A DNA stretch of 64,000 bases from Bacteroidota bacterium. Its GTDB lineage: Bacteria; Bacteroidota; Bacteroidia; 2-12-FULL-35-15. Position numbers and translations under genes: made by a program. Location of the stretch: positions 62,001 through 126,000 of the forward strand of contig JAOQAD010000012.1 of the NCBI GenBank assembly GCA_025963775.1. Reading direction: 5' to 3'. Positions 1 through 64,000 of the stretch are shown here, piece after piece (the first letter of the stretch is position 1; the number at the start of each line of letters is the position of its first letter). The notes below the pieces were generated by a model. The model made no database searches, was not told the DNA's origin, and saw only the letters and a list, made by a program, of their open reading frames with translations.

Positions 1-2
1 AA

Positions 3-254
3 TTCAGGGTACCCGGACTCCGGAACATCGAAATGACATTCCCGTATATGCACGACGGGAGATTCCGGAAGCTGAAGGATGTGCTGAATCATTATTCCAA
101 TGCTGCAAGCCATACTACAACTGCCGATGCTGACATAACCAGGATCGGGAGGCTGAGCGACAAAGAGCGCACAGATATCATTGCCTTCCTGCTGACCCTT
201 ACCGATAAGGAATTCCTGTACGATGCGCGGTTTGCTGATCCGGGGCTGAAGTGA
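3..254 (+). CDS. Di-haem cytochrome c peroxidase, C-terminal fragment (partial at left edge)
   Basis: The reading frame is open from the first complete codon at the window edge, so the gene begins outside; only the last 83 residues are here. They contain PYMHDGRF, the conserved segment of bacterial di-haem cytochrome c peroxidases (CcpA/MauG superfamily) whose methionine is an axial haem ligand in the family. It is followed by the usual LKDVLNHY and a terminal helix with LTDKERTDIIAFL. These are periplasmic enzymes that reduce hydrogen peroxide with electrons from small cytochromes. No haem-binding CxxCH motif falls in the visible part; both would lie upstream. MauG-like or partner-less variants cannot be excluded from this fragment. 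Confidence 0.88.
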   Translation, partial: FRVPGLRNIEMTFPYMHDGRFRKLKDVLNHYSNAASHTTTADADITRIGRLSDKERTDIIAFLLTLTDKEFLYDARFADPGLK

Positions 255-313
255 TCTGTTATTTTTTGTATATTTAATGTGCGCATTGCCACAGAAAATC
301 TCAAAATCATCGT

Positions 314-1045
314 ATGAAAACACATTTAAACAGCATCATCATTGCTATCGCGATCGTAGTAACAGCGGCCACCTTCTCCAATGCATTCAGGAACAGGAAC
401 AAGGCAGCCAATTCCATTTCAGTTACAGGGCTTGGCAGCAAAGACTTTATTTCCGATCTCATTGTGTGGAGCGGCTCTTTTATTAAGAAGAGTGAGAACC
501 TGAAAGATGCCTATGCAGCGCTTGACAAGGACAGGGAAAACATAAAGAACTATCTTTTATCGAAAGGGATCAAAGCTGATAATATTGTGTTCTCGGCTAT
601 CGATATTGATAAGGAATTTGATGACGTTTACGACAATTCCGGGAACAAAACAAAATCGGTGTTCACCGGCTACCGCCTCCGCCAGAGCGTACAGATCGAG
701 TCAGGGGAAGTTGACAAAGTAGAAAATATTTCAAGGCAGGTAAGTGAGCTGATCAATTCAGGGATCGAATTTTATTCTGATAAGCCACAATATTATTATA
801 CAAAGTTGGCGGAACTGAAGATCGAGATGATCGCGGAAGCAACAAAGGATGCCAATACGCGCGCAATGAAGATCGCGGAGAATGCAGGCAGCAATGTAGG
901 ACGGCTGAAAAATGCGGATATGGGGGTTTTCCAGATCGTCGCGCAGAATTCTTCTGAAGGATATTCATGGGGAGGCTCTTTCAATACATCCTCCAAAAGG
1001 AAGACCGCAACTATCACGGTGAAGCTGGAATATGAAACGGAATAA
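314..1045 (+). CDS. SIMPL domain (DUF541) periplasmic protein
   Basis: A protein of 243 residues. An N-terminal hydrophobic segment (residues 8-24, ending near FSNA) looks like a signal peptide or membrane anchor. From about residue 33 (SISVTGLGSKDF) to the end it matches the SIMPL/DUF541 pattern: an opening beta strand, a helical stretch with KDAYAALDKDRENIKNYL, the phrase KGIKADNIVFSAIDID, and a late helix in which ATKDANTRAMKIAENAG is typical. Family members are periplasmic or outer-membrane associated and have been linked to stress resistance, but no enzymatic activity is established. It starts about 60 bases after the peroxidase fragment and could share its transcript. Confidence 0.85.
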   Translation: MKTHLNSIIIAIAIVVTAATFSNAFRNRNKAANSISVTGLGSKDFISDLIVWSGSFIKKSENLKDAYAALDKDRENIKNYLLSKGIKADNIVFSAIDIDKEFDDVYDNSGNKTKSVFTGYRLRQSVQIESGEVDKVENISRQVSELINSGIEFYSDKPQYYYTKLAELKIEMIAEATKDANTRAMKIAENAGSNVGRLKNADMGVFQIVAQNSSEGYSWGGSFNTSSKRKTATITVKLEYETE

Positions 1046-1146
1046 AAAATTATTTACTGTGAAGATGAAAAAACTTCTTCTTTTTTATCAGTGGAGGATC
1101 AAAAACGGAGATTCAAAAAGTTGAATAGCTAATTTAAAATACTTCT

Positions 1147-1560
1147 ATGAAAGCACTTTTTATAATCAGCGTTTTGTTCATTACAATTGCCGGGAACCCG
1201 CTCTTAAACCAGGACATCATTTATCCGAAGGCTACAGAGGTTAAGCTTGGAAATGGAGAAACCTGTGAGGTTATTTCAGAGAAAAGCATGAAGAAGGCTA
1301 AAAAGATCCTTGAACAGTACTGGAAGGAGCAGGTGAAAGATGCTGCATGGGAAAGCTTCAACAGGCAGTATCTCGTTTATCATTCCATTAAAATGGGAAC
1401 TGTGATCTATATCAATGGCGCCTGTCTTGAAAAGCCGGAAGAATTCTACCTGAAGACCTGGGTACTGGGCATGGCCGATCAGAAGTGCTATTTCACAGCC
1501 TTTGTAAACATTGAAACCAAGCAGGTTTCTTTTAAGTTCAACACCTACGATAAAAAATAG
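1147..1560 (+). CDS. Small secreted protein of unknown function
   Basis: A protein of 137 residues whose first 20 residues (MKALFIISVLFITIAGNPLL) form a plausible Sec signal. The mature part has two cysteines (in GETCEVI and GACLEKP) plus one in DQKCYF, and a Lys/Glu-rich central helix. It alternates charged and aromatic residues like a small beta-rich periplasmic domain. I do not recognise a family. The next gene begins 9 bases after its stop, suggesting co-transcription with the DinB-like gene. Codon use resembles the neighbours. Confidence 0.7.
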   Translation: MKALFIISVLFITIAGNPLLNQDIIYPKATEVKLGNGETCEVISEKSMKKAKKILEQYWKEQVKDAAWESFNRQYLVYHSIKMGTVIYINGACLEKPEEFYLKTWVLGMADQKCYFTAFVNIETKQVSFKFNTYDKK

Positions 1561-1569
1561 AATTCAAGA

Positions 1570-2157
1570 ATGGCCACACTAACAGATATAAAAAACCTCA
1601 TCACTGAAATAAGAACATTCTTAAACAAAACGTTTGGAGACATTGACCTGTGGTTTGACAAAGCAGGAGAAGAGCACGATTACAAGCCTGCAGGCGGTGG
1701 CTGGTCGATCAGCCAGGTGCTCGAGCACATCGCGCTGACGAATCATTTTTTGCTGATCCTGGTTGAAAAAGGCACCGGCAAAGCACTCAACAATGTGAAT
1801 AAGCTTGACCTGCAGGAAGAGCTTAAGTCGTATGAGTTTCACCGCGACAAGCTGACCGAGGTGGGACTACACAGATCGTTTGACTGGATCCGGCCGGAAC
1901 ATATGGAGCCAAAAGGCGAAAAAACACCTGCAGAAGTAAGGGAACAGTTGAAAATGCAATTGCGGCAATGCCACAGCTATCTTGATAAATTAAAAGATGG
2001 CGAAGGAGTATTATACAAAACCACGATGTCGGTAAACGGCCTTGGAAAGATCGATGTTTACGAATACATTTATTTCCTTGCCCAGCACGGACAACGGCAC
2101 ATTACACAAATGCTGAAAGCAGAGAATGAATACCTTGAGAATATGTCAAACGCATAA
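1570..2157 (+). CDS. DinB-like four-helix-bundle protein
   Basis: A protein of 195 residues with the DinB/YfiT-like layout: an N-terminal helix, then GGGWSISQVLEHIALTNHF (residues 42-60) carrying the first conserved histidine (H53), and a C-terminal FLAQHGQRHITQM supplying the other two histidines of the usual three-His metal site. Proteins of this superfamily are cytoplasmic and metal-dependent; characterised members are thiol-S-transferases (bacillithiol, mycothiol) or hydrolases, but most are uncharacterised. The gene follows the small secreted protein closely. The exact substrate cannot be read from the sequence. Confidence 0.82.
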   Translation: MATLTDIKNLITEIRTFLNKTFGDIDLWFDKAGEEHDYKPAGGGWSISQVLEHIALTNHFLLILVEKGTGKALNNVNKLDLQEELKSYEFHRDKLTEVGLHRSFDWIRPEHMEPKGEKTPAEVREQLKMQLRQCHSYLDKLKDGEGVLYKTTMSVNGLGKIDVYEYIYFLAQHGQRHITQMLKAENEYLENMSNA

Positions 2158-2162
2158 AAAAA

Positions 2163-2282
2163 TTGCAATATTCAATACCAAAAGTATACTTTGAAAAGAA
2201 GGGATATCGTACAAGGTATAAAGTGGTAAGGGCAGGAGATCAGAATGTGATCAGGCTGCGAAAAAAATGGTTCGACGGCTAA
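2163..2282 (+). CDS. Possible 39-residue basic peptide (TTG start)
   Basis: Directly after the DinB-like gene an open frame starts at TTG (2163) and ends at TAA (2280-2282). It encodes a compact, strongly basic peptide ending RLRKKWFDG, preceded by YFEKKGYRTRYKVVR. The composition looks protein-like (alternating aromatic and basic residues, no low complexity) and unlike the surrounding non-coding DNA. There is no ATG, and I do not know a family. It could be a small gene, the remnant of a larger one, or chance. Confidence 0.3.
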   Translation: MQYSIPKVYFEKKGYRTRYKVVRAGDQNVIRLRKKWFDG

Positions 2283-2288
2283 TGGCTT

Positions 2289-3020
2289 CTACTTCCGCTC
2301 TTCGCCGCTCTGCCACGTTTCGGTGGAAATAAGCTTCCCGCTTTCATCGTAGTTCTTCCAGATGCCATCTTTTTGATAATCGATCATGGCGGCATTGTAT
2401 TTCATGGTGCCTTCTGATTTCAGCGTCCCATTCTCGTAATATTCTTTTTTGGAATAGATCTTTTTCTTAGGATCGATGAGCTCAAAGATCTCCTGCGGCT
2501 TTCCGTCCTGCGCATACGATTTCCGCTGCACCAGGTATTCCATGCTTTTTGAATTTTCCTCGGTGTATTCGATCTGTCCGTTCGGGTAATAATCCGTTTC
2601 CATCAGCGTTCCGCCATCATAATAAGTAATGTCTGCCTTCAGCTTTCCATCCGGGTAAAAGATCTGCTGGTTGGATTTTTTAAAATCGATCACTTTGAAA
2701 GCACGCTCCACGTTTCCGTTCTGAAAAAAATTCTTGTAGATCTTCAAATGTCCGTCCTCGTAAAAGCCTTTATGCAGCACCGCACCGTTTTCATAAATAT
2801 CCTGGATCCATCCCTGGGCCGCATATCCGCGCTTGTCATTCCGCACCGAATCGCCCCCGATGGCAAAATTCAGTTTTTCATACATAGTGATGCCGTAATC
2901 CGGATCGATGACCTTTTCTGCCTTGTATTTGGTTGGCTCGGGCACCTGTCCGAAAAACTGGGCATTCGCAAAATGACTGCCCGTAACAAGAAAAATAAAT
3001 ATGCTTACAATATGTTTCAT
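2289..3020 (-). CDS. Secreted MORN-repeat protein (YwqK-type)
   Basis: A protein of 243 residues with a signal peptide (residues 1-20, ending FANA). The body is a run of about six MORN-like/YwqK repeats with the recurring pattern Y.NG.....Y, for example YYENGTLKSEG, FFQNGNVERA, YYPNGQIEYTE and YPDGKLKADI. Proteins of this type are common in Bacteroidota and are often labelled 'toxin-antitoxin system YwqK family antitoxin' without good evidence. The signal peptide argues for a periplasmic or surface role. It stands alone on the minus strand, and no toxin-like partner gene adjoins it. Confidence 0.8.
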   Translation of the reverse strand: MKHIVSIFIFLVTGSHFANAQFFGQVPEPTKYKAEKVIDPDYGITMYEKLNFAIGGDSVRNDKRGYAAQGWIQDIYENGAVLHKGFYEDGHLKIYKNFFQNGNVERAFKVIDFKKSNQQIFYPDGKLKADITYYDGGTLMETDYYPNGQIEYTEENSKSMEYLVQRKSYAQDGKPQEIFELIDPKKKIYSKKEYYENGTLKSEGTMKYNAAMIDYQKDGIWKNYDESGKLISTETWQSGEERK

Positions 3021-3209
3021 TAAGGGAATTTATCTTGTCCTAATTTGATGTGAATATATGAACAGTCTGCCTTTTACACAAGGTTTTGCCTAAAAAAGGT
3101 GTTTTTTTATCCGGGCATTTAATAAAAGGAATAAGCCCTTCAACTGTACAAAATTTCCGGTATTGCGGCGATCGGTGGCTGCTGTTCCCGCTCCATCCCT
3201 CTTCCCGGT

Positions 3210-3824
3210 TCAGTTAAAGATCCAGAGTAATACAGGCTTTTGTGATGCCTTTAATTTCTCGTCCAGCACAGTCATGAATGCATTGGATACTGCGGGACAT
3301 CCCCATCCTTCCGGTACACCTGAAGGATAAACTTCGTAAGCCGGAACATCTTCCCAGGAATGCAGCACGATCTCCCGCTTTACAGCATTGCTGTTTGTAG
3401 CTTCCAAACCGATCAGCAGGTAATTCACCTTTATTCCCCAGGCGCTGGTGCCGCGTTTGCTCACCTTGTATTTGCCGAGTGAAGAGCAATGACTGTCGGG
3501 CACGTTGCTGAACTCAGGCTTTTCTTTTGTGCTGGTGCCGCTCCATGGATTTTGTCCACAGCCGTGGCTGCACATACCTTTCAGCAGCACCGAATCACTT
3601 TTGAAATTCCAGAGGTATGCGCGCTTCTTGCCGGAATGGATCTTCATATCAATAAGCACGCAGAAATCAGTATTGTAGTTGTTCTTTTTACAGAAGGCGA
3701 GCGCCTCTGCAGCCTTGTTCTTCATGCGCGCTGCCTGGTCGGCGCTTTCATCAGCTTTTGCGGGAGCAAACAGGCCGGAAGTACAAAGGCAAAACAGGAA
3801 AAGAAGGAGGATGTATTTTTTCAT
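3210..3824 (-). CDS. Murein L,D-transpeptidase catalytic-domain protein (YkuD-like)
   Basis: A protein of 204 residues with a signal peptide (residues 1-24, ending FAPAKA). The body matches the second L,D-transpeptidase family (LD-TPase_2): SHGCGQNPWSGTS, GKYKVSKRGTSAWGIK, a histidine in IVLHSWEDVP, and the catalytic segment PEGWGCPAVS with the probable nucleophile C176. Such periplasmic enzymes form 3-3 cross-links or attach proteins to peptidoglycan and are insensitive to most beta-lactams. Its start overlaps the stop of the lipocalin-like gene by 4 bases, so it is translationally coupled as the last gene of the trxB operon. Confidence 0.85.
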   Translation of the reverse strand: MKKYILLLFLFCLCTSGLFAPAKADESADQAARMKNKAAEALAFCKKNNYNTDFCVLIDMKIHSGKKRAYLWNFKSDSVLLKGMCSHGCGQNPWSGTSTKEKPEFSNVPDSHCSSLGKYKVSKRGTSAWGIKVNYLLIGLEATNSNAVKREIVLHSWEDVPAYEVYPSGVPEGWGCPAVSNAFMTVLDEKLKASQKPVLLWIFN

Positions 3825-4279
3825 TTGAGGATCACGATGCGTTGAACGTAATTTTTCAATAACTCATCCTGCAGCATTTTATTTTTGATCTCTTCAATTA
3901 ATCTGGGATCCGGATTTTTGTCGCGGCAGATAATATCAACACCTTCCGGCGTGAACAGCGTCTTTGAGAACCAGATCACCGCCCATTGCCCTTTTTCATC
4001 CATCAGCTTCACTTTCCATTTGCTCTTCGCGATGAACAGCAGGCCCTTTCCTCTCCAGGTGAATGCACTCTCATCTTTTGCATCCCGGTGATCATATCCT
4101 TTGATCACTTTCGTTTTTCCTTTTTGCAGGTAGCGCACTTCATCATACAGCTCGCCTTTTTTCTCAGTAAGCGTATAGTTGAATGTGGGCGACAGCTTAT
4201 CACCTTTCAGCCACATCGGGAAATTGCTGCCGATGATGAACCAGGTGCCGATCAGCTGATGTAAAAGGAAACCGGCCAT
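3821..4279 (-). CDS. Lipocalin-like protein
   Basis: A protein of 152 residues without a clear signal peptide. It shows the lipocalin-like N-terminal strand LIGTWFIIGSNFPMWL, a central FNYTLTEKKGELYDEVRYL, and GQWAVIWFSKTLFTPEG near residue 112, a pattern of eight-stranded calycin barrels found in Bacteroidota and fungi. Small-molecule binding is the family expectation; no ligand can be deduced. Its ATG shares one base with the stop of trxB (TAATG), and its stop overlaps the L,D-transpeptidase start, so the three genes form one operon. Confidence 0.65.
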   Translation of the reverse strand: MAGFLLHQLIGTWFIIGSNFPMWLKGDKLSPTFNYTLTEKKGELYDEVRYLQKGKTKVIKGYDHRDAKDESAFTWRGKGLLFIAKSKWKVKLMDEKGQWAVIWFSKTLFTPEGVDIICRDKNPDPRLIEEIKNKMLQDELLKNYVQRIVILK

Positions 4280-5229
4280 TAATGTACGCCGCTTGCAGCA
4301 AGGTAACGTTCCGCATCCAGTGCGCCCATACAGCCGCTGCCGGCAGCAGTCACCGCCTGGCGATAGGTTTTATCTGCACAGTCGCCCACTGCAAATACGC
4401 CGGGAATATTTGTTTTGCTGGACGCACCAATCACATCGATGTAGCCAAGCTCATCCATGTTCAGCTGCCCTTTGAAAATATCCGTGTTCGGCTTGTGCCC
4501 GATGGCTACGAAAAAGCCTGTTACATCCAGCGTGCGGAGCTGACCGGTTTTGATATTCTTTACCACAACGCCTTCAACTGCATTTGCGCCAAGGATGTCT
4601 TCGGTTTCGCTGTCCCACAATATTTCAATGTTCGCTGTATTTTTCACGCGGTGCTGCATCGCTTTGCTTGCGCGCATTTCACTCCTGCGTACGATCATGT
4701 ACACTTTTTTGCACAGTTTTGAAAGATAGGTCGCTTCCTCAGCAGCGGTATCCCCGGCACCAACGATCACCACATCCTGCCCGCGGTAGAAGAATCCATC
4801 GCATACGGCACATGCAGAAACACCGCCGGCATTCATCCTTAAGCGTGTTTCATTCGGCAGGCCCAGCCATTTTGCCGATGCGCCTGTGGATATGATCACG
4901 GTATCCGCTGTCATTTCAATTGTTTCATCGATCCAGATCCTTTTCGGACTGGCATTCAGGTCTGCTTTTGTTGCCATCCCGAAACGCACCTGCGTGCCGA
5001 ATCGCTCTGCCTGTGCCTTCAGGTCTTCCATCAGCTCAGGGCCGGTGATCCCTTTCGGGTAGCCCGGAAAATTATCCACTTCGGTAGTTTCGGTCAATTG
5101 TCCGCCCGGTACCATCCCGGTATACAAAACCGGCTTAAGGTCAGCACGTGCAGCGTAGATCGCTGCGGTATATCCTGCCGGCCCGCTGCCGATGATAAGG
5201 CATGTCACATGTTCAACTTTTTCGCTCAT
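4279..5229 (-). CDS. trxB: Thioredoxin-disulfide reductase
   Basis: A protein of 316 residues, the normal length for bacterial TrxB. It has the FAD-binding GSGPAG (residues 14-19), the NADPH-binding GAGDTA (157-162), the redox pair C140-A-V-C143 before DGFFY, and the C-terminal FAD motif GVFAVGDCADKTYRQ. The enzyme passes electrons from NADPH via FAD and the CxxC pair to thioredoxin in the cytoplasm. It is the first gene of an operon with the lipocalin-like and L,D-transpeptidase genes, and a TAATTTTG box lies about 30 bases upstream. Confidence 0.97.
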   Translation of the reverse strand: MSEKVEHVTCLIIGSGPAGYTAAIYAARADLKPVLYTGMVPGGQLTETTEVDNFPGYPKGITGPELMEDLKAQAERFGTQVRFGMATKADLNASPKRIWIDETIEMTADTVIISTGASAKWLGLPNETRLRMNAGGVSACAVCDGFFYRGQDVVIVGAGDTAAEEATYLSKLCKKVYMIVRRSEMRASKAMQHRVKNTANIEILWDSETEDILGANAVEGVVVKNIKTGQLRTLDVTGFFVAIGHKPNTDIFKGQLNMDELGYIDVIGASSKTNIPGVFAVGDCADKTYRQAVTAAGSGCMGALDAERYLAASGVH

Positions 5230-5259
5230 AAAAAATCTGTCTTTTTAAAATTGTTTGTT

Positions 5260-5267
5260 CAAAATTA
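5260..5267 (-). promoter_or_regulatory. Bacteroidota -7 box upstream of trxB
   Basis: On the minus strand this reads TAATTTTG, a full match to the TAnnTTTG -7 consensus of Bacteroidota primary sigma factor promoters, about 30 bases before the trxB start. Confidence 0.55.
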
Positions 5268-5358
5268 ACATTAAATCCCTTGAGGCCTTTTTGATTTTAT
5301 CCACAGCTATTCAACAAGATCCTTTATTCCGCCACGCTGCATCCAGGATGACAAATCA

Positions 5359-6231
5359 TTAATGTGCATAGATCGTATCGTACGTAACACCGTATCCTGC
5401 CCACACGCCAAGGCCTCCGCCTTTTATATTGGTAAGGATGGTTACCGGTGATGCAAAAGGATTTCCATTGTTCCCGAGCGCCGATTCGAACGTAGTGAAA
5501 AAGTCTTTCGACTCACGGTCGATGGTGCAGAACTTCACGTAAATGGTATCCGTGATCAGGTAATAGCCGGATATGCGGTCAGCCTCCGGATCATTTTGCG
5601 GTGGCGGATTGGTGGGATCATCGCCTCTTGAATAGGCAAAGTCAAATCCTTTTCCGTCAATAAATTTATCATCGAATGTGGCTCCGTAAGGTGCAATGAA
5701 ACGCCTGTCGCCCGGGCGCTTCGCAAACCAGCGGTAATTATGCCCAAGCCCTGCAGGCTCCGACAAATGTGCCCAGGCATAGCCAAGGCTGTCTTCCGGC
5801 GGCTGCGGCTTCCACCATGTGGAGTCAAGCGCGATCGGTGAAGGAATGGTAGTTACTGCCGTGTAGGTATTTCCCTGCGCGATCACGGTAAGGTAATAGG
5901 TTCCGCCCGGTACGCCAATGATCGAATGGCCCATGTATGCAACTCCGAGTGAAGAAGCGCTGTCGATACCAAGGCTGAGTGTGTCAGTTGTGATCCCGTT
6001 CGACACATACACGCTTGCATCCGTGATGTAAAAATCAGAAAGGCTGGTGCCGCTTAGTGAAGAGAACAGGGGAATGTTCTTTGTCAGCAATACTTCCGCA
6101 TACTTCCCGTTCTCGATGGTTCCTTCGATCACCACTTTATTGCTGGAGCCCGGCAGCGTAACGTTGAGGTCTTCCTCGCAGGAAGTCATCAGGAGTAAAG
6201 AGCCAAGCGCTATAAAAAATAGTTGTTTCAT
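5359..6231 (-). CDS. DUF4249 outer-membrane lipoprotein
   Basis: A protein of 290 residues with a lipoprotein signal: hydrophobic residues 3-16, then TSCEED with lipid-accepting C18. The body has DUF4249 features, including VVIEGTIENGKYAEVLLTKN near the start, a carbohydrate-binding-like beta sandwich and YRWFAKRPGDRRF centrally. Family members are encoded next to TonB-dependent receptors, as here, where the gene starts 21 bases after the receptor's stop. By analogy with SusD-type partners it may sit on the receptor as an accessory lipoprotein, but that is inference and no substrate is known. Confidence 0.85.
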   Translation of the reverse strand: MKQLFFIALGSLLLMTSCEEDLNVTLPGSSNKVVIEGTIENGKYAEVLLTKNIPLFSSLSGTSLSDFYITDASVYVSNGITTDTLSLGIDSASSLGVAYMGHSIIGVPGGTYYLTVIAQGNTYTAVTTIPSPIALDSTWWKPQPPEDSLGYAWAHLSEPAGLGHNYRWFAKRPGDRRFIAPYGATFDDKFIDGKGFDFAYSRGDDPTNPPPQNDPEADRISGYYLITDTIYVKFCTIDRESKDFFTTFESALGNNGNPFASPVTILTNIKGGGLGVWAGYGVTYDTIYAH

Positions 6232-6252
6232 CTGTTGATTGATCTTGTGTTT

Positions 6253-8727
6253 TTAAAATTTAAAGTTCCAGGTGACCGATGGAAGGATCGGGAACAGGTA
6301 TACCTGCTTCGCTTTTATTTTCAGGTCGCCGGTAGTGACGCTGCCTTCGTTCGCAAAATAAATGATGTACGGGTTATGCCTGTTATAGACGTTGAAAATG
6401 CTGAGGTTCCAGCTCGACTCGTAATGCTTCAGCCATTTTTTCGGCACTTCGATGGACGTGGTATCTTTTCCCTCACGCTGGTATTTCGCCACCAGGCGCT
6501 GCTTCTTCCGCTCAAGGTGCTTTGTTCGGTCGGGATTGTAGGTAACCGACAGATCGAGGCGGTGATAAGGCGGCATACGGTAAGCATTGCGTTCGCTGTA
6601 ATCATAGGTGATGTTTCCGTCGATCACGTAATAGGAAGTCGGGATGGTGATCGCGTTGCCTGTTCCGTACACCCAGATCGCAGCAAAGTTAAATTGCTTG
6701 TTGAGGTCGTAACACAGCACCAGCGAAGCATCGTGGCGCCTGTCGTATTTCGCATAGAATTCCTTGCCGAGGTTGAGGTCGGGGAACAAACGCTTTGTAT
6801 AGGACAATGTATAGCCGATCCAACCGTTGAACTTGCCCACGCGCTTTTTCAGGAAGAACTCAATCCCGTATGCTTTGCCGGTTCCGAACACAAAGCTGTT
6901 ATCCGAATTGTCGTTAACGCTTGCTCCCGGCAATGATCCATCCTTGTATTCGATCTGGTTCTTCAGGTCTTTGTAATACACTTCAACAGAAGTCTCATAC
7001 GAGTTGTCTTTGAAATTCCTGAAATAACCAAGCGCATACTGTGAGCCTTTCTGCGGCTTCACCAGCTCCGAGCAGGGAACCCACACATCTGTCGGCAAGG
7101 TAACTGCAGATAATGATGCAAGATGGATGTACTGCAGGTTATAGGTGTAGGATGCTTTTACGGATGATTTCGAGTTGAGCGTATAACGTGCGTTGAAGCG
7201 GGGCTCGAGTCCGCCATACTCCTGGATCTTCTCATTGGAGTTATAATGGATGATCCCGGAATTCTGGCCGGTCATCGGATCCTTCACATAGCGGTCGAAA
7301 GGGCCAACCTTCATGAAATAGGAATAACGCAGGCCTGCATGGATACGGAATTTTTCTGTTACATCAAAATCATCGGAAACATAAACAGCAGCTTCATGCG
7401 CACGCTCTTTTTTCACCGGGCCGAAATCAAATTCCGTTTCTCCCTGCTTCGCGGAAACGCTGGTTGGCGTGAACGTGTGGAACACATAGTTCACACCGAA
7501 TTTCACTTCATGGCGCACGGATGGGAAATAACCGAAATCCACTTTTGCGTTCCAGTCGCGGATGCCCGAAAAGAGCTTGAACTCAAAGCCGCTTTGCTCG
7601 GCGCCGAATGAAAATTTGTAATCGCTGAAAATGCCGGATACGTTCATGAATAATTTGTCGTTGAACAGGTGGTTCCAGCGAAGCACGCCGGTGGAATTTC
7701 CCCAGGAGATCCCCAGCTTGAAGCCGGCACCTTTATCCTGGAAGCTCATAATGTCGCGGCCGAAATAACCGCTGGCAAAGATCCTGTCCTTGTCCGACAA
7801 GCGGTAATTCACTTTTGCATTGAGGTCATAAAAATATACGCCTGAGTTTTTGAGCGATGAGCCCGGTTTGGCGAAAGGCCTTGCCAATACATCGATGTAG
7901 GTCCTTCTTCCTGAAACAATAAAAGATGCTTTATCCTTTACGATCGGTCCCTGCAGCGTTAAACGGGAGGATACGATCCCGATGCCGCCTTCTGCATGAT
8001 ACTCCTTATTGTTACCATCCTTCATGGAAATGTCGAGCACGGAAGCAAGCCTGCCGCCGTACTGTGCAGGCATTCCGCCTTTGATCAGGTTAATGCTTTT
8101 CACGGCATCGCCATTGAATACAGAGAAAAATCCGAGCAGGTGGGAAGCATTGTAAACTACTGCTTCATCAAGCAGGATAAGGTTCTGGTCCGGGCCGCCG
8201 CCGCGAACGTAAAAACCTGTATTTCCATCCCCGCTCGATTTGATGCCTGGAAGTAATTGTATCGTTTTGAGCACATCCACCTCGCCTAAAAATGCAGGGA
8301 TCTTCTTGATCTCTTCCATGTCGAGCTTCACAGCGCCCATATTGCTGCTGGAAACATTCTTGTCGCTTCTTTCCGCGGTAACCTCCACTTCCTTTGCATT
8401 GATAGCAACCGGCTTGAGCTCTACATTGATGCGCAGGTCCTTATCGAGGACGATCTCCTTTACAAAATCCTGGTAACCTACATAGGATACGACAAGATGA
8501 TACGTGCCCTTTTCCACCGTGATCGAGTAAAAGCCATATTGATTGGTATTGCCGCCTTTCAGCAGCTCCTTCACATATACATTGGCACCGATGCTGTATT
8601 CGCCGTTGGAGGCATCCTTAACATAACCGCTGATGGTGAATTTTTGTTTTTCCTGTGCAAATCCTGCAGATGAAAAAAACAGCGCAAAGAAAAGAGGGAT
8701 GATAAATTTTGAAAATGTTGGACTCAT
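6253..8727 (-). CDS. TonB-dependent outer-membrane receptor with CarboxypepD_reg-like domain
   Basis: A protein of 824 residues. It has a signal peptide (to about residue 24, GFAQ), then a carboxypeptidase-regulatory-like beta sandwich (ISGYVKDASNGEYSIGANV to YVGYQDFV), a plug domain (about 125-235, with GFYVRGGGPDQNLILLDEA and MPAQYGGRLASVLDI), and a 22-strand barrel ending in the aromatic VTWNFKF. It imports a ligand across the outer membrane using TonB/ExbBD energy. The ligand is not evident. The downstream DUF4249 lipoprotein forms an operon with it, and a TAAATTTG promoter box lies about 40 bases upstream. The conventional TonB box is not obvious, as is usual for this subgroup. Confidence 0.93.
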   Translation of the reverse strand: MSPTFSKFIIPLFFALFFSSAGFAQEKQKFTISGYVKDASNGEYSIGANVYVKELLKGGNTNQYGFYSITVEKGTYHLVVSYVGYQDFVKEIVLDKDLRINVELKPVAINAKEVEVTAERSDKNVSSSNMGAVKLDMEEIKKIPAFLGEVDVLKTIQLLPGIKSSGDGNTGFYVRGGGPDQNLILLDEAVVYNASHLLGFFSVFNGDAVKSINLIKGGMPAQYGGRLASVLDISMKDGNNKEYHAEGGIGIVSSRLTLQGPIVKDKASFIVSGRRTYIDVLARPFAKPGSSLKNSGVYFYDLNAKVNYRLSDKDRIFASGYFGRDIMSFQDKGAGFKLGISWGNSTGVLRWNHLFNDKLFMNVSGIFSDYKFSFGAEQSGFEFKLFSGIRDWNAKVDFGYFPSVRHEVKFGVNYVFHTFTPTSVSAKQGETEFDFGPVKKERAHEAAVYVSDDFDVTEKFRIHAGLRYSYFMKVGPFDRYVKDPMTGQNSGIIHYNSNEKIQEYGGLEPRFNARYTLNSKSSVKASYTYNLQYIHLASLSAVTLPTDVWVPCSELVKPQKGSQYALGYFRNFKDNSYETSVEVYYKDLKNQIEYKDGSLPGASVNDNSDNSFVFGTGKAYGIEFFLKKRVGKFNGWIGYTLSYTKRLFPDLNLGKEFYAKYDRRHDASLVLCYDLNKQFNFAAIWVYGTGNAITIPTSYYVIDGNITYDYSERNAYRMPPYHRLDLSVTYNPDRTKHLERKKQRLVAKYQREGKDTTSIEVPKKWLKHYESSWNLSIFNVYNRHNPYIIYFANEGSVTTGDLKIKAKQVYLFPILPSVTWNFKF

Positions 8728-8766
8728 AGAAGGAAAGAATTAAAAAAGGGCCTTTATACCGGGATG

Positions 8767-8774
8767 CAAATTTA
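8767..8774 (-). promoter_or_regulatory. Bacteroidota -7 box for the TonB receptor / DUF4249 operon
   Basis: Minus-strand TAAATTTG, a perfect TAnnTTTG match, about 40 bases upstream of the receptor start and in a gap with no other gene on that strand. Confidence 0.6.
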
Positions 8775-8902
8775 GTCTATATTGAAACAAGTCCCGAAAG
8801 ATATTGTTCCCACCCGAAAATGGCGGGGGCATAAAAGTACGGAAACGTTTTTTCATTAAAAAGTTTCCAAGGGCTTATTTTTATTTATTTTCCATTATCA
8901 TT

Positions 8903-9027
8903 GTCATCCCGTGCCACGCCTGTCCCGGACTTGATCCGGGAACCGGGATCTCTCCATAATGCTCATTCCTGCTGGATTCCTTTCACCTTATGATTTGAGA
9001 GAGATTCCGGGTCAAGCCCGGAATGAC
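8903..9027. repeat. GTCATCCCG-type palindromic doublet
   Basis: Two inverted modules, the left opening GTCATCCCGTGCC with internal GGACTTGATCCGGG and the right ending TCAAGCCCGGAATGAC, separated by about 60 bases. The same ends recur at 25193, 26743, 39016 and 48242. The layout resembles a BIME (paired REP) in the 361-bp gap between the TonB receptor and the next gene; the rest of that gap holds only two promoter boxes. Confidence 0.75.
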
Positions 9028-9076
9028 GGGGATCTGCCTTGCATTCATGTTAATACTTCGCCCGGCTAATTTTTCT

Positions 9077-9084
9077 TACCTTTG
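9077..9084 (+). promoter_or_regulatory. Bacteroidota -7 box just before a start codon
   Basis: TACCTTTG matches TAnnTTTG and ends only 4 bases before the ATG at 9089. If used, the transcript would be leaderless or nearly so. Confidence 0.45.
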
Positions 9085-9088
9085 CCGC

Positions 9089-9442
9089 ATGTTCCTGCGC
9101 AAGTACATAAGATCATCCCTGCTCCTGGCATTTATCCTGTTATCTGCCCTGCGCGGCAATGTATATGCTACCGTGTGCCCGGATGCCGGCAACCGCTGCA
9201 ACGACATCCTGAAGGCTGAATTGCTCGTGGAGGCCAAGGGCATTATTGCGGCGGCACCGGAAATTTGCAATGGCGGCGCTTTCCAGCAAAGCATCTTCAA
9301 GCTTAAAAATTCATTTGGAGGCAATACCTCCTTTTCATCACGGCTTAAAGTTACCACGGCACTTATCGCGCTGATCCATATTGCGCATTTTGAAACTGCA
9401 AAAACTCCTCGTTACCTTTTCAACCGGAGCATTATCATTTGA
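9089..9442 (+). CDS. Small secreted protein of unknown function
   Basis: A protein of 117 residues, taking the ATG at 9089; the open frame reaches further upstream, but that part would include the promoter box and repeat. Residues 1-27 (MFLRKYIRSS then a Leu/Ala-rich run to VYA) form a signal peptide. The mature part has a pair of cysteines in VCPDAGNRCNDI and one in EICNGG, and a second hydrophobic run near residue 85 (LIALIHIAHF). I recognise no family. The cysteine pattern suggests a disulfide-stabilised periplasmic peptide. Confidence 0.5.
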   Translation: MFLRKYIRSSLLLAFILLSALRGNVYATVCPDAGNRCNDILKAELLVEAKGIIAAAPEICNGGAFQQSIFKLKNSFGGNTSFSSRLKVTTALIALIHIAHFETAKTPRYLFNRSIII

Positions 9443-9523
9443 TCTTTCCCTTTTTTTATTAGTTTATTATTAAGCAGGCGGAGAAATCGGCCCGCAATTA
9501 TTAATTTATTCAATTATAAAAAA

Positions 9524-9640
9524 ATGGAAAACACAACAAACACGCCACCAGAGCATAAAGGCGGCGGCATCGGCCCTGTGGTCATCATCTCGGCCGCGCT
9601 CATTGGAATAATTATAGTATTGAAATATGTAATGGGCTAA
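9524..9640 (+). CDS. 38-residue single-span membrane peptide
   Basis: ATG at 9524, TAA at 9638-9640. The N-terminus is short and hydrophilic (MENTTNTPPEHKGGG), followed by one hydrophobic span of about 20 residues (GPVVIISAALIGIIIVLKYV). It sits 9 bases before the YitT-family gene and would be co-transcribed with it. The clean start, stop and textbook membrane segment favour a real small membrane protein. No named family is recognised; an accessory subunit to the following transporter-like protein is only a guess. Confidence 0.6.
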   Translation: MENTTNTPPEHKGGGIGPVVIISAALIGIIIVLKYVMG

Positions 9641-9649
9641 TCAAAAAAA

Positions 9650-10621
9650 ATGAATCCGCTATTTCAACAACTGATCATAGATGCAGCAAAAAAGAACCGG
9701 AAAGACAAATCCGGTTCTTTAAACGATTATGACCTGGCGAAGGAATTTCACAGGCTGAAAGTCGGGGGCATCCATCTTATTAAAGATATTTTACTCATCT
9801 CTATTGGCATTATGTCGGCAGGCTTCGGGCTGGAAGGCTTCCTGCTCCCGAATTCCTTTATCGACGGGGGCGTTACGGGTATTTCACTGCTCACGTCCGA
9901 GCTTACGAACACTTCCCTCTCCATTCTTATCGTTCTCATTAACCTGCCATTTGTTGTGCTTGGCTACAGGCAGATCGGCAAAACATTCGCGATCAAGAGC
10001 ATCCTCGCTATCTGCGGACTGGCGCTCGTGATCAGCATGGTGCATTACCCGGTGATCACTTCCGACAAGCTGCTTGTTTCGGTATTCGGCGGATTTTTTA
10101 TCGGTGCCGGAATTGGCTTTGCCGTAAGAGGCGGCGCAGTGCTCGATGGCACGGAGATCCTCGCCGTGTTCCTTACAAAACGCACAGGCCTCACCATGGG
10201 AGATATTATCCTTATCTTCAACATCGCTATTTTTTCTGTTGCAGCTTACCTGCTTTCCGTTGAAACGGCGCTTTACTCCATTCTTGCCTACATGGCAGCG
10301 GCCAAAACCGTTGATTTTATTATTGAAGGCGTGGAGGAATACATTGGCGTCACTATCGTTTCGCCGCACAGCGACTCGATCCGCCTGATGATCACTGAAA
10401 AACTGGGCAGGGGCGTTACGATCTATTCCGGCAAACGAGGATATGGCAAACGCGGCGATAACCGCGCTGAAATTGACATTGTTTATACAGTGGTGACCAA
10501 GCTCGAAATAGCAAAGCTGCAAACCGAAGTGGAAAAGATCGATACGAATGCGTTCATTGTGATGAACAGGGTGAAAGATACCAAGGGTGGCATCATTAAA
10601 AAAAGGCCGCTCGAACATTAA
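9650..10621 (+). CDS. YitT family membrane protein (DUF161 + DUF2179)
   Basis: A protein of 323 residues. After a roughly 35-residue hydrophilic N-terminus there are five to six membrane segments (about 45-220) with the YitT signatures GFLLPNSFIDGGVTGISLL and GAVLDGTEILAVFL. A C-terminal cytoplasmic DUF2179 domain follows (from about residue 235), with GRGVTIYSGKRGYGKR and IDTNAFIVMNRVKDTKGG. The family is widespread in bacteria and presumed to be transport or small-molecule sensing, without a firm biochemical function. The N-terminal extension before the first span is longer than in Firmicutes members. It is preceded by a tiny membrane peptide and followed 24 bases later by the MMPL exporter, suggesting an operon. 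Confidence 0.88.
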   Translation: MNPLFQQLIIDAAKKNRKDKSGSLNDYDLAKEFHRLKVGGIHLIKDILLISIGIMSAGFGLEGFLLPNSFIDGGVTGISLLTSELTNTSLSILIVLINLPFVVLGYRQIGKTFAIKSILAICGLALVISMVHYPVITSDKLLVSVFGGFFIGAGIGFAVRGGAVLDGTEILAVFLTKRTGLTMGDIILIFNIAIFSVAAYLLSVETALYSILAYMAAAKTVDFIIEGVEEYIGVTIVSPHSDSIRLMITEKLGRGVTIYSGKRGYGKRGDNRAEIDIVYTVVTKLEIAKLQTEVEKIDTNAFIVMNRVKDTKGGIIKKRPLEH

Positions 10622-10645
10622 GCAATTTTAATAAAACAGAAGATT

Positions 10646-13003
10646 ATGTGGAAATACATTGCAGGAAAGATCCTGAGAAATAAGCTGGCCTGCCTTATCG
10701 CAGTGGGGCTTGTCACCGCTTTTATGACCTATGAAACCTGCCAGATCAAGCTTTCATACGATTTTGCAAGGGTGCTCCCGGTGGATGACCCTGCGTATGT
10801 GGAGTACATGAGCTTCAAGAAAAAATTCGGGGAGGATGGAAATGTAATGGTGATGGGCTTCAGCAGCCCTGCATTGTTCAGGCCGCAATTGTTCAACGAC
10901 TGGAACACGCTGAACAAGGACATCAAAGCGATCTCCGGGATCAAGGATGTACTTTCGATTACCAGCCTGTATAATGTGTACAGGAACGACAGCCTGAGCA
11001 AGTTCGAGTTCCGGCCTGTTTCAGCCGGCAGTAATTATTCTGCCGCGCAGCTGGATTCGCTGAAGGAGCTGATCTATTCCCTGCCTTTTTACGAAGGGCT
11101 TGTTTACAATAAGGAAACAGGCGCTACTTTAATGGCGATCACGTTCAACAGCAAGGACCTCAACAGTGCGCGCCGCCTCGAAATGGTAAAGGAGATCACC
11201 ACCGCCACCGATGCATTTGCACTAAAGAATAACATCAGCATGCACTACTCGGGAATGCCATACATCCGCTCTCATGTGATGGAAAAGGTTTCCGGCGAAA
11301 TGGGATTGTTCATGGCTTTGGCAGTGATTGTAACGGCAGTCATTCTCTGGCTGTTTTTCCGCTCCTTGTCGTCTGTTGTTGTTTCACTCATTGTTGCTGC
11401 GATCGGCGTGGTATGGTCGCTGGGCGTGATGCAGCTATTCGGCTACAAGATCACCATCCTGTCGGGATTGATCCCGCCGCTCATCATCGTGATCGGGATC
11501 CCCAACTGTGTTTTCCTCATCAATAAATACCATGCGGAATTTGTGAAGCACAATAACAAGATGAAAGCGCTTGCACGCACCATCTCTTCCATGGGCGGAA
11601 CACTTTTCCTTGCCAATGTTACCACCGCGATCGGCTTTGGCGTACTGTATTATACAAACAGCCCGCTGCTCGTGGAGTTCGGCATTGTTGCAGCGATCGG
11701 TGTAATGCTCACCTTCCTGATCAGCATCATCATTGCTCCTATCTTCCTTAATTTTATTGCTGTTCCGAAAGCAAAGCACACAACGCACCTCGAAGCAAAG
11801 TTCATTAATAAGCTGCTTGCCAAAGTGGACTTCTGGGTGCACAACAGGCGTCCGCAGATCTACATCGTGATCGGCGCCATTACCCTGGTCGACTTTTGGG
11901 GCATGACCAAAATGAATGTACTGGGCTACGTGGTGGATGACCTTCCGAAGAAAGATCCGGTGTACGACGACCTTCGTTTTTTTGAAAAGAATTTTAAAGG
12001 CGTGCTTCCTTTCGAGGTGGTGATCGATACAAAAAAGCCGGAAGGCGTGTTTGCAGAGAATGCGGTGATCCTTTACAAGATCAACAAGCTCCAGAAAATA
12101 ATGGCGACCTATCCTGAATTTTCCGAGCCGCTTTCCATTGCAGAAGGCGTGAAATTTTCCTACCAGGCCTACCGCGGCGGAAACCCAAAGTATTACAAAG
12201 TTCCGGGAGCATCCGACCTGAAAACACTTTCGGAATATACAGGAACGCTCACCGGGCAACAGAGCAAATTGAAATTTTTTATCGACAGCACCAAACAGTT
12301 CACACGCATCAGCTTCCAGATGGCGGACATCGGATCGGTGCGGATCAAGTCGCTGGTGAAAGAGCTGCAGCCGAGGATCGACAGTATTTTCCCGCCGGAA
12401 GAATTCCGCGTATCGCTCACAGGACACAGCCTTGTGTTCTTAAAATCCAATGACTACCTGCTGAAGAACCTGTATGAAAGCCTTGCGCTCGAGATCATTC
12501 TTGAAACACTGGTGGCGCTTGCGCTGTTCCGTTCGCTCCGCATTATCATCCTTTCGAAGATCCCTGTATTGATCCCGCTGGTGATCACAGCAGGCGTGAT
12601 GGGCTTCTTAGGCATTAATTTCAAACCGACCACCATTCTTATTTTCAGCATCGCTTTCGGGATCTCTTCCGATGGCACGATTTATTTCCTCACGAAATAC
12701 CGGCAGGAATTAAAAGTGCAGGGAAGAAGTGTTGCACAGGCAATTTCGGTAACGATCAGGGAAACCGGGCTAAGCATGGTGTATACGGCGATCATTTTGT
12801 TTTCCGGTTTTGCCATTTTTGCAGCATCCAGCTTCGGCGGCACGGTTGCGCTGGGAATCCTCGTATCGCTTACACTGCTTGTTGCCATGTGCACCAACCT
12901 GGTGATGCTGCCGGCCATCCTGCTGTCGATCGACAAGCGGAGAAGCCGCAGGGCAGCACTGCAGGAGCCACTCATTGACATTTCGGAAGACCCGGAAGAA
13001 TAA
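10646..13003 (+). CDS. RND/MMPL-family exporter
   Basis: A protein of 785 residues with two tandem MMPL halves. TM1 is at the N-terminus, a large periplasmic loop follows (about 30-215), five spans run to about 370 (including GLIPPLIIVIGIPNCVFLIN), TM7 and a second loop follow (about 410-610), and five more spans contain FSIAFGISSDGTIYFLTKY. The aspartates in such spans are typical proton-relay positions. MMPL proteins export lipids or hydrophobic compounds, and related forms (HpnN-like) carry hopanoids. It has no adjacent membrane-fusion protein or TolC, so it probably acts as a stand-alone inner-membrane exporter. An MFS gene follows 30 bases downstream. Confidence 0.9.
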   Translation: MWKYIAGKILRNKLACLIAVGLVTAFMTYETCQIKLSYDFARVLPVDDPAYVEYMSFKKKFGEDGNVMVMGFSSPALFRPQLFNDWNTLNKDIKAISGIKDVLSITSLYNVYRNDSLSKFEFRPVSAGSNYSAAQLDSLKELIYSLPFYEGLVYNKETGATLMAITFNSKDLNSARRLEMVKEITTATDAFALKNNISMHYSGMPYIRSHVMEKVSGEMGLFMALAVIVTAVILWLFFRSLSSVVVSLIVAAIGVVWSLGVMQLFGYKITILSGLIPPLIIVIGIPNCVFLINKYHAEFVKHNNKMKALARTISSMGGTLFLANVTTAIGFGVLYYTNSPLLVEFGIVAAIGVMLTFLISIIIAPIFLNFIAVPKAKHTTHLEAKFINKLLAKVDFWVHNRRPQIYIVIGAITLVDFWGMTKMNVLGYVVDDLPKKDPVYDDLRFFEKNFKGVLPFEVVIDTKKPEGVFAENAVILYKINKLQKIMATYPEFSEPLSIAEGVKFSYQAYRGGNPKYYKVPGASDLKTLSEYTGTLTGQQSKLKFFIDSTKQFTRISFQMADIGSVRIKSLVKELQPRIDSIFPPEEFRVSLTGHSLVFLKSNDYLLKNLYESLALEIILETLVALALFRSLRIIILSKIPVLIPLVITAGVMGFLGINFKPTTILIFSIAFGISSDGTIYFLTKYRQELKVQGRSVAQAISVTIRETGLSMVYTAIILFSGFAIFAASSFGGTVALGILVSLTLLVAMCTNLVMLPAILLSIDKRRSRRAALQEPLIDISEDPEE

Positions 13004-13033
13004 CGAGCATTTTTTTTACGATATTGCATCTTC

Positions 13034-14377
13034 ATGCAGGTTTCAAAATTACCATTGGGCAAACAGATCGCTTATGCTTCCGGCATGATGGGCTGGAGCA
13101 TTATGATCAACCTCATCAGCGTGATCATTGTGTACCTGTACCTGCCGCCGGCAAACAGCGGGCTTCCTGCACTCATTACAAGGATCACGATCTTCGGCGT
13201 GTTCAATGCCATCGCGATCATCACTGCCAGCGGGCGGCTCGTTGATGCCGTGTATGATCCTTTAATTGCACAGGCCAGCGACCGGAGCACAAACCCCAAA
13301 GGCCGCAGGATCCCGATCATGAAGCGTGCGATCCTTCCTTCACTCCTATTCTGCTGCCTTGTTTTTTATCCGCTGCACAAAGAAGAAAGCACGGCCAATA
13401 TTGTATGGCTGGTGATCATGCTCATCGGTTTTTATGTTTCCAGCACGAGCTACATCATTCCCTACAATGCCTTGCTGCCGGAGCTTGCACCAAGCTCGGA
13501 AGATAAGGTCAGGCTTGCCACCTGGCAATCGGTGGGCTATGTATTCGGCATCGGGATCGCATCCAATGCTTTTAATCTCAGCGAGCTGTTGCAGCATTCC
13601 TTTCACATCACGGAACGCATCACGGCATTGCAGTATTCCGTTTTTATCCTTGCCGGGCTGGGCGCATTGGCTTTAGCCGCAACGGTGTTCGCCATTGATG
13701 AAAAAAAATATTGTGTAGGGCAACCCAGCGCTGTTCCGCTGAAACAGGCATTGCGCGAGACGCTTGGAAATAAAAATTTCAGGCTGTTCATTGTTGCCGA
13801 CTTTTCTTATTTCATCGCGATCACGATCATTACAACAGGCTTGCTTTATTTTTTAAAGGTGCTGCTCGGCCTGCATGAATCAATGGGCAACAAGCTTATG
13901 ATCACCATGGTATTGATCTCTTTTATCTTTTACCCGGTGGTGAACATCCTTGCAAAAAAAGTTGGAAAGAAGATCCTGGTGATCAGTTCGCTATTGCTGC
14001 TCGCCTTTATTTTTCTCGGTATTTTCTTTCTTGGAAAAAGCAGCATGGCGCCGGAGATTCAGATCTATATACTCATCGGGCTTGCTTCCATTCCGCTTGC
14101 ATCGCTGAACATCCTCCCGGTTGCATTGCTGGCGGAGATCATCGAAAAAGACAGCTTGGATACAGGCACGAACAAAGAGGCGATCTATTTTGCAGTGCGG
14201 TACTTCTTTGTGAAGATCGCGCAGACCTTCGGGATCGCCTTGTTCTCGATGCTGCTTATTTACGGGGAAGACCCGGGCAACGACATGGGCATCCGGCTGA
14301 ACGGCATACTCGGATTTGTGCTTTGCTTTGCAGCGGCACTCATCTTTTCAAGATTCAAAGAGGAAAAAAACAGGTGA
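13034..14377 (+). CDS. GPH-type MFS transporter (MFS_2)
   Basis: A protein of 447 residues with 12 predicted membrane segments. It carries the glycoside-pentoside-hexuronide (GPH) features: the N-terminal GKQIAYASGMMGWS and, after TM2, VDAVYDPLIAQASDRSTNPKGRRIP, the GPH version of the loop 2-3 motif with cytoplasmic basic residues. A second conserved block (LPVALLAEIIEKDSLDTGTNKEA) lies near residue 360. Family members are cation-coupled symporters for sugars or, in Bacteroidota, other small molecules; the substrate is not evident. It probably shares an operon with the MMPL exporter and YitT genes. Confidence 0.88.
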   Translation: MQVSKLPLGKQIAYASGMMGWSIMINLISVIIVYLYLPPANSGLPALITRITIFGVFNAIAIITASGRLVDAVYDPLIAQASDRSTNPKGRRIPIMKRAILPSLLFCCLVFYPLHKEESTANIVWLVIMLIGFYVSSTSYIIPYNALLPELAPSSEDKVRLATWQSVGYVFGIGIASNAFNLSELLQHSFHITERITALQYSVFILAGLGALALAATVFAIDEKKYCVGQPSAVPLKQALRETLGNKNFRLFIVADFSYFIAITIITTGLLYFLKVLLGLHESMGNKLMITMVLISFIFYPVVNILAKKVGKKILVISSLLLLAFIFLGIFFLGKSSMAPEIQIYILIGLASIPLASLNILPVALLAEIIEKDSLDTGTNKEAIYFAVRYFFVKIAQTFGIALFSMLLIYGEDPGNDMGIRLNGILGFVLCFAAALIFSRFKEEKNR

Positions 14378-14420
14378 TGGTGAAGAAGTTGGTTTCACAT
14401 CTTCCGTCATACACCTTACA

Positions 14421-15656
14421 TTATCTCAGGGTGTTGTTCGGCCTTGCGTATACCATCTGCATCACGTTGATATTGCGCATTTCGAATGCCGCTTCACAGT
14501 AGCTCAGGTAGTAATTCCATTTACGGATAAAGCGCTCATCGAAGCCCAGCTTTTTTACATCAGCTAAGCGCCTGTTAAACTCTTCCTGCCAGATGGCCAG
14601 TGTTTTTGCATAATCCAGCCCGAGGTCCTTCAGATCGATCATTGTCAGGTTGCCTGTATTATTGATTGCCTTGTTGATCGCCGCAACAGAAGGCAGGAGC
14701 GAGCCGGGGAAAATATGTTTCTGGATCCAGTCGACGCCGCTGCGCAGGCTGTCGAAGCGTGAATCGGGACAGGTGATCACCTGTATCGCAAGGATGCCGT
14801 TCCTGGCGAGCAGGTCGTTGCACTTTTTAAAATACACATCATAGAACTCTGCTCCAACTGCTTCCAGCATTTCAATGGAAACGATCTTATCGAAAGTTCC
14901 TTCTAACAGGCGGTAATCTTTCAGCACTACGTTTACCCTATCGCTCAGCTGCTCTTTGGCCACACGTTCTGTTGCAAGCTTGTACTGCTCTTCGGATATC
15001 GTTGCTGTTGTAACCTTACAGCCGTAATTCTTAGCAATGTGGATCGCGTTTCCGCCCCATCCGCTGCCGATCTCCAGCACATGGTCGGTCGGCTTCAGGC
15101 GTAATTGCCTGCAGAGCCGGTCATATTTTTCGAACTGTGCCTGCTGCAGGCTTATGCCTTCTTCCCTGAAATAACCTGCAGAATAGGTCATTGTAGGATC
15201 GAGGAACAAAGCGAAAAAATCGTTATTAAGGTCGTAATGCTCGGAGATATTCTTTCGCGAGCCGTTTACGCTGTTTGTCCTTTTAAAATGATAGATCTTA
15301 TTGAATACTTTCAGGATGTTCAGGATGAAATTTTTGGTATTGCTTCCCGAAACGGTCGGTGCGTTTTCCACATTCAGCAGGAACCATTTGATCACATTGC
15401 TGATGTTATCGGTATCCCAGTCGCCATCCACGTACGATTCCCCGAAGCCGATATCGCCGTAAAGCACACATCGCCTGAAGAAATCAGCGTTCTTCACTTC
15501 CACGTTCGCCTCAATGCCGCTGCCATCGCCCAGCTTCAGCATTTCGCCGGAAGGCAGTGAAATATTGAGCGTGCCCAAATTCATTTTTGAGAGCAGGCCA
15601 AGGATCACCTTCTCATAAAAACCACTGTTGGTTGTGCTGATCGCTATTGTTGACAT
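14421..15656 (-). CDS. Cyclopropane-fatty-acyl-phospholipid synthase family methyltransferase (copy 1)
   Basis: A protein of 411 residues, full length for Cfa. The N-terminal lipid-binding domain (1-120) is followed by NISEHYDLNNDFFALFLDPTMTYSAGYF, the SAM-binding VLEIGSGWGG, VSIEMLEAVG, and FPGSLLPS with the C-terminal helices. Enzymes of this family transfer a methylene or methyl group from S-adenosylmethionine to the double bond of a phospholipid acyl chain at the inner leaflet. It is the last gene of the minus-strand lipid cluster, 113 bases after the DUF1365 gene. A paralogue lies at 19.7-20.8 kb, so one of the two may make a product other than a cyclopropane, such as a methyl-branched or furan acyl chain. 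That is inference. Confidence 0.92.
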   Translation of the reverse strand: MSTIAISTTNSGFYEKVILGLLSKMNLGTLNISLPSGEMLKLGDGSGIEANVEVKNADFFRRCVLYGDIGFGESYVDGDWDTDNISNVIKWFLLNVENAPTVSGSNTKNFILNILKVFNKIYHFKRTNSVNGSRKNISEHYDLNNDFFALFLDPTMTYSAGYFREEGISLQQAQFEKYDRLCRQLRLKPTDHVLEIGSGWGGNAIHIAKNYGCKVTTATISEEQYKLATERVAKEQLSDRVNVVLKDYRLLEGTFDKIVSIEMLEAVGAEFYDVYFKKCNDLLARNGILAIQVITCPDSRFDSLRSGVDWIQKHIFPGSLLPSVAAINKAINNTGNLTMIDLKDLGLDYAKTLAIWQEEFNRRLADVKKLGFDERFIRKWNYYLSYCEAAFEMRNINVMQMVYARPNNTLR

Positions 15657-15769
15657 GAAATGTAAACGTTTTTTTAATGCTTCTGTAAAAGCTTCGTTGT
15701 ATCCATTACGAATATACGAATCTGTCTGAAATTTTAGCTGTTCAATATGAAAAAAAACGGCAGCCGTTT

Positions 15770-16564
15770 TTATCCGTCTGTCCTCCGATATACGTCCTTT
15801 TGAAGCTCCCGGTTTTCCCCTTTGCGGCGAAAAGGGATCTTTTTCATCCAGAGCAGCAATGCATTCCAGTGGATCAAAGTTATAATTTTCAGCGTAATAA
15901 ACGGAAAACGAATGCTATACAGCAGCAGATTTGCATTTGTAAGCGGCTTTTTAATTCCGGTGAGCGTGCTGATAAAAAAGCGCTGCTTCTCTTTATAATC
16001 ATCGATGCGGATGTTTAATTTTTCTCCCGGGATGCCCAGGTTAAAATCAAAATTGGTATCGTGGTCAATGAAAGGTGAAACATAAAAATACTTGGTGGTG
16101 TTCAGATGATAATTATTTTCAGAAAGATTTTCCTTTGTCAGCAAATATGGTTTCATCTCCCCGAATGTATTTCCAACTTCAGCAACAGCACAGAGCGGTG
16201 AATTGTTCTCATCAAAGCAAAAATAAAAGGAAACGGGATTGAAATTATGCCCCAGCACATTCAGGTTGGTCAGCAGCATGATCCTTCCATTTCCAATGCT
16301 GACGCCATTCTCAGAAAGATAACGCGTGACCTGCTCGCGGATGCTTTTTGTTTTATCGGGATGATCGATCGGCAATTGCAAATGCTCATTATCCCTTAAG
16401 CTGAAAAAATTGAATTTATTTTTACTGAACATGCGCAGCTTCTTTGCAAGCATGTCGACTTCATCCAGGTCGATATAGAACATGAATACGTTGTAATGGA
16501 ACCGGTGCTTCTTTGGAGAGAGGCGGTTGTGCATTACGGTGGCTTTGTACAGGGATGAATTCAT
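15770..16564 (-). CDS. DUF1365 family protein
   Basis: A protein of 264 residues. The signatures of DUF1365 are MHNRLSPKKHRFHYNVFMFYIDLDE at the N-terminus, NLNVLGHNFNPVSFYFCFDE centrally and HLNTTKYFYVSPFID later. The family is almost always encoded beside an FAD-dependent amine-oxidase-like protein and a Cfa-like methyltransferase, and has been implicated with them in modifying unsaturated acyl chains in proteobacteria. Its reaction here is not known. In this window the FAD gene lies immediately upstream except for an intervening GxxExxY gene and AT-rich repeats, which separate what is normally a contiguous pair. Confidence 0.9.
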   Translation of the reverse strand: MNSSLYKATVMHNRLSPKKHRFHYNVFMFYIDLDEVDMLAKKLRMFSKNKFNFFSLRDNEHLQLPIDHPDKTKSIREQVTRYLSENGVSIGNGRIMLLTNLNVLGHNFNPVSFYFCFDENNSPLCAVAEVGNTFGEMKPYLLTKENLSENNYHLNTTKYFYVSPFIDHDTNFDFNLGIPGEKLNIRIDDYKEKQRFFISTLTGIKKPLTNANLLLYSIRFPFITLKIITLIHWNALLLWMKKIPFRRKGENRELQKDVYRRTDG

Positions 16565-16631
16565 TGCTGCTAAATACTAATTCATGAAAACTACATACTA
16601 ATTCCTGCTAATATACGAATTGCGAATTGTT

Positions 16632-16660
16632 GTCATCCCGAGCTTGCCCGAGGGATCTTA
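16632..16660. repeat. Single GTCATCCCGAGC-type half palindrome
   Basis: GTCATCCCGAGCTTGCCCG followed by AGGGATCTTA. This is one arm of the family whose full inverted doublet is at 48242-48323. It lies in the 309-bp gap before the GxxExxY gene. Confidence 0.6.
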
Positions 16661-16677
16661 CTCATACCCTACTAAAT

Positions 16678-16858
16678 ACTAATTTATACTAATATACCAA
16701 TCTGGCTGTGCTAATCCGGGTGTGAAGTACTGGATAAGCTGCTAACTAATTTATACGAATATACTAATCTGGGTGCGCAATCTGCGTGTGACGTACTGGA
16801 TAAGCTACTAATACTAATGTACTAATCTGGGTGTGGGTCTTGCCCTGAAGTACTTCGT
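16678..16858. repeat. AT-rich tandem repeat, about 2.8 copies of a 63-66 bp unit
   Basis: Three imperfect direct copies begin near 16678, 16745 and 16808. Each carries ACTAATTTATACtAATAT, then CTAATCTGGGTGTG, then GTACTGGATAAGCT; the third diverges at its end. The opening ACTAATTT motif is also the end of the inverted repeat that bounds the neighbouring GxxExxY gene, and scattered ATACTAATT copies extend back to 16572. Confidence 0.7.
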
Positions 16859-16871
16859 TTGCTATATGTTA

Positions 16872-17308
16872 TACTAATTTGCATTTAAATTGACAAGTCG
16901 CTTAAAGATGGCGCCGGAAGAAGTAAAATTGATCAGTATGGCCAATTTTAAACCGCTTGTTTTTAAATATTGATTTACCTGATCAATATTTGCTTTCGAA
17001 AAGTGTGCATTTTTCTTCAACTCAACAATTATTTTGTCTTCGACCACAAAATCGCAAAAGCCTTTACCAATAATTTCTCCCTGGAACTTAAGGGGAAAAT
17101 AAGCCTGTTCCTTAAAAGGAATACTTTTATTCTTTAAAGCTACAGCAAGCGCCTTCTGATAATATTTTTCAGCATGGCCAAACCCTAACTCATTATACAC
17201 CTCAAAAGCGCAACCAACAACTTTAAAGCTTAGCTCAGGGTAAACTAAATCATCAATTATTTTTTTACTCATAAAACAATCTAAAATTTTCAGATTGGCA
17301 AATTAGTA
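16872..17308 (-). mobile_element. Putative GxxExxY cassette bounded by an 11-bp inverted repeat
   Basis: Left end TACTAATTTGC (16872-16882) and right end GCAAATTAGTA (17298-17308) are perfect inverted copies enclosing only the GxxExxY gene. The left end supplies the last codons and stop (Asn-Ala-Asn-TAG). The cassette separates the FAD oxidoreductase from its usual DUF1365 partner. The gene, the repeat and the interruption are visible; mobility is inferred, and in AT-rich DNA an 11-bp match is only moderate evidence. Confidence 0.4.
16874..17272 (-). CDS. GxxExxY protein (PD-(D/E)XK nuclease-like)
   Basis: A protein of 132 residues. It follows the GxxExxY family outline: an N-terminal VVGCAFEVYNELGFGHAEKYYQ (the namesake motif appears as GFGHAEKYY), then KGFCDFVVEDKIIVELK, where the D...E-x-K spacing is the nuclease-like core, and a C-terminal ISHAQ-like region reading NIDQVNQYLKTSGLKLAILINF. 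Family members are predicted PD-(D/E)XK nucleases with no established role. The gene is more AT-rich than its neighbours, lies within a lipid operon and is framed by inverted AT-rich repeats, which suggests insertion. Confidence 0.88.
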   Translation of the reverse strand: MSKKIIDDLVYPELSFKVVGCAFEVYNELGFGHAEKYYQKALAVALKNKSIPFKEQAYFPLKFQGEIIGKGFCDFVVEDKIIVELKKNAHFSKANIDQVNQYLKTSGLKLAILINFTSSGAIFKRLVNLNAN

Positions 17309-17335
17309 AAAATTGGTATTTGGTAGAAAATGCTG

Positions 17336-18580
17336 TTATAATTTTTCGCACAACTCAACCGCACTCTTATACGCATCTTCATGAAAGCCATATTTAAAAT
17401 AGCTTCCGCAGAAATACAGCGGCCCGTTTTCATTCAGCTTGTGCAATTCATTTTGCGCCTGCATGGCGGAAACATCAAATAAAGGATGCTCATAACCGAT
17501 CACTTTAATGACCTTCTTTTCATCCACCGTTCCGGGAACTGCATTGATGGAAACGAAATAATTTTTCTTTTCAGAAACACTCTGCAGGCTGTTCATCCAA
17601 TAAATGGTTGTCGGGACAAGCTGCCCATTCCGCTCCTCTATCCTGTAATTCCAGCTGCTCCAGGTCAGCTTCGACTTTGGCATGACCGATTCATCGGTAT
17701 GCACGGTTGCGCTGTTTGCCTGGTATCTGAAGGATGACAACAGGCGTTTCTCATCTGTTGTTGGCGATTGCAGGAGCTTTAAGGCCTGGTCGGCATGGCA
17801 TGCAAAGATCACTTTATCGAATCCCTGTGTACTGCCATTTGCAGTGGTGACAATTGCTTTATTGTTTTCCCTGCGCACGCTTACAGCGCCGTTGCTGACC
17901 TGGATCATCTCTTTGAAAGGTTCGATCAGCAGCTTGCGGTACGACTGGCTGCCATCCTGCAGGGTGTACCATTGATGCTGCGTATTGAGACCGAGGAAGC
18001 CGTGGTTCTTAAAAAAGCGGACGAGTGTAACGATCGGGAAATCGAGCATCTCTTCCATCGGTGTTGACCATACGGCGGAGCTCATCGGGATGAGATATTT
18101 CCAGAGCATGTCATCACCATAGCCGAATTTCTTAATGTATTCTTTGAGCGAATAATTTTCAAATTTAGGGTCATCCAGCACCTTTACGCTTTCGGAATTA
18201 AAGCGTGTGATCTGCATAAGCATGCGGATGTATTTTACATTAAAAATATTTCTGCGCTGTGCAAACAAGCCGTTGATCCCCGAACCGCAATATTCAAGGC
18301 CGGAAGGAACATGCTGCACACTGAACGACATCTCCGTTTTTTTGACCGGCGCTTTTATTTCTTCGAACAGCCTGCAAAGGTTCGGGTACGTTTCGAAATT
18401 AAATACCATAAATCCTGTATCCACAAAAACAGGGCTTCCGTCCTCATCAATGCTGAGCGTATTGGTATGCCCGCCAATGTAATTATCCTGCTCGAATATC
18501 GTGAGCTCATATTTCTTATGCAGGAAATGCCCGCATCCCATGCCGGCTATACCTGTTCCTATGATCGCTAATTTTTCCAT
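17336..18580 (-). CDS. FAD-dependent oxidoreductase (amine-oxidase-like, lipid cluster)
   Basis: A protein of 414 residues. The dinucleotide-binding IGTGIAGMGCGHFL opens the protein (about residues 6-19), followed by FEQDNYIGGHTNT. The C-terminal FAD motif is PLYFCGSYFKYGFHEDAYKS. This is the NAD(P)/FAD amine-oxidase-like family found beside DUF1365 and Cfa-like genes. In proteobacteria homologous clusters have been linked to desaturation steps on methylated acyl chains and furan fatty acids. A flavin-dependent step on membrane lipid acyl chains is therefore likely, but the exact reaction is inferred. It follows the alpha/beta hydrolase by 3 bases. Confidence 0.88.
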   Translation of the reverse strand: MEKLAIIGTGIAGMGCGHFLHKKYELTIFEQDNYIGGHTNTLSIDEDGSPVFVDTGFMVFNFETYPNLCRLFEEIKAPVKKTEMSFSVQHVPSGLEYCGSGINGLFAQRRNIFNVKYIRMLMQITRFNSESVKVLDDPKFENYSLKEYIKKFGYGDDMLWKYLIPMSSAVWSTPMEEMLDFPIVTLVRFFKNHGFLGLNTQHQWYTLQDGSQSYRKLLIEPFKEMIQVSNGAVSVRRENNKAIVTTANGSTQGFDKVIFACHADQALKLLQSPTTDEKRLLSSFRYQANSATVHTDESVMPKSKLTWSSWNYRIEERNGQLVPTTIYWMNSLQSVSEKKNYFVSINAVPGTVDEKKVIKVIGYEHPLFDVSAMQAQNELHKLNENGPLYFCGSYFKYGFHEDAYKSAVELCEKL

Positions 18581-18583
18581 GAT

Positions 18584-19723
18584 CTATTTCCGGGAAGTTA
18601 CTGAATTAATAAATCGCTCGATCACATACGTGCTGAGCTGTCCGCTTGGGCCGCTGATGTTATAATCGCAGCCATGTGTCGCCAGTGGCAGGTCGAGTAT
18701 AAAATGTTTCAGGGCATTCGCTTTAAGCTTTTCCCGCATGTGCTCTGTATGAAGATAAGAGACCATCGCATCGTTCTTTCCATGAATGAGCAGGGTTGGT
18801 GTTGATTGCGGAGTCATACATTCGAAAGGTGAGCTGGCTTTGTATTTATCAGGCACCATCCTGTAGCTTCCGCCGATGTAATCACCCAGCACCTTGTCCA
18901 CATCGAGCACCCATTTGTTGGTTTTTACCTGCGCACCCCAGACCATATCGGCCGGAGCGTAAAATGAAACAACGCCTTTGATCTTCGGATCATTGAACGT
19001 GTATGCAGCGAGCAATGCAATTTGTCCGCCGGCAGAGCGCCCCAGCAATACAAAGCTGGATGTGTCCGCATTCAATTCAGCATGATGAGTTGTGATAAAA
19101 TCGATCACCGAGCGCGTATCTTCCACCGGCGCCGGATTCTGAAAAGCGGGCGCCAGCCTGTAATTGATAGCTGCTACGTTATATCCGCGGTTGGCAAGGT
19201 AGCTGTTGAGCGCCGGAAGCTGCTTACTGTCGCCTTCCGCCCAGGAGCCGCCGTGGATCACAATTACAACAGGTGACTTATTTCCGGAAGAGGACGGATA
19301 ATAATCAAATGCAAGCTCTTTCCCCGAATCCAGTTTTTTATATTGAATGATTTTGTAATCTACTGGTTTTATACCGACACCGCTGAACATTTTGAAAAAG
19401 CTGAAGGGAGATTGTAAAGGATTATTTAAATCTGTTGTCTTAAATTCCTTTTCCAGCTCTTCCTGCAATCCGGAAGCGCGCTGATACGCGGTGATCACCG
19501 GCAAGGCAAAGAGGACGAATGCAGCGGAAGTAATAAGAGCAGATGGAATACGATAACTGCCGGGCCAATAAAAAGAAAGAAGAACGAGCAGGCAGGCCAA
19601 CATAAAAATAAAAGGAAACTCAGTCACTGCCACTGAACTGCGCCACAAAAAATTAGTGGGTGCGCGAAACACAGCGAGCAGGGAAAGCAGCAATAACAGG
19701 AGAGAAAAAAGCAGGCGCAGCAT
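18584..19723 (-). CDS. Membrane-anchored alpha/beta hydrolase (BD-FAE/HSL type)
   Basis: A protein of 379 residues. Three hydrophobic spans occupy residues 1-75, and the rest is a periplasmic or cytoplasmic hydrolase domain. It has the oxyanion motif VIHGGSWAEGD (about 154-164), a nucleophile elbow LLGRSAGGQIALL (GxSxG), the acid in HGKNDAMV and the histidine in ATHGCDY. The fold suggests an esterase or lipase acting on acyl esters. It is packed between the Cfa paralogue (3 bases upstream) and the FAD oxidoreductase (3 bases downstream), so it is an operon member and may release or remodel the modified acyl chains. That role is inference. Confidence 0.88.
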   Translation of the reverse strand: MLRLLFSLLLLLLSLLAVFRAPTNFLWRSSVAVTEFPFIFMLACLLVLLSFYWPGSYRIPSALITSAAFVLFALPVITAYQRASGLQEELEKEFKTTDLNNPLQSPFSFFKMFSGVGIKPVDYKIIQYKKLDSGKELAFDYYPSSSGNKSPVVIVIHGGSWAEGDSKQLPALNSYLANRGYNVAAINYRLAPAFQNPAPVEDTRSVIDFITTHHAELNADTSSFVLLGRSAGGQIALLAAYTFNDPKIKGVVSFYAPADMVWGAQVKTNKWVLDVDKVLGDYIGGSYRMVPDKYKASSPFECMTPQSTPTLLIHGKNDAMVSYLHTEHMREKLKANALKHFILDLPLATHGCDYNISGPSGQLSTYVIERFINSVTSRK

Positions 19724-19726
19724 CGG

Positions 19727-20755
19727 TTACTTTTTTGTGAACAGGTAATGACTGACGATCCACTCTTCGCCTTTGTTGTATCCCCAGAGCTCTACGCAGG
19801 CCATGTAAAAGATCCGCCAGTACACCCACCATTTCAGTGCCTGGCCTTTTCCATACGTTTCTTCAAACAGCGGTATGATCTCTTTTTTATGCTGATCCAT
19901 ATTCTGCAGCCATGCTTCAGAAGTTTTGCTGTAATGTATTCCGCTCACATGCCAGTGACGCTGAATACTGAGATGCTCATTAAAATAAAGCAGGAGGTCA
20001 TCGCTCGGCATGATCCCACCGGTAAAAAAATATTTGCTCATCCAGTCGCTTTCATCGAGCACCTCGAACTTATAAGCAACATCCTTATGCGTGAAAATAT
20101 GGACGAATAATTTTCCATCCAGTTTCAGGCGGTCAGCAACGAGCTTCATCAGCTTCTGATAATTCCGCATGTGCTCGAACATCTCTACGGAAACAACCCT
20201 GTCGAATGTTTTGTCGAGATTAAAATCATTGATGTTCACCGTGATCACAGTAAGGTTTTTAATTCCGCGTGATGCTGCCTGCTCATCGATATACAGCTTC
20301 TGCGTGCGGGAATTCGACACTACTGTAAAATTGCTTTTCGGATATTTTTTCGACATGTAAAGCGAAAGGGAGCCCCAGCCGCAGCCCAGTTCCAGCACAT
20401 CCTGCCCATCAGCCAGTTCAGCCCTGTTGCAAGTGATCTCCAGCATATCATCTTCCGAGGTATCGATATCGTTTACGCCGTTCTTCCAGTAGCCGCTGCT
20501 GTATTTGAGATTTTTGCCGAGGCAGTATTGATAAAATTTTGTCGGCACTTCATAATGCTGCTCATTTGCTTCCGCTGTGTTTATCGCGATCGGTGAGGCT
20601 TTGAGCTCTTCAATAAGCGTCATGAGATGTGCCTGCTGCAGCTCCACATTTTCTTTCTTCTCCTGCTGTAAACGCTGCTTTAATAATTTACGGATGCCGA
20701 CGCGGATCAGTGAATCGGGGATCTGGTTCTTTTCTAAAAGTTTATCGTAGAACAT
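19727..20755 (-). CDS. Cfa-like SAM-dependent methyltransferase (copy 2)
   Basis: A protein of 342 residues from the ATG at 20755. An ATG 21 bases further upstream would add MRETNKN, but it lies in repeat-like DNA and family members begin at the MFYDKLLEKNQIPD segment. The domain has VLELGCGWGSLSLYMS (SAM binding), NEQHYEVPTKFYQYCLG and VVSVEMFEHMRNYQ. It is shorter than Cfa copy 1, lacking most of the N-terminal lipid-binding domain, and only the methyltransferase core is conserved. It is the third gene in transcription order of the cluster, after desaturase and DUF1295, and may methylate rather than cyclopropanate. Which reaction occurs cannot be told from sequence alone. Confidence 0.9.
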   Translation of the reverse strand: MFYDKLLEKNQIPDSLIRVGIRKLLKQRLQQEKKENVELQQAHLMTLIEELKASPIAINTAEANEQHYEVPTKFYQYCLGKNLKYSSGYWKNGVNDIDTSEDDMLEITCNRAELADGQDVLELGCGWGSLSLYMSKKYPKSNFTVVSNSRTQKLYIDEQAASRGIKNLTVITVNINDFNLDKTFDRVVSVEMFEHMRNYQKLMKLVADRLKLDGKLFVHIFTHKDVAYKFEVLDESDWMSKYFFTGGIMPSDDLLLYFNEHLSIQRHWHVSGIHYSKTSEAWLQNMDQHKKEIIPLFEETYGKGQALKWWVYWRIFYMACVELWGYNKGEEWIVSHYLFTKK

Positions 20756-20779
20756 ATTTTTATTTGTTTCTCGCATTTT

Positions 20780-21206
20780 CTCGCAGTACTTGTTCCGGTT
20801 TATCGGAAGACGCTGAGCACGCAGAGTTTTTATTGTTTACTTATTCCTTGCCTACTGCCTATTGCCGACTGTTATTTTTTCTCGCAGAGACGCAAAGCAC
20901 GCAGAGATTTTATTGTTTACTTTTTTATTGCCTGCTGCTTATTGCCAACCGTTATTTTTTCTCGCAAAGACGCTAAGCTCGCAAAGATTTTATTGCTTAC
21001 TTACTCCCTTGCCTACTGCTTATTGCCAACTGTTTATTTTTCTCGCAGCACTTGTTCCGGTTTATCGGAAGACGCAAAGCACGCAGAGATTTATTATTTA
21101 CTTTTTGCCAACTGCTATTCGCCAACTGTTATTTTTTTCTCGCAAAGACGCAAAGCACGCATAGATTTTATTGTTTACTTTTTCATTGCCAACTGTCAAC
21201 TATTAA
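20780..21206. repeat. Degenerate tandem array of CGCAAAGACGC-type repeats
   Basis: Five imperfect units of about 70-100 bp begin near 20780, 20880, 20960, 21041 and 21139. Each has TCTCGCA(G/A)AGACGCAAAG, then CACGCAGAGATTTTATTG, then TTGCCAACTG(T/C) runs. Units 1 and 4 carry the same 25-bp insertion (starting CTTGTTCCGGTTTATCGG). All reading frames across it give repetitive peptides of the SRKDAKHAE type, which I regard as non-coding artefacts. It fills the 518-bp gap between the DUF1295 and second Cfa genes. Confidence 0.8.
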
Positions 21207-21273
21207 GAGATTGATTCGGGCGAAGCCCCCGCAATGACGTTCCTAATTGCCTACTGATTCAGTTGCCAACTGC

Positions 21274-22062
21274 TTACTGCTTCTTGAACCATGGAACAAA
21301 CACACTTGTGGTACGTTGATATTCCTTGTACAGCCCCCCTTTTGAACGGAGCGATTGTTCTTCCGTCATGGGAATCCCGGTAATTTTAAAAATGAGGTAG
21401 CCGATCGCAAGCGGGCAAATAATAGCGATCCAGCCGTAAGGGCTTGAAATAGCAAGCACAAGCACGGAGATCCAGATCATCAGCTGAAAAAAGTAATTGG
21501 GGTGGCGCGAGTAATTCCACAAGCCGTATTCGCAAACCTTTCCTTTGTTCGCCGGGTCTTTTTTGAATTGTTTCAGTTGCCAGTCGGATACCCCTTCACC
21601 GATGATCGCGGCCAGCCACATGCCTGCACCGGTCCATTCCTGCATGGAAATATGAGGATCAGGATTTAAGGCGATGATAAAAAAAGGAATGGCGAGGAAC
21701 ACATTCGACAGGGCCTGCATCTGGAAAAAAACAAAGAATTTGAGGTTGGTATGCGGCGCCCATTCTTCACGCAATTGCTTGTAACGTCCTTCTTCCACAT
21801 CGAGGTGAGAGCCTACGCGGATGAGTAAATAAATGCCAAGGCGAAGGCTCCACAGCGAAGCAAGTCCGCAGACGATTAGCTTTCTTGTTTCATATCCACC
21901 GGCCATGAGCCAGATTACAACGGCAATGACGAGAAAATTGAACGCCCAGAAAATATCGACAACGCCTGCATTGTTGATCCGGTATGCCCAGATCCAGACG
22001 ATCAGCATAACTGCGGAGACCGCAGCGAGTGAAACCAGCGGCAATTGTAGAAAGGGGCTCAT
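21274..22062 (-). CDS. DUF1295 membrane protein (steroid 5-alpha-reductase/ICMT-like fold)
   Basis: A protein of 262 residues with six to seven membrane segments. The conserved C-terminal part reads CEYGLWNYSRHPNYFFQLM, the RHPNY motif shared by DUF1295, steroid 5-alpha reductases and isoprenylcysteine methyltransferases. It is followed by a last span and RTTSVFVPWF. Members bind NADPH or SAM in that motif and act on membrane-embedded lipids. The gene is next to the desaturase (79 bases) and belongs to the lipid cluster, where reduction of an acyl double bond is one possibility. No direct evidence for the reaction is visible. Confidence 0.88.
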   Translation of the reverse strand: MSPFLQLPLVSLAAVSAVMLIVWIWAYRINNAGVVDIFWAFNFLVIAVVIWLMAGGYETRKLIVCGLASLWSLRLGIYLLIRVGSHLDVEEGRYKQLREEWAPHTNLKFFVFFQMQALSNVFLAIPFFIIALNPDPHISMQEWTGAGMWLAAIIGEGVSDWQLKQFKKDPANKGKVCEYGLWNYSRHPNYFFQLMIWISVLVLAISSPYGWIAIICPLAIGYLIFKITGIPMTEEQSLRSKGGLYKEYQRTTSVFVPWFKKQ

Positions 22063-22141
22063 TGTATAAATGTTTTAGTTCTGTTTACTAAAATAGCAAA
22101 TATATACGAGAACCGCACTGAAGAGGATTTCCGGGAATGGA

Positions 22142-22876
22142 TTATTTGGCCGGCTTTCGGATGTGGATGATCCCGAGCCAGTTCATCGCCACGATCACGG
22201 GGTACGTAGGATCGAACTCATACCATTTCCTTGCGAAATTGAGATTGTTCGGGCTTTTGTGATGGTTGTTCTGGAACAGCTCGCCCATCATTAAAAAATC
22301 GAGCGGCAGTGAATTTTTGCTGTGGTCTTCATTGTCATAGTTCGAATATCCGTATTTATGCCCGCACCAGTTCACGATCGCACCGTGCAAAGGGCCCATC
22401 GCAAAATGAATGGGCAGCAGCAGGAACATCCACCAGGCAGTGGCGAATTTAATGTAGAACAGCGTGTACAGCACAGCGAAAAGGATCCTGACAAGCCACA
22501 TGTCGCTTATTTTATCGAGGAGCTTCCATTCCGGGTAGTTGCCACGGAATGCCTTTTCAGGCTCCACATTGTGTTTCGCATAATTGAGGTAAATGTTTTT
22601 GGTGCTCATGGTCATCTGCCATACATCCTTGAAAAAATGAGGCGAATGCGGGTCTTTTTCGGTATCGCTGTAAGCATGGTGCATGCGGTGCAGGATGGCG
22701 TAAGCGCGGGGATTTAAGAAAGATGAACCCTGTGTAATGAATGTGAAAGAGTAAAAAAAACGCTCCCAGAACTTGTTCATGCTGAACATTTTGTGAGAGG
22801 CATACCGGTGTAAAAAGAATGTCTGGCAGAATAAGGAAAGGAACCAATGCAAAAGGAAAAAAGCTAATATGATCAT
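22142..22876 (-). CDS. Acyl-CoA (delta-9 type) fatty acid desaturase
   Basis: A protein of 244 residues with the three histidine boxes of membrane di-iron desaturases: HRYASH (about 23-28), HRMHHAYSD (about 64-72) and NNHHKSPNN near residue 205. These are set between four membrane spans. It would introduce a double bond into saturated acyl chains using O2 and an electron donor. It is the first gene of the minus-strand cluster and would supply the unsaturated substrate for the two Cfa-like methyltransferases. A TACCTTTG promoter box precedes it by about 30 bases. Confidence 0.92.
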   Translation of the reverse strand: MIILAFFLLHWFLSLFCQTFFLHRYASHKMFSMNKFWERFFYSFTFITQGSSFLNPRAYAILHRMHHAYSDTEKDPHSPHFFKDVWQMTMSTKNIYLNYAKHNVEPEKAFRGNYPEWKLLDKISDMWLVRILFAVLYTLFYIKFATAWWMFLLLPIHFAMGPLHGAIVNWCGHKYGYSNYDNEDHSKNSLPLDFLMMGELFQNNHHKSPNNLNFARKWYEFDPTYPVIVAMNWLGIIHIRKPAK

Positions 22877-22905
22877 GTTGGGTAAACGGGTTAATAAATA
22901 TGGTA

Positions 22906-22913
22906 CAAAGGTA
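22906..22913 (-). promoter_or_regulatory. Bacteroidota -7 box upstream of the desaturase
   Basis: Minus-strand TACCTTTG fits TAnnTTTG, about 30 bases before the desaturase start, and would drive the lipid-modification cluster. Confidence 0.55.
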
Positions 22914-22994
22914 CGAAAAAAATGTGCTTGTCCGGGCTAATAAACGTAGCGGAATGCCAAATGGTTTTGGATTTCGGCATTCTCCTATATTTAG

Positions 22995-23002
22995 TATCTT
23001 TG
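22995..23002 (+). promoter_or_regulatory. Bacteroidota -7 box upstream of the UspA gene
   Basis: TATCTTTG matches TAnnTTTG; the ATG is 22 bases downstream. Confidence 0.6.
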
Positions 23003-23024
23003 TTCTGAAAACAAATGATTTAAA

Positions 23025-23909
23025 ATGGATTTAAGCAAATTAAAGAGACGTCCGTCCTATCCTTTTGAAACAATTGCCGTCGCTATTTCATTTTCCCCAA
23101 GCTGCCTTCCTATTTTAATGGAAGCAAAAAGGCTTGCTGATATTTGCGGAGCGGCGCTATTATTATTGCACATCGGCGAAAAGTCGGGCGAAAAAGACCA
23201 GCAGCTGGATGAGATGATGGCCAAAGCAGGCGTAAATCCTAACAAATCCCGCGTGATCTGGATGGAGGGAGAACCTGTAGACACCATCCTTCGCCTCTGC
23301 AAGCTCAACATTGTCGACCTTCTTGTACTCGGCGCACTCGAAAAAGAGAACCTCCTGAAATTCTATATCGGCTCCATTGCCCGCAACATCAGCCGCAAAG
23401 CGAAATGTTCCGTGCTTTTGCTTACTAATCCTTCTTCGGAGCCGCAAAAATTTAAAAAGATCATTGTGAACGGCGTGGAGAACCCGAAAACGATCCATAC
23501 CATCAACACCGCGCTTTACCTTGCCAAACATTTAAAGGTGAAAGATGTTACTATCGTGAATGAAGTGCATCTTCCCGGGCTGGCGATGGCCATTGCCGAT
23601 GACAGCACTGCACCCGAAGCGAAAGAGATCAAAAGGACCATCACGGAAGATTTCACTGAAAGCCTGCATGAGCTTATCGATAAATGCGATGCGGGCGATA
23701 TCAGGATCACTGACAAGATCGTAAAAGGAAAGCCGGGATATGCGATCAGCAAATATGCAAGCGATAAGAAAGCAGACCTGCTGGTGATCAACTCACCGGA
23801 TACAAACCTGAATTTATTTGACCGGATCTTCACACACGATATTGAATTTATACTGGCCGATCTGCCTTGCAATGTACTGATCGTTCATTCACGCGTATCT
23901 GCCGACTAA
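23025..23909 (+). CDS. Tandem universal stress protein (UspA family)
   Basis: A protein of 294 residues built of two UspA domains. The first (about 12-140) has FETIAVAISFSPSCLPI and ends VLGALEKENLLKFYIGSIARNISRKAKCSVLLL, a version of the G-2x-G-9x-G(S/T) nucleotide loop. The second (about 148-292) is more diverged, ending LNLFDRIFTHDIEFILADLPCNVLIVH. Two-domain cytoplasmic Usp proteins bind adenine nucleotides and respond to starvation or envelope stress. The antiporter gene starts 3 bases after its stop, so Usp probably acts with or regulates that antiporter. Confidence 0.9.
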   Translation: MDLSKLKRRPSYPFETIAVAISFSPSCLPILMEAKRLADICGAALLLLHIGEKSGEKDQQLDEMMAKAGVNPNKSRVIWMEGEPVDTILRLCKLNIVDLLVLGALEKENLLKFYIGSIARNISRKAKCSVLLLTNPSSEPQKFKKIIVNGVENPKTIHTINTALYLAKHLKVKDVTIVNEVHLPGLAMAIADDSTAPEAKEIKRTITEDFTESLHELIDKCDAGDIRITDKIVKGKPGYAISKYASDKKADLLVINSPDTNLNLFDRIFTHDIEFILADLPCNVLIVHSRVSAD

Positions 23910-23912
23910 CCT

Positions 23913-25136
23913 ATGAAATTAGGACACAATGAGTTAATGATCCTGCTCTCCAGTATTGGAGCGGTATTGATATTGGCGCGGATCTTTGCCGAGCTTGGCA
24001 AAAAGATCAAGATGCCGATCGTCATGGGTGAAATATTGCTGGGGATCATTCTCGGCCCCACCGTATTCGGATCAATCTCTCCTGGTACCTTCGATTATTT
24101 TTTCCCGAAAGTGGGCGCTGCAAAGATCGCCATGGATGGCATCACCAACCTTGCCGTGATCATGCTCCTGTTCGTTGCCGGGATGGAAGTGCAGCTGCAG
24201 ATCATCCTGAAACAAGGGAAAACAGCAATATACACGAGCTTCACCAGCATGGTCATTCCCTTCATCCTCGGATTTTGTGCCGTATGGTTCTTCCCCGGAT
24301 TCTTTCACTACACGCCCGACCGCAAACTGGTGTATGCATTGTTCTTCGGGATCGCGATGGCTGTTTCTGCTTTGCCGGTGATCACAAGGATCCTTATGGA
24401 CCTTAATCTTTTCAAAACGAAAGTGGGAATGGTCATTATTGCCGCTGCCATTTTTGACGACCTTACCGGCTGGCTGATCTTTTCCTTTGTCCTGAGCTTA
24501 ATGGGACAGGAAGGCGAGATCACCAACATGTGGTTCACCATTGGGATGATCCTTGGTTTCGGCCTGTTCATGCTTATTGTAGGACGATGGATCATCAATC
24601 ACGTACTGCCCTGGATCCAAAAAAATATGTCGTGGCCCGGCGGCGTGCTTTCCATTTCTCTCGGCTTCTGCTTTCTTGGCGCAGCTTTCACAGAGTACAT
24701 CGGCCTGCACGCGATCTTAGGCGCTTTCATTGTGGGCATTGCCCTTGGCGACAGCGTGCACCTGCAGGAAAGGGAACGCGAGATCATTCACCAGTTTGTG
24801 ACGAACGTATTTGCACCGCTGTTCTTTGTTTCGATCGGGCTGAAAGTGAACTTCATTGCCAATTTCGACTGGCAGCTTGTAACGCTTGTATTATTCCTCG
24901 CCATGATCTGTAAAGTGTTCGGCGCTTCACTTGGCGCCTATCTCGGCGGGCTTACCAAACGTGAATCGCTTGCCGTTGGCTTTGGATTGAATGCACGCGG
25001 TGCAATGGAAATTATCCTTGGTACACTGGCATTGAATGCCGGGCTGATCGATCAGAAAATGTTTGTCGCGCTTGTTGTGATGGCATTGCTGACAAGCATG
25101 ATCAGCGGGCCGCTGATGAAGCGGTTCATTGATTAG
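23913..25136 (+). CDS. CPA2 family cation:proton antiporter
   Basis: A protein of 407 residues with about 12 membrane spans of the Na+/H+ exchanger (KefB/NapA) fold. MPIVMGEILLGIILGPTVFG is the typical N-terminal half helix, and AAIFDDLTGWLIF contains the aspartate pair that binds the cation/proton in the family. VGFGLNARGAMEIILGTLAL near the end is the other conserved block. There is no C-terminal TrkA/RCK domain. It exchanges Na+ or K+ for protons across the inner membrane. It is co-transcribed with the upstream tandem Usp gene, a frequent pairing in Bacteroidota. Confidence 0.93.
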   Translation: MKLGHNELMILLSSIGAVLILARIFAELGKKIKMPIVMGEILLGIILGPTVFGSISPGTFDYFFPKVGAAKIAMDGITNLAVIMLLFVAGMEVQLQIILKQGKTAIYTSFTSMVIPFILGFCAVWFFPGFFHYTPDRKLVYALFFGIAMAVSALPVITRILMDLNLFKTKVGMVIIAAAIFDDLTGWLIFSFVLSLMGQEGEITNMWFTIGMILGFGLFMLIVGRWIINHVLPWIQKNMSWPGGVLSISLGFCFLGAAFTEYIGLHAILGAFIVGIALGDSVHLQEREREIIHQFVTNVFAPLFFVSIGLKVNFIANFDWQLVTLVLFLAMICKVFGASLGAYLGGLTKRESLAVGFGLNARGAMEIILGTLALNAGLIDQKMFVALVVMALLTSMISGPLMKRFID

Positions 25137-25141
25137 GTATT

Positions 25142-25171
25142 CACCACAGATTCCACAGATTTCCACGGATT
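25142..25171. repeat. Dispersed CACAGATTTC-type repeat
   Basis: ACCACAGATTCCACAGATTT then CCACGGATT. The inverse copy is at 39093-39122 (AATCCGTGTAATCTGTGGTG). It lies immediately after the antiporter stop. Confidence 0.6.
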
Positions 25172-25192
25172 AATAAGCTTGCAGACTGATCC

Positions 25193-25296
25193 GTCATCCC
25201 GTGCTCCGACGCGGGATCTCTCTCCAATCATAAGGTGAAACAAATCCCTGCGCACCGAACATTACGTAGAGATACCGTGTCGTGGCATGGCATGAC
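25193..25296. repeat. GTCATCCCG-type palindromic doublet
   Basis: Left arm GTCATCCCGTGCTCCGACGC then GGGATCTC; right arm GAGATACCGTGTCGTGG ending CATGAC, inverted. It is a diverged member of the family also at 8903, 26743, 39016 and 48242. Confidence 0.65.
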
Positions 25297-25360
25297 TTAT
25301 ACATTTGTGTTCCTAAAGATCGAGTCATTCACTCCGGAGCAATCCATTTCCCAGGCCTAT

Positions 25361-25580
25361 AACAGGCCGCTCCTACGGAGCCTTATATCTGTTTGCTCCA
25401 TCCTGTTTATAGTCAGTGCTCCGGAGGAACACATTATTAATTGCAAAAAAACATCTTCAACACCTTCAGAGCTCCGGAGGAGCGAATTGTTTTAAGACTG
25501 GCAGCAAGCTCCATAGGAGCTACCTGTTTGTAACACACTCTGTTCCCGCCTTTAATCAAGCTCCGTAGGAGCGGCCTGTT
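25361..25580. repeat. Cluster of GCTCCnnAGGAGC palindromes with a CTGTTT tail
   Basis: Copies occur at 25471 (GCTCCGGAGGAGC), 25508 (GCTCCATAGGAGC) and 25560 (GCTCCGTAGGAGC), and in the opposite orientation at 25369-25381. A truncated copy, GCTCCGGAGGAAC, lies near 25418. The palindrome is followed by three or four bases and then TGTTT in all oriented copies, so the unit is directional. The outermost copies (25361-25381 and 25560-25580) are perfect inverted versions of each other over 21 bases. Together with the preceding doublet they fill the 509-bp gap before miaE. Confidence 0.75.
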
Positions 25581-25613
25581 TTCCACACTTCGCTGCGAAC
25601 GCATTACTATTCG

Positions 25614-25621
25614 TATATTTG
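25614..25621 (+). promoter_or_regulatory. Bacteroidota -7 box upstream of miaE
   Basis: TATATTTG fits TAnnTTTG. Its last bases overlap a possible TTG start at 25619, which argues for the ATG at 25646 as the true start. Confidence 0.65.
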
Positions 25622-25645
25622 CAGCCTGTTTATAATTTACAAAAA

Positions 25646-26227
25646 ATGTTAGGACTGAAACTCGCCACTGACCCGCGCTGGGTGAATATCGTAGAAAGCA
25701 ATATCGATGAGATCCTTACGGATCATGCCTGGTGCGAGCAGAAAGCTGCAACCAATGCACTTTCGCTGATCGTTAACAATCCGAATTATACGGAAATGGT
25801 GACTGCGCTGATCGAAATTGCAAAAGAAGAGCTGCAGCATTTTGAGCAGGTGCACGAGCTGATCAAAGCCCGTGGCAAGTCGCTGGGACTTGAGCGCAAA
25901 GACAATTACGTGAATGAATTGTACAAGTTCATGCAGAAAGGTGGAAGCAGGAAACAGTCGCTGGTGGACAGGCTTTTATTTTCCGCCATGATAGAAGCCC
26001 GCAGCTGTGAGCGTTTCAGGGTGCTTTCGGAAAACATTAAGGATGCGGAGCTTGCGAAATTCTACCGCGACCTGATGATCTCCGAAGCTACGCATTATAC
26101 CACATTCATTGGCTTTGCCCGCAAATACGGGGACGACATTGATGTGGACAAACGCTGGAAAGAATGGCTGGAGTTTGAGGCCTCGATCATTACCAATTAC
26201 GGAAAATCCGAAACAATACACGGTTAG
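25646..26227 (+). CDS. miaE: tRNA-(2-methylthio-N6-isopentenyladenosine) hydroxylase
   Basis: A protein of 193 residues from the ATG at 25646. An in-frame TTG 27 bases earlier lies in the promoter box. It has the ferritin-like di-iron fold of MiaE: DHAWCEQKAATNAL, then EELQHFEQVHEL (E-x-x-H), FSAMIEARSCERF and SEATHYTTFIGFAR (second E-x-x-H). These supply the metal ligands that activate O2 to hydroxylate the isopentenyl side chain at A37 of tRNAs reading UNN codons. It needs MiaA and MiaB products, which are not encoded in this window. It stands alone under its own promoter. Confidence 0.93.
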   Translation: MLGLKLATDPRWVNIVESNIDEILTDHAWCEQKAATNALSLIVNNPNYTEMVTALIEIAKEELQHFEQVHELIKARGKSLGLERKDNYVNELYKFMQKGGSRKQSLVDRLLFSAMIEARSCERFRVLSENIKDAELAKFYRDLMISEATHYTTFIGFARKYGDDIDVDKRWKEWLEFEASIITNYGKSETIHG

Positions 26228-26301
26228 TTTCACTGCAAAGACGCCAGGGCGCTAAGCTCTTAATTTATTTCTTTGTGTCTTCGCGCCTTTGCGGTAAAAA
26301 A
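26228..26301. repeat. Inverted CGCAAAGACGC-family hairpin
   Basis: Left TGCAAAGACGCCAGGGCGC and right GTGTCTTCGCGCCTTTGCGG are inverted, imperfect copies of the motif found in the array at 20780-21206. It lies between the convergent miaE and thioesterase genes, where it could also act as a bidirectional terminator. Confidence 0.6.
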
Positions 26302-26715
26302 CTATTCGCCCATCATTTTCTTTCTCCACTCTTCCGGGATCGGGATGGTTTGATTGATCTTATAGTTAAAGCATACGATCACCGCTAATCCCTTGGCAGC
26401 CTCCACTTCCACTCCATCGATCACACGAACGATCGAGCAGCTCATGTCAAAGCTCTTGGAGCCGATACGCGAGATCCACGTATAGACAAAAACTTTATCA
26501 TCCAGCAGGATCGGTTGCCTGTATTCCATTTCCATTTTTGCGAGGATCAGGCTTTCGCTTTCCCAGTCGATCTTTACATCACCCATCAGGATATTGAAAT
26601 AATCAACGCGGGCCAATTCAAAATAAGTGATGTGGTTGGCATTGTTCACATGGCCCAGGCGGTCAACATCCTTAAAGCGGATCTGGATGGGTGTTTTTTG
26701 TTTAAATGAGTTCAT
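26302..26715 (-). CDS. Acyl-CoA thioesterase (4HBT, YbgC-like)
   Basis: A protein of 137 residues from the ATG at 26715. The frame runs 57 bases further upstream, but that part is encoded by the palindromic repeat at 26743-26823. The hot-dog fold signature is VDRLGHVNNANHITYFELARVDYF, with the conserved acid and the GHVNN loop at the CoA site. It is followed by YRQPILLDDKVFVYTWISRIGSKSF. The family hydrolyses acyl-CoA thioesters in the cytoplasm; chain-length preference cannot be deduced. Confidence 0.88.
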   Translation of the reverse strand: MNSFKQKTPIQIRFKDVDRLGHVNNANHITYFELARVDYFNILMGDVKIDWESESLILAKMEMEYRQPILLDDKVFVYTWISRIGSKSFDMSCSIVRVIDGVEVEAAKGLAVIVCFNYKINQTIPIPEEWRKKMMGE

Positions 26716-26742
26716 ATTGATAAACCGGATTTTATTCGTAAC

Positions 26743-26823
26743 GTCATCCCGTGCCCCGACACGGGATCTCACAAATGTTAACAGATTCTATTTAACAGGT
26801 CCTGTGTCGTGGCACGGGATGAC
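26743..26823. repeat. GTCATCCCG-type palindromic doublet (inverted pair)
   Basis: Left GTCATCCCGTGCCCCGACAC then GGGATC; right CCTGTGTCGTGGCACGGGAT then GAC. The arms are near-perfect inverse copies around a roughly 20-bp centre. It lies upstream of the thioesterase and just beyond the end of the SUMF1 gene. Confidence 0.8.
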
Positions 26824-26850
26824 CTAACTGAAAAGATTACAACGGAAGAT

Positions 26851-28575
26851 CTAATCTTTCCTATAAAACTTCACCACATACCTGAACCCTACCGTTGCAA
26901 ATGATTTTGAAGGATCTTTAAACACTTTCTTATTCATCCCTTCGAAATTTTTATTCCCGGTGGCTGTCATGGAAACATCGCGCCAGTTCCCGCCCCTGAT
27001 GAGGTAACCATTCAGGTCATTTGCATTGTTATAAAAACGTTCCAGCTCCAATAATTGTTTAAAATAAGCTGAGTTTATTCTTTTCAGTTTGTCCTGGCGG
27101 TAAGTGTAAACCGGGAACCAATTCTCCTTGTAGGTATCCTTCATCCATTCGGAAACATTGTTCCCCATGAACAATACGCCATTCTCATCTTTCGAGGAGC
27201 TGATGATCATTTCCGGGTAGCTTTTTTTGAATTCTCTCAGACGGGTATTGAACAGGCAGAGGCGGGAAACAGAATCCCCCGGCCAGGTGATCCTGTATGG
27301 CTTCGCGCCGGTTGAAAACACCAGCTTGTAATTTTGCGGGTGGCCTTCGCTGTCATTGTATTTATCTCCCTCTCCTGCGAGCGTATCATGAAAGACCGAG
27401 ATCTTTGAATAACCAACGGTATCATTCTTCAGCAACAAGGAAGTAATGAAGCTTCTGTCGTATGAGCGCATGTATTGAAAAGCATAATTATTTTTTTTGT
27501 CTGCTGTCGCCACCAGCTCCCATTCCATTTCATCCGGCAGCTCATACTTTACAGTATAGCCGATGTGCTTCCTGTCGAGCTCTGCCTGCTTCTGCTTTGT
27601 TTTCCAGTACAGGAATGCTTCCGCCTGCAGCGCTGTTATTCCCACCACGGGATAATTATCATACACTTTGTGCCAGTTGTACATATTGGTGTACGACTCC
27701 ATCTCCGTTTCCGGAAAGTCATCCACCCACTTCAATGTGTCAGGATATACATTGATGATGCACTTTTCGCCGGAAGGACAGGTATAAACATAATTCAGCT
27801 TTCGTGTATCAATTTCCTTTCTATGATAATAGCGCTCTTCCACCGGACGGTAGATCGGTTCGATCATTTTAACTACGTTTGTATCCTGCAGGTCAATCTT
27901 TACAGCATAATTGAGCAGGTAGCCTTTATCTGTTTCTACCTTCTTTGCAACAAAGCGCCTGTCACCACTCTCCACAAGCATTGTCCGCAGGATAGAATCA
28001 CGCACCGCATTTATAAATTCCCTGTATTCTTTATTCGTCACCTCCGTACGCTTGAAATAAAAGGGCTGGTAAAAATCCTCCAAAGGCCGCTTCAGCTTTA
28101 AATAAGTAGTGTAGCCGGATGCGTAATTGCTCTTATCATAATAATTGAGCGTGTCGGAGTAAAACAAAAATGAAGCGGGCAACAGGTGATCCACGAGATA
28201 ACTCTTATGCCGCTGCAGAATCGTATTATAAAGGCTGTACTGTATGCTCAGCGCCGGATTCACATACAGGCATTCTTCCAGCCTGATCGGCGGAGATGAA
28301 AATTTATTTTTATAATAAGTGATCTTTTGCTCGGAGCTCCGGATCATTGCTGTATCGTACAGGTAAACAGGCGTGTTCAGCTGCCATGGGTAAATGGTTA
28401 CAGTCCTGTGAGAGCGGTCCTTTGTATAAACACCATCTGAAGGCTTTTCCCGGACAGCGATGATATTGCTGTCCTTATCATAGCGGATGGTGTCAGAAAT
28501 CTGAGCAGTACAAAATAAACTGCAGGAGAATAAAAGAACAAAGAATTGTATATTCAGCAGAAGTGTTGATCTCAT
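26851..28575 (-). CDS. SUMF1-domain protein, GldJ/GldK-like
   Basis: A protein of 574 residues with a signal peptide (residues 1-25, ending CTAQ). The SUMF1 (formylglycine-generating enzyme) fold begins near YFKRTEVTNKEYREF. It has a large insert, then VVGITALQAEAFLYWKTKQ, LPDEMEWELVATAD, MGNNVSEWMKDT and the terminal YLIRGGNWRDV with FATVGFRYV. In the T9SS/gliding machinery GldJ and GldK are SUMF1-like outer-membrane or ring proteins, and this one is of similar size. It lacks the catalytic cysteine pair context of true formylglycine enzymes, and no lipobox cysteine is obvious. A T9SS-related structural role is a reasonable inference; a stand-alone paralogue is also possible. Confidence 0.7.
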   Translation of the reverse strand: MRSTLLLNIQFFVLLFSCSLFCTAQISDTIRYDKDSNIIAVREKPSDGVYTKDRSHRTVTIYPWQLNTPVYLYDTAMIRSSEQKITYYKNKFSSPPIRLEECLYVNPALSIQYSLYNTILQRHKSYLVDHLLPASFLFYSDTLNYYDKSNYASGYTTYLKLKRPLEDFYQPFYFKRTEVTNKEYREFINAVRDSILRTMLVESGDRRFVAKKVETDKGYLLNYAVKIDLQDTNVVKMIEPIYRPVEERYYHRKEIDTRKLNYVYTCPSGEKCIINVYPDTLKWVDDFPETEMESYTNMYNWHKVYDNYPVVGITALQAEAFLYWKTKQKQAELDRKHIGYTVKYELPDEMEWELVATADKKNNYAFQYMRSYDRSFITSLLLKNDTVGYSKISVFHDTLAGEGDKYNDSEGHPQNYKLVFSTGAKPYRITWPGDSVSRLCLFNTRLREFKKSYPEMIISSSKDENGVLFMGNNVSEWMKDTYKENWFPVYTYRQDKLKRINSAYFKQLLELERFYNNANDLNGYLIRGGNWRDVSMTATGNKNFEGMNKKVFKDPSKSFATVGFRYVVKFYRKD

Positions 28576-28595
28576 TGGTTTGTGATGCGTGCGTG

Positions 28596-28964
28596 GTCAC
28601 TCTGAGCCTGTCGAAGAGTGTGTGCTGGCTTTTTTAGAGTTAAGAGATAACTGCGGCAACAATTCGTATTGTTCATTTATCAGTGCTTCTTTCTTTCTTC
28701 TGCTCCAGCCTTTTACTTGCTTCTCAAATGCAATAGCATCAATCGGATTATTGAATATTTTATAATATACAATTTTGAGAGGCCTCCTGAGAAATGTATA
28801 ACAATTCCTGTTTATCCCTTCCTCGTGGATCAGGAATCTCTTTTCAAGGTCATTTGTAACTCCTGTATAATAAGAGCCATCCGAACACTTAAGAATATAA
28901 ACATACATTGTTTTCATAAAATACATTTAAGGCTGCGCAAGGTCTTCGACAGGCTCAGACTGAC
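28596..28964 (-). mobile_element. Putative GIY-YIG cassette 1 with terminal inverted repeats
   Basis: Left end GTCACTCTGAGCCTGTCGAA (continuing GA, 28596-28617) and right end TCTTCGACAGGCTCAGACTG (continuing AC, 28943-28964) are inverse copies with one mismatch over 22 bases. They enclose only the GIY-YIG gene. The left end contains the gene's stop codon and its last residues (HSSTGSE). The same design, with different arm sequence, recurs at 46169-46581. Mobility is inferred. Confidence 0.6.
28597..28926 (-). CDS. Single-domain GIY-YIG nuclease (copy 1)
   Basis: A protein of 109 residues. YVYILKCSDGSYYTGVT (residues 8-24) is the GIY-YIG core in its VYI...YTG form. R30 and E69 (in AFEKQVKGWSRRKKEALI) are the likely catalytic Arg and Glu. 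It belongs to the small UPF0213/YhbQ-like group of DNA endonucleases, whose biological roles are mostly unknown. The C-terminal seven residues are written by the flanking inverted repeat. The ATG used (28926) gives MYFMKTMYVY; the ATG nine bases later is equally possible. A decayed copy of its 5' end lies directly upstream. Confidence 0.88.
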   Translation of the reverse strand: MYFMKTMYVYILKCSDGSYYTGVTNDLEKRFLIHEEGINRNCYTFLRRPLKIVYYKIFNNPIDAIAFEKQVKGWSRRKKEALINEQYELLPQLSLNSKKASTHSSTGSE

Positions 28965-28994
28965 AGCCGCACAAATTCTGTTGTAAAATCATAC
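28866..28994. repeat. Direct duplication, copy A (GIY-YIG 5' end plus inverted-repeat arm)
   Basis: This segment, from GIY-YIG codons for about residue 20 through the arm and ending AAAATCATACACC, is repeated at 28998-29134 with moderate divergence. Copy A is the intact gene end. Confidence 0.75.
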
Positions 28995-28997
28995 ACC

Positions 28998-29053
28998 CTG
29001 CAGAATAAAAGCCATCTGAACATTCGAAAAACATAAACATACATTGTCTTCAT
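28998..29053 (-). pseudogene. Decayed GIY-YIG gene start
   Basis: Reading from the ATG at 29053 gives MKTMYVYV, matching the intact gene's MKTMYVYI. After a single-base shift the frame continues CSDGFYSAG, matching CSDGSYYTG. The rest of the gene is absent. It is a fragment left by duplication of the cassette's 5' end and arm. Confidence 0.75.
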
Positions 29054-29134
29054 AAATTACACTGAAGCCTGCGCAAGGTCTTCGACAGACTCAGACTGAC
29101 AGCCGCACAAAATCCCGTTGTAAAAATCATACAC
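28998..29134. repeat. Direct duplication, copy B
   Basis: It repeats copy A in the same order: gene start, then GCGCAAGGTCTTCGACAG and CTCAGACTGACAGCCGCAC, then AAAATCATACACC. It ends 2 bases before the stop of the CapD-like gene. Confidence 0.75.
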
Positions 29135-29136
29135 CA

Positions 29137-31014
29137 CTAAACATCCAGTTCTTCAAACACCGAATTTTTGCTTTTGAACTCCGGCACCAGCGCTTTCATC
29201 TTCTTCACGATCGCGTTGTTATCCTGTGAGTGGAACAGCCCGATCAGCTCCTGGATGGCTGCCGATACAACAGGAAAATCATACTCCTTCACCTTCGCGA
29301 CCATGATCTGCTTATGATGTGTCGGAATTGTATTCTCTTCATTCGCAAGCAGCTCTTCGTACAGCTTTTCTCCCGGCCTTAATCCTGTATATACAATGCT
29401 GATGTCCTTGTCGAGCACCAGCCCCGACAGCTTGATCATCTTTTTTGCCAGGTCGGTGATCTTCACCGATTTTCCCATGTCGAAAATAAAGATCTCGCCG
29501 CCCTTGCCCATTGCTCCTGCTTCCAGTACCAGCTGGCAGGCTTCAGGAATTGTCATAAAAAAGCGCGTAATGTCGGGATGCGTGATCGTAACAGGCCCTC
29601 CCGTTTCGATCTGCTGGCGGAAACGCGGAATTACCGAACCATTCGAGCCAAGCACATTTCCAAAGCGTGTGGTAATGAATTTAGTAGTTGAATCCTTATT
29701 CAATGATTGCGTGTAGATCTCCGCAATGCGCTTGCTTGCTCCCATCACATTGGTAGGGTTCACCGCCTTATCGGTGCTCACCATCACAAACTTCTCCACC
29801 TTGTACTGTACCGAAAGGTCGGCAAGCGTTTTTGATCCGAATACATTTGTGTAAACCGATTCGGAAGGATTGTTCTCCATCATCGGCACATGCTTGTAGG
29901 CTGCAGCATGAAAAACGATCTGCGGGGAATACGTACGGAACACATTTTCCATGCGCTCCCTGTTCCTGATATCGCCCATCACCACTTCGTACTGCAGCGA
30001 TTTGTATTTGTCATGCAGCTCCATCTCCAGCTCGTACAAAGGCGATTCGGCCTGGTCGAGCAGGATGATCTTCTCCGGCTGAAAGCGGATCACCTGGCGT
30101 ACGATCTCGCTGCCAATGCTTCCTGCAGCGCCCGTGATCAGGATCACCTTCCCATAAAACTGCTTCTTTATATTTTCCTTGTCAAGCTGGATCGCATCCC
30201 TTTCCAGCAATTCTTCGATCTGCACTTTCTTGATCTGGCGGAAGCTCAGCTCCCCGTTGATCCAGTTGGTTACAGGCGGCACATTCAGCACCTTTGTATT
30301 GTGGTTCAGGCAAATGTCGACCAGCTCCTGCTTCCGCGCAGGCGAAATGCCCTGTACGGAAATAATGAGGTTGGAAACATCATTGTCCGTTAACAGGCCA
30401 TCCAGCTTCGACAAGCCGTAAATACTCACACCTTCCAGCTTTTTCCCCTGCTTTTTTTCGTCATCATCTATAAAGCCAAGCACTTTGTATTTTGTTCCGG
30501 CATCGCGGTCGAGCGTACGTTTTGTGATGATCCCTGATTCTCCCGCGCCGAAAATAATGACACTGCGTTTTTCCTTGTTCGGGTTCGAAACCTCCATGTA
30601 CAGGGCTTTGTACATAATGCGCAGGCTGATCAGCAAAAAGGTGGTGGCCATGTACTCGATGATAATGATCGAAAACGGAACCGGGAATGTTTCATTGAAG
30701 TTGTAAGAGATAATGTTTACTGAAACATACATAAGTGTGCCCAGCGTAACAATAAGAAAGATCCGTTGGGAATCCTTGGAGCTGGTGTATTTCACCATTC
30801 CCTGGTATGTTTTGGCAAGGTAAAAGGTAATGAGCCTTACGCCGAGCACAATCGAAAAAACCATAGGGAATGCCTGCACTTCCACAGGCGGAATGGAAAA
30901 GTTGAAACGCACAAGATATGCAAGCAGCAACGAAAAGGAACAGATGCACAGATCGATCAGTAAAATGACCCATCGCGGCAGGTTGCGCTGAAATAATAAT
31001 TCGAGTGCTTTCAT
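29137..31014 (-). CDS. CapD/WbpM-type membrane nucleotide-sugar 4,6-dehydratase
   Basis: A protein of 625 residues from the ATG at 31014. A TTG 18 bases upstream overlaps the promoter box. Four membrane spans (about 10-130) precede two Rossmann domains: SVIIFGAGESGIITKR (about 150) and GKVILITGAAGSIGSEIVRQ (about 290). The latter is followed by AAYKHVPMMENNPSE and STDKAVNPTNVMGASKR, the catalytic region in which a Met replaces the usual Tyr as in WbpM/FlaA1-like enzymes. It converts UDP-GlcNAc-type sugars to 4-keto-6-deoxy forms for surface polysaccharide. It is divergent from the epimerase and glycosyltransferase genes, which fits a polysaccharide locus. Confidence 0.93.
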   Translation of the reverse strand: MKALELLFQRNLPRWVILLIDLCICSFSLLLAYLVRFNFSIPPVEVQAFPMVFSIVLGVRLITFYLAKTYQGMVKYTSSKDSQRIFLIVTLGTLMYVSVNIISYNFNETFPVPFSIIIIEYMATTFLLISLRIMYKALYMEVSNPNKEKRSVIIFGAGESGIITKRTLDRDAGTKYKVLGFIDDDEKKQGKKLEGVSIYGLSKLDGLLTDNDVSNLIISVQGISPARKQELVDICLNHNTKVLNVPPVTNWINGELSFRQIKKVQIEELLERDAIQLDKENIKKQFYGKVILITGAAGSIGSEIVRQVIRFQPEKIILLDQAESPLYELEMELHDKYKSLQYEVVMGDIRNRERMENVFRTYSPQIVFHAAAYKHVPMMENNPSESVYTNVFGSKTLADLSVQYKVEKFVMVSTDKAVNPTNVMGASKRIAEIYTQSLNKDSTTKFITTRFGNVLGSNGSVIPRFRQQIETGGPVTITHPDITRFFMTIPEACQLVLEAGAMGKGGEIFIFDMGKSVKITDLAKKMIKLSGLVLDKDISIVYTGLRPGEKLYEELLANEENTIPTHHKQIMVAKVKEYDFPVVSAAIQELIGLFHSQDNNAIVKKMKALVPEFKSKNSVFEELDV

Positions 31015-31029
31015 GTGTAATGCAATGCT

Positions 31030-31037
31030 CAAAGATA
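31030..31037 (-). promoter_or_regulatory. Bacteroidota -7 box upstream of the CapD-like gene
   Basis: Minus-strand TATCTTTG fits TAnnTTTG. Because it overlaps the longest possible start of the gene (31032), it points to the ATG at 31014. Confidence 0.6.
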
Positions 31038-31129
31038 AAGATTTCAGCGGATAAAGGCTACCAAAAAAATATCAATTGCCCCCGCCCTGTTTGTGTTTAA
31101 TTGCTATTTTTACAGGATAAACAAAACCT

Positions 31130-32125
31130 ATGACAGTTTCTCTTGTTACCGGTGGCGCAGGTTTTATCGGCGCCCATGTGACCAATGAATTGATCGCCCT
31201 CGGCCACAAGGTGGTTGTGCTCGACGACCTCAGCGGAGGCTTCGCCGACAATGTGAACTCTGAAGCCATTTTCGTGCAGGGTTCGATCACCGATCCGGCT
31301 CTTCTTGAAAAACTTTTCAACGAATACAAGTTCGATTATGTATATCACCTTGCTGCTTATGCTGCCGAAGGACTGAGCCATTTTATCAAGCGCTTCAATT
31401 ATACCAACAACCTCATCGGCAGCGTGAACCTGATCAATGAAAGCATTAAGCACAAAGTGAAATGCTTTGTGTTCACATCCTCCATTGCCGTGTATGGCGC
31501 TTTGCCGCCGCCAATGAAGGAAGACATGGTGCCGCAGCCGGAAGATCCGTATGGAATCGCAAAATATGCCGTGGAGCAGGACCTGAAAACAAGCCATGAA
31601 ATGTTCGGGCTCAACTCCATTATTTTCCGCCCGCACAATGTGTATGGCGAATACCAGAACATCGGCGACCGCTACAGGAATGTGGTGGGCATTTTTATGA
31701 ACCAGTTAATGCAGGACAAGCCGCTGACCGTTTTCGGCGATGGCTCTCAAACCCGCGCATTCAGCTATATCGGCGACATTGCACCATCCATCGCCAATTG
31801 TGTGAACAATCCTGCTGCTTACAACCAGGTGTTCAACATCGGTGCTGACAAGGATTACCGCGTGGATGAGCTTGCACTTGCGGTGATGGATGCGATGGGA
31901 ATAAAAGGCGAGCTGCGCAGGCTGCCTGCACGCAATGAAGTGCTGCATGCGCATTCGGACCATGAGAAAGCACAAAGGATCTTCGGCATACAAACGGAAA
32001 CCCCGCTCAGCGAAGGGCTCCGCAGGATGGCGGAATGGGTGAAAAGATCGGGCGTAAGAAAAAGCAGCCGCTTCAAAGACATAGAAATACTGGAAAAGCT
32101 TCCACAGGTCTGGCTGGAAGATTAA
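31130..32125 (+). CDS. NAD-dependent sugar epimerase/dehydratase (SDR)
   Basis: A protein of 331 residues of the extended short-chain dehydrogenase family. It has the N-terminal VTGGAGFIGAHVTNEL (NAD binding), FVFTSSIAVYG with the catalytic Ser/Thr region, and YGIAKYAVEQDL with the YxxxK pair. FRPHNVYGEYQN is the substrate loop. It is similar to UDP-glucose/GlcNAc 4-epimerases. The GT4 glycosyltransferase starts 4 bases after its stop. With the divergent CapD-like gene it forms a small surface-polysaccharide module. Substrate identity is not certain. Confidence 0.92.
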   Translation: MTVSLVTGGAGFIGAHVTNELIALGHKVVVLDDLSGGFADNVNSEAIFVQGSITDPALLEKLFNEYKFDYVYHLAAYAAEGLSHFIKRFNYTNNLIGSVNLINESIKHKVKCFVFTSSIAVYGALPPPMKEDMVPQPEDPYGIAKYAVEQDLKTSHEMFGLNSIIFRPHNVYGEYQNIGDRYRNVVGIFMNQLMQDKPLTVFGDGSQTRAFSYIGDIAPSIANCVNNPAAYNQVFNIGADKDYRVDELALAVMDAMGIKGELRRLPARNEVLHAHSDHEKAQRIFGIQTETPLSEGLRRMAEWVKRSGVRKSSRFKDIEILEKLPQVWLED

Positions 32126-32129
32126 TGCT

Positions 32130-33215
32130 ATGAAGAAAGTACTATTCATAGCATCACACCGCAAAGACCGCTCTCCCAGCCAGCGCTTCCGCTTCGAGCA
32201 GTATTTTGAGCACCTGCAGCAGAACGGTTTCGAATGCCATCTTTCCAATCTTTTATCTGCAGAAGATGACAAAGCCTTTTACGGCAGCGGACATTTTATG
32301 GAAAAGATCGCGATCCTTTCCAGGAGCTTCTTCAAACGAAAAAAAGATGTACGGGACGCCAAACAGTACGATATTGTGTTCGTTCAGCGGGAAGCCTTCA
32401 TGACAGGCTCCACTTATTTTGAAAAGCAGCTGAGCCGCACAGGCACAAAAATGATCTTCGATTTCGATGATTCGATCTGGATCCTCGATACTTCCAATGC
32501 CAATAAAAAATGGGAATTTTTAAAGGATGCTGAAAAGACATCCCGCATCATTGCCCTTTCGGACATGGTGTTTGCGGGCAACCAATACCTGGCGGATTAT
32601 GCAGCGCGCTTCAATAAAAATGTAAAGATCATTCCAACGACCATTGATACCAATGAATACAAAAGGATCATCCCGGAGGTAAAAAAAGATACGGTGTGCA
32701 TCGGCTGGAGCGGAAGCATCACCACCATCAAGCATTTCGAATATGCCATTCCGTTCTTACTGCGCATCAAAGAAAAATACGGCGATAAAGTTTCCATCAA
32801 AGTGATCGGCGACAGCTCCTATATGCACGAAGCATTGCAAATAAAAGGCATTGCATGGATCAAACAGGATGAAGTGAAAGAGCTTTCGGAGATCGACATC
32901 GGGATCATGCCGCTGCCGGATGATGAATGGACAAAAGGCAAATGCGGGCTCAAAGGGTTGCAGTACATGGCCCTGGAAATTCCCACGATCATGTCGCCGG
33001 TGGGAGTGAATACGGAGATCATCAGCGATGGAAAGAACGGCTTTTTAGCGAAGGGTGAAGAGGAATGGGTGGAGAAGATCTCGAAGCTGGTTGATTCGGA
33101 AGAGCTCCGGCAGCAGGTCGGCCGGGAAGGCAGGAGCACGGTGGAAACAGGCTATTCCGTAAGCTCTCAGCAAAACAATTATGTGCGCTATTTTAATGAA
33201 TTATTAAACCGATAA
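32130..33215 (+). CDS. Glycosyltransferase family 4 (group 1)
   Basis: A protein of 361 residues with a GT-B fold. The N-terminal half has SHRKDRSPSQRFRFEQYF and KMIFDFDDSIWI. The C-terminal half holds the donor-binding region CIGWSGSITTIKHFE, EVKELSEIDIGIMPLPDDEW and KGLQYMALEIPTIMSPVGVNTEII, where the E..P-type pattern matches group 1 enzymes. It adds a sugar to a growing surface glycan, probably at the cytoplasmic membrane face. It is coupled to the upstream epimerase (4 bases). No acceptor can be named. Confidence 0.9.
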   Translation: MKKVLFIASHRKDRSPSQRFRFEQYFEHLQQNGFECHLSNLLSAEDDKAFYGSGHFMEKIAILSRSFFKRKKDVRDAKQYDIVFVQREAFMTGSTYFEKQLSRTGTKMIFDFDDSIWILDTSNANKKWEFLKDAEKTSRIIALSDMVFAGNQYLADYAARFNKNVKIIPTTIDTNEYKRIIPEVKKDTVCIGWSGSITTIKHFEYAIPFLLRIKEKYGDKVSIKVIGDSSYMHEALQIKGIAWIKQDEVKELSEIDIGIMPLPDDEWTKGKCGLKGLQYMALEIPTIMSPVGVNTEIISDGKNGFLAKGEEEWVEKISKLVDSEELRQQVGREGRSTVETGYSVSSQQNNYVRYFNELLNR

Positions 33216-33220
33216 AAACG

Positions 33221-33228
33221 TACATTTG
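33221..33228 (+). promoter_or_regulatory. Bacteroidota -7 box upstream of gcvT
   Basis: TACATTTG matches TAnnTTTG, about 80 bases before the gcvT ATG at 33308, leaving a leader of about 75 bases. Confidence 0.55.
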
Positions 33229-33307
33229 TGCTGAAGGCAGGCAGCTGTAAAAGGCGCTGAAAACAATTCAAAAACGATTGACATTACGAAATAAAAACAT
33301 CATATAC

Positions 33308-34408
33308 ATGGACACAACAGCAGAATTAAAAAACGTAGCATTAGAACAGAAACATGTTTCATTAGGCGCTAAAATGGTGCCTTTCGCAGGATATAACATG
33401 CCGGTTTCCTATACCGGGCTGAATGACGAACACATGACCGTGCGCAACGCAGTGGGTGTTTTTGATGTGAGCCACATGGGCGAATTTATTTTAAAGGGCG
33501 ATGATGCACTCGACCTGATCCAGCGCGTGACATCAAATGATGCTGCAGTGCTGGCCGATGGCAAGATCCAGTACTCCTGCCTTCCAAACGACAAGGGCGG
33601 CATCGTGGATGATTTGCTGGTGTACCGGATCAATGAAAAAGAATACATGCTGGTGGTGAATGCTTCCAACATTGAAAAAGACTGGAACTGGATCAGCAAC
33701 TACAATACAAAGAATGTGGAGATGAAAAACATTTCCGATTCTGTTTCATTACTCGCCGTACAGGGGCCAAAAGCGATCCTTGCCTTACAGAAACTAACAG
33801 ACATCAACCTTTCCGAAATTCCTTATTACTCTTTCAAAAAAGGCACCTTCAACGGTGAAGCCAACGTAATCATTTCCAACACAGGTTACACAGGCGCAGG
33901 CGGATTCGAGCTCTATTTTGCAAATGAAGTGGCTGATAAAATGTGGGATGCGATCTTTGCTGCAGGCGCTGAGTTCGGCATCAAGCCAATTGGTTTGGGC
34001 GCACGCGACACGCTTCGCCTCGAAATGGGCTTCTGCCTTTACGGAAATGATATCGACGACACTACTTCACCGATCGAAGCGGGATTAGGCTGGATCACCA
34101 AATTCACAAAGGAATTCACCAACAAAGCTGCAATCCTCGAACAAAAAGAAAAAGGAGTTTCTAAGAAATTAGTTGGCTTCGAAATGATCGACCGCGGAAT
34201 CCCCCGCCACGACTACCCGATCGCTGATGCTTCCGGGAACATCATCGGGAAAGTAACTTCAGGAACGCAGTCGCCATCGCTGAACAAAGCGATCGGCATG
34301 GGTTACGTTCAAACCGCTTTCGCGAAAGCTGATTCCGAGATTTTCGTTATGATCCGCGATAAGGCGATCAAAGCAAAAGTTGTGAAGATCCCGTTTTATA
34401 AAGCATAA
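33308..34408 (+). CDS. gcvT: Glycine cleavage system aminomethyltransferase (T protein)
   Basis: A protein of 366 residues from the ATG at 33308; a TTG 30 bases upstream is less likely. It has [32 protein letters not shown], a central [11 protein letters not shown] and [20 protein letters not shown], all hallmarks of GcvT. The C-terminal beta barrel includes [21 protein letters not shown]. It transfers the aminomethyl carbon from lipoylated GcvH to tetrahydrofolate, releasing ammonia. GcvH and GcvP are not in this window. A solitary hairpin repeat follows its stop and may help terminate transcription. Confidence 0.96.
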
Positions 34409-34420
34409 TTTCAATGCGCA

Positions 34421-34464
34421 GTTCTCGATACATCACGCTGAAAAAGCGTGACACTCGAACTGAC
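34421..34464. repeat. Solo palindromic repeat sharing the GIY-YIG cassette 2 ends
   Basis: Reading the minus strand: GTCAGTTCGAGTGTCACGCT, a short T-rich loop, then AGCGTGATG and TATCGAGAAC. The outer GTCAGTTCGAG and TCGAGAAC are the same as in the 24-base arm of the cassette at 46169-46581, while the inner part forms its own CACGCT/AGCGTG hairpin. No gene is inside. It sits between gcvT and comB and may also work as a terminator. Confidence 0.75.
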
Positions 34465-34494
34465 GTTAAATAAAATGATCCTGCGATACGTAGT

Positions 34495-35214
34495 ATGGAA
34501 AAAAAGCTGATTGTTGATGTTTGCCTTTCACCGCATTTATACCCTGTTTACCACAAGGATGACCACATCGTTGTAGTCATTGATATTCTCCGCGCCACAT
34601 CTGCCATGTGCACGGCTTTTGAACATGGCGTGGACAAGATGATCCCGGTGGCCAGCGTGGAAGAAGCCACCGAATATAAGAACCAGGGCTTCCTCGTGGG
34701 TGCAGAACGCAACGGCATTGCCCTTGAAGGATTTGATTTCGGCAACTCGCCTTACAGCTACATGACGGATGCCATTAAAGGGCAAACCATCGTGATCTCC
34801 ACCACCAACGGAACACAGGCCATCGAGGCTGCGCGGAATGCGTATAAAATTGTGATCGGCGCATTCACCAATATTTCTGCTTTGTGCGACTGGCTGCAAA
34901 CGCAGGACCGAAATGTGCTGCTGCTGTGCTCCGGATGGAAAAACCGCTTTAACCTTGAAGACAGCCTGTTTGCAGGCGCTGTGGCGGAGCGTCTTTCAGC
35001 CGGCGGACTGTTCCGGACAGGCGATGCAGCATTGGCAGTTTCTTCGCTTTACAGCCAGGCGAAAACAAACCCCTATAAATTCCTGCATAATTCTTCCCAT
35101 GCTGAAAGACTTGCTGCAATGGGACTGAAGGCAGACATCAAATACTGCCTTCAGGTGGACCGGACAAAAGTGATCCCGGTACTGGATGGCAAGCATCTCA
35201 TCAAATTATCTTAA
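34495..35214 (+). CDS. comB: 2-phosphosulfolactate phosphatase family (ComB)
   Basis: A protein of 239 residues with the ComB signatures VVVIDILRATSAMCTAFEHG, GFLVGAERNGIALEGFDFGNSP, STTNGTQAIEAA and LLLCSGWKNRFNLEDSLFAG. ComB is a Mg-dependent phosphatase of coenzyme M biosynthesis in methanogens. In bacteria the family is widespread where coenzyme M is not made, possibly serving sulfolactate metabolism or general phosphatase duty. No ComA or ComC homologue is nearby, so the physiological substrate is unknown. Confidence 0.9.
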   Translation: MEKKLIVDVCLSPHLYPVYHKDDHIVVVIDILRATSAMCTAFEHGVDKMIPVASVEEATEYKNQGFLVGAERNGIALEGFDFGNSPYSYMTDAIKGQTIVISTTNGTQAIEAARNAYKIVIGAFTNISALCDWLQTQDRNVLLLCSGWKNRFNLEDSLFAGAVAERLSAGGLFRTGDAALAVSSLYSQAKTNPYKFLHNSSHAERLAAMGLKADIKYCLQVDRTKVIPVLDGKHLIKLS

Positions 35215-35233
35215 TTCCCCTTCTTTTATTTTG

Positions 35234-35241
35234 TAAATTTG
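35234..35241 (+). promoter_or_regulatory. Bacteroidota -7 box upstream of the zinc phospholipase/nuclease-like gene
   Basis: TAAATTTG matches TAnnTTTG, 38 bases before the ATG at 35280. Confidence 0.55.
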
Positions 35242-35279
35242 AGTTCAGGAAGCTTCTTTCTGCCTTCTGAGAACACACC

Positions 35280-36269
35280 ATGAAAAAAGTTTTTTTAGTC
35301 CTCATTGCCCTTGCACTTGCCTTTTTCTTTATTCCTTCGCAGGAGCCGGCATATTCATGGGGATTCTTCGCGCACAAGAAGATCAACAGGATGGCAATAT
35401 TTACATTGCCTTCCGAGATGATGGGATTTTATAAGCAGCACATCGAATACATCACCGAACATGCCGTGGATCCGGATAAACGCCGCTACGCCAACGAAGA
35501 TGAAGCACCGAGGCATTACATCGACATCGATCATTACGGCGAGTATGCCTTCGACTCCGTTCCGAAATTCTGGAAGAATGCAGTAAAAAAATATTCGGAA
35601 GATACACTCAAGGCCTATGGCATTGTTCCATGGCACATCGAAAAAATGGTGTACCGCTTAACGGAAGCATTCAAACAGGAAAATCTCGACCTCATCCTCC
35701 ACTACTCTGCCGACCTTGGCCATTACATTGCCGACTCGCATGTCCCGCTGCACACCACCGAAAATTACAACGGGCAGATGACCAACCAAAAGGGGATCCA
35801 CGGCTTCTGGGAATCGCGCATCCCGGAAATGAAATCGGATGGCTATGATTATTTTGTAGGAAAGGCAAAATATATTGACAAGCCGATCAACAAGGCATGG
35901 GAAACAGTGAAGGCAAGCCATGCCGCAGTGGATTCGGTCTTAAAATTTGAAGCGGCACTGAATGCAAAGTACTCCCCGGATAAAAAATACAGCTTCGAGA
36001 ACCGTGGTGCCACACTGATGAAAGTGTACTCGAAAGAATACACGGAAGATTATGATAAAATGATCGCGGGAATGGTGGAACGGAGAATGCGCACCGCGAT
36101 CATCACTGTTGGCAGCCTTTGGTACACCGCCTGGGTGAATGCCGGAAAGCCCGACCTCAACCGCTTTGGCAGCAAGGAAGTCAGCGATTCGTTAAAAAAG
36201 GCGAATGCCGCGGAGGAAGAACTGTGGAAAACGGGAAAGACGAAAGTGGTGAAGGGGCATGATGATTAA
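35280..36269 (+). CDS. Secreted zinc-dependent phospholipase C / S1-P1 nuclease-like protein
   Basis: A protein of 329 residues with a signal peptide (residues 1-26, ending PAYS). The mature N-terminus WGFFAHKKINRMA gives the Trp and His ligands of the trinuclear zinc site. These are followed by HYIDIDHYGEY (D and H), HYSADLGHYIADSHVPLHTT (H-x3-D, H-x3-H pattern) and HGFWESRIPE. The fold is shared by Bacillus phospholipase C and S1/P1 nucleases, so the substrate could be phospholipid or nucleic acid. It is probably periplasmic or secreted. It has its own promoter box and no clear operon partners. Confidence 0.85.
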   Translation: MKKVFLVLIALALAFFFIPSQEPAYSWGFFAHKKINRMAIFTLPSEMMGFYKQHIEYITEHAVDPDKRRYANEDEAPRHYIDIDHYGEYAFDSVPKFWKNAVKKYSEDTLKAYGIVPWHIEKMVYRLTEAFKQENLDLILHYSADLGHYIADSHVPLHTTENYNGQMTNQKGIHGFWESRIPEMKSDGYDYFVGKAKYIDKPINKAWETVKASHAAVDSVLKFEAALNAKYSPDKKYSFENRGATLMKVYSKEYTEDYDKMIAGMVERRMRTAIITVGSLWYTAWVNAGKPDLNRFGSKEVSDSLKKANAAEEELWKTGKTKVVKGHDD

Positions 36270-36271
36270 GG

Positions 36272-36327
36272 GATGTGAGATGTGAGATGTGAGATGTGAG
36301 ATGTGAGATGTGAGATGTGAGATGTGA
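36272..36327. repeat. Heptanucleotide microsatellite (GATGTGA)x8
   Basis: Eight perfect head-to-tail copies of GATGTGA directly after the stop of the zinc hydrolase gene. Such a run is prone to slippage, and it is outside any gene. Confidence 0.9.
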
Positions 36328-36333
36328 GAATGC

Positions 36334-36411
36334 GGCCTCAGAGAGGCCAAACATTTTTAGAAAAAACCATGAGTGATTAAAAACTTGCCCCAGCGGGGCA
36401 AAACATTAACC
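36334..36411. repeat. Two palindromes with an AAACATT tail
   Basis: GGCCTCAGAGAGGCC followed by AAACATTT (36334-36355), and TTGCCCCAGCGGGGCAA followed by AACATTAACC (36385-36411). The palindromes differ, but each ends in the same AAACATT tail. Matching units lie at 62811 and 62859. Confidence 0.7.
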
Positions 36412-36452
36412 ACCCCAGCCCGGCAGGAGGAACCGCTCTGTAAAAAAACTCA

Positions 36453-37049
36453 ATGAAAAAATTTCTCAAACTATTCTCCTGCTTTATTCTCATTCTTATT
36501 GCAGTTTATTTTCTTTTCTTCAGCAAGCGTTATCCACTGGGCATCATCAGCCATTCCATGTCGGTAGGCGATTCGGTTGATTCCTACAACGGCGTTGTGG
36601 TTTACAACAACGGGATGGACTATCCGAAAAGCTATGGCAAACATTATAATTCCGACAGCTCTTTTTATTATGGAAAAAAGTGGCAGTGTGTTGAATTCAT
36701 CAAACGTTATTATTATGATCATCTCCGGTTTACAATGCCTGACGGCATGGGCAACGCGAAAGATTTTTATGATCCTGCTGTAAGCAACGGAAAGCTCAAC
36801 AAGCAAAGGGGATTGCTGCAATTCAGGAATGACAGCACTTCGAAGCCACAAGCTGATGACATTCTTGTCTTTGGCGGGAAATACGGGCATGTGGCTATTG
36901 TAACCAATGTAAGCGATACCGAAGTGGAAGTGATCCAGCAGAACATTTACATGACGCCAAGGGAAACATTTTCACTGAAATTCAACAATGGAATTTATTC
37001 TGTTGGCGGGAAGAAGAAACCGAACGGCTGGCTGAGAAAAGCTAACTAA
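36453..37049 (+). CDS. CHAP-domain amidase/peptidase, membrane anchored
   Basis: A protein of 198 residues. One hydrophobic segment (residues 4-23) is a membrane anchor or uncleaved signal. The CHAP core carries the catalytic cysteine in WQCVEFIKRYY and the histidine in KYGHVAIVTNV, followed by EVEVIQQNIYM and a GWLRKA terminus. CHAP enzymes cut peptidoglycan stem peptides or glutathionylspermidine-type amides. The context and anchor favour a periplasmic peptidoglycan or amide hydrolase. It is convergent with the TPR gene, meeting at adjacent bases. Confidence 0.85.
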   Translation: MKKFLKLFSCFILILIAVYFLFFSKRYPLGIISHSMSVGDSVDSYNGVVVYNNGMDYPKSYGKHYNSDSSFYYGKKWQCVEFIKRYYYDHLRFTMPDGMGNAKDFYDPAVSNGKLNKQRGLLQFRNDSTSKPQADDILVFGGKYGHVAIVTNVSDTEVEVIQQNIYMTPRETFSLKFNNGIYSVGGKKKPNGWLRKAN

Positions 37050-38060
37050 TTATTTTTTTCGTCTTCGCACAAAAACAATCAAAACAAAACCTAAAAGCGG
37101 GATAAGCAGCCATGGAGCGAATGAACGCTTATGCCGCAATGATACAAGCCTTGCTGTTGATGAGCTGAGCCTGGCATAAGCAGCAATAACTTTCGCAGTG
37201 TTCATCTTCGCAGTTGCCTTTTTTGCTGAGCGCCTTAACTCCTCTTCCAGCTTTCTTCCTTCGATCGCTTTTGTATAATCACCCTTGCTCCAAATTGCCG
37301 TCTTTGCTGCCACCGAATCGCAGCGGCTTTTAATGGAAGGATCGTATTCGCCCGCAAGCCGGTATGGTTCCGCCGCAGACTGATATGCATACGTCAATTC
37401 ATTCAGTTTGCCAAGCGTGGCCAGCAGGTCAGCCACAAAAATATTCTGAGGCTTCACGAGCAACATCCGTTCGTGCAGCTGAAAGTTCAGCTGGTAGATC
37501 ACTCTGTTGAGATCCTCCATGCTGAGTGCTGTGCCCGCATCCAGCACAGGGTGCGTTTTCAGCCATCCCGGTGATTGCCCTTCCTTTTTTTCCGCTTCCA
37601 GTATTTTCAGATGGATCCATTCAGAGCCATTGTGAGATGACCTGTCCAGCTCATAGGCCTTCTTTGTATAATAATAAGCAGAGTCTGTATTGCCGGTCAA
37701 TTCGTACAGCACACCAAGGTTCGCACTGATCCTGTAATTTAACCCTTTGATGGCCATTGCGCTGAACAGTTTCTTTTTAGCCGCTGCATAATCGCCTGTA
37801 AAAATATCACACACGGCCAGTTCATTCAGGTATTCCCAATCATTGGGCCCCTTATGGAAATTTTCTTCCACAAACGCTTTCCATTCCTGCACCTTTCCCG
37901 AGTAGTTGTTCAGCTTCAGGCCCCGGATCTCAGAAAGCGGCAGGGCCGGGTAATTCCCGAACACATCCACTGCATAGGCATTGATGCAGGCATGGGACTG
38001 CGCCGAAAAAACAATAAAGAGGTATATGAAGAGTTTCCTGATAGTATGCGTTTTAAACAT
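37050..38060 (-). CDS. TPR-repeat protein with C-terminal membrane anchor
   Basis: A protein of 336 residues with a signal peptide (residues 1-28, around SAQSHACINAYA), a central helical region with TPR-like repeats (for example DWEYLNELAVCDIFTGDYAAAKK and ISANLGVLYELTGNTDSAYYY) and a last hydrophobic span followed by RRRKK, a stop-transfer anchor. It is probably a periplasmic scaffold held in the inner membrane; no partners are evident. A TATATTTG box is about 35 bases upstream. A single TPR domain gives no specific function. Confidence 0.8.
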   Translation of the reverse strand: MFKTHTIRKLFIYLFIVFSAQSHACINAYAVDVFGNYPALPLSEIRGLKLNNYSGKVQEWKAFVEENFHKGPNDWEYLNELAVCDIFTGDYAAAKKKLFSAMAIKGLNYRISANLGVLYELTGNTDSAYYYTKKAYELDRSSHNGSEWIHLKILEAEKKEGQSPGWLKTHPVLDAGTALSMEDLNRVIYQLNFQLHERMLLVKPQNIFVADLLATLGKLNELTYAYQSAAEPYRLAGEYDPSIKSRCDSVAAKTAIWSKGDYTKAIEGRKLEEELRRSAKKATAKMNTAKVIAAYARLSSSTARLVSLRHKRSFAPWLLIPLLGFVLIVFVRRRKK

Positions 38061-38093
38061 CCGGGCGTTGAAAGTAATCTTCTGCCATTAAAA

Positions 38094-38101
38094 CAAATAT
38101 A
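38094..38101 (-). promoter_or_regulatory. Bacteroidota -7 box upstream of the TPR gene
   Basis: Minus-strand TATATTTG matches TAnnTTTG, about 35 bases before the TPR gene start. Confidence 0.55.
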
Positions 38102-38131
38102 TTAAAAGTTTTCGCGGCTTACAAATTGTAG

Positions 38132-38139
38132 TAAATTTG
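38132..38139 (+). promoter_or_regulatory. Bacteroidota -7 box upstream of the alpha/beta hydrolase
   Basis: TAAATTTG matches TAnnTTTG. It overlaps a TTG that would otherwise extend the hydrolase frame, which argues for the ATG at 38176. Confidence 0.6.
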
Positions 38140-38175
38140 AAAGAGGAACACACATCCAGAAGCCCTGAATCCCAA

Positions 38176-38985
38176 ATGAAAAAATTTCTTTTCCCGATCC
38201 TGATCGTATGCACGCTTTTATCCTGCAGCACTTCTTCCTTCTTTTACGCGCCTGAAAAGGCACTGGCACATTCTCCTGACACAAGTATTTACAATGTGGA
38301 GGTCATCAATTTCAAATCGGGCAACGGCAATACATTGAACGGATGGTTCCTGAAACCGAAGTCAGGCCCGGCAAAAGCGACCGTTCTGCAATTGCATGGC
38401 AACGGCGGGAACATCTCTTATCAATATCAATTTGCAGAGCCCCTGGTGAAAGCGGGCTACCAGGTGATGGTGTTCGATTATGAAGGCTATGGAAATTCCA
38501 CAGGCAGCCCTTCACAGGAAAAAGTGCTGGATGATGCCATTCAATCATTGAAATACATCCGGCAGCGGGAAGATGTGGCCGGCAAAAAGCTGATCCTGTT
38601 CGGGCAATCGTTGGGCGGGCATTTATCATGCGTGGTTGCAGCTAAGGAAGGTGCAATGATCGATGCGCTTGTTGTGGAAGGTGCATTTTCAGGGCATGAG
38701 CTGATGGCGATGTATGTCGGCAAACAGCACGGCGCACCGAAATGGCTGGCGAAATTACTGGTGCGCACCAAATACGAAGCGATCAATTACATTGATAAGG
38801 TAACTGTTCCGAAGCTGATCATTCACAGCACGGAAGATGCTACCTGCCCGTTCGTTATGGGAAAAGCATTGTATGAAAAAGCAATCATGCCGAAGGAATT
38901 CTGGGAAGTGAAAGGCGGCCACATCATGGCAAGCCGCTTGTATCCGAAGGAGTTTGTGGAGCATTTTGATAAGCTGTTGCAGTAG
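38176..38985 (+). CDS. Alpha/beta hydrolase lipoprotein
   Basis: A protein of 269 residues from the ATG at 38176. The N-terminus has a lipobox (CTLLSCSTSS, with the cysteine at about residue 16), so it should be lipidated in the periplasm. The hydrolase core has the oxyanion LQLHGNGGN, VFDYEGYGNSTGS, a nucleophile elbow FGQSLGGHL (GxSxG), the acid in STEDATCPF and the histidine in KGGHIMASR. It resembles the ABHD12/13-like (BEM46) family of bacterial hydrolases. Substrate unknown, probably ester or acyl groups at the envelope. Confidence 0.88.
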   Translation: MKKFLFPILIVCTLLSCSTSSFFYAPEKALAHSPDTSIYNVEVINFKSGNGNTLNGWFLKPKSGPAKATVLQLHGNGGNISYQYQFAEPLVKAGYQVMVFDYEGYGNSTGSPSQEKVLDDAIQSLKYIRQREDVAGKKLILFGQSLGGHLSCVVAAKEGAMIDALVVEGAFSGHELMAMYVGKQHGAPKWLAKLLVRTKYEAINYIDKVTVPKLIIHSTEDATCPFVMGKALYEKAIMPKEFWEVKGGHIMASRLYPKEFVEHFDKLLQ

Positions 38986-39015
38986 AATCATTTCCATCCT
39001 GTGCTAAGGATTACC

Positions 39016-39066
39016 GTTATTCCGTGCTACGCCTGTCCCGGACCTGATGCGGGAACACGGGATGAC
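39016..39066. repeat. GTTATTCCG-type palindrome
   Basis: GTTATTCCGTGCTACGCCTG, then GCGGGAACACGGGATGAC. It is a single module of the GTCATCCCG family, between the hydrolase and aroA. Confidence 0.65.
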
Positions 39067-39092
39067 GGAACATTATAGTAAGATAAAAACAG

Positions 39093-39122
39093 ATCTGTGA
39101 AATCCGTGTAATCTGTGGTGAA
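39093..39122. repeat. Dispersed CACAGATTTC-type repeat (inverse copy)
   Basis: ATCTGTGAAATCCGTGTAAT then CTGTGGTGAA, the reverse of the copy at 25142-25171. It lies directly after the aroA stop. Confidence 0.6.
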
Positions 39123-39125
39123 ACA

Positions 39126-40367
39126 CTAAACCTCCTCGATCACAAACCCCAGCTTCTTCAGATCATTCCAATAACCGGGATATGATTTCTTTACGATCTC
39201 CGGATGCTCAATGAGCACCGGATCAAACTTCAGTGCAAGCGGTGCAAATGCCATGGCCATGCGGTGGTCATCGTAGGTATGAATGGAGGACGGGGCATTT
39301 AAAACAGGTGATGGCATGATCTTCACAGCCTTGTCGTTCCTGATCTCCAGCTCCACGCCCATCTTTTTTAATTCATTCTGCAGCGCAACGACTCTGTCTG
39401 TTTCCTTGATCCGTAAGGTATGCAGGCCGTTAAAAAAAGAAGGGATCTGCAATGCTGCCGTTGTTACGGCAACTGTCTGCGCAATATCCGGGCAATCGGA
39501 AAAATCAAATCCGAAGTGCTCATCCTTCACGCGCATTTTTGTAAGGCGGATGCCATCGGGAATAAATTCGGTCCTTACCCCGAAAAATGTAAATACATCG
39601 GCAATGATCGCATCGCCCTGCAAACTTGGGTTCTTCAGGCCTTTGATGGTGATGTCGGCTTCCTCTGCCAGCGCTGCTATTTCGTACAGGTACGATGCCG
39701 AGCTCCAGTCGCCTTCCACATTGTATACATATTCATCATCGCTTTTTTTATGATAGCTTTGCTTGCTCACCGAGATCGCATTGCCGTGCCACACGCCATA
39801 CACGCGGAATTCCTCCAGCATTTTCAGGGTCATGTTGATGTAAGGGCGCGATGTTACTTCTCCCCTGAACTTTATCACGAGCCCGTTCTGCAAGGCCGGA
39901 GAGATCAGCAGCAGCGCCGAAATGAACTGGCTGCTTACATTTCCGTCCATTTCCACTTCGCCGCCTTTCAATGTTTTCCCTTCCACCTTTAGCGGGGGAA
40001 AGCCTTCCTTCCCCATATAAGTAATGTTAGCGCCAAGTTGCCGCAGCGCATCCACGAGGATCCCGATCGGGCGCTGCTTCATCCTTTCGGAACCGGTGAT
40101 GATCCTTGTGCCCGGCTTTGTGGCATAGTAAGCTGTTAAAAAGCGCATTACCGTACCGGCGGGCCCTACGTCAATGGTCTGCATCCCGGGAGTGTAAAGA
40201 ATATCCTGCAGGGTTTGCGTATCCTGCGCGCTTGCAATGTTCCTGATCTCAAACTCATCTTCACACAGTGCCTGTATGATCAGTGCACGGTTGCTTTCAC
40301 TTTTTGAAGCAGTCAATTCAATGGTGCCGGTTATTTTTTTTGAAGGGTGAGAGATCCTGTAATTCAT
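39126..40367 (-). CDS. aroA: 3-phosphoshikimate 1-carboxyvinyltransferase (EPSP synthase)
   Basis: A protein of 413 residues. It has TASKSESNRALIIQAL at the N-terminus (shikimate-3-phosphate binding), AGTVMRFLTAYYATKPG (the PEP region, in its shorter Bacteroidota form) and the C-terminal YDDHRMAMAFAPLAL. It joins phosphoenolpyruvate to shikimate-3-phosphate in aromatic amino-acid synthesis. Sequence around the PEP loop looks like a class II-type enzyme, but this cannot be settled here. Its ATG is 1 base after the aroB stop, so the two form an operon. Confidence 0.95.
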   Translation of the reverse strand: MNYRISHPSKKITGTIELTASKSESNRALIIQALCEDEFEIRNIASAQDTQTLQDILYTPGMQTIDVGPAGTVMRFLTAYYATKPGTRIITGSERMKQRPIGILVDALRQLGANITYMGKEGFPPLKVEGKTLKGGEVEMDGNVSSQFISALLLISPALQNGLVIKFRGEVTSRPYINMTLKMLEEFRVYGVWHGNAISVSKQSYHKKSDDEYVYNVEGDWSSASYLYEIAALAEEADITIKGLKNPSLQGDAIIADVFTFFGVRTEFIPDGIRLTKMRVKDEHFGFDFSDCPDIAQTVAVTTAALQIPSFFNGLHTLRIKETDRVVALQNELKKMGVELEIRNDKAVKIMPSPVLNAPSSIHTYDDHRMAMAFAPLALKFDPVLIEHPEIVKKSYPGYWNDLKKLGFVIEEV

Positions 40368-40368
40368 A

Positions 40369-41460
40369 TTACTTCAAGAGTTTAGCTTCCTTTGTATAGT
40401 AGTTCAGCGCTTCTTTAATCAGTTCCGCATTTGCAGATCTGTTTATTTCACAGTTGCCAATGCCTGCGAGCAACGAAAAGCTGATACCATCCTTCTCATT
40501 TTTCTTATCGTGTTTCATGAGCTCCAACAGCCGCTCCTGCCCCATCTTTTCAATGGAGATGCCCTTGTATGTTTTTAAAATAAAGCGGGTGACTGTTTCC
40601 AGCTCTCCTTCCGGCAGTCCGCAAACCTTGTAAGAAAGCCAGGCTTCGCAAACCATGCCCGCAGCAATAGCTTCACCATGGAGCAGGGGCTTCTTCGCAT
40701 CGTTTTCAAGTGAATATGTTTCTATGGCATGGCCGATGGTATGTCCGAAGTTTAGCATCTTCCTTTTTCCTTTTTCCTTCGGGTCTTCCTGCACCACCTC
40801 ATTTTTGATCTGTATGGAAATTTTTATCAGCTCTTCCAGCTCATCCGGGTCACCGGGCTTGTGCTGTATGATCTTCTTCCAGTATGCTGCATCCGCGATC
40901 AGCGCATGCTTGACCATTTCCGCAAAGCCGGATAATACCTGCCTCCGGTCGAGTGTGCGTACAAAATCACTGTTGATAAAAACCGCGGCAGGATTGGAGA
41001 ATACGCCGATCTCGTTCTTCAGGTGATGAAGGTCGATGCCGGTCTTTCCGCCAACCGAGGCATCCACCTGCGAAAGTAAAGTTGTGGGAATATTGATGAA
41101 ATCGATGCCGCGCTTGAAGGTGGAGGCAATAAAGCCGCCCATGTCGCTGATCACGCCGCCGCCAAGGTTTACAAAAAGCGAATGCCGGTCGGCGCCCAGC
41201 TCGCTCAGCGTGCTCCAGATCTGGGCGCACACTTCCAGGCTTTTGTTCTCTTCCCCGCTTTCGATCTCGATCAGCTCAGCATCCTTAAAATACTCAACCT
41301 GCTCTACCAGCCGCGGATAACAATGCTTCAGGGAGTTTTCGTCAACAAGGATAAAGAGCTTCGAATACTTATCCTTTGCCGTCCTGAAAAAACGGTTGAT
41401 CTCCTTTGCTATGCTTGTATTTATATAAACGGAATAGCCCGCTGACTTTATCTCTGGCAT
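40369..41460 (-). CDS. aroB: 3-dehydroquinate synthase
   Basis: A protein of 363 residues with GGGVISDMGGFIASTFKRGI (NAD binding), TLLSQVDASVGGKTGID and LNFGHTIGHAIE, the last giving metal-binding histidines. It converts DAHP to 3-dehydroquinate, the second step of the shikimate pathway. A TATATTTG promoter box lies about 15 bases upstream and serves both genes. The other shikimate genes are not in this window. Confidence 0.95.
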   Translation of the reverse strand: MPEIKSAGYSVYINTSIAKEINRFFRTAKDKYSKLFILVDENSLKHCYPRLVEQVEYFKDAELIEIESGEENKSLEVCAQIWSTLSELGADRHSLFVNLGGGVISDMGGFIASTFKRGIDFINIPTTLLSQVDASVGGKTGIDLHHLKNEIGVFSNPAAVFINSDFVRTLDRRQVLSGFAEMVKHALIADAAYWKKIIQHKPGDPDELEELIKISIQIKNEVVQEDPKEKGKRKMLNFGHTIGHAIETYSLENDAKKPLLHGEAIAAGMVCEAWLSYKVCGLPEGELETVTRFILKTYKGISIEKMGQERLLELMKHDKKNEKDGISFSLLAGIGNCEINRSANAELIKEALNYYTKEAKLLK

Positions 41461-41475
41461 ATAATTTAATTATCA

Positions 41476-41483
41476 CAAATATA
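41476..41483 (-). promoter_or_regulatory. Bacteroidota -7 box upstream of aroB-aroA
   Basis: Minus-strand TATATTTG matches TAnnTTTG, about 15 bases before the aroB ATG. Confidence 0.6.
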
Positions 41484-41501
41484 ATCAAAGCTGTTCAATT
41501 T

Positions 41502-41540
41502 ACCACGGAGAAGCGGAGAACACCGAGAGCCACCGAGATA
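41502..41540. repeat. ACCACGGAGAAGCGGAG-type dispersed repeat
   Basis: ACCACGGAGAAGCGGAGAAC then ACCGAGAGCCACCGAGA. It has internal CACCGAGA repetition and resembles the short dispersed repeats at 25142 and 39093 in style, but I see no second copy here. It lies between divergent aroB and the proline dehydrogenase gene. Confidence 0.4.
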
Positions 41541-41597
41541 TTGTCTTTTTTAGCAGGCCTATGCTGAAAAATCATTTTATTTATCGTAATAAGCAAT

Positions 41598-41605
41598 TAT
41601 CTTTG
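41598..41605 (+). promoter_or_regulatory. Bacteroidota -7 box upstream of proline dehydrogenase
   Basis: TATCTTTG matches TAnnTTTG, about 95 bases before the ATG at 41699; the leader is long. Confidence 0.5.
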
Positions 41606-41698
41606 CTATGGAAATCCGGGAACACTGTTAATCGGACTTACCATCGGGACATAAACCTGAAACTTTATAAACTAAGTACTTCAACCTGAAATATATTT

Positions 41699-42871
41699 AT
41701 GCTTTCATTCAACAATACAGAAGTTGCCTTTTCCGGGAAATCCAATAACGACCTTAACCGTTCTTACTGGCTCTTCAAGCTGGTCTCCAACAGCACTTTT
41801 GTGAATATCGGGAAATCTCTTACCACTTTTGCGATCAAAACCTACCTGCCGATCAAAGCGCTGATCAAAGCTACGATCTTCAAGCAGTTCTGCGGCGGCG
41901 AAACGATTCATGAATGCGACAGGACAATAAAGGAGCTGGGGAAATTCAACGTGGGCACCATCCTCGATTATTCGGTGGAAGGCAAAGAAAGCGAACAGGA
42001 TTTCGATGCCTGCCAGAGAGAAACCATTGAAACGATTGAGAAAGCAAAGAACGATGAGCATATCCCGTTCTGTGTTTTTAAAGTAACAGGACTTGCACGC
42101 TTTGAGCTGCTGGAGAAAGTAAGCGCAAAAGCAACACTGGGTCCCGAAGAGCAAAAAGAATACGGCCGCGTGCAATTGCGCGTCAGCGCGATCTGCAAAG
42201 CAGCATACGATGCGGGAGTCCCCATTTTCATTGATGCGGAGGAAAGCTGGATCCAGGAGGCAGTTGACAACCTGGCGAACCAGATGATGGTGCTCTACAA
42301 TACCGAAAAAGCGATCGTTTATAATACCTACCAGTTGTACCGCAAGGACAGGCTTTCCTACCTGCGTGTTTCCTTTGAAAAAGCAAAAGAGAACAATTAT
42401 TTTTTGGGTGCAAAGCTGGTACGCGGCGCCTACATGGAAAAAGAACGCAAGCGCGCACTGGAGAAAGGATATCCCTCGCCCATCCAGGATAGCAAGGAAA
42501 ACACCGACCGCGATTATGATGCGGCAGTAGAGTTTTGCACAGAGCATATCGGGCGCATTGCCTTTTGTGCCGGCACACACAATGAACTTAGCTCGATGAA
42601 GCTGGCAGAGCTCATGCAGAAAATGAACATTCCTGCAGGCAACAAGCACATTTATTTCTCCCAGCTGCTCGGCATGAGCGACCATATCAGCTTCAACCTT
42701 GCCAATGAAGGATACAATGTGGCGAAATATGTTCCCTACGGCCCCGTACGTGAAGTATTACCCTACCTGATCCGCAGGGCACAGGAAAACACTTCTGTTA
42801 AAGGACAAACCGGCCGAGAGCTGAGTTTGATCATCAAGGAAAAAGAAAGAAGGAAGAAACCGGGCAATTGA
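41699..42871 (+). CDS. Proline dehydrogenase
   Basis: A protein of 390 residues, the single-domain form found in Bacteroidota and eukaryotes, not the fused PutA. The TIM-barrel has CVFKVTGLARFELLEKVSA, IFIDAEESWIQEAVDNL, the FAD-region KLVRGAYMEKERKRALEKG and the C-terminal YVPYGPVREVLPYLIRRAQEN with the substrate-binding arginines. It oxidises proline to pyrroline-5-carboxylate, reducing FAD and then quinone at the membrane. The partner P5C dehydrogenase is not in this window. It is divergent from aroBA and has its own promoter box. Confidence 0.94.
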   Translation: MLSFNNTEVAFSGKSNNDLNRSYWLFKLVSNSTFVNIGKSLTTFAIKTYLPIKALIKATIFKQFCGGETIHECDRTIKELGKFNVGTILDYSVEGKESEQDFDACQRETIETIEKAKNDEHIPFCVFKVTGLARFELLEKVSAKATLGPEEQKEYGRVQLRVSAICKAAYDAGVPIFIDAEESWIQEAVDNLANQMMVLYNTEKAIVYNTYQLYRKDRLSYLRVSFEKAKENNYFLGAKLVRGAYMEKERKRALEKGYPSPIQDSKENTDRDYDAAVEFCTEHIGRIAFCAGTHNELSSMKLAELMQKMNIPAGNKHIYFSQLLGMSDHISFNLANEGYNVAKYVPYGPVREVLPYLIRRAQENTSVKGQTGRELSLIIKEKERRKKPGN

Positions 42872-42893
42872 TCAATTCCAACTCAATACACCG

Positions 42894-42995
42894 TCTGCCG
42901 TTCTACGACACGGCATCTCTGTAAAATCACAACGCTAAGAGAATTCTACCTGCTAAAAATTACAGAAGAACTTTCCGGTCATGGCACGGAATAAC
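42894..42995. repeat. Degraded GTCATCCCG-family doublet
   Basis: CTGCCGTTCTACGACACGG with a following CATCTCTGT, and the inverse GTCATGGCACGGAATAACC about 60 bases later. The arms are too decayed to count as a clear inverted repeat, but both match the family at 26743. Confidence 0.35.
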
Positions 42996-43055
42996 CTGAA
43001 CATATCCCATAAATTATAATTCGTCGAAATTCTTATCCCGCATCAATTTTCTTTC

Positions 43056-43063
43056 TACTTTTG
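43056..43063 (+). promoter_or_regulatory. Bacteroidota -7 box of the efflux operon
   Basis: TACTTTTG matches TAnnTTTG. The tetR ATG is 32 bases downstream, and an 18-bp palindrome begins 3 bases after the box, at the expected transcription start. Confidence 0.65.
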
Positions 43064-43065
43064 CA

Positions 43066-43083
43066 TTTAACCAAACGGTTAAA
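43066..43083. promoter_or_regulatory. Probable TetR operator
   Basis: TTTAACCAAACGGTTAAA, a perfect 7-bp inverted repeat around AAAC, covers the predicted transcription start between the -7 box and the tetR ATG. TetR-family repressors bind such palindromes, so autoregulation of the whole efflux operon is likely. Confidence 0.6.
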
Positions 43084-43095
43084 CCATTCAATTAA

Positions 43096-43713
43096 ATGAA
43101 ACAGTTAAAAGATACCTCTACCGAAGAAAAGATCCTGGAAGCCGCCAAGGAGGTATTCATGAAATACGGGCTTTATGGCGCCCGCATGCAGGACATAGCC
43201 GATACTGCAGGCATTAACAAGGCGCTTCTTCACTATTATTTCAGGAACAAGGAAAAGATGTTCGACAAGGTGTTTGAAGGCGCCCTGCAAAAATACTTCA
43301 CGCAGATGGATGTATTCGGCGACACGACGCTCCCGATCAAAGAGCGCATTTTCAGGTACATTGATAACATCGTGAACTTTCTTTCGGAATACCCGCAGAT
43401 GACCATGTTCATCATCAAGGAGATCAGCATCAACCCGGAAATGTTCAAGGAAAAAGTACAACCGCTGAAAAAAGGCAGGGGCGTACGCTTTATCCAGGCA
43501 CTGGAGGAAGAGATCAGCACAGGAAAAATAAAAAAGGTCGATTCCGTCATGTTCATGATCAACCTGCATTCACTTTGCACCTATCCATTCATAGGAGCGC
43601 CTCTATTTAAGCATGCGCTGAAGGCGAATGGAAAAGATTACGAAAAAGATTTTTCCACCGAAAAGCTGAAACAATCGGCAAAAAACTTTGTTGAACTAAC
43701 ACTCGGAAAATAA
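43096..43713 (+). CDS. TetR family transcriptional repressor
   Basis: A protein of 205 residues with the TetR helix-turn-helix at the N-terminus: EEKILEAAKEVFMKYG, then ARMQDIADTAGINKALLHYYF with the YYFRNKEKMF core (residues about 10-58). The C-terminal regulatory domain is helical and specific to efflux regulators of this type. It heads an operon with TolC, HlyD and EmrB-like genes, and an 18-bp palindrome at its transcription start is a likely binding site. It presumably derepresses the pump when a toxic ligand binds. The ligand is unknown. Confidence 0.92.
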   Translation: MKQLKDTSTEEKILEAAKEVFMKYGLYGARMQDIADTAGINKALLHYYFRNKEKMFDKVFEGALQKYFTQMDVFGDTTLPIKERIFRYIDNIVNFLSEYPQMTMFIIKEISINPEMFKEKVQPLKKGRGVRFIQALEEEISTGKIKKVDSVMFMINLHSLCTYPFIGAPLFKHALKANGKDYEKDFSTEKLKQSAKNFVELTLGK

Positions 43714-43737
43714 CAGACATACTATTAACAAACCTAT

Positions 43738-44979
43738 ATGAAACGTTTTACATTTTTATTCGTCCTTTTTTCAGGCATGTGCTTCGGGCAAACATTGTCC
43801 CTCGACTCCTGCATACAAATGGCGAAGCGCAATTACCCGCTCATCAAGCAAAACAGGCTGATCTCCGAAAGTGAAGAGAACACGCTGAAAGCCGACAACA
43901 AGAACTGGCTTCCGAAAATCTCCTTCATCGGTAAAGCAACTTACCAGTCGGAAGTAGTTGAATTCCTTGGCAAATCGTTCCCGCACGACAGCTACATCAC
44001 GGCACTTGACCTTGAGCAGACTGTTTACGACGGCGGACAGATCAAACAGCAAAAGAACCTCGACAGGCTCAACGGCGAAACCGAGCTGCTGAAAAACCAG
44101 GTGGAGCTGTACAAGCTTGCTGACCGCATCACCCAGCTGTACAGCAATATCCTGCTGCTTCGCGAGAACACTAAAACACTGAACATTTACAAGGATGATA
44201 TCACTAACAAAAAGAAGATCCTTGCTTCTTCCGTAGCAAACGGACTGAGCCTGCAAAGCAACCTGGATGCGCTTGAAGCGGAAGAGCTGAAAACAGAGCA
44301 ATCGCTGATCGAAGCAAAAGAGAACATTGCGGCATTGTACCAGACAATGGCGATGTATATCAACAAAACAATGGACGACAGCACAGACCTGAGCTCGCAG
44401 CCGATCATGTCGGTGAGCGCAGGCAACGAGCTGAACCGCCCGGAGCTGAAACTATTCGAATCACAGAAATCGATGCTCGATGTGCGCCACAAGCTCAATA
44501 CAAAATCGGCATTCCCACGCCTCGCATTAAGCGCGGAAGGCGCATACGGCAGGCCGGGCCCTAATTTCCTGAACCAGGACCTGCGCTTTTTCGGGCAGGC
44601 AGCTGTAAGCCTGAAATGGAACATTGGCGCACTGTACAACCTTTCCAATGAAAAGCAGAACATCAGCATCAGCAAGCAGATGGTGGATGTGCAGAAGGAA
44701 GTGTTCGAGTTCAACCTGAGAACGGCAATGGCACAGCAAACTGCACAGATCAATTCGCTAAGGGAGATTCTCGAGAAAGACAAGCAGATCATTGAAAAAC
44801 GCCACCGTATCCGGGAAACCGCATCCAAACAGCTGGAGAACGGCAGCATCACCTCCACGGATTATCTCACCGAGCTGAACGCGGAGATGCAGGCAACACT
44901 CAATGAAAAAGTGCATGAGATCAAATTAATGAATGCGATCAGCAATTACAACACAAGCAAAGGAATCAACAATTTTTAA
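43738..44979 (+). CDS. TolC family outer-membrane efflux protein
   Basis: A protein of 413 residues with a signal peptide (residues 1-17, ending CFGQ). It is helical and fits two OEP repeats: SLDSCIQMAKRNYPLIKQNR, LEQTVYDGGQIKQQK and, later, RPELKLFESQKSMLDVRHKL and the final RETASKQLENGSITSTDYLTEL. These form the periplasmic tunnel and outer-membrane barrel. It is shorter than E. coli TolC, as is usual in Bacteroidota. It completes a three-part pump with the HlyD and EmrB-like proteins encoded next. Confidence 0.92.
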   Translation: MKRFTFLFVLFSGMCFGQTLSLDSCIQMAKRNYPLIKQNRLISESEENTLKADNKNWLPKISFIGKATYQSEVVEFLGKSFPHDSYITALDLEQTVYDGGQIKQQKNLDRLNGETELLKNQVELYKLADRITQLYSNILLLRENTKTLNIYKDDITNKKKILASSVANGLSLQSNLDALEAEELKTEQSLIEAKENIAALYQTMAMYINKTMDDSTDLSSQPIMSVSAGNELNRPELKLFESQKSMLDVRHKLNTKSAFPRLALSAEGAYGRPGPNFLNQDLRFFGQAAVSLKWNIGALYNLSNEKQNISISKQMVDVQKEVFEFNLRTAMAQQTAQINSLREILEKDKQIIEKRHRIRETASKQLENGSITSTDYLTELNAEMQATLNEKVHEIKLMNAISNYNTSKGINNF

Positions 44980-44991
44980 TAAAGTCCATCA

Positions 44992-46104
44992 ATGAAAAAC
45001 GAACACACAGAAAATCAAACTATGGAAAATGCGCCTGAAAAGAAAAGCAAGAAAAAGCTTTTTATCATCGCGGGTGTTTTAGGAAGCGCGCTGATCATCG
45101 GCATCATTTATTTTATCATTGCTGCGGGCTATGAAACTACCGACAATGCACAGCTGGATGCCGACATTGTGCCGATCCGCTCAAGTGTTTCAGGTTATAT
45201 CAAAACCATCCACTTCAAAGACAATGAGCATGTGAAAAAAGGACAGCTCCTGGTGACGATCGATGATACCGACCTGAAAACAAAGGTAGCACAGGCACAG
45301 GCTGCACTTGAAAATGCAAAGGCAAACCTGCTTTCCGTAAAGAGTAATGCCAATGCGGTAAGCCAGAATGCGGATGCTTCGGTGCTGACTTCATCATCCG
45401 TTGAGCAGAATGTAAATTCCGCGAAAGCGCGTTTAACAAAATCACAGGAAGATTTCAAGAGGATCGAGAACATGTACAATGCAAAGGCTGCAACACAATC
45501 GCAGTACGACGCAGCAAAGGCTGAGCTCGACATCGCGAAAGCGCAATACGAAGGAGCAGTAAGCCAGTACAAATCATCTTCCGCACAATCGCAGGGAATC
45601 CGCTCACAGGCAGACGCACAGCAGGCGCAGATCACACTTGCAGAAGCACTGATAAAACAGCGCGAAGCTGAATTGGCATTAGCTCAAACGCAGCTCGACA
45701 ATGCAACAATTGAATCGCCATGCGATGGCATTGTGACCAGGCGTTCGGTTGAAGAAGGCCAGTATGTGACCATTGCACAGCCTTTGTGCTCCACGATCGA
45801 CAAAACACATTTATGGATCACTGCAAATTTTAAAGAAACGCAGGTAAAGAAAATAAAGCCCGGACAGGAAGTTGATGTAAAGATCGATGCATTCCCTGAC
45901 CTGAAGATCAAGGGAAAAGTGGAATCGTTCATTGGTGCAACCGGGGCAAAATTCTCCCTGCTTCCACCGGATAACTCCACCGGAAATTTTGTAAAGATCA
46001 TTCAGCGGATCCCTGTACGCATTGAACTGACAGAGTATCCGAAGGATGCAACCGATGAGCTGTTTCCGGGCTTGAGCGCTTTTGTTGAAGTGAATGTGAA
46101 GTAA
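44992..46104 (+). CDS. HlyD/EmrA-type membrane-fusion protein
   Basis: A protein of 370 residues. One membrane span (about residues 27-47) follows a basic N-terminus. The biotinyl-lipoyl-like domain holds TTDNAQLDADIVPIRSSVSGY, the EmrA signature. A long coiled coil (about 95-235, rich in Ala, Gln and Lys) precedes the second half of the lipoyl domain and TIESPCDGIVTRRSVEEGQY. It links the inner-membrane EmrB pump to TolC. It is followed in the operon by emrB, but a GIY-YIG gene and inverted repeats now lie between them. Confidence 0.93.
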   Translation: MKNEHTENQTMENAPEKKSKKKLFIIAGVLGSALIIGIIYFIIAAGYETTDNAQLDADIVPIRSSVSGYIKTIHFKDNEHVKKGQLLVTIDDTDLKTKVAQAQAALENAKANLLSVKSNANAVSQNADASVLTSSSVEQNVNSAKARLTKSQEDFKRIENMYNAKAATQSQYDAAKAELDIAKAQYEGAVSQYKSSSAQSQGIRSQADAQQAQITLAEALIKQREAELALAQTQLDNATIESPCDGIVTRRSVEEGQYVTIAQPLCSTIDKTHLWITANFKETQVKKIKPGQEVDVKIDAFPDLKIKGKVESFIGATGAKFSLLPPDNSTGNFVKIIQRIPVRIELTEYPKDATDELFPGLSAFVEVNVK

Positions 46105-46168
46105 TTTACCACTAAGTTCAAATGTGTAAGTCTGCTTCCCGACTCTGCTCGAAGTGACTGTAGAGCCT

Positions 46169-46581
46169 TGTCAGTTCGAGCGAAGTCGAGAACGCGCGAA
46201 AGCATAAGCGCCTTTAAAGATTGATGAAGCCATTAAAATTTTTGTACGTCTACATATTAGAATGCTCTGACAAAACCTATTATACAGGCGTTACCAATAA
46301 CCCTGAACGCAGGCTGGAGGAGCACAATTCCGGGAGCAACAAAGGCAGCTACACATCTTCAAGGCTTCCTGTAAGAATGATCTACTGCGAACGGTTTACT
46401 GATTTTGACCTTGCGATCAAATGGGAAAAGCGGATAAAAGACTGGAGCAGGAAGAAGAAAGAGGCATTAATAAAAGAGAATTGGGATCAGTTAAAAATAG
46501 CAGCCGAGTGTAAAAATGAAAGTTCTCATAAAATAAAGGCCAATACGCCGGCGCACGTTCTCGACTTCGCTCGAACTGACA
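46169..46581 (+). mobile_element. Putative GIY-YIG cassette 2 with perfect terminal inverted repeats
   Basis: Left arm 46169-46194 and right arm 46556-46581 are perfect 26-base inverse copies. In the left arm the sequence starts TGTCAGTTCGAGCGAAGTCG and ends AGAACG. They enclose only the GIY-YIG gene. The right arm supplies coding sequence for the protein's C-terminus (VLDFARTD). The cassette lies between hlyD and emrB, genes that normally adjoin, which argues for insertion. A diverged half copy (CTGCTCGAAGTGACTG) sits just outside the left arm. Confidence 0.75.
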
Positions 46582-46601
46582 GCCCGCAAGAGCCTGAATA
46601 A
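46221..46601 (+). CDS. Single-domain GIY-YIG nuclease (copy 2)
   Basis: A protein of 126 residues. YVYILECSDKTYYTGVT (residues 9-25) is the GIY-YIG core; R30 or R31 and E69 (in AIKWEKRIKDWSRKKKEALI) are the likely catalytic pair. Length and motifs match the UPF0213-like group, and it is clearly a paralogue of copy 1, though the two differ through most of their length. The last 16 codons run through the right inverted-repeat arm and 20 bases beyond it. It is transcribed in the same direction as the surrounding efflux operon. Confidence 0.88.
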   Translation: MMKPLKFLYVYILECSDKTYYTGVTNNPERRLEEHNSGSNKGSYTSSRLPVRMIYCERFTDFDLAIKWEKRIKDWSRKKKEALIKENWDQLKIAAECKNESSHKIKANTPAHVLDFARTDSPQEPE

Positions 46602-46615
46602 ATAATAATATCACA

Positions 46616-48193
46616 TTGGAAACAGCAGCACACATAAAACCCGTTTACCCTACCGGCGCCACCAAATGGATCCTGATCCTGACGGCGGTATCCTGCGCCA
46701 TTCTTGAGCTCATCGACACCACCGTTGTGAACGTGTCGCTACGCGAGATCAGCGGCAGCATTGGCGCCACAACAACAGAGATCGCCTGGGTGATCACCGC
46801 TTATGCGATCTCCAATGTGATCATCATTCCGCTTACCAGCATGCTCTCCGACCTCTTCGGAAGAAAAACATATTTCACTGCATCCGTTGTCATCTTCACT
46901 TTTTCATCGCTCATGTGCGGGCTCTCCACCAATCTCTGGATGCTTGTCTTCTGGCGCTTTGTGCAGGGTATCGGCGGTGGCGGATTATTATCAACCGCGC
47001 AGTCGATCATTGTCGGCGCTTTTCCTCCTGAGAAGATCAGCACCGCCAATGCGATCTTCGGAATGGGCATCATCCTGGGCCCTACATTCGGCCCGGCATT
47101 GGGAGGATTCATCACTGATAATTTTTCCTGGCACTGGATCTTCTTTGTGAACATCCCGATCGGGATCGTGGCAACCGTACTTGCATGGACCTACGTTACT
47201 GATATGGCCGGCGCAAAAAAACCGCGGAAGATCGATTGGTGGGGAATTATATTTCTGGTCGCGGCAGTGGGCTCGCTGCAGTTTGTGCTTGAAGAGGGCA
47301 CATCCAAGGATTGGTTCGAAAGTCCGGAGATCACTACCTTTTCTATCGTTGCCCTGCTTGGCCTGATGGCTTTCATTTACCGCGAGCTGCACATTGATTA
47401 TCCTGCAGTGAACATCCGGCTGTACAAAAATTACAACCTGGCCATGGGCAGCTTTATGAACTTCATGCTCGGATTGCTTTTATTCGGGACCGTATTTATT
47501 TTCCCTTTGTTTGCACAGATCTCATTGGGCTGGACCGCCACGCAAACAGGAACCTTCATGATCCCGAGCGCCCTGTGCACAGCTGTTTCCATGCCTATTG
47601 TCGGGAAGCTGCTGGGCTCCGGAAAAAATCCGAAGAGCATCATCCTCATCGGCATCTTTATCACCTTCGGCTTCCTCATGATGATGGCTTTTTCTTCACC
47701 TGATTCGAGCCAGAACGATTTTTATCTGCCGTTTGTGTTGCGCGGCGTAGGGCTTGCTTTTATGATGTCACCCATACTTTCACTTGCAGTTGCAGGCCTT
47801 CGCGGGAAGGACATGGCGCAGGCGATCGGGCTGGCGAACATGATCCGCCAGCTGGGTGGCGCAGTAGGCATTGCCCTGCTGAATGTTTTCCTGACGCATA
47901 AAAATGCAGAAGTAAGGGGAAGCATGCTTGGTTATGTCACGGATTATAACAATGTGGCAGCAGAGCGCATTTCAATGCTTACACAGAATTACATTTCAAA
48001 AGGCTTTGGCGCAGAGGATGCGCAGGCGCTTGCTTATAAGGGTATGGAAGGAATGCTCTACAGGCAGCAGGCGCTTGTGAGCTATGACCAGGGATTTTTT
48101 GCGGTAGGTATTTCCATTCTTATCTGCATCCCGATCGTGATGCTGATCCGTTATAAGAAAGGTGTTCCTGCGAAGCCGATTGCAGATCATTGA
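46616..48193 (+). CDS. DHA2 family (EmrB/QacA-type) drug efflux MFS transporter
   Basis: A protein of 525 residues with 14 membrane segments. It has LELIDTTVVNVSLREI (DHA2 motif D1), LFGRKTYFTASVVIF (motif A) and GPTFGPALGGFITDNFSWHWIFFVN (motif C), the antiporter signature. It exports hydrophobic drugs or acids through HlyD and TolC using the proton gradient. No ATG is found near the start; the only candidate matching homologues is TTG at 46616, 35 bases after the right arm of the cassette. This may mean the original start was lost on insertion. Confidence 0.92.
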   Translation: METAAHIKPVYPTGATKWILILTAVSCAILELIDTTVVNVSLREISGSIGATTTEIAWVITAYAISNVIIIPLTSMLSDLFGRKTYFTASVVIFTFSSLMCGLSTNLWMLVFWRFVQGIGGGGLLSTAQSIIVGAFPPEKISTANAIFGMGIILGPTFGPALGGFITDNFSWHWIFFVNIPIGIVATVLAWTYVTDMAGAKKPRKIDWWGIIFLVAAVGSLQFVLEEGTSKDWFESPEITTFSIVALLGLMAFIYRELHIDYPAVNIRLYKNYNLAMGSFMNFMLGLLLFGTVFIFPLFAQISLGWTATQTGTFMIPSALCTAVSMPIVGKLLGSGKNPKSIILIGIFITFGFLMMMAFSSPDSSQNDFYLPFVLRGVGLAFMMSPILSLAVAGLRGKDMAQAIGLANMIRQLGGAVGIALLNVFLTHKNAEVRGSMLGYVTDYNNVAAERISMLTQNYISKGFGAEDAQALAYKGMEGMLYRQQALVSYDQGFFAVGISILICIPIVMLIRYKKGVPAKPIADH

Positions 48194-48241
48194 TCCCGGA
48201 CTCATCGCTTTATCATCCTATATTCATTTCAATGCATCGTT

Positions 48242-48323
48242 GTCATTCCGAGCTTGCCCGAGGAATCTTACTCTGTGCGAAAGCCATGTTGGAATAAGAT
48301 CCCTCGGGCAAGCTCGGAATGAC
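48242..48323. repeat. GTCATTCCGAGC-type palindromic doublet
   Basis: Left GTCATTCCGAGCTTGCCCGA (continuing GGAATCTTA) and right TAAGATCCCTCGGGCAAGCT (continuing CGGAATGAC) are inverse copies around a roughly 25-base centre, the best-preserved member of this family here. It lies between emrB and the convergent DUF4258 gene, where it may also terminate both. Confidence 0.85.
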
Positions 48324-48364
48324 ACGCCACTCACCTCGAAGATCTGCAGTTATTTTAAAAGGAA

Positions 48365-48781
48365 TTAGTTGCAATCGCAGGAATCATTTTCCATACGGAG
48401 ATCGATCGCGGTAACAACTTTTGAAATCGTATCACAATCAGCGATCACGATGCGCACATTCTGCCCGTCGGCTGTATTGCCTTCCACGGCATAGGTCCCG
48501 TAAGGCTTATCGTGCACATTGCTTTTGTCGTAATTGATCTTTCCTGTCTTCAGCACTTCTCTGATCTCTGTTTCCGTAATGTTCCGGCATTTCATGCGGC
48601 ATTCGCCATGCTGGCTCAGCTCCAGCTTCTGGTAGCTTAATTCTTCCAGTTTTGCCGAGCCCGGCAGCTTACAGCCACGGCCTTTGAAAATGATGCTTAC
48701 CGCAAGGCAGCCGAGTAAAAATCCAAAACCGTAAAATCGTAATCGCCTGTAAAGGTCAGCGTTCCTGGAAGGTAAAGCCAT
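48365..48781 (-). CDS. DUF4258 protein with N-terminal membrane segment
   Basis: A protein of 138 residues. A hydrophobic span (about 17-32, FGFGFLLGCLAVSIIF) after a basic N-terminus is a signal anchor. The C-terminal part has the DUF4258 pattern: a conserved HGECRMKCRNITETEIREVLKTG, then KPYGTYAVEG and VRIVIADCDTISKVVTAIDL. Some DUF4258 proteins are toxins of toxin-antitoxin systems, but the membrane anchor and cysteine-rich tail (DSCDCN) argue for an envelope role here. No partner gene is visible. Confidence 0.75.
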   Translation of the reverse strand: MALPSRNADLYRRLRFYGFGFLLGCLAVSIIFKGRGCKLPGSAKLEELSYQKLELSQHGECRMKCRNITETEIREVLKTGKINYDKSNVHDKPYGTYAVEGNTADGQNVRIVIADCDTISKVVTAIDLRMENDSCDCN

Positions 48782-48874
48782 AAAGGAGGTAATATGTATT
48801 ATTTAATAAGTAATAGCTGAACCGGGGAAAGTATCCTGTTTTAATTTTTCAATCTTCAATCAACAATTTCAATC

Positions 48875-50092
48875 CTACATTCCTGCCATGAATAAGTTAA
48901 TGTCTTTATACGGCAGCTTAAACATTTCGCCAAGCACTTCGCTGGTGAGCACGCCGTTGTACACATAGATTCCGTTGCGAACGCCTTCGTCCCTGCGGAG
49001 CATATTCTCCACGCCGCCTTCTTCACCGATGTTCAAAAGGATCGGTGCGAAAATGGTGCTGAGCGCATAGGAAGCTGTGCGGGAAACACGCGAGGCAATA
49101 TTGGGTACGCAATAATGGATCACGCCATGCTTGCGGAATACAGGCTTTGAATGATTGGTCACTTCGGAGGTTTCGAAGCAGCCACCCTGGTCGATGCTTA
49201 CATCAATGATCACGGAGCCGACCTTCATCTCGCTCACCATGGCTTCCGTCACCACACAAGGTGTCCTTCCTTTTGAGGCACGGATGGCGCCGATCACCAC
49301 GTCTGCAGTTTTTAAATGCTTTGCAAGCACGCGGGGCTGGATCACGGAAGTGAAGATACGCGTTCCGATATCGCTCTGAAGCCTTCTTAATTTATAGATG
49401 GAATTGTCGAACACTTTTACAGAAGCTCCTAATCCCAATGCTGCACGCGTAGCGAATTCGCCCACTGTACCTGCACCGAGGATCACCACTTCGGTTGGCG
49501 AGATGCCGGAGATCCCACCGAGAATAGCGCCCTGCCCGTTATTGACATTGCTTAAATATTCTGCCGCGATCAAAATGGATGTGCCGCCTGCGATCTCTCC
49601 CATGGAGCGGATCACGCTGTAAATGCCATCCTGGTCCTTGATCCAGTCGAAAGCAATGGCGGTAATTTTCTTTGCCATAAGCTGCTTGAGGAAATCTTCG
49701 GGCTGAACGGTAAGCTGCAGTGCGGAGATCAGCGTTTGCTTCTGCTGCATCATCTCTATCTCCTGCGGTGCAGGAGGCGCAACTTTTAAAATAATATCTG
49801 CTTTGTAAACATCTTCGGGGCTGTACACGATCTGTGCCCCTGCTTCGCTGTAATCATGATCCTGGAAATTGGCCATCTTCCCTGCATTGGTTTCCACCAC
49901 GATGCGGTGCCCGTTGTTCACCAGCAGTGCAACAGCATCCGGCACGAGTGCCACGCGGTTCTCCTGGAAGGAGATCTCTTTAGGGATGCCAATGAACAAT
50001 TTGCCTTTTTTTCGCCCTACTTCCAGCATTTCTTCCTGGGGCATCAAAGCGGTTTGGGTAAGCGAAGCCAGTAATTCCTTAGATGTTTTCAT
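48875..50092 (-). CDS. Alanine dehydrogenase
   Basis: A protein of 405 residues from the ATG at 50092. A further upstream in-frame start would lie in the promoter box. It has GIPKEISFQENRVALVPDAV (substrate domain) and VVILGAGTVGEFATRAALGL (NAD binding), typical of the AlaDH/PNT family; AlaDH is favoured by length. It interconverts alanine with pyruvate and ammonia using NAD. Some Bacteroidota call this paralogue alanine dehydrogenase, while the class could also include the N-terminal domain of transhydrogenase; no beta subunit is adjacent. It stands alone with its own promoter. Confidence 0.88.
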   Translation of the reverse strand: MKTSKELLASLTQTALMPQEEMLEVGRKKGKLFIGIPKEISFQENRVALVPDAVALLVNNGHRIVVETNAGKMANFQDHDYSEAGAQIVYSPEDVYKADIILKVAPPAPQEIEMMQQKQTLISALQLTVQPEDFLKQLMAKKITAIAFDWIKDQDGIYSVIRSMGEIAGGTSILIAAEYLSNVNNGQGAILGGISGISPTEVVILGAGTVGEFATRAALGLGASVKVFDNSIYKLRRLQSDIGTRIFTSVIQPRVLAKHLKTADVVIGAIRASKGRTPCVVTEAMVSEMKVGSVIIDVSIDQGGCFETSEVTNHSKPVFRKHGVIHYCVPNIASRVSRTASYALSTIFAPILLNIGEEGGVENMLRRDEGVRNGIYVYNGVLTSEVLGEMFKLPYKDINLFMAGM

Positions 50093-50119
50093 TATTCGGT
50101 TATTTAGCCAGAGCGAAAA

Positions 50120-50127
50120 CAAATTTA
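50120..50127 (-). promoter_or_regulatory. Bacteroidota -7 box upstream of alanine dehydrogenase
   Basis: Minus-strand TAAATTTG matches TAnnTTTG. It overlaps the longest possible frame of the gene (50122), supporting the ATG at 50092. Confidence 0.6.
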
Positions 50128-50166
50128 CAAAAACTATTACAATTATTTTAGTTTAAATTGAAAACA

Positions 50167-50203
50167 AAAACGCCCTCCGCAATTTGCGGAAGGCGTTTTT
50201 TAA
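50167..50203 (-). terminator. Rho-independent terminator after the T9SS repeat-protein gene
   Basis: A stem of CCGCA/TGCGG around ATT, extended by ACGCC/GGCGT across a short mismatch, with a T-rich tract on the minus strand. It lies 23 bases after the stop of the gene ending at 50226. Confidence 0.8.
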
Positions 50204-50225
50204 AATTCAAGTTCTAAAGCTCAGC

Positions 50226-52526
50226 TTACTGCAAAACGATCTTTTTGTAAGCCTTGTTTCCTGTGCCGGTAACTTCAAGGAAATATACTCCTTTGTCGTA
50301 ACCGCCCAGGTCAAATGAATGGGTGTATGTTCCTGCAAAGCGGGAAAGCTTTTCAGCTGCCACCACTTTACCCTGCACATCCATGATCCTCACCACCAGG
50401 TCACCGCTCAGTGACTGGTTGTAGCTGATCGTGAATGTTCCTGTGGAAGGGTTTGGATAAACAGTTACAGCTTCAGATGCCGCAGCATCAGCAATGGTTG
50501 TACACAAGTCTACAACAAGGTTTTCCGTATCCGTTCCTGTGCATCCGTTGGCATCCGTATAATCATAGCTTACTGCGTATGTACCGGCGCCAATGCCTGT
50601 ATCAAATGAGCTTCCGCTCACGCCTGTACCTGCATAAGTACCGCCTGCAGGAGTTCCCGAGCTAAGGCTGATCACACCCGAGTAAATGCAATAAAGCGGG
50701 AAAGAAGCCAGGTCAACAGTTGGTAAAGGATTCACAGTAATTGTGATCATGCCGGTATTTGTACAGCCTGTAGCGGTTGTTGTTCCTGTTACCATATACA
50801 TCATTGTACCTGCAGGTGTAAAAGCAACACCATCGGTAACGCTGTTATCCCAGGTATATGTATCCGCGCCGCTGCCTGATAATGTAACGGAAAAACCATC
50901 ACAAATGGCATCCCCAGAAGCATCAGAGCTCGCGCCTACTGCAGGAAGAGGATTCACGGTAATCGTGATCATGTCTGTATTGGCACAGCCTGTTGCTGTT
51001 GTTGTACCTGTTACCATGTATGTAGCTGTACCTGTTGGTGTAAATGCTACGCCATCGGTTACGCTGTTATCCCATGTGTAGGTATCTGCGCCACTGCCTG
51101 TAAGAGTCACTGAAGAACCGTCACAAACAGCATTTGAAGGAGCATCAGAGCCTGCAACTACTGCCGGAAGAGAGTTCACCGTGATCGTGATCACCTCTGT
51201 ATTTGTACAGCCGGTAGCAGTTGTTGTTCCTGTTACTGTGTACATGCTGGTACCAGGAGGAGTAAATGCTACGCCATCGGTAACGCCATTATCCCACGTA
51301 TAAGTATCGGCACCGCTGCCCGTTAAGGTCACCGCTGTTCCCTCACACGCCGTATTTCCAGGCGCATCAGAGCTTGAGCCTACTGTAGGTGCTGCATCTA
51401 CCGTAATCGTATTGTTTGCTGTCTGAACACATCCGTAAGCATCAGTAAGCGTATAGGTCAATGTTTGTGTTCCTGAAGCAGGATCGAAGCTTGTTCCGCT
51501 AACGCCTGTTCCGCTGTATACTCCGCCGGCCGGTGATCCGCCGCCGATCGAGATGATTCCCGCATTGCTGCAGACAGTAGCCGGTGACACAGTTAATGCT
51601 GCACCGCCTGTAGGGCAAACAATTGTAATTGAATAAGAAGTAGATCCGACACATCCGCTTGCATCACCTGCACTAACAGTAAAGTTAAATGTGCCGGTTG
51701 CTGTAGGAGTGCCACTGATGGTTCCGCTTGCTGAAAGCGTTAAGCCCGCAGGTAAAGCTCCTGCAGTTACTGCATACGTTGGAGCTCCCAAAGCGCCTGT
51801 CTGGCTTAAAGATTGAGAATATGCAGTGCCTGCTGTTCCGTTTGCAACGGAAGTTGGCGATACACTTACTACAGGGCATACATAAGGTGTATACACTACG
51901 TTATCAATTCCGATGTAATCAGAATTTGTTCCCGAAAAACCTGCACCTGTAACATAATAGCGGAATCCGATGCGTCCGGAAGTCGGGGCAGGCAGGCCGC
52001 TGATGGTTACAGTATAGAGCGTCCATGCAGTAGGATAAACACCCAAAGCCAGCGTTGGATTAACACTAAGTAATAATGTTGTATAATCGCCAACAGCGAC
52101 TCCTGTTCCTACAATAGTGCTTGCACCGTTTGTGCTCAGGCGGACTTCGAGGCGGTCGGCATACGAATCCGGCGCAACCTTGCGTGTATAGAATGAAATC
52201 ACATCGCCGTTCCTGAATGTGCGGTTAGGCGTCATCAGCCAGTTGCTGATCGTGCCTGTGCTTCCGGTGTTGTTATAGTTAGCGCCGATGTATGCATTGG
52301 CCGCTCCGTTAAATGCATCAAAAGGGCCGCCGCCTGCAACGCTTGTTCCCTGGAACCAGTTGGTGCTTCCTACGGCAACGCTTGCATTTGTCATAACCCA
52401 GCCGCCGGCAGCGAGTGTGGTGATATCGTCAAAATTTTCAGTAAAGGTCTGTGCCTTTGCACTGATCGTACTCGCTGTAACTAATGCAGCGGCTACAAGG
52501 GATCTTAAAGTAAGAGTTTTTTTCAT
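50226..52526 (-). CDS. T9SS-exported protein with Ig-like repeats and sorting domain
   Basis: A protein of 766 residues. It has a signal peptide (residues 1-25), a choice-of-anchor/MAM-like N-terminal domain (about 27-215, starting TFTENFDDITTLAAGGWV), a putative Ig domain (about 220-300, AGALPAGLTLSASGTISG) and three near-identical 74-residue Ig/PKD-like repeats (about 377-599). A C-terminal T9SS type A sorting domain follows (about 690-766: VTVYPNPSTGTFTISYNQ, then VYFLEVTGTGNKAYKKIVLQ). The sorting domain is cleaved on export and the protein is attached to the cell surface. Adhesion is a likely role. The 110-residue gene just upstream is probably co-transcribed. Confidence 0.9.
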   Translation of the reverse strand: MKKTLTLRSLVAAALVTASTISAKAQTFTENFDDITTLAAGGWVMTNASVAVGSTNWFQGTSVAGGGPFDAFNGAANAYIGANYNNTGSTGTISNWLMTPNRTFRNGDVISFYTRKVAPDSYADRLEVRLSTNGASTIVGTGVAVGDYTTLLLSVNPTLALGVYPTAWTLYTVTISGLPAPTSGRIGFRYYVTGAGFSGTNSDYIGIDNVVYTPYVCPVVSVSPTSVANGTAGTAYSQSLSQTGALGAPTYAVTAGALPAGLTLSASGTISGTPTATGTFNFTVSAGDASGCVGSTSYSITIVCPTGGAALTVSPATVCSNAGIISIGGGSPAGGVYSGTGVSGTSFDPASGTQTLTYTLTDAYGCVQTANNTITVDAAPTVGSSSDAPGNTACEGTAVTLTGSGADTYTWDNGVTDGVAFTPPGTSMYTVTGTTTATGCTNTEVITITVNSLPAVVAGSDAPSNAVCDGSSVTLTGSGADTYTWDNSVTDGVAFTPTGTATYMVTGTTTATGCANTDMITITVNPLPAVGASSDASGDAICDGFSVTLSGSGADTYTWDNSVTDGVAFTPAGTMMYMVTGTTTATGCTNTGMITITVNPLPTVDLASFPLYCIYSGVISLSSGTPAGGTYAGTGVSGSSFDTGIGAGTYAVSYDYTDANGCTGTDTENLVVDLCTTIADAAASEAVTVYPNPSTGTFTISYNQSLSGDLVVRIMDVQGKVVAAEKLSRFAGTYTHSFDLGGYDKGVYFLEVTGTGNKAYKKIVLQ
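50731..51396. repeat. Three tandem 222-bp repeats within the T9SS protein gene
   Basis: Units start at 50731, 50953 and 51175, each exactly 222 bases (74 codons), and share most bases. Each encodes an Ig-like unit with SGADTYTWDN(S/G)VTDGVAF. Recombination between units could change their number. Confidence 0.9.
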
Positions 52527-52538
52527 GTTGTTTGCTGA

Positions 52539-52862
52539 TTATTTTTTAGTGCTGACCAGGATGAGTTCATTGTCAATTGCAGCTACTGTTGCTGCATCTT
52601 TTGCATGAATGCTTTTTTGATTCTGCAATTCTTTCTCGTAAGAAGCGTAAAGGGCAGTGATTTTTTCTTTTGCTGCCGCTGCATTGCTTCTCGAGGTAGA
52701 TGCCGCTGCAGTTTCCGCTTTAGCGATCTGCTCTGCAAGGTCTTTTAACACTGTGATCTCCTGCAAGGCAGGAGCTGAAAGTAATTTTTTAGCGCCATCC
52801 TGCGCCATAGCTGCGCTTCCCATCCAGCCGAGCACCAGCATCAATAATAGTTTTTTTCTCAT
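52539..52862 (-). CDS. Small secreted coiled-coil protein
   Basis: A protein of 107 residues from the ATG at 52862; an ATG 9 bases earlier is possible. It has a signal peptide (residues 1-20, ending AAMAQ). The mature part is a single long Ala/Lys/Glu-rich helix with heptad spacing (VLKDLAEQIAKAETAAAS, then KEKITALYASYEKELQNQK), compatible with a coiled coil. The T9SS repeat-protein gene begins 12 bases after its stop, so it is probably in the same operon. No family recognised. A periplasmic chaperone or linker for the exported protein is a guess. Confidence 0.65.
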   Translation of the reverse strand: MRKKLLLMLVLGWMGSAAMAQDGAKKLLSAPALQEITVLKDLAEQIAKAETAAASTSRSNAAAAKEKITALYASYEKELQNQKSIHAKDAATVAAIDNELILVSTKK

Positions 52863-53045
52863 GTTTAGCATGTTTGATTTTTTTAGTCCTGTTAATAAAA
52901 AAAGTGGATGTGATAAAAGTAGTTGATTTTACGAAACCGGGATGGGGAGGAAAAAAACTTAATAAAGAGTTTATTAACAAGCACAAACCCATATAACCAA
53001 CTGACAACAAATCGGTTGCAGCAAATCCGAGAAAATAAAAGGAAA

Positions 53046-53456
53046 TTAAAAGGTAACGATGCGTGACTCTCCATCTTTTGTAATGGTCACTTTATCGTAT
53101 TCGAGCGGCATGAGCTCCTGGATCTTTTCCGGCCATTCGATGAAGCAATACGCTTTTGAATAAAAGTAATCTTCATAGCCGAGGTCATAGGCTTCGCCCA
53201 CATTCTTCAGGCGGTAAAAATCGAAATGATAAATTTTGACCCCTTTTGCGGACATGTATTCATTCACGATCGAGTAGGTTGGGCTGCTGATGGCGCTCAT
53301 TACGCCCAGCTCTTCGCAGATGGCTTTGATGAGCGTGGTCTTCCCCGCGCCCATCTCGCCGTAAAATGCCACTACACGCTGTCCTTCAAACGATTTCACC
53401 AGCTGCTTTGCAGCGGAAGATAATTCTGAAATATTGCTGATGATGATCTTTGACAT
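53046..53456 (-). CDS. tsaE: tRNA threonylcarbamoyladenosine biosynthesis ATPase
   Basis: A protein of 136 residues, typical length. It has the Walker A motif GEMGAGKTTLIKAIC (about residues 34-48), SSPTYSIVNEY, and HFDFYRLKN, followed by EWPEKIQELMP. TsaE works with TsaB and TsaD, which are not in this window, in making t6A at position 37 of ANN-reading tRNAs. It lies downstream of porX and a small gene, as in other Bacteroidota, and may be co-transcribed with them. Confidence 0.95.
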   Translation of the reverse strand: MSKIIISNISELSSAAKQLVKSFEGQRVVAFYGEMGAGKTTLIKAICEELGVMSAISSPTYSIVNEYMSAKGVKIYHFDFYRLKNVGEAYDLGYEDYFYSKAYCFIEWPEKIQELMPLEYDKVTITKDGESRIVTF

Positions 53457-53471
53457 GCTGAAATAAGGAGA

Positions 53472-53825
53472 TTATTTTGTTTTGATAAATTCTTCGTTTC
53501 CTTTTTTCCACTGCTTGAGCTCAAGCGTGTTGTAATCCATGAGCGTGATCTTGTAATGCCATTGCTTCTCTCCTTCGCACTTTATGAATACCTTTCTGCC
53601 TTTGAGCATATACGGGCAGGTCACGATCTTCAATCCTTCAAGCGTTAAGCTCGTGGAAGTGTAAATTGTATCCACGAAAGAGATCGTCTGCACGGCTGTA
53701 TCCTTGCAGCGCACGCATTTCCAGGTGCCGCTCAGCAGGTCGCCATTGGAGCGGCGTGATACGTCTTTCGTTTTCTGAGCGAATGACAGCTGGCTGAGCA
53801 TCAAAAGAAAAACAAAGATCCTCAT
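53472..53825 (-). CDS. Small secreted protein of unknown function
   Basis: A protein of 117 residues with a signal peptide (residues 1-16, ending SFAQ). The mature part has WKCVRCKDTAVQTISF, three cysteines in total, and a beta-rich pattern (FVDTIYTSTSLTLEGLK, then KIVTCPYML and HYKITLMDYNTLEL) resembling a lipocalin or META-type small barrel. I do not recognise a defined family. It starts 2 bases after the porX stop, so it is transcribed with porX and precedes tsaE by 15 bases. Confidence 0.7.
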   Translation of the reverse strand: MRIFVFLLMLSQLSFAQKTKDVSRRSNGDLLSGTWKCVRCKDTAVQTISFVDTIYTSTSLTLEGLKIVTCPYMLKGRKVFIKCEGEKQWHYKITLMDYNTLELKQWKKGNEEFIKTK

Positions 53826-53827
53826 TT

Positions 53828-55381
53828 TTATTTTGCTGAAAGGGTAATGAACGGGATGATCATCTCTTCCAGCGAAACGCCTCCATGCTGGAATGTATTC
53901 CGGTAATAACCCACGTAGTAATTGTAATTATTCGGGTAGGCGAAGAACATATCTTCCTTCACAAACACAAAGGCGGTGCTTACATGCTGCTTCGGCAGAA
54001 AAGCATCTGCAGGGTTCCGCACCTCGAACACATCTTTCTTCACATAATCCAGGCTCTTTCCTTGTTTGTAACGGAGGTTCGTATTTACATTTTTATCACC
54101 CACCACTTTGGATGGCTCGGTAACCTTGATAGTTCCATGGTCGGTGGTGATCACCAGCTTACATTTTTTTGCCGCGATCTGCTTGATGATCTCGTGCAAA
54201 GGCGAATGCTCGAACCAGGATAAAGTAATGGAGCGGTATGCGCTTTCATCGTCTGCCAGCTCGCGGATCACTTCCATTTCGGTGCGTGCATGCGAGAGCA
54301 TATCCACGAAATTATACACGATCACGTTCAGCTTGTTCTGCATCAGGTTGCTCATGTTCTCCGATAATTTTTTCCCGGCAGCATGATTGGTGATCTTGTG
54401 ATAGCTCATCTTCACATCCTTGCCCAAACGCTTTAATTGCTCAGCAAGCAGCTCTTCCTCGTGCATGTTCTTTCCACCTTCCTCTTCATCGTTCAGCCAT
54501 AATTTCGGGAAGCGCTTTTCGATCTCGCTTGGCATCAGGCCCGCAAAAAAAGCATTCCGTGCGTATTGCGTTGCAGTAGGCAAAATGCTGCAGTATAATT
54601 CTTCGTTGTCCACTTTGAAATACTCAGTAATGATCGGCTGGATGATCTTCCACTGATCGTAACGCAGGTTATCGATGAGCACCACGAATGTAGTTTCATC
54701 CTTGTCGAGCATGGGCGCGACACGCTGCTTGAATATAGTATGTGAGAACATGGGCGGGTTCGGATTTTTTCCGTTCAGCCAGCCGATGTAATTGTTCTCA
54801 ATGAACTTTCCGTATAATTTATTCGCTTCGGATTTCTGCATTTTCAAAATTTCGAACATACTTTCATCCTTGCTGCGTTCCAGCTCCAGCTCCCAGTACA
54901 CGAGCTTTTTGTAGACCTCCTGCCACTCCGGCCAGTTGAGCCTGTCGCCCATCGTCATCCCGATCTGGCGGAATTCCTGCTGGTAGTTCGAGGTTGTTTT
55001 TTCAGAAATAAGGCGTTTGTTATCCAGTGTTTTTTTCAGTGACAGCAGGATCTGGTTCGGGTTCACCGGCTTGATCAGGTAATCGGAGATCTTTGATCCG
55101 ATGGCATCTTCCATCAGGTGCTCCTCTTCGCTTTTGGTGATCATGATCACCGGCAGGTCGGAATATTTTGCCTTCAGGCGGTTCAATGTTTCGAGCCCCG
55201 ATAATCCCGGCATGTTTTCATCGAGCAGCACCACCGAATAATCATTTTTTTCAGCAAGCTCCAATGCTTCATCACCACTTGCTGCAGGATGCACATCGTA
55301 ACCTTTATCCTTTAAAAATAAAATATGCGGCTTCAACAGGTCTATTTCATCATCAGCCCACAAAACATTAATTCTTTCCAT
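53828..55381 (-). CDS. porX: PorX: response regulator fused to alkaline-phosphatase-like PglZ domain (T9SS regulator)
   Basis: A protein of 517 residues. The N-terminal receiver domain (about 1-125) has WADDEIDLL, the phosphorylated aspartate in VVLLDENMPG and the lysine in MITKSEEEH. The rest is an alkaline-phosphatase-superfamily (PglZ) domain with FVVLIDNLRYDQW (metal-binding Asp and a Thr-like nucleophile region) and VITTDHGTIKV. PorX with the sensor PorY and an ECF sigma factor controls expression of T9SS genes, and its phosphatase domain hydrolyses oligonucleotides in characterised members. It heads an operon with a small secreted protein and tsaE. PorY is not in the window. Confidence 0.93.
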   Translation of the reverse strand: MERINVLWADDEIDLLKPHILFLKDKGYDVHPAASGDEALELAEKNDYSVVLLDENMPGLSGLETLNRLKAKYSDLPVIMITKSEEEHLMEDAIGSKISDYLIKPVNPNQILLSLKKTLDNKRLISEKTTSNYQQEFRQIGMTMGDRLNWPEWQEVYKKLVYWELELERSKDESMFEILKMQKSEANKLYGKFIENNYIGWLNGKNPNPPMFSHTIFKQRVAPMLDKDETTFVVLIDNLRYDQWKIIQPIITEYFKVDNEELYCSILPTATQYARNAFFAGLMPSEIEKRFPKLWLNDEEEGGKNMHEEELLAEQLKRLGKDVKMSYHKITNHAAGKKLSENMSNLMQNKLNVIVYNFVDMLSHARTEMEVIRELADDESAYRSITLSWFEHSPLHEIIKQIAAKKCKLVITTDHGTIKVTEPSKVVGDKNVNTNLRYKQGKSLDYVKKDVFEVRNPADAFLPKQHVSTAFVFVKEDMFFAYPNNYNYYVGYYRNTFQHGGVSLEEMIIPFITLSAK

Positions 55382-55513
55382 AAAAATCGATTTAATTTTA
55401 GTTTATAAAGTTATGAATTTAAAGCCTTCCTGCTCTTAAAAAAGGTAAATCAGCCAAACACGCTTTCAATCTGCCGATGCATTCTTTGTTCACCCGGGAT
55501 TTAAACAGTTTCT

Positions 55514-55521
55514 TATCTTTG
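55514..55521 (+). promoter_or_regulatory. Bacteroidota -7 box next to the HD gene start
   Basis: TATCTTTG matches TAnnTTTG and ends 5 bases before the ATG at 55527, so transcription would start at or near the start codon. Confidence 0.55.
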
Positions 55522-55526
55522 CCTTA

Positions 55527-56756
55527 ATGAACACATTTTCCAATAAGCTGAAGATCTTTAACGACCCCATTTACGGTTTCGTATCTATTCCATATGAGAT
55601 CATTTATGACCTCATCGATCACCCGTATTTTCAGCGCTTAAGGCGGATCAAGCAGCTGGGGCTGACCAATCTCGTTTATCCCGGCGCATTGCACACCCGC
55701 TTTCATCATGCCATGGGCGCCATGCATTTAATGGGACAGGCGATCGAGGTGCTCAAATCAAAAAATCATACCATCACGGAGGAGGAGGCAAAAGGGGTAA
55801 CGATTGCCATCCTGCTGCACGACATCGGCCACGGGCCATTTTCACATGCGCTCGAGCACAGCATTGTGAGCAACATTAACCACGAAGATATTTCAGAGCT
55901 GCTGATGAGCAGGCTTAATGTGGAGTTTAAAGGCGAGCTCGGCCTTGCCATCCGCATTTTCCAGAATAAATACAAAAAGAAATTCCTGCACCAGCTGGTA
56001 TCCAGCCAGCTCGACATGGACCGCCTCGATTATCTGAAGCGCGACAGTTTTTTTACAGGTGTTTCGGAAGGTGTGATCAGCTCTGACCGCATCATCAAGA
56101 TGCTGAACGTGGTGAATGATGAGCTGGCCATTGAGGCGAAGGGGATCTATTCCATCGAAAAGTTCATCATCGCCCGCAGGCTGATGTACTGGCAGGTATA
56201 CCTTCACAAAACCGTGCTGAGCGCGGAAAACCTGCTGGTGAACATCCTGACGCGCGCAAAAGAGCTGGCGGAGAAAAAGGAAGAATTATTCTGCACACCG
56301 CAGCTGAAGACTTTCCTTTACAACAAATACAGCAAAAACGATTTCATCACAAAGCCCGAGCTGCTGGACACCTTTGCCCGCCTTGATGATTACGACATCA
56401 TGGCTTCCATTAAAGTATGGGCAGATCACAGTGACAAAGTCTTATCCATGCTCTGCAAACAGCTTGTGAACAGGGAGCTTTTCAAAGTGGAGCTTCAGAA
56501 AGCGCCATTCAAGGAGGAGAAGACCCAGCCGATCTGCGCAGAAGTAAAAAAACGTCTGAAGCTGAGCGACCGGGAAGTGAAGTATTTTGTTTTCTCAGGA
56601 ACTGTGGCGAATGATGCTTACCGCGCCGATAAGATCCACATCAACATCCTATCGAAAGATGGCAGCGTTTCCGACATCACCGAGGCGTCCGACCAGCTGA
56701 ACGTGGATGTGCTGGCGAAAACGGTGAAGAAATATTATTTGTGCTATCCGAAGTAA
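55527..56756 (+). CDS. HD-domain phosphohydrolase (dNTPase-like)
   Basis: A protein of 409 residues. The N-terminal NDPIYGFVSIPYEIIYDLIDHPYFQRLRRIKQLG is the conserved opening of HD dNTP-triphosphohydrolase-like proteins (SAMHD1/YpgQ-like). The HD metal site is given by HTRFHHAMG, LLHDIGHGPFSHALEH and a late aspartate in SQLDMDRLDYLKRD. It probably hydrolyses nucleotides, but the substrate is not certain. It is the gene before lpxD in many Bacteroidota, as here. Confidence 0.9.
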   Translation: MNTFSNKLKIFNDPIYGFVSIPYEIIYDLIDHPYFQRLRRIKQLGLTNLVYPGALHTRFHHAMGAMHLMGQAIEVLKSKNHTITEEEAKGVTIAILLHDIGHGPFSHALEHSIVSNINHEDISELLMSRLNVEFKGELGLAIRIFQNKYKKKFLHQLVSSQLDMDRLDYLKRDSFFTGVSEGVISSDRIIKMLNVVNDELAIEAKGIYSIEKFIIARRLMYWQVYLHKTVLSAENLLVNILTRAKELAEKKEELFCTPQLKTFLYNKYSKNDFITKPELLDTFARLDDYDIMASIKVWADHSDKVLSMLCKQLVNRELFKVELQKAPFKEEKTQPICAEVKKRLKLSDREVKYFVFSGTVANDAYRADKIHINILSKDGSVSDITEASDQLNVDVLAKTVKKYYLCYPK

Positions 56757-56773
56757 GGTATTTAAACCGCAAT

Positions 56774-56882
56774 GTCACTTCGAGTGCGGAACGCAGTGGA
56801 GCGTATCGAGAAGTCGTGGGTACCCGACTCATTATTCTTCACAACACTTCTCGATACGCTCGTACCTCGCACTCGAAGTGAC
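56774..56882. repeat. Inverted pair of GTCACTTCGAGTG-type repeats
   Basis: The left unit starts GTCACTTCGAGTGCGGAACG and ends GCGTATCGAGAAGT (56774-56814). The right unit starts ACTTCTCGATACGCTCGTAC and ends ACTCGAAGTGAC (56846-56882), inverse orientation. The outer GTCACTTCGAG and CGAGAAGT are related to the ends of GIY-YIG cassette 2 and the solo repeat at 34421. No gene is inside. With the promoter box at 56960 it accounts for the 302-bp gap between the HD gene and lpxD. Confidence 0.8.
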
Positions 56883-56959
56883 ATTGCCATCATCTTCTTT
56901 TCAACCCAACATTGTGTACAAAAATTCCCCTAAAACAGCTATTAACCCAATAATTTGTA

Positions 56960-56967
56960 TAAATTTG
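56960..56967 (+). promoter_or_regulatory. Bacteroidota -7 box upstream of lpxD
   Basis: TAAATTTG matches TAnnTTTG, about 90 bases before the lpxD ATG; a likely promoter for the lpxD, lpxC-fabZ and lpxA operon. Confidence 0.5.
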
Positions 56968-57058
56968 AACTCATTAAATTTCAGGGAAAAATTTTAAGGG
57001 ATTGATCAACGGTTAAGGCCGGATCTGTTCATTATTCTCCCGCTTAAACAGGATTTAA

Positions 57059-58111
57059 ATGAAATTCACTGCACAGCAAATAGCAGGATTATTAGGCGGA
57101 ACCGTTGAAGGAGATGCAACTGCAAGCGTTAACAAGCTTGCCAAGATCGAAGAAGGCATCCCCGGCTCGATCTCATTCCTCGGTAACCCGCAATATGCTC
57201 CATATCTTTACATAACAGATGCAAGCATCGTGATAGTCGGTAACGACCTGGTGCTTGAAAAGCCCGTAAAAGCTACCTGCACGCTTGTGCGCGTGGCCGA
57301 TCCGCGGGCAAGCTTCGCTGTTCTGCTGGAGGCATACAACCAAATCAAAAATAACAAGAGCGGCATCGAGCAGCCTTCCTACATTGCCAAATCGGCAACA
57401 CTTGGCGATAACTGTTACGTAGGCGCTTTTGCATACATCGGGGAGAACGTAAAGCTGGGCAACAATGTGAAGATCTACCCCAATGCCGTTGTTTCGGACA
57501 ATACCACCATCGGCGACAACACCACTGTTTACGCTGGTGTTAAGATCTATACCGACTGTGTGATCGGGCAGCACTGTACCTTTCATTCCGGCGTGATCAT
57601 CGGCAGCGACGGCTTTGGCTTTGCACCGAACAGCGAGAATAATTATAAAAAAGTGCCACAGATCGGGAACGTGGTCATTGAAGACCACGTGGAAATAGGC
57701 TCCAACACTACGGTAGACAGGGCAACACTTGGCTCCACCATCATCCGCAAAGGCGTGAAGCTGGATAATTTGATCCAGATCGGGCACAATGTAGAGATCG
57801 GCGAAAATACCGTTATTGCTGCACAATCGGGCGTTGCTGGCTCCACAAAGATCGGGAAGAACTGCATGATCGGCGGACAGGTAGGCATCATTGGCCACCT
57901 CAGCATTGCCGATGGCGTGAAGATCGCCGCGCAATCCGGCATCGGGAACAGCATCAGTAAAGCAAATGAAGTGGTGCAGGGCTCGCCTGCATTCGGCATC
58001 GGCGATTACAAACGCTCATACGTGATGTTCAGGAACCTCCCGGAGATCAGCAGCAAGCTGAAAGACCTTGAGAAAGCGGTGAACGGAATAACTGAGAATT
58101 CTAAAAAATAA
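57059..58111 (+). CDS. lpxD: UDP-3-O-(3-hydroxyacyl)glucosamine N-acyltransferase
   Basis: A protein of 350 residues. The N-terminal uridine-binding domain (KFTAQQIAGLLGGTVEGDA, GSISFLGNPQYAPYL) is followed from about residue 105 by a left-handed beta helix of hexapeptide repeats, with the catalytic-type histidine near QIGHNVEIGENTVIAAQSGVAGS. It adds the N-linked acyl chain to lipid A precursor using acyl-ACP. It is followed 52 bases later by lpxC-fabZ and then lpxA in one operon, the common Bacteroidota order. Confidence 0.96.
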   Translation: MKFTAQQIAGLLGGTVEGDATASVNKLAKIEEGIPGSISFLGNPQYAPYLYITDASIVIVGNDLVLEKPVKATCTLVRVADPRASFAVLLEAYNQIKNNKSGIEQPSYIAKSATLGDNCYVGAFAYIGENVKLGNNVKIYPNAVVSDNTTIGDNTTVYAGVKIYTDCVIGQHCTFHSGVIIGSDGFGFAPNSENNYKKVPQIGNVVIEDHVEIGSNTTVDRATLGSTIIRKGVKLDNLIQIGHNVEIGENTVIAAQSGVAGSTKIGKNCMIGGQVGIIGHLSIADGVKIAAQSGIGNSISKANEVVQGSPAFGIGDYKRSYVMFRNLPEISSKLKDLEKAVNGITENSKK

Positions 58112-58163
58112 AACAGCATTTCCTTTCCAGTAGAAAGAAGAAGCAAGAAAAAAATAAGATCCA

Positions 58164-59585
58164 ATGAGCGTAAAGCAAAGAACATTAAAATCAGCCGTAT
58201 CCATTTCCGGAGTCGGTTTACATACCGGCAAACAGGTGAACCTTACTTTCATTCCTGCTGCTGAAAATCACGGTTACAAATTTCAGCGTGTGGACATGCC
58301 GGGCAACCCGATCATTGATGCGGATGTTGACAATGTGGTGGACACTTCCCGCGGAACCACGCTGGAGCAGAACGGCGCTAAAGTGCATACCACTGAGCAT
58401 GTACTGGCTGCGCTTGTAGGGCTCGAGATCGACAACGTGCTGATCCAGCTGGATGGCCCGGAAATGCCGATCATGGACGGAAGCGCCATGCCATTTGTAA
58501 AGATCCTCGAAGCAACCGGCGCTGTGGAACAGAATGCAGAGCGCATTTATTTTGTGCTTACCGAAAACCTTACCTACGAAGACCCGATCAAAAAAGTAGA
58601 GATGCTTGCCGTACCGCAGGATACCTTCCGCACCACGGTAATGGTGGATTACAACTCGGATGTACTGGGAACGCAGCATGCTTCCATGTACCATATCGGG
58701 GAATTCAAATCGGAGATCGCAATGTGCCGCACTTTCGTATTCCTGCATGAGCTGGAAGCATTGCTTGCACACAACCTGATCAAAGGCGGCGACCTCAACA
58801 ACGCGATCGTCCTTGTAGATAAAGAAGTTTCCAAAGAACAGATCGCACACCTTCAGAAAGTGTTTCACCGCGAAGATGTGGAGATCAAAGGAAAAGGCGT
58901 GCTGAACAACACCACGCTTCATTATTTCAATGAGCCTGCACGCCATAAGCTTTTGGACATTGTGGGGGACCTTGCACTGGTTGGCACACCGCTAAAAATG
59001 CACGTCCTCGCTGCCCGCCCGGGTCATGCAGGAAATGTTGCTTTCGCGAAAAAAATAAAAGAGCTGATCAAATCCAAAAAGAAAGCGACTGTTAAATTCG
59101 ACCTCGACAAAGAGCCGATCTACAACATCAACGATATCACACGCATGCTGCCTCACCGTTATCCTTTCCTGATGGTGGACAAGATCATGGAAATGGACAG
59201 CCAGGGAATTGTGGGTGTAAAAAATGTAACGATGAATGAGCCCTTTTTCCAGGGGCATTTTCCTGACAACCCTGTATTTCCGGGCGTGATGCAGATCGAA
59301 GCAATGGCACAGGTAGGCGGAATTTTTGCCTTATCGCAGGTGGATACACCGGAATTGTACAGCACGTATTTCATGAAGATTGACGGTGTAAAGTTCAAGC
59401 AAAAAGTATTGCCGGGCGACACGATCGTATTCAAGCTGTCGCTGGAAAGCCCTATCCGCAGGGGATTGGTGAACATGCGCGGAATTGCCTATGTAAATGG
59501 AAAAGAAGTGTGTGAAGCAGTAATGCTGGCACAGATCGTAAAAGACAAACAACCTAAAGATGCCAAAGCGGCTGTAACAGCATGA
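58164..59585 (+). CDS. lpxC-fabZ: Fused UDP-3-O-acyl-GlcNAc deacetylase / 3-hydroxyacyl-ACP dehydratase
   Basis: A protein of 473 residues with two enzymes. Residues 1-310 are LpxC: SVSISGVGLHTGKQVNLTF, HTTEHVLAALVGLEIDNVLI with the zinc-binding histidine, and HKLLDIVGDLALVG with the second His/Asp set. Residues 330-473 are FabZ: LPHRYPFLMVDKI, then GHFPDNPVFPGVMQIEAMAQ with the catalytic histidine and glutamate. LpxC catalyses the committed lipid A step, and FabZ draws acyl-ACP into unsaturated or saturated chains. The fusion is normal in Bacteroidota. Its stop overlaps the lpxA start by 4 bases. Confidence 0.97.
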   Translation: MSVKQRTLKSAVSISGVGLHTGKQVNLTFIPAAENHGYKFQRVDMPGNPIIDADVDNVVDTSRGTTLEQNGAKVHTTEHVLAALVGLEIDNVLIQLDGPEMPIMDGSAMPFVKILEATGAVEQNAERIYFVLTENLTYEDPIKKVEMLAVPQDTFRTTVMVDYNSDVLGTQHASMYHIGEFKSEIAMCRTFVFLHELEALLAHNLIKGGDLNNAIVLVDKEVSKEQIAHLQKVFHREDVEIKGKGVLNNTTLHYFNEPARHKLLDIVGDLALVGTPLKMHVLAARPGHAGNVAFAKKIKELIKSKKKATVKFDLDKEPIYNINDITRMLPHRYPFLMVDKIMEMDSQGIVGVKNVTMNEPFFQGHFPDNPVFPGVMQIEAMAQVGGIFALSQVDTPELYSTYFMKIDGVKFKQKVLPGDTIVFKLSLESPIRRGLVNMRGIAYVNGKEVCEAVMLAQIVKDKQPKDAKAAVTA

Positions 59586-60355
59586 GCAATTTAAGCTATA
59601 TACATCCCGAAGCAAAGATCGGCGAAAACGTTACGATCTCTCCATTTGCCTGCATTTATGAAAATGTGGAGATTGGCGATGGCACATGGATCGGGCCGAA
59701 TGTTACTGTTTTTCCGGGTGCACGCATCGGGAAGAACTGCAAAATATTTCCGGGAGCTGTGATCGCAGCCATCCCGCAGGACCTTAAATACAAAGGTGAA
59801 GAGTCGGTCGTGGAGATCGGCGACAACACCACCATCCGCGAATGTGTAACCATTAACCGCGGAACGGTTGATAAAATGAAAACGAGGATCGGCAACAACT
59901 GCCTGCTGATGGCGTATGTGCACATTGCGCACGACTGCATCCTCGGCGACCACATCATCATCGCCAACAGCGTAAACCTTGCAGGCCACGTGGACATTGA
60001 AGATTACGTGATCATTGAAGGCGGAACAGGTGTCGGGCAATTCGTCCGCATCGGCGCACACTCTTTTATTTCAGGCCTTACCGGCGTCCGCAAAAATGTA
60101 CCGCCTTTCACCAAAGCAGCACGTGAGCCATTGCAGTATGTGGGTGTAAATTCGGTGGGATTACGCAGGAGAGGATTCAGCAACGAGACCATTTTACAGA
60201 TCGAAGATATCTACAGGACATTGTATGTTAAAGGGCTGAATGTATCGAATGCACTTGCGGTGATCGAGCAGGAAGCGCCTGCATCCAAGGAGAAAGACCA
60301 GATCCTGAATTTTATCCGGAATTCAAAGGATGGAATTATGCGGGGGATCTCTTAA
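59582..60355 (+). CDS. lpxA: Acyl-[ACP]-UDP-N-acetylglucosamine O-acyltransferase
   Basis: A protein of 257 residues, standard for LpxA. It has a left-handed beta helix of hexapeptide repeats (about 1-185: IHPEAKIGENVTISPFA) with the catalytic histidine region MAYVHIAHDCILGDH and GVNSVGLRRRGFSNETI near the C-terminal helices. It adds the first 3-hydroxyacyl chain to UDP-GlcNAc. It overlaps lpxC-fabZ by 4 bases, so it is translationally coupled. Substrate chain length cannot be fixed from the sequence here. Confidence 0.96.
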   Translation: MSNLSYIHPEAKIGENVTISPFACIYENVEIGDGTWIGPNVTVFPGARIGKNCKIFPGAVIAAIPQDLKYKGEESVVEIGDNTTIRECVTINRGTVDKMKTRIGNNCLLMAYVHIAHDCILGDHIIIANSVNLAGHVDIEDYVIIEGGTGVGQFVRIGAHSFISGLTGVRKNVPPFTKAAREPLQYVGVNSVGLRRRGFSNETILQIEDIYRTLYVKGLNVSNALAVIEQEAPASKEKDQILNFIRNSKDGIMRGIS

Positions 60356-60462
60356 AAAGTTTGTAGTATACGAGTTTGTAGTCCGGAGACGGTTAGCCGG
60401 GAATTTTTCCGGCACCTATTCATAAATCAGAATAAAAAATTCAATTTTTGCAGGATCTGTCC

Positions 60463-60488
60463 CCTCTTGAGAGGGGTTAGGGGTGTGT
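60463..60488. repeat. CCCCTCTTGAGAGGGG hairpin repeat
   Basis: CCCCTCTTGAGAGGGG, a perfect palindrome, followed by TTAGGGGTGT, a phrase that recurs widely in Bacteroidota genomes as a short dispersed repeat. In this window it occurs once, after lpxA, where it could also serve as a terminator. Confidence 0.6.
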
Positions 60489-60511
60489 AAATGATCAACT
60501 CTAATTAACCC

Positions 60512-61138
60512 ATCATCACATTAAGCAACATAGGAAAACGCTACAATTACGAATGGATCTTTCGTAAGGTGAGCTATGAATTTACAATCGGAAACAATTA
60601 TGTGATCCTTGGTTCGAATGGCAGCGGAAAATCCACGCTGCTGCAGGTGATCGCCGGAAGCATGATCCCTTCGGAGGGAGAAGTTCAATTCCACGGCCTT
60701 ACATCTGAAAAAAAAAACATCCCTGAAGAGGACGTTTATAAATGTGTGAGCTATGCAGCTCCGTATCTTGACTTGTTTGAGGAATTCACACTGAAAGAAT
60801 CCATCGAATTCCAGGCACAGTTCAAGCCTTTCCGGAAAGGGCTCGGCACAAAAGAGATCATCAGCATCACGGAGCTTGAAAAAGCAAAGGACAAGCCTTT
60901 GAAATATTATTCGTCCGGTATGAGGCAGCGCGTTCGGCTTGCACTTGCTGTTCTTGCCGATACTCCACTGTTACTGCTGGATGAACCTGCATCCAACCTC
61001 GACAAAAAAGCCATCAACTGGTACCAGCACCTCGTCAGCGATCACGCTCAAAACCGCATGGTGATTGTTGCTTCCAACCAGCAGGAATATGAATATCCGT
61101 TTTGTAATAAGGAACTGAAAGTAGAAGAGTATAAATAA
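60512..61138 (+). CDS. ABC transporter ATP-binding protein (no canonical start codon)
   Basis: An ABC ATPase of about 208 residues if it starts at ATC (60512). It has the Walker A GSNGSGKSTL, signature YSSGMRQRVRLALAV and Walker B PLLLLDEPASNLD. The family's first strand (ITLSNIGKRYNYEWIFRKVSYEF) is encoded in frame upstream of the first conventional start (GTG at 60569), and a GTG start would leave only 14 residues before Walker A. There is no ATG, GTG or TTG between the upstream stop and that strand, so initiation at ATC, or a damaged start, must be assumed. No permease is adjacent; it may serve a membrane partner elsewhere. Confidence 0.8.
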   Translation: MITLSNIGKRYNYEWIFRKVSYEFTIGNNYVILGSNGSGKSTLLQVIAGSMIPSEGEVQFHGLTSEKKNIPEEDVYKCVSYAAPYLDLFEEFTLKESIEFQAQFKPFRKGLGTKEIISITELEKAKDKPLKYYSSGMRQRVRLALAVLADTPLLLLDEPASNLDKKAINWYQHLVSDHAQNRMVIVASNQQEYEYPFCNKELKVEEYK

Positions 61139-62124
61139 TGAGATTGAGAATCATTTTTCTGTACGTCCTTTGCCTGATTAACATTTCCGCAATTTATTCA
61201 CAGCATCCTTCTGACCGGGAGATCATTCTGAAGAATTGTATACTTCAAATGAAAGAGTATGAAGTTACTGACAGCTCGAGAACATTGACTGCTCTTTATT
61301 TGTACAATGACAGCGGATTGGTTTCAACTTACTACGATATAGAATTCAATGAGCAGCTTGCCGATACTTCATGCGTAACGTTTTCCTCCTATGATTCCGA
61401 AAACAGAATGGTAGTAGACTCTGCCTGGTATAAAAAGGAATCTGTTTCTTATGTAACCAGGTACAATTATCCAAAAGAAGATATAACAGCTATTTATTAT
61501 AAAGGGAACTCTTCAATCTACTATGATAAGGAGTATAGGAGAAAGAATCTGCAGATCAGGAAAAGATATAAAAACGGGAAAAAGTTCGAAAAGGAAAGAT
61601 CTCTTTTTATTGGGAATCATGAATTTTTTAAGCGTTGGCGGCATCATTATTATGAAAGATCAATATGCCTAATGGATAATGAACGGCGAATTGTAAGGGA
61701 AAAATACAAACAGAAAAAACACTTTTACTCTTATAAAAGACGGTACATTTCTTCAACTCATTATTATGAAAATGGTTTATTAATAAAGACGTTGACGACT
61801 TCAAAAAAGAATGGAATTCCTTTTGTACATGAATTTGAATACAAAAAAGGAATTTGTCTTACACCAATCCCCGAAAAACAAGAACCTTCACCGGGTTTGA
61901 CATCCTGGCCGATGCTTTCCTGCTACTGTGGCCTGAGCCAACATTTCATCTTAACAGGGGCAATCGACTGGTACCAGGACTTTAATCAACTATCACTCTC
62001 AGCACCGGATGATCATCGTTGCTTCCAAACCAGCGGGAATACGGGCATCCGTTTTGTAACCATGTGTCGAGAGTGGAAGAGTGCTCATCACTCTTCTGGG
62101 CAATGTGGTTACTTCATTGTATAA
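61138..62124 (+). CDS. AT-rich secreted protein of unknown function, with C-terminus from a decayed ABC ATPase copy
   Basis: A frame of 328 residues. The first 22 residues (MRLRIIFLYVLCLINISAIYS) are a signal peptide. Residues about 25-255 are rich in Tyr, Lys and Arg with MORN/YwqK-like turns (YLYNDSGLVSTYYD, then YYENGLLIKTL). DNA is visibly more AT-rich than the neighbours, suggesting transfer. From about residue 258 the frame runs through a decayed duplicate of the preceding ABC ATPase 3' end, so the true protein may stop earlier or be altered. Its ATG shares a base with the ATPase stop (TAATG). Confidence 0.55.
   Translation: MRLRIIFLYVLCLINISAIYSQHPSDREIILKNCILQMKEYEVTDSSRTLTALYLYNDSGLVSTYYDIEFNEQLADTSCVTFSSYDSENRMVVDSAWYKKESVSYVTRYNYPKEDITAIYYKGNSSIYYDKEYRRKNLQIRKRYKNGKKFEKERSLFIGNHEFFKRWRHHYYERSICLMDNERRIVREKYKQKKHFYSYKRRYISSTHYYENGLLIKTLTTSKKNGIPFVHEFEYKKGICLTPIPEKQEPSPGLTSWPMLSCYCGLSQHFILTGAIDWYQDFNQLSLSAPDDHRCFQTSGNTGIRFVTMCREWKSAHHSSGQCGYFIV
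61905..62086 (+). pseudogene. Degenerate duplicate of the ABC ATPase 3' end
   Basis: The DNA aligns with about 60950-61132 of the ATPase gene: CCGATGC...CCTG, ACTGGTACCAG, GTTGCTTCCAA, then ATCCGTTTTGTAA and GAAGAGT. Read in the ATPase-like frames it gives ADAFLLLWPEPTFHLN, AIDWYQ and NQREYGHPFCN, matching LADTPLLLLDEPASNLD, AINWYQ and NQQEYEYPFCN, with frameshifts and stops. The visible identity is moderate, so the duplication is old. Confidence 0.75.
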
Positions 62125-62432
62125 GTGTTGAACGTTTTGTTCCTTACTTTTCTTGCTTTTTTCTTTTTGTCTGCAGGAAACCATTTGGTGCTTGCAAAGC
62201 CGTTACCATCCACTTTGCGGCCGCTTGCGCACTGTTCTCTTCTCAATGAGGTTCCGTTATGGCGGATCGCTTTGTCCGGTTTCTGTTTTGCGAAATGATA
62301 CACTTGTTTTCTCACTTTCACTTTTCCTTTGAACATGCTTTGTTTTTCATTTCCAAGGTGTGATGCAGTTTGTGCTGTTACGAAACCTGAGATCCCTAAA
62401 ATCAGGCTTGTGATTAAGATAAATTTTTTCAT
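62109..62432 (-). CDS. Small basic secreted protein
   Basis: A protein of 107 residues with a signal peptide (residues 1-20, ending FVTAQ). The mature part is very basic (many Lys and Arg, for example KGKVKVRKQVYHFAKQKPDK) with a conserved-looking GNGFASTKWFPADKKKKARK. It contains one cysteine. No family recognised. It could bind nucleic acid or anionic polymers at the envelope, which is a guess from charge alone. It is convergent with the AT-rich secreted gene. Confidence 0.6.
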   Translation of the reverse strand: MKKFILITSLILGISGFVTAQTASHLGNEKQSMFKGKVKVRKQVYHFAKQKPDKAIRHNGTSLRREQCASGRKVDGNGFASTKWFPADKKKKARKVRNKTFNTYTMK

Positions 62433-62810
62433 TGTATGTAGATTTTAAATTGTTTCTAATTGTTTTCTACATACACTATAGAAAACGGAATGCCGTGTAT
62501 GCCTGGAAAGCCCGTCAGAAAGGCAAAAGGAGCAGATCCCGATTTAAAAGTGCATTTTCGGATGCCGAATGAACAGAAAAACAGTTTGGGAAATTTCAGC
62601 ATCCTGCAAGCTGCAAGCCTGTAATTGTGGGAAATTTGGGGAAATCCCAATTTGGGACAAGATCATTCCCCAATTTTCCACACCTATGCGTTCAGTGAAT
62701 TTTATGTCTGGCCTCTCTCAGGCCACTGTTGAACGGATACAACCCTTTGTTTCAGGAGCTGTGATTTAGCAGGTGTGATCCAGTATGTACGGTCTGCGGA
62801 TATCCCAGGC

Positions 62811-62886
62811 CCCGGAGGGCTCGGACATTCTTAGAAATTTCCTTTTACGTCCGCATACTTGCCCCGGAGGGGCAAAACATTTAACC
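62811..62886. repeat. GCCCC-palindromes with AAACATT tail
   Basis: TTGCCCCGGAGGGGCAA followed by AACATTTAACC (62859-62886), and a diverged copy GCCCCGGAGGGCTCGGACATT (from about 62811). The unit matches the two copies at 36334-36411. Confidence 0.7.
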
Positions 62887-62912
62887 TGCAGTAACCGGCT
62901 GAGCGTCTCAAA

Positions 62913-62940
62913 TAAAAAAAACCTCCCGTAAAAGGAGGCT
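62913..62940 (-). terminator. Rho-independent terminator after the CotH gene
   Basis: On the minus strand, AGCCTCC and GGGAGGTT form a stem around TTTTAC, followed by eight T. It lies about 25 bases after the stop of the CotH/T9SS gene. Confidence 0.8.
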
Positions 62941-62965
62941 TCTTCATTCATTATATAAGAGTATT

Positions 62966-64000
62966 CTATTCTTTCGAGATCATGATCGCCTTGGAATTTT
63001 CACCCGCTTCTATTTTCATGATATAAAGCCCGTTGGCAAGTCCTGCACCCTTCATAGAGAAAGGAACAGTATGTCTTCCGCCTTTCTGCATAGAGCCGGC
63101 AACCACATCCATCACTTCATTTCCCATCACCGAATATAATTTCAGGGATACTTCCGAATCTTCCGGAAGCTCATAGGAAACGGTAACCTGGTCGTTCCCG
63201 GGATTTGGATAAGCTTCCAGGCCGAACTCCATCATTTCAAAATGTGCGGTGAATTTATCATCAGAGCTGATGTTCTTTTCAAAAGAGATGTTCTTCTCTT
63301 CTTCCCCTGTATTTGATGTCCAGTAAGTGAATTTATAGCCGGGATTCGGCAGGGCGGTGATCTTTACAGGAACGCCGTCAAAATAAACGCCTGTCCATGG
63401 CAACGAATCCGGTACTATTGTGCTGATCCTGATCTTTCCTGCCCCTGCAGGCATCACATCCAGGTCAACGTCCACTTGTCCGTTCAGGTTAAACTCCGAT
63501 ACAATGTGATTGCGGGCATGCTCCCTCCTGTCCTCGTTGAAATCCATCATTCCGCTGATCGCGCTGCTCCAGGCCGAATACGTTCCACCCCATTTATTGA
63601 AATGCATGGCCATGATGGAATTGACCTCGTCCCTCATCTCGTAAGCCACATCGTGCACATTGCGGTGGGTATATACCGTGTTGATCAGGTCGGCATAGCG
63701 GTTCACAAAATAATTTTTGAATTCAGTATTGTTCAGCAATGCATCAAACATATCGGAATGCTCATTCGGCATAAAGGGATAACGCGCCTTGTCGAGGTAG
63801 TTGGTGTATGGCGAGCTGTACAATCCCATCCCGAAATCGAGGTCCCACAAGATGTATCTCCATTTGCCCCCCTGCATGCGCGGCCTCCAGAGCTTGATGT
63901 TGTTTACCCAGTCACCCAGCCAGTCCTTGTTGCCATAATACGTTTCCGCGATGAAATAATCGCAGAAGTTCTCAATGTCGAGCATTTTTCCGACATGGGA
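62966..64000 (-). CDS. CotH kinase family protein with T9SS sorting domain (partial at right edge)
   Basis: The C-terminal 345 residues of a larger protein; the frame is open to the window edge. The CotH part has IENFCDYFIAETYYGNKDWLGDWVNN, then KWRYILWDLDFGMGLY, which matches the catalytic-loop region of CotH kinases (spore-coat-like secretory protein kinases), with Asp in the WDLDFG motif. A bacterial repeat/FIVAR-like segment (about 195-255) is followed by a T9SS type A sorting domain (YPNPGNDQVTVSYELP, then GLYIMKIEAG). It is therefore likely to be a cell-surface or secreted CotH protein exported by the T9SS. The signal peptide lies outside the window. Confidence 0.9.
   Translation of the reverse strand, partial: SHVGKMLDIENFCDYFIAETYYGNKDWLGDWVNNIKLWRPRMQGGKWRYILWDLDFGMGLYSSPYTNYLDKARYPFMPNEHSDMFDALLNNTEFKNYFVNRYADLINTVYTHRNVHDVAYEMRDEVNSIMAMHFNKWGGTYSAWSSAISGMMDFNEDRREHARNHIVSEFNLNGQVDVDLDVMPAGAGKIRISTIVPDSLPWTGVYFDGVPVKITALPNPGYKFTYWTSNTGEEEKNISFEKNISSDDKFTAHFEMMEFGLEAYPNPGNDQVTVSYELPEDSEVSLKLYSVMGNEVMDVVAGSMQKGGRHTVPFSMKGAGLANGLYIMKIEAGENSKAIMISKE

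Follow-up and report, generated by a model that had tools for sequence, protein, structure and literature searches.

Why does a gene for a small GIY-YIG nuclease lie between hlyD- and emrB-like genes in a Bacteroidota bacterium, and what are the perfect inverted repeats at its ends? Here, we analyze this locus in a window of 64,000 nucleotides (positions 62,001 to 126,000 of contig JAOQAD010000012.1, assembly GCA_025963775.1) and follow its nuclease and its repeats into other genomes. In the reading that we consider probable, the cassette is REPtron-like, i.e., a stand-alone GIY-YIG nuclease is encoded between members of its own TGTCA/CGTCA-tagged REP family and would mobilize those REPs. The locus is made up as follows.

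44992..46104, + strand: hlyD-like membrane fusion protein gene, left neighbor
about 46135..46158, - strand: additional REP, degenerate, beyond the left arm (GTCA CTTC GAG.. ..GAAG; read by eye)
46169..46194, + strand: left arm, a REP copy with the TGTCA tag at its outer end
46224..46601, + strand: GIY-YIG nuclease gene, 125 residues from ATG or 126 from the TTG at 46221
46556..46581, - strand: right arm, an inverted copy of the left-arm REP that overlaps the 3' coding end of the GIY-YIG gene
46616..48193, + strand: emrB-like MFS transporter gene, right neighbor (MFS_1, E 2.4e-56)

The preliminary description of this DNA proposed perfect 26-base inverted arms, and the two 26-mers are indeed exact reverse complements; their 24-base core has two sites in the window and none in 100 shuffles. 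The placement of the cassette between hlyD and emrB is likewise confirmed by open reading frames and Pfam. The protein was correctly recognized as a GIY-YIG nuclease (Pfam PF01541, E 5.5e-19), and a Pfam scan of it returned only this domain and no HUH tyrosine transposase. The arms do not fully enclose the gene as had been described: the frame crosses the right arm and reaches its stop codon at 46599-46601, 20 bases past the arm. The idea of a coding right arm holds for this gene but not as a general trait, as among 78 arm-bearing genes (a set that includes three tRNA-type genes with terminator-like palindromes, L069, L184 and L188, and the doubtful L141) only 20 have a reading frame that runs into the right arm. 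The degenerate third arm just beyond the left arm has the opposite orientation to it.

Are the arms the ends of a single element? In the source genome (a 3.33 Mb assembly, 65% complete), the arm core has 61 copies at up to three mismatches, compared to none for the reversed control pattern. Among 30 copies examined, 28 have their centers outside open reading frames of at least 100 residues, and several pair inversely with short spacers; REPINs are likewise inverted REP pairs with short spacers. In a script-made alignment of 36 copies, conservation extends from about 7 bases before GTCA to about 10 bases past the core. The arms are, therefore, two of 61 dispersed REP copies and not the element-specific ends for which they had been taken.

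The source genome has 10 GIY-YIG matches, six of which make one subgroup. Reading the flanks by eye, we find all six subgroup genes flanked by REP-like repeats, of six different sequences. By an arm score defined as the ungapped inverted match (+1/-2) of left against right flank, with a threshold of 15, four of the six are arm-bearing (L031, L032, L035 and L037), while L033 and L041 fall below it with scores of 14 and 13. Two longer proteins with a GIY-YIG match, which from their sequences we take by eye to be UvrC (L038) and a helicase-like protein (L040), have arm scores of 9 and 8. L035 lies in the window in a second cassette (28596-28964), the arms of which belong to another family than those of the first, and the window also holds gene-less repeats. 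In the list, G014 is the closest relative.

26729..26837, no strand: gene-less REP dimer, GTCATCCCGTGC..CACGGGATC family, missing at the G014 site
28596..28631, + strand: arm of the second cassette, 3' of the gene, GTCACTCTGAGCCTGTCGAAGAG family
28597..28917, - strand: L035, the second GIY-YIG gene, whose final codons lie within the arm; absent at the site in G014
28929..28964, - strand: arm of the second cassette, 5' of the gene
48241..48324, no strand: gene-less REP dimer with a long hairpin, TGTCATTCCGAGCTTGCCCGAGGAATC family (z -9.4)
56769..56887, no strand: gene-less inverted repeat pair containing GTCACTTCGAGTGCG, missing at the G014 site

Further repeats were seen in the window. The second cassette is followed at 28965-29120 by a partial repeat copy of the 5' part of its GIY-YIG gene plus arm, as judged by eye. 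Other repeat classes, namely CTCGCAAAGACGCAAAGCACGCAGAG-like units in tandem and a short run of GAGATGT repeats, occupy 20776-21262 and 36269-36452 in spacers that are short in G014. An unrelated inverted repeat pair of 26 bases (92%) lies at 25361-25386 and 25555-25580, 168 bases apart.

Several comparisons bear out the expectation that related GIY-YIG genes are flanked by such arms more often than other genes. First, the arm score reached 15 in 20 of 80 loci of named genomes and in none of 960 intervals shifted within those loci. Second, 83 of 166 GIY-YIG genes scored at least 15 (11 of 177 GIY-YIG cores lacked full flanks and were left out) vs. 14 of the 721 other genes that these loci supplied as gene-aligned controls, for which Fisher's p of 1.5e-54 is indicative only, since the rows are related. 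Third, a later phylum-wide draw, in which one of 29 loci lay at a contig edge, gave arms at 12 of 28 GIY-YIG genes and 3 of 31 controls (p 0.006). Two observations count against mobilization by the nuclease: half of the 166 genes lie below the arm threshold, and the GTCA tag was recognized in six of the 12 positives of the later draw and not in the other six.

The association is strong, and it is restricted to particular nuclease clades. In a tree of 156 domains (10 more short matches removed), which has few columns, rough inner branches and unsettled bootstrap, 38 of 54 and 37 of 62 genes of two large clades are arm-bearing, and so are none of the 30 GIY-YIG genes in a supported clade from candidate phyla, Proteobacteria, Planctomycetota and others. 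A nine-row tRNA-linked group has three arm-bearing members, through terminator-like palindromes. Moreover, similar nucleases tend to have similar arms (Mantel r 0.58 for 71 genes, a value that none of 2000 permutations reached). These data bear on the idea that intergenic REPs simply collect by chance next to whatever small, dispensable gene lies between others. In favor of this idea, REPs are frequent and for the most part lie outside genes, as the 28 of 30 copies illustrate, and several repeat classes sit in such spacers. However, it is opposed by the excess over controls (mostly ordinary genes, not small dispensable ones), by the armless clade, itself of small GIY-YIG genes, and by the agreement of arm type with nuclease similarity, and we give it very little credence.

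A different GIY-YIG subgroup lies near tRNA genes (L036, L039, L069, L182-L184, L186, L187, L189 and L190). ARAGORN finds a tRNA in 10 of the 13 loci of this tRNA-linked subgroup, a tmRNA in an eleventh (L068), and a tRNA in none of five REP-type genes' own loci. In L036, tRNA-Arg is followed by the GIY-YIG gene and then by an apparent copy of the tRNA 3' end, an arrangement that looks as if insertion had taken place at tRNA ends.

The arms share a tag and a hairpin shape. GTCA is present in 71 of 78 arm pairs, and 64 of 72 tagged arms carry it on the outward-tagged strand; the preceding base is T in 37, C in 23, G in 10 and A in 2 (n = 72). Many Bacteroidota arms consist of GTCA, a 4-base stem, GAG[CT], a loop, [TC]CGA and the closing four bases. 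Of the GTCA-stem-GAG[CT] sites near the nuclease genes, 152 of 178 have perfectly complementary stems, and among distinct stem pairs 25 of 45 are perfect, i.e., a fraction of 0.56 compared to 0.033 in 1000 shuffles (maximum 0.133). This covariation strongly supports a hairpin, although the window's own arms, as single strands, fold no better than shuffles (z -0.45 and 1.25), which we count against the preferred reading. Other arm families have stems of 8-9 bp with an unpaired tag; the tag is unpaired in four of five folded REPs, and the folded stretch of the fifth did not include it. Several families fit an 8-9 bp stem starting with AT and a loop of 4-5 (6 in L031). AT directly follows GTC in 40 of 72 arms, while the window's own family starts with AG and has a different stem.

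REPs are more numerous in genomes that have the matching nuclease clade, with exceptions. We compared copy numbers in 36 genomes of the genus, with the cassettes' own arms included in the counts and with matching status taken from the protein tree, except for G029 (a broken copy, L181). The REPs designated P1 have 4-157 copies in the seven genomes with the matching nuclease clade (weakly supported at 89/75, and used without its starred four-row subclade), and 23 zeros and up to 66 copies in the 29 without it (p 1.8e-5). For P2, the numbers are 9-37 copies in five genomes with the matching clade and a median of 2, up to 40, in the other 31 (p 0.0011), and for P3, 9-84 copies in eight genomes as against 15 zeros and up to 23 copies in 28 (p 8e-5). 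The joint permutation p for P1-P3 of 5e-5 is the minimum possible with 20,000 permutations.

This relationship speaks against the main rival explanation, which is that a selfish GIY-YIG gene homes to existing REP dimers and inserts there, while another agent spreads the REPs. GIY-YIG is a classic homing nuclease domain, as passages of PMC1564403 describe, and target specificity would equally give agreement between arm and nuclease. Homing is also favored, and mobilization by the nuclease disfavored, by genomes that are rich in REPs without the matching clade: G003 (66), G007 (36) and G026 (26) for P1; G014 (40), G031 (26), G003 (15) and G021 (15) for P2; and G009 (23), G013 (20) and G034 (17) for P3. 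On the whole, we regard homing as unlikely. The genes described here share the catalytic domain with GIY-YIG homing endonucleases (PMC1564403), and would share with them selfish spread by cutting; by contrast, they are flanked by dispersed REPs. Pfam and NCBIfam scans found no intron, intein or extra DNA-binding domain.

The enzyme keeps its catalytic residues. All 78 arm-bearing proteins have Y, Y, G, H and E at the GIY-YIG positions, and 76 have the Arg; we take these to be the catalytic positions of the family. An AlphaFold2 model of the window nuclease has a mean pLDDT of 84.9 and a pTM of 0.68, and the nearest solved structures by both fold and sequence are UPF0213 (1zg2, 1ywl) and Slx1 (7cq2 and others), the latter acting on branched DNA. 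Our searches of the open-access literature yielded no REP link for UPF0213 and Slx1, and in that they differ from the enzymes studied here; the other stand-alone GIY-YIG clade that was sampled is the one without arms. Of 148 Bacteroidota genomes drawn, 76 have the subgroup at E <= 1e-20 and 72 gave no match at this threshold. A single genome can have as many as six paralogues of the REP type, and their arms differ.

The preliminary description anticipated an empty site in relatives. An EmrB match was present in 16 other genomes and the adjoining hlyD was readable in 15, among them L207 with a distant EmrB (40% identity); the nuclease gene is missing from the hlyD-emrB junction in all 15. There, the two genes are separated by 4-48 bases in 13 relatives, by 154 in G014 and by 180 in G018. 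G014 also lacks the second cassette and two of the gene-less dimers. The window and G014 are 74-88% identical over aligned blocks, mostly about 86%, and because this divergence is too high, exact junctions are unobtainable from the comparison. G014 has no GTCA-tagged target dimer at either cassette site of the window, which argues against homing; at about 86% identity, however, such a dimer could have been lost.

Similar nucleases mostly occupy different sites. Among 143 pairs of similar nucleases from different genomes (score ratio >=0.65), neither flank is common in 126, one in 7 and both in 10; at a score ratio >=0.85, the numbers are 10, 1 and 6 (17 pairs). Homing to a single conserved and uninterrupted target allele would fit the existence of gene-free sites, and less well the 126 pairs that share neither flank. 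These 126 pairs argue against a domesticated host function. In that case, REP hairpins in DNA or RNA would be substrates of the nuclease in maintaining the chromosome or controlling mRNA, and the cassette would be passed on along with its REPs. The intact catalytic residues, the predicted Slx1-like fold and the 10 pairs with both flanks retained are consistent with such a function, and the last, as cassettes that stay at one site across genomes, count against mobilization by the nuclease. However, the absence of a match in nearly half of the Bacteroidota genomes and the multiple paralogues with different arms speak against a host function as well, and we judge it improbable.

Target-site duplications were another expectation: in comparisons of direct and inverted flanking matches with shuffled pairs, five REP families gave no consistent signal (a sixth, with only 10 copies, was left out), which counts against mobilization by the nuclease. 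One of the five gave a z of 5.6, with copies mixed across genomes, an inverted control that was raised as well (4.1) and many offsets tried. Of the proposal that the cassette may be a one-gene minimal mobile element, the empty junction in relatives and the excess of arms at related genes are supported, while element-specific ends and a consistent target duplication are not, and no transposition event was seen. Paralogue pairs were also considered as a source of exact element ends and discarded. In G010, the homology of a pair that is 83% identical extends well past one of its REPs, and the pair in G174 apparently arose by duplication as an integron-like cassette. By eye, the latter genome has two copies (L265, L266) of a GIY-YIG gene with REPs within what appears to be an attC-flanked integron cassette.

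Do such nucleases accompany tagged REPs outside Bacteroidota? A tblastn search of plasmid records with the L031 protein matched 33 records, and of the 18 examined, which include near-identical strains (L211/L225, L222-L224), 13 have CGTC/TGTC-tagged hairpins beside the homologue, 12 of them on both sides; the other five have no tagged REP, which counts against the preferred reading. The tagged records include Rhizobiaceae, Azospirillum and Neisseria. In Azospirillum lipoferum 4B, the GIY-YIG gene lies between sufB and sufC with tagged hairpins, and in Novosphingobium aromaticivorans a CGTC-tagged arm pair was detected only by the inverted-match score. The repeats beside the Neisseria gonorrhoeae homologue are presumably dRS3. 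A related GIY-YIG gene on a Planktothrix agardhii plasmid (L212, 2989-3273) has no tagged REPs; its neighbors are an MmeI-type restriction enzyme and DISARM drmA.

The repeats themselves belong to a known landscape. Passages of Di Nocera, De Gregorio and Rocco (2013, PMC3733652) describe CGTC/TGTC-tagged REPs in five phyla, apparently without a dedicated transposase, and list dRS3 of Neisseria as a CGTC-1 member. As described there, this superfamily has an unpaired CGTC/TGTC tag, a palindromic stem, dimers and intergenic dispersal, and includes Bacteroidetes, and our repeats match it in their tag, covarying palindromic stem and many, mostly extragenic copies. They differ in two respects from what those passages report: the repeats here flank the gene of a clade-specific GIY-YIG nuclease, where no dedicated transposase was reported, and in many Bacteroidota arms a variable stem of 4 bp with an inner GAG..CGA takes the place of a plain 8-9 bp stem.

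The likeness to RAYT/REP systems drawn at the outset is apt. As far as passages of PMC3733652 and PMC8266576 go, RAYT/REPtrons also have one gene between inverted REPs, enzyme-specific REP families and many gene-less pairs; they differ in their enzyme, an HUH tyrosine transposase to which the GIY-YIG nuclease is unrelated, and in their tag, which is GTAG where ours is GTCA (see also PMC3116915 and PMC2817692). The cassettes thus match the REPtron in the placement of a gene between inverted REPs of the enzyme-matching family and not in the HUH tyrosine transposase gene or the GTAG tag. Might RAYTs nevertheless move the REPs, with the GIY-YIG gene as a passenger? The source genome does have three Y1 transposase genes. 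However, none has GTCA-tagged hairpins on both sides, one locus having a single weak hairpin, and passages of Di Nocera et al. (PMC3733652) report no tyrosine transposase gene between CGTC repeats. A RAYT as mobilizer in the source genome is, therefore, unsupported, and we consider this explanation highly unlikely.

Searches of open-access PMC, with subscription journals mostly outside their scope, found no link between GIY-YIG and REPs in titles or abstract openings among the matches listed, and searches with REP sequence strings gave only papers on other subjects among the matches listed. In the parts consulted, PMC9465073 names GIY-YIG, RAYT and REP element, with both genes merely tabulated, and RepRanger (2025, PMC12306157) does not contain the words GIY-YIG, RAYT or transposase. 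As far as open-literature searches reach, the repeats are, thus, already known and the GIY-YIG partner is new.

The association, its clade specificity, the agreement between arms and nucleases, the covarying hairpin and the gene-free hlyD-emrB junction in relatives are computational results. By analogy with RAYT, and given the Slx1-like fold, we infer that the nuclease cuts the hairpins and thereby spreads the REPs. It would recognize hairpin and GTCA tag in single-stranded or cruciform DNA, much as Slx1 acts on branched DNA, and may cut near the tag. Repair or strand transfer could then place copies of gene-less REP pairs, and occasionally of the entire cassette, at new intergenic sites. The nuclease would, in this way, be to CGTC/TGTC-tagged REPs what the RAYT tyrosine transposase is to GTAG-tagged REPs. 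Our findings suggest that a widespread repeat class, which was earlier said to lack a partner, has one in the GIY-YIG enzyme. We are more tentative, and on balance slightly doubtful, about the wider claim that GIY-YIG nucleases are the dedicated mobilizers of the whole CGTC/TGTC-tagged REP superfamily, including Bacteroidota repeats, alpha-proteobacterial REPs and Neisseria dRS3.

With a GIY-YIG partner that is specific to its clade and varies together with its arms, the question raised in 2013 (as posed in passages of PMC3733652) can be tested directly, and a single small protein and a single oligonucleotide would suffice. If our reading is correct, some genes annotated as "GIY-YIG nuclease family" or "excinuclease ABC subunit C" would be parts of a selfish repeat system, and GIY-YIG enzymes would have a new role. 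Under the wider claim, tiny non-autonomous bacterial DNA would spread by structure-guided nuclease cutting and repair, with no transposase.
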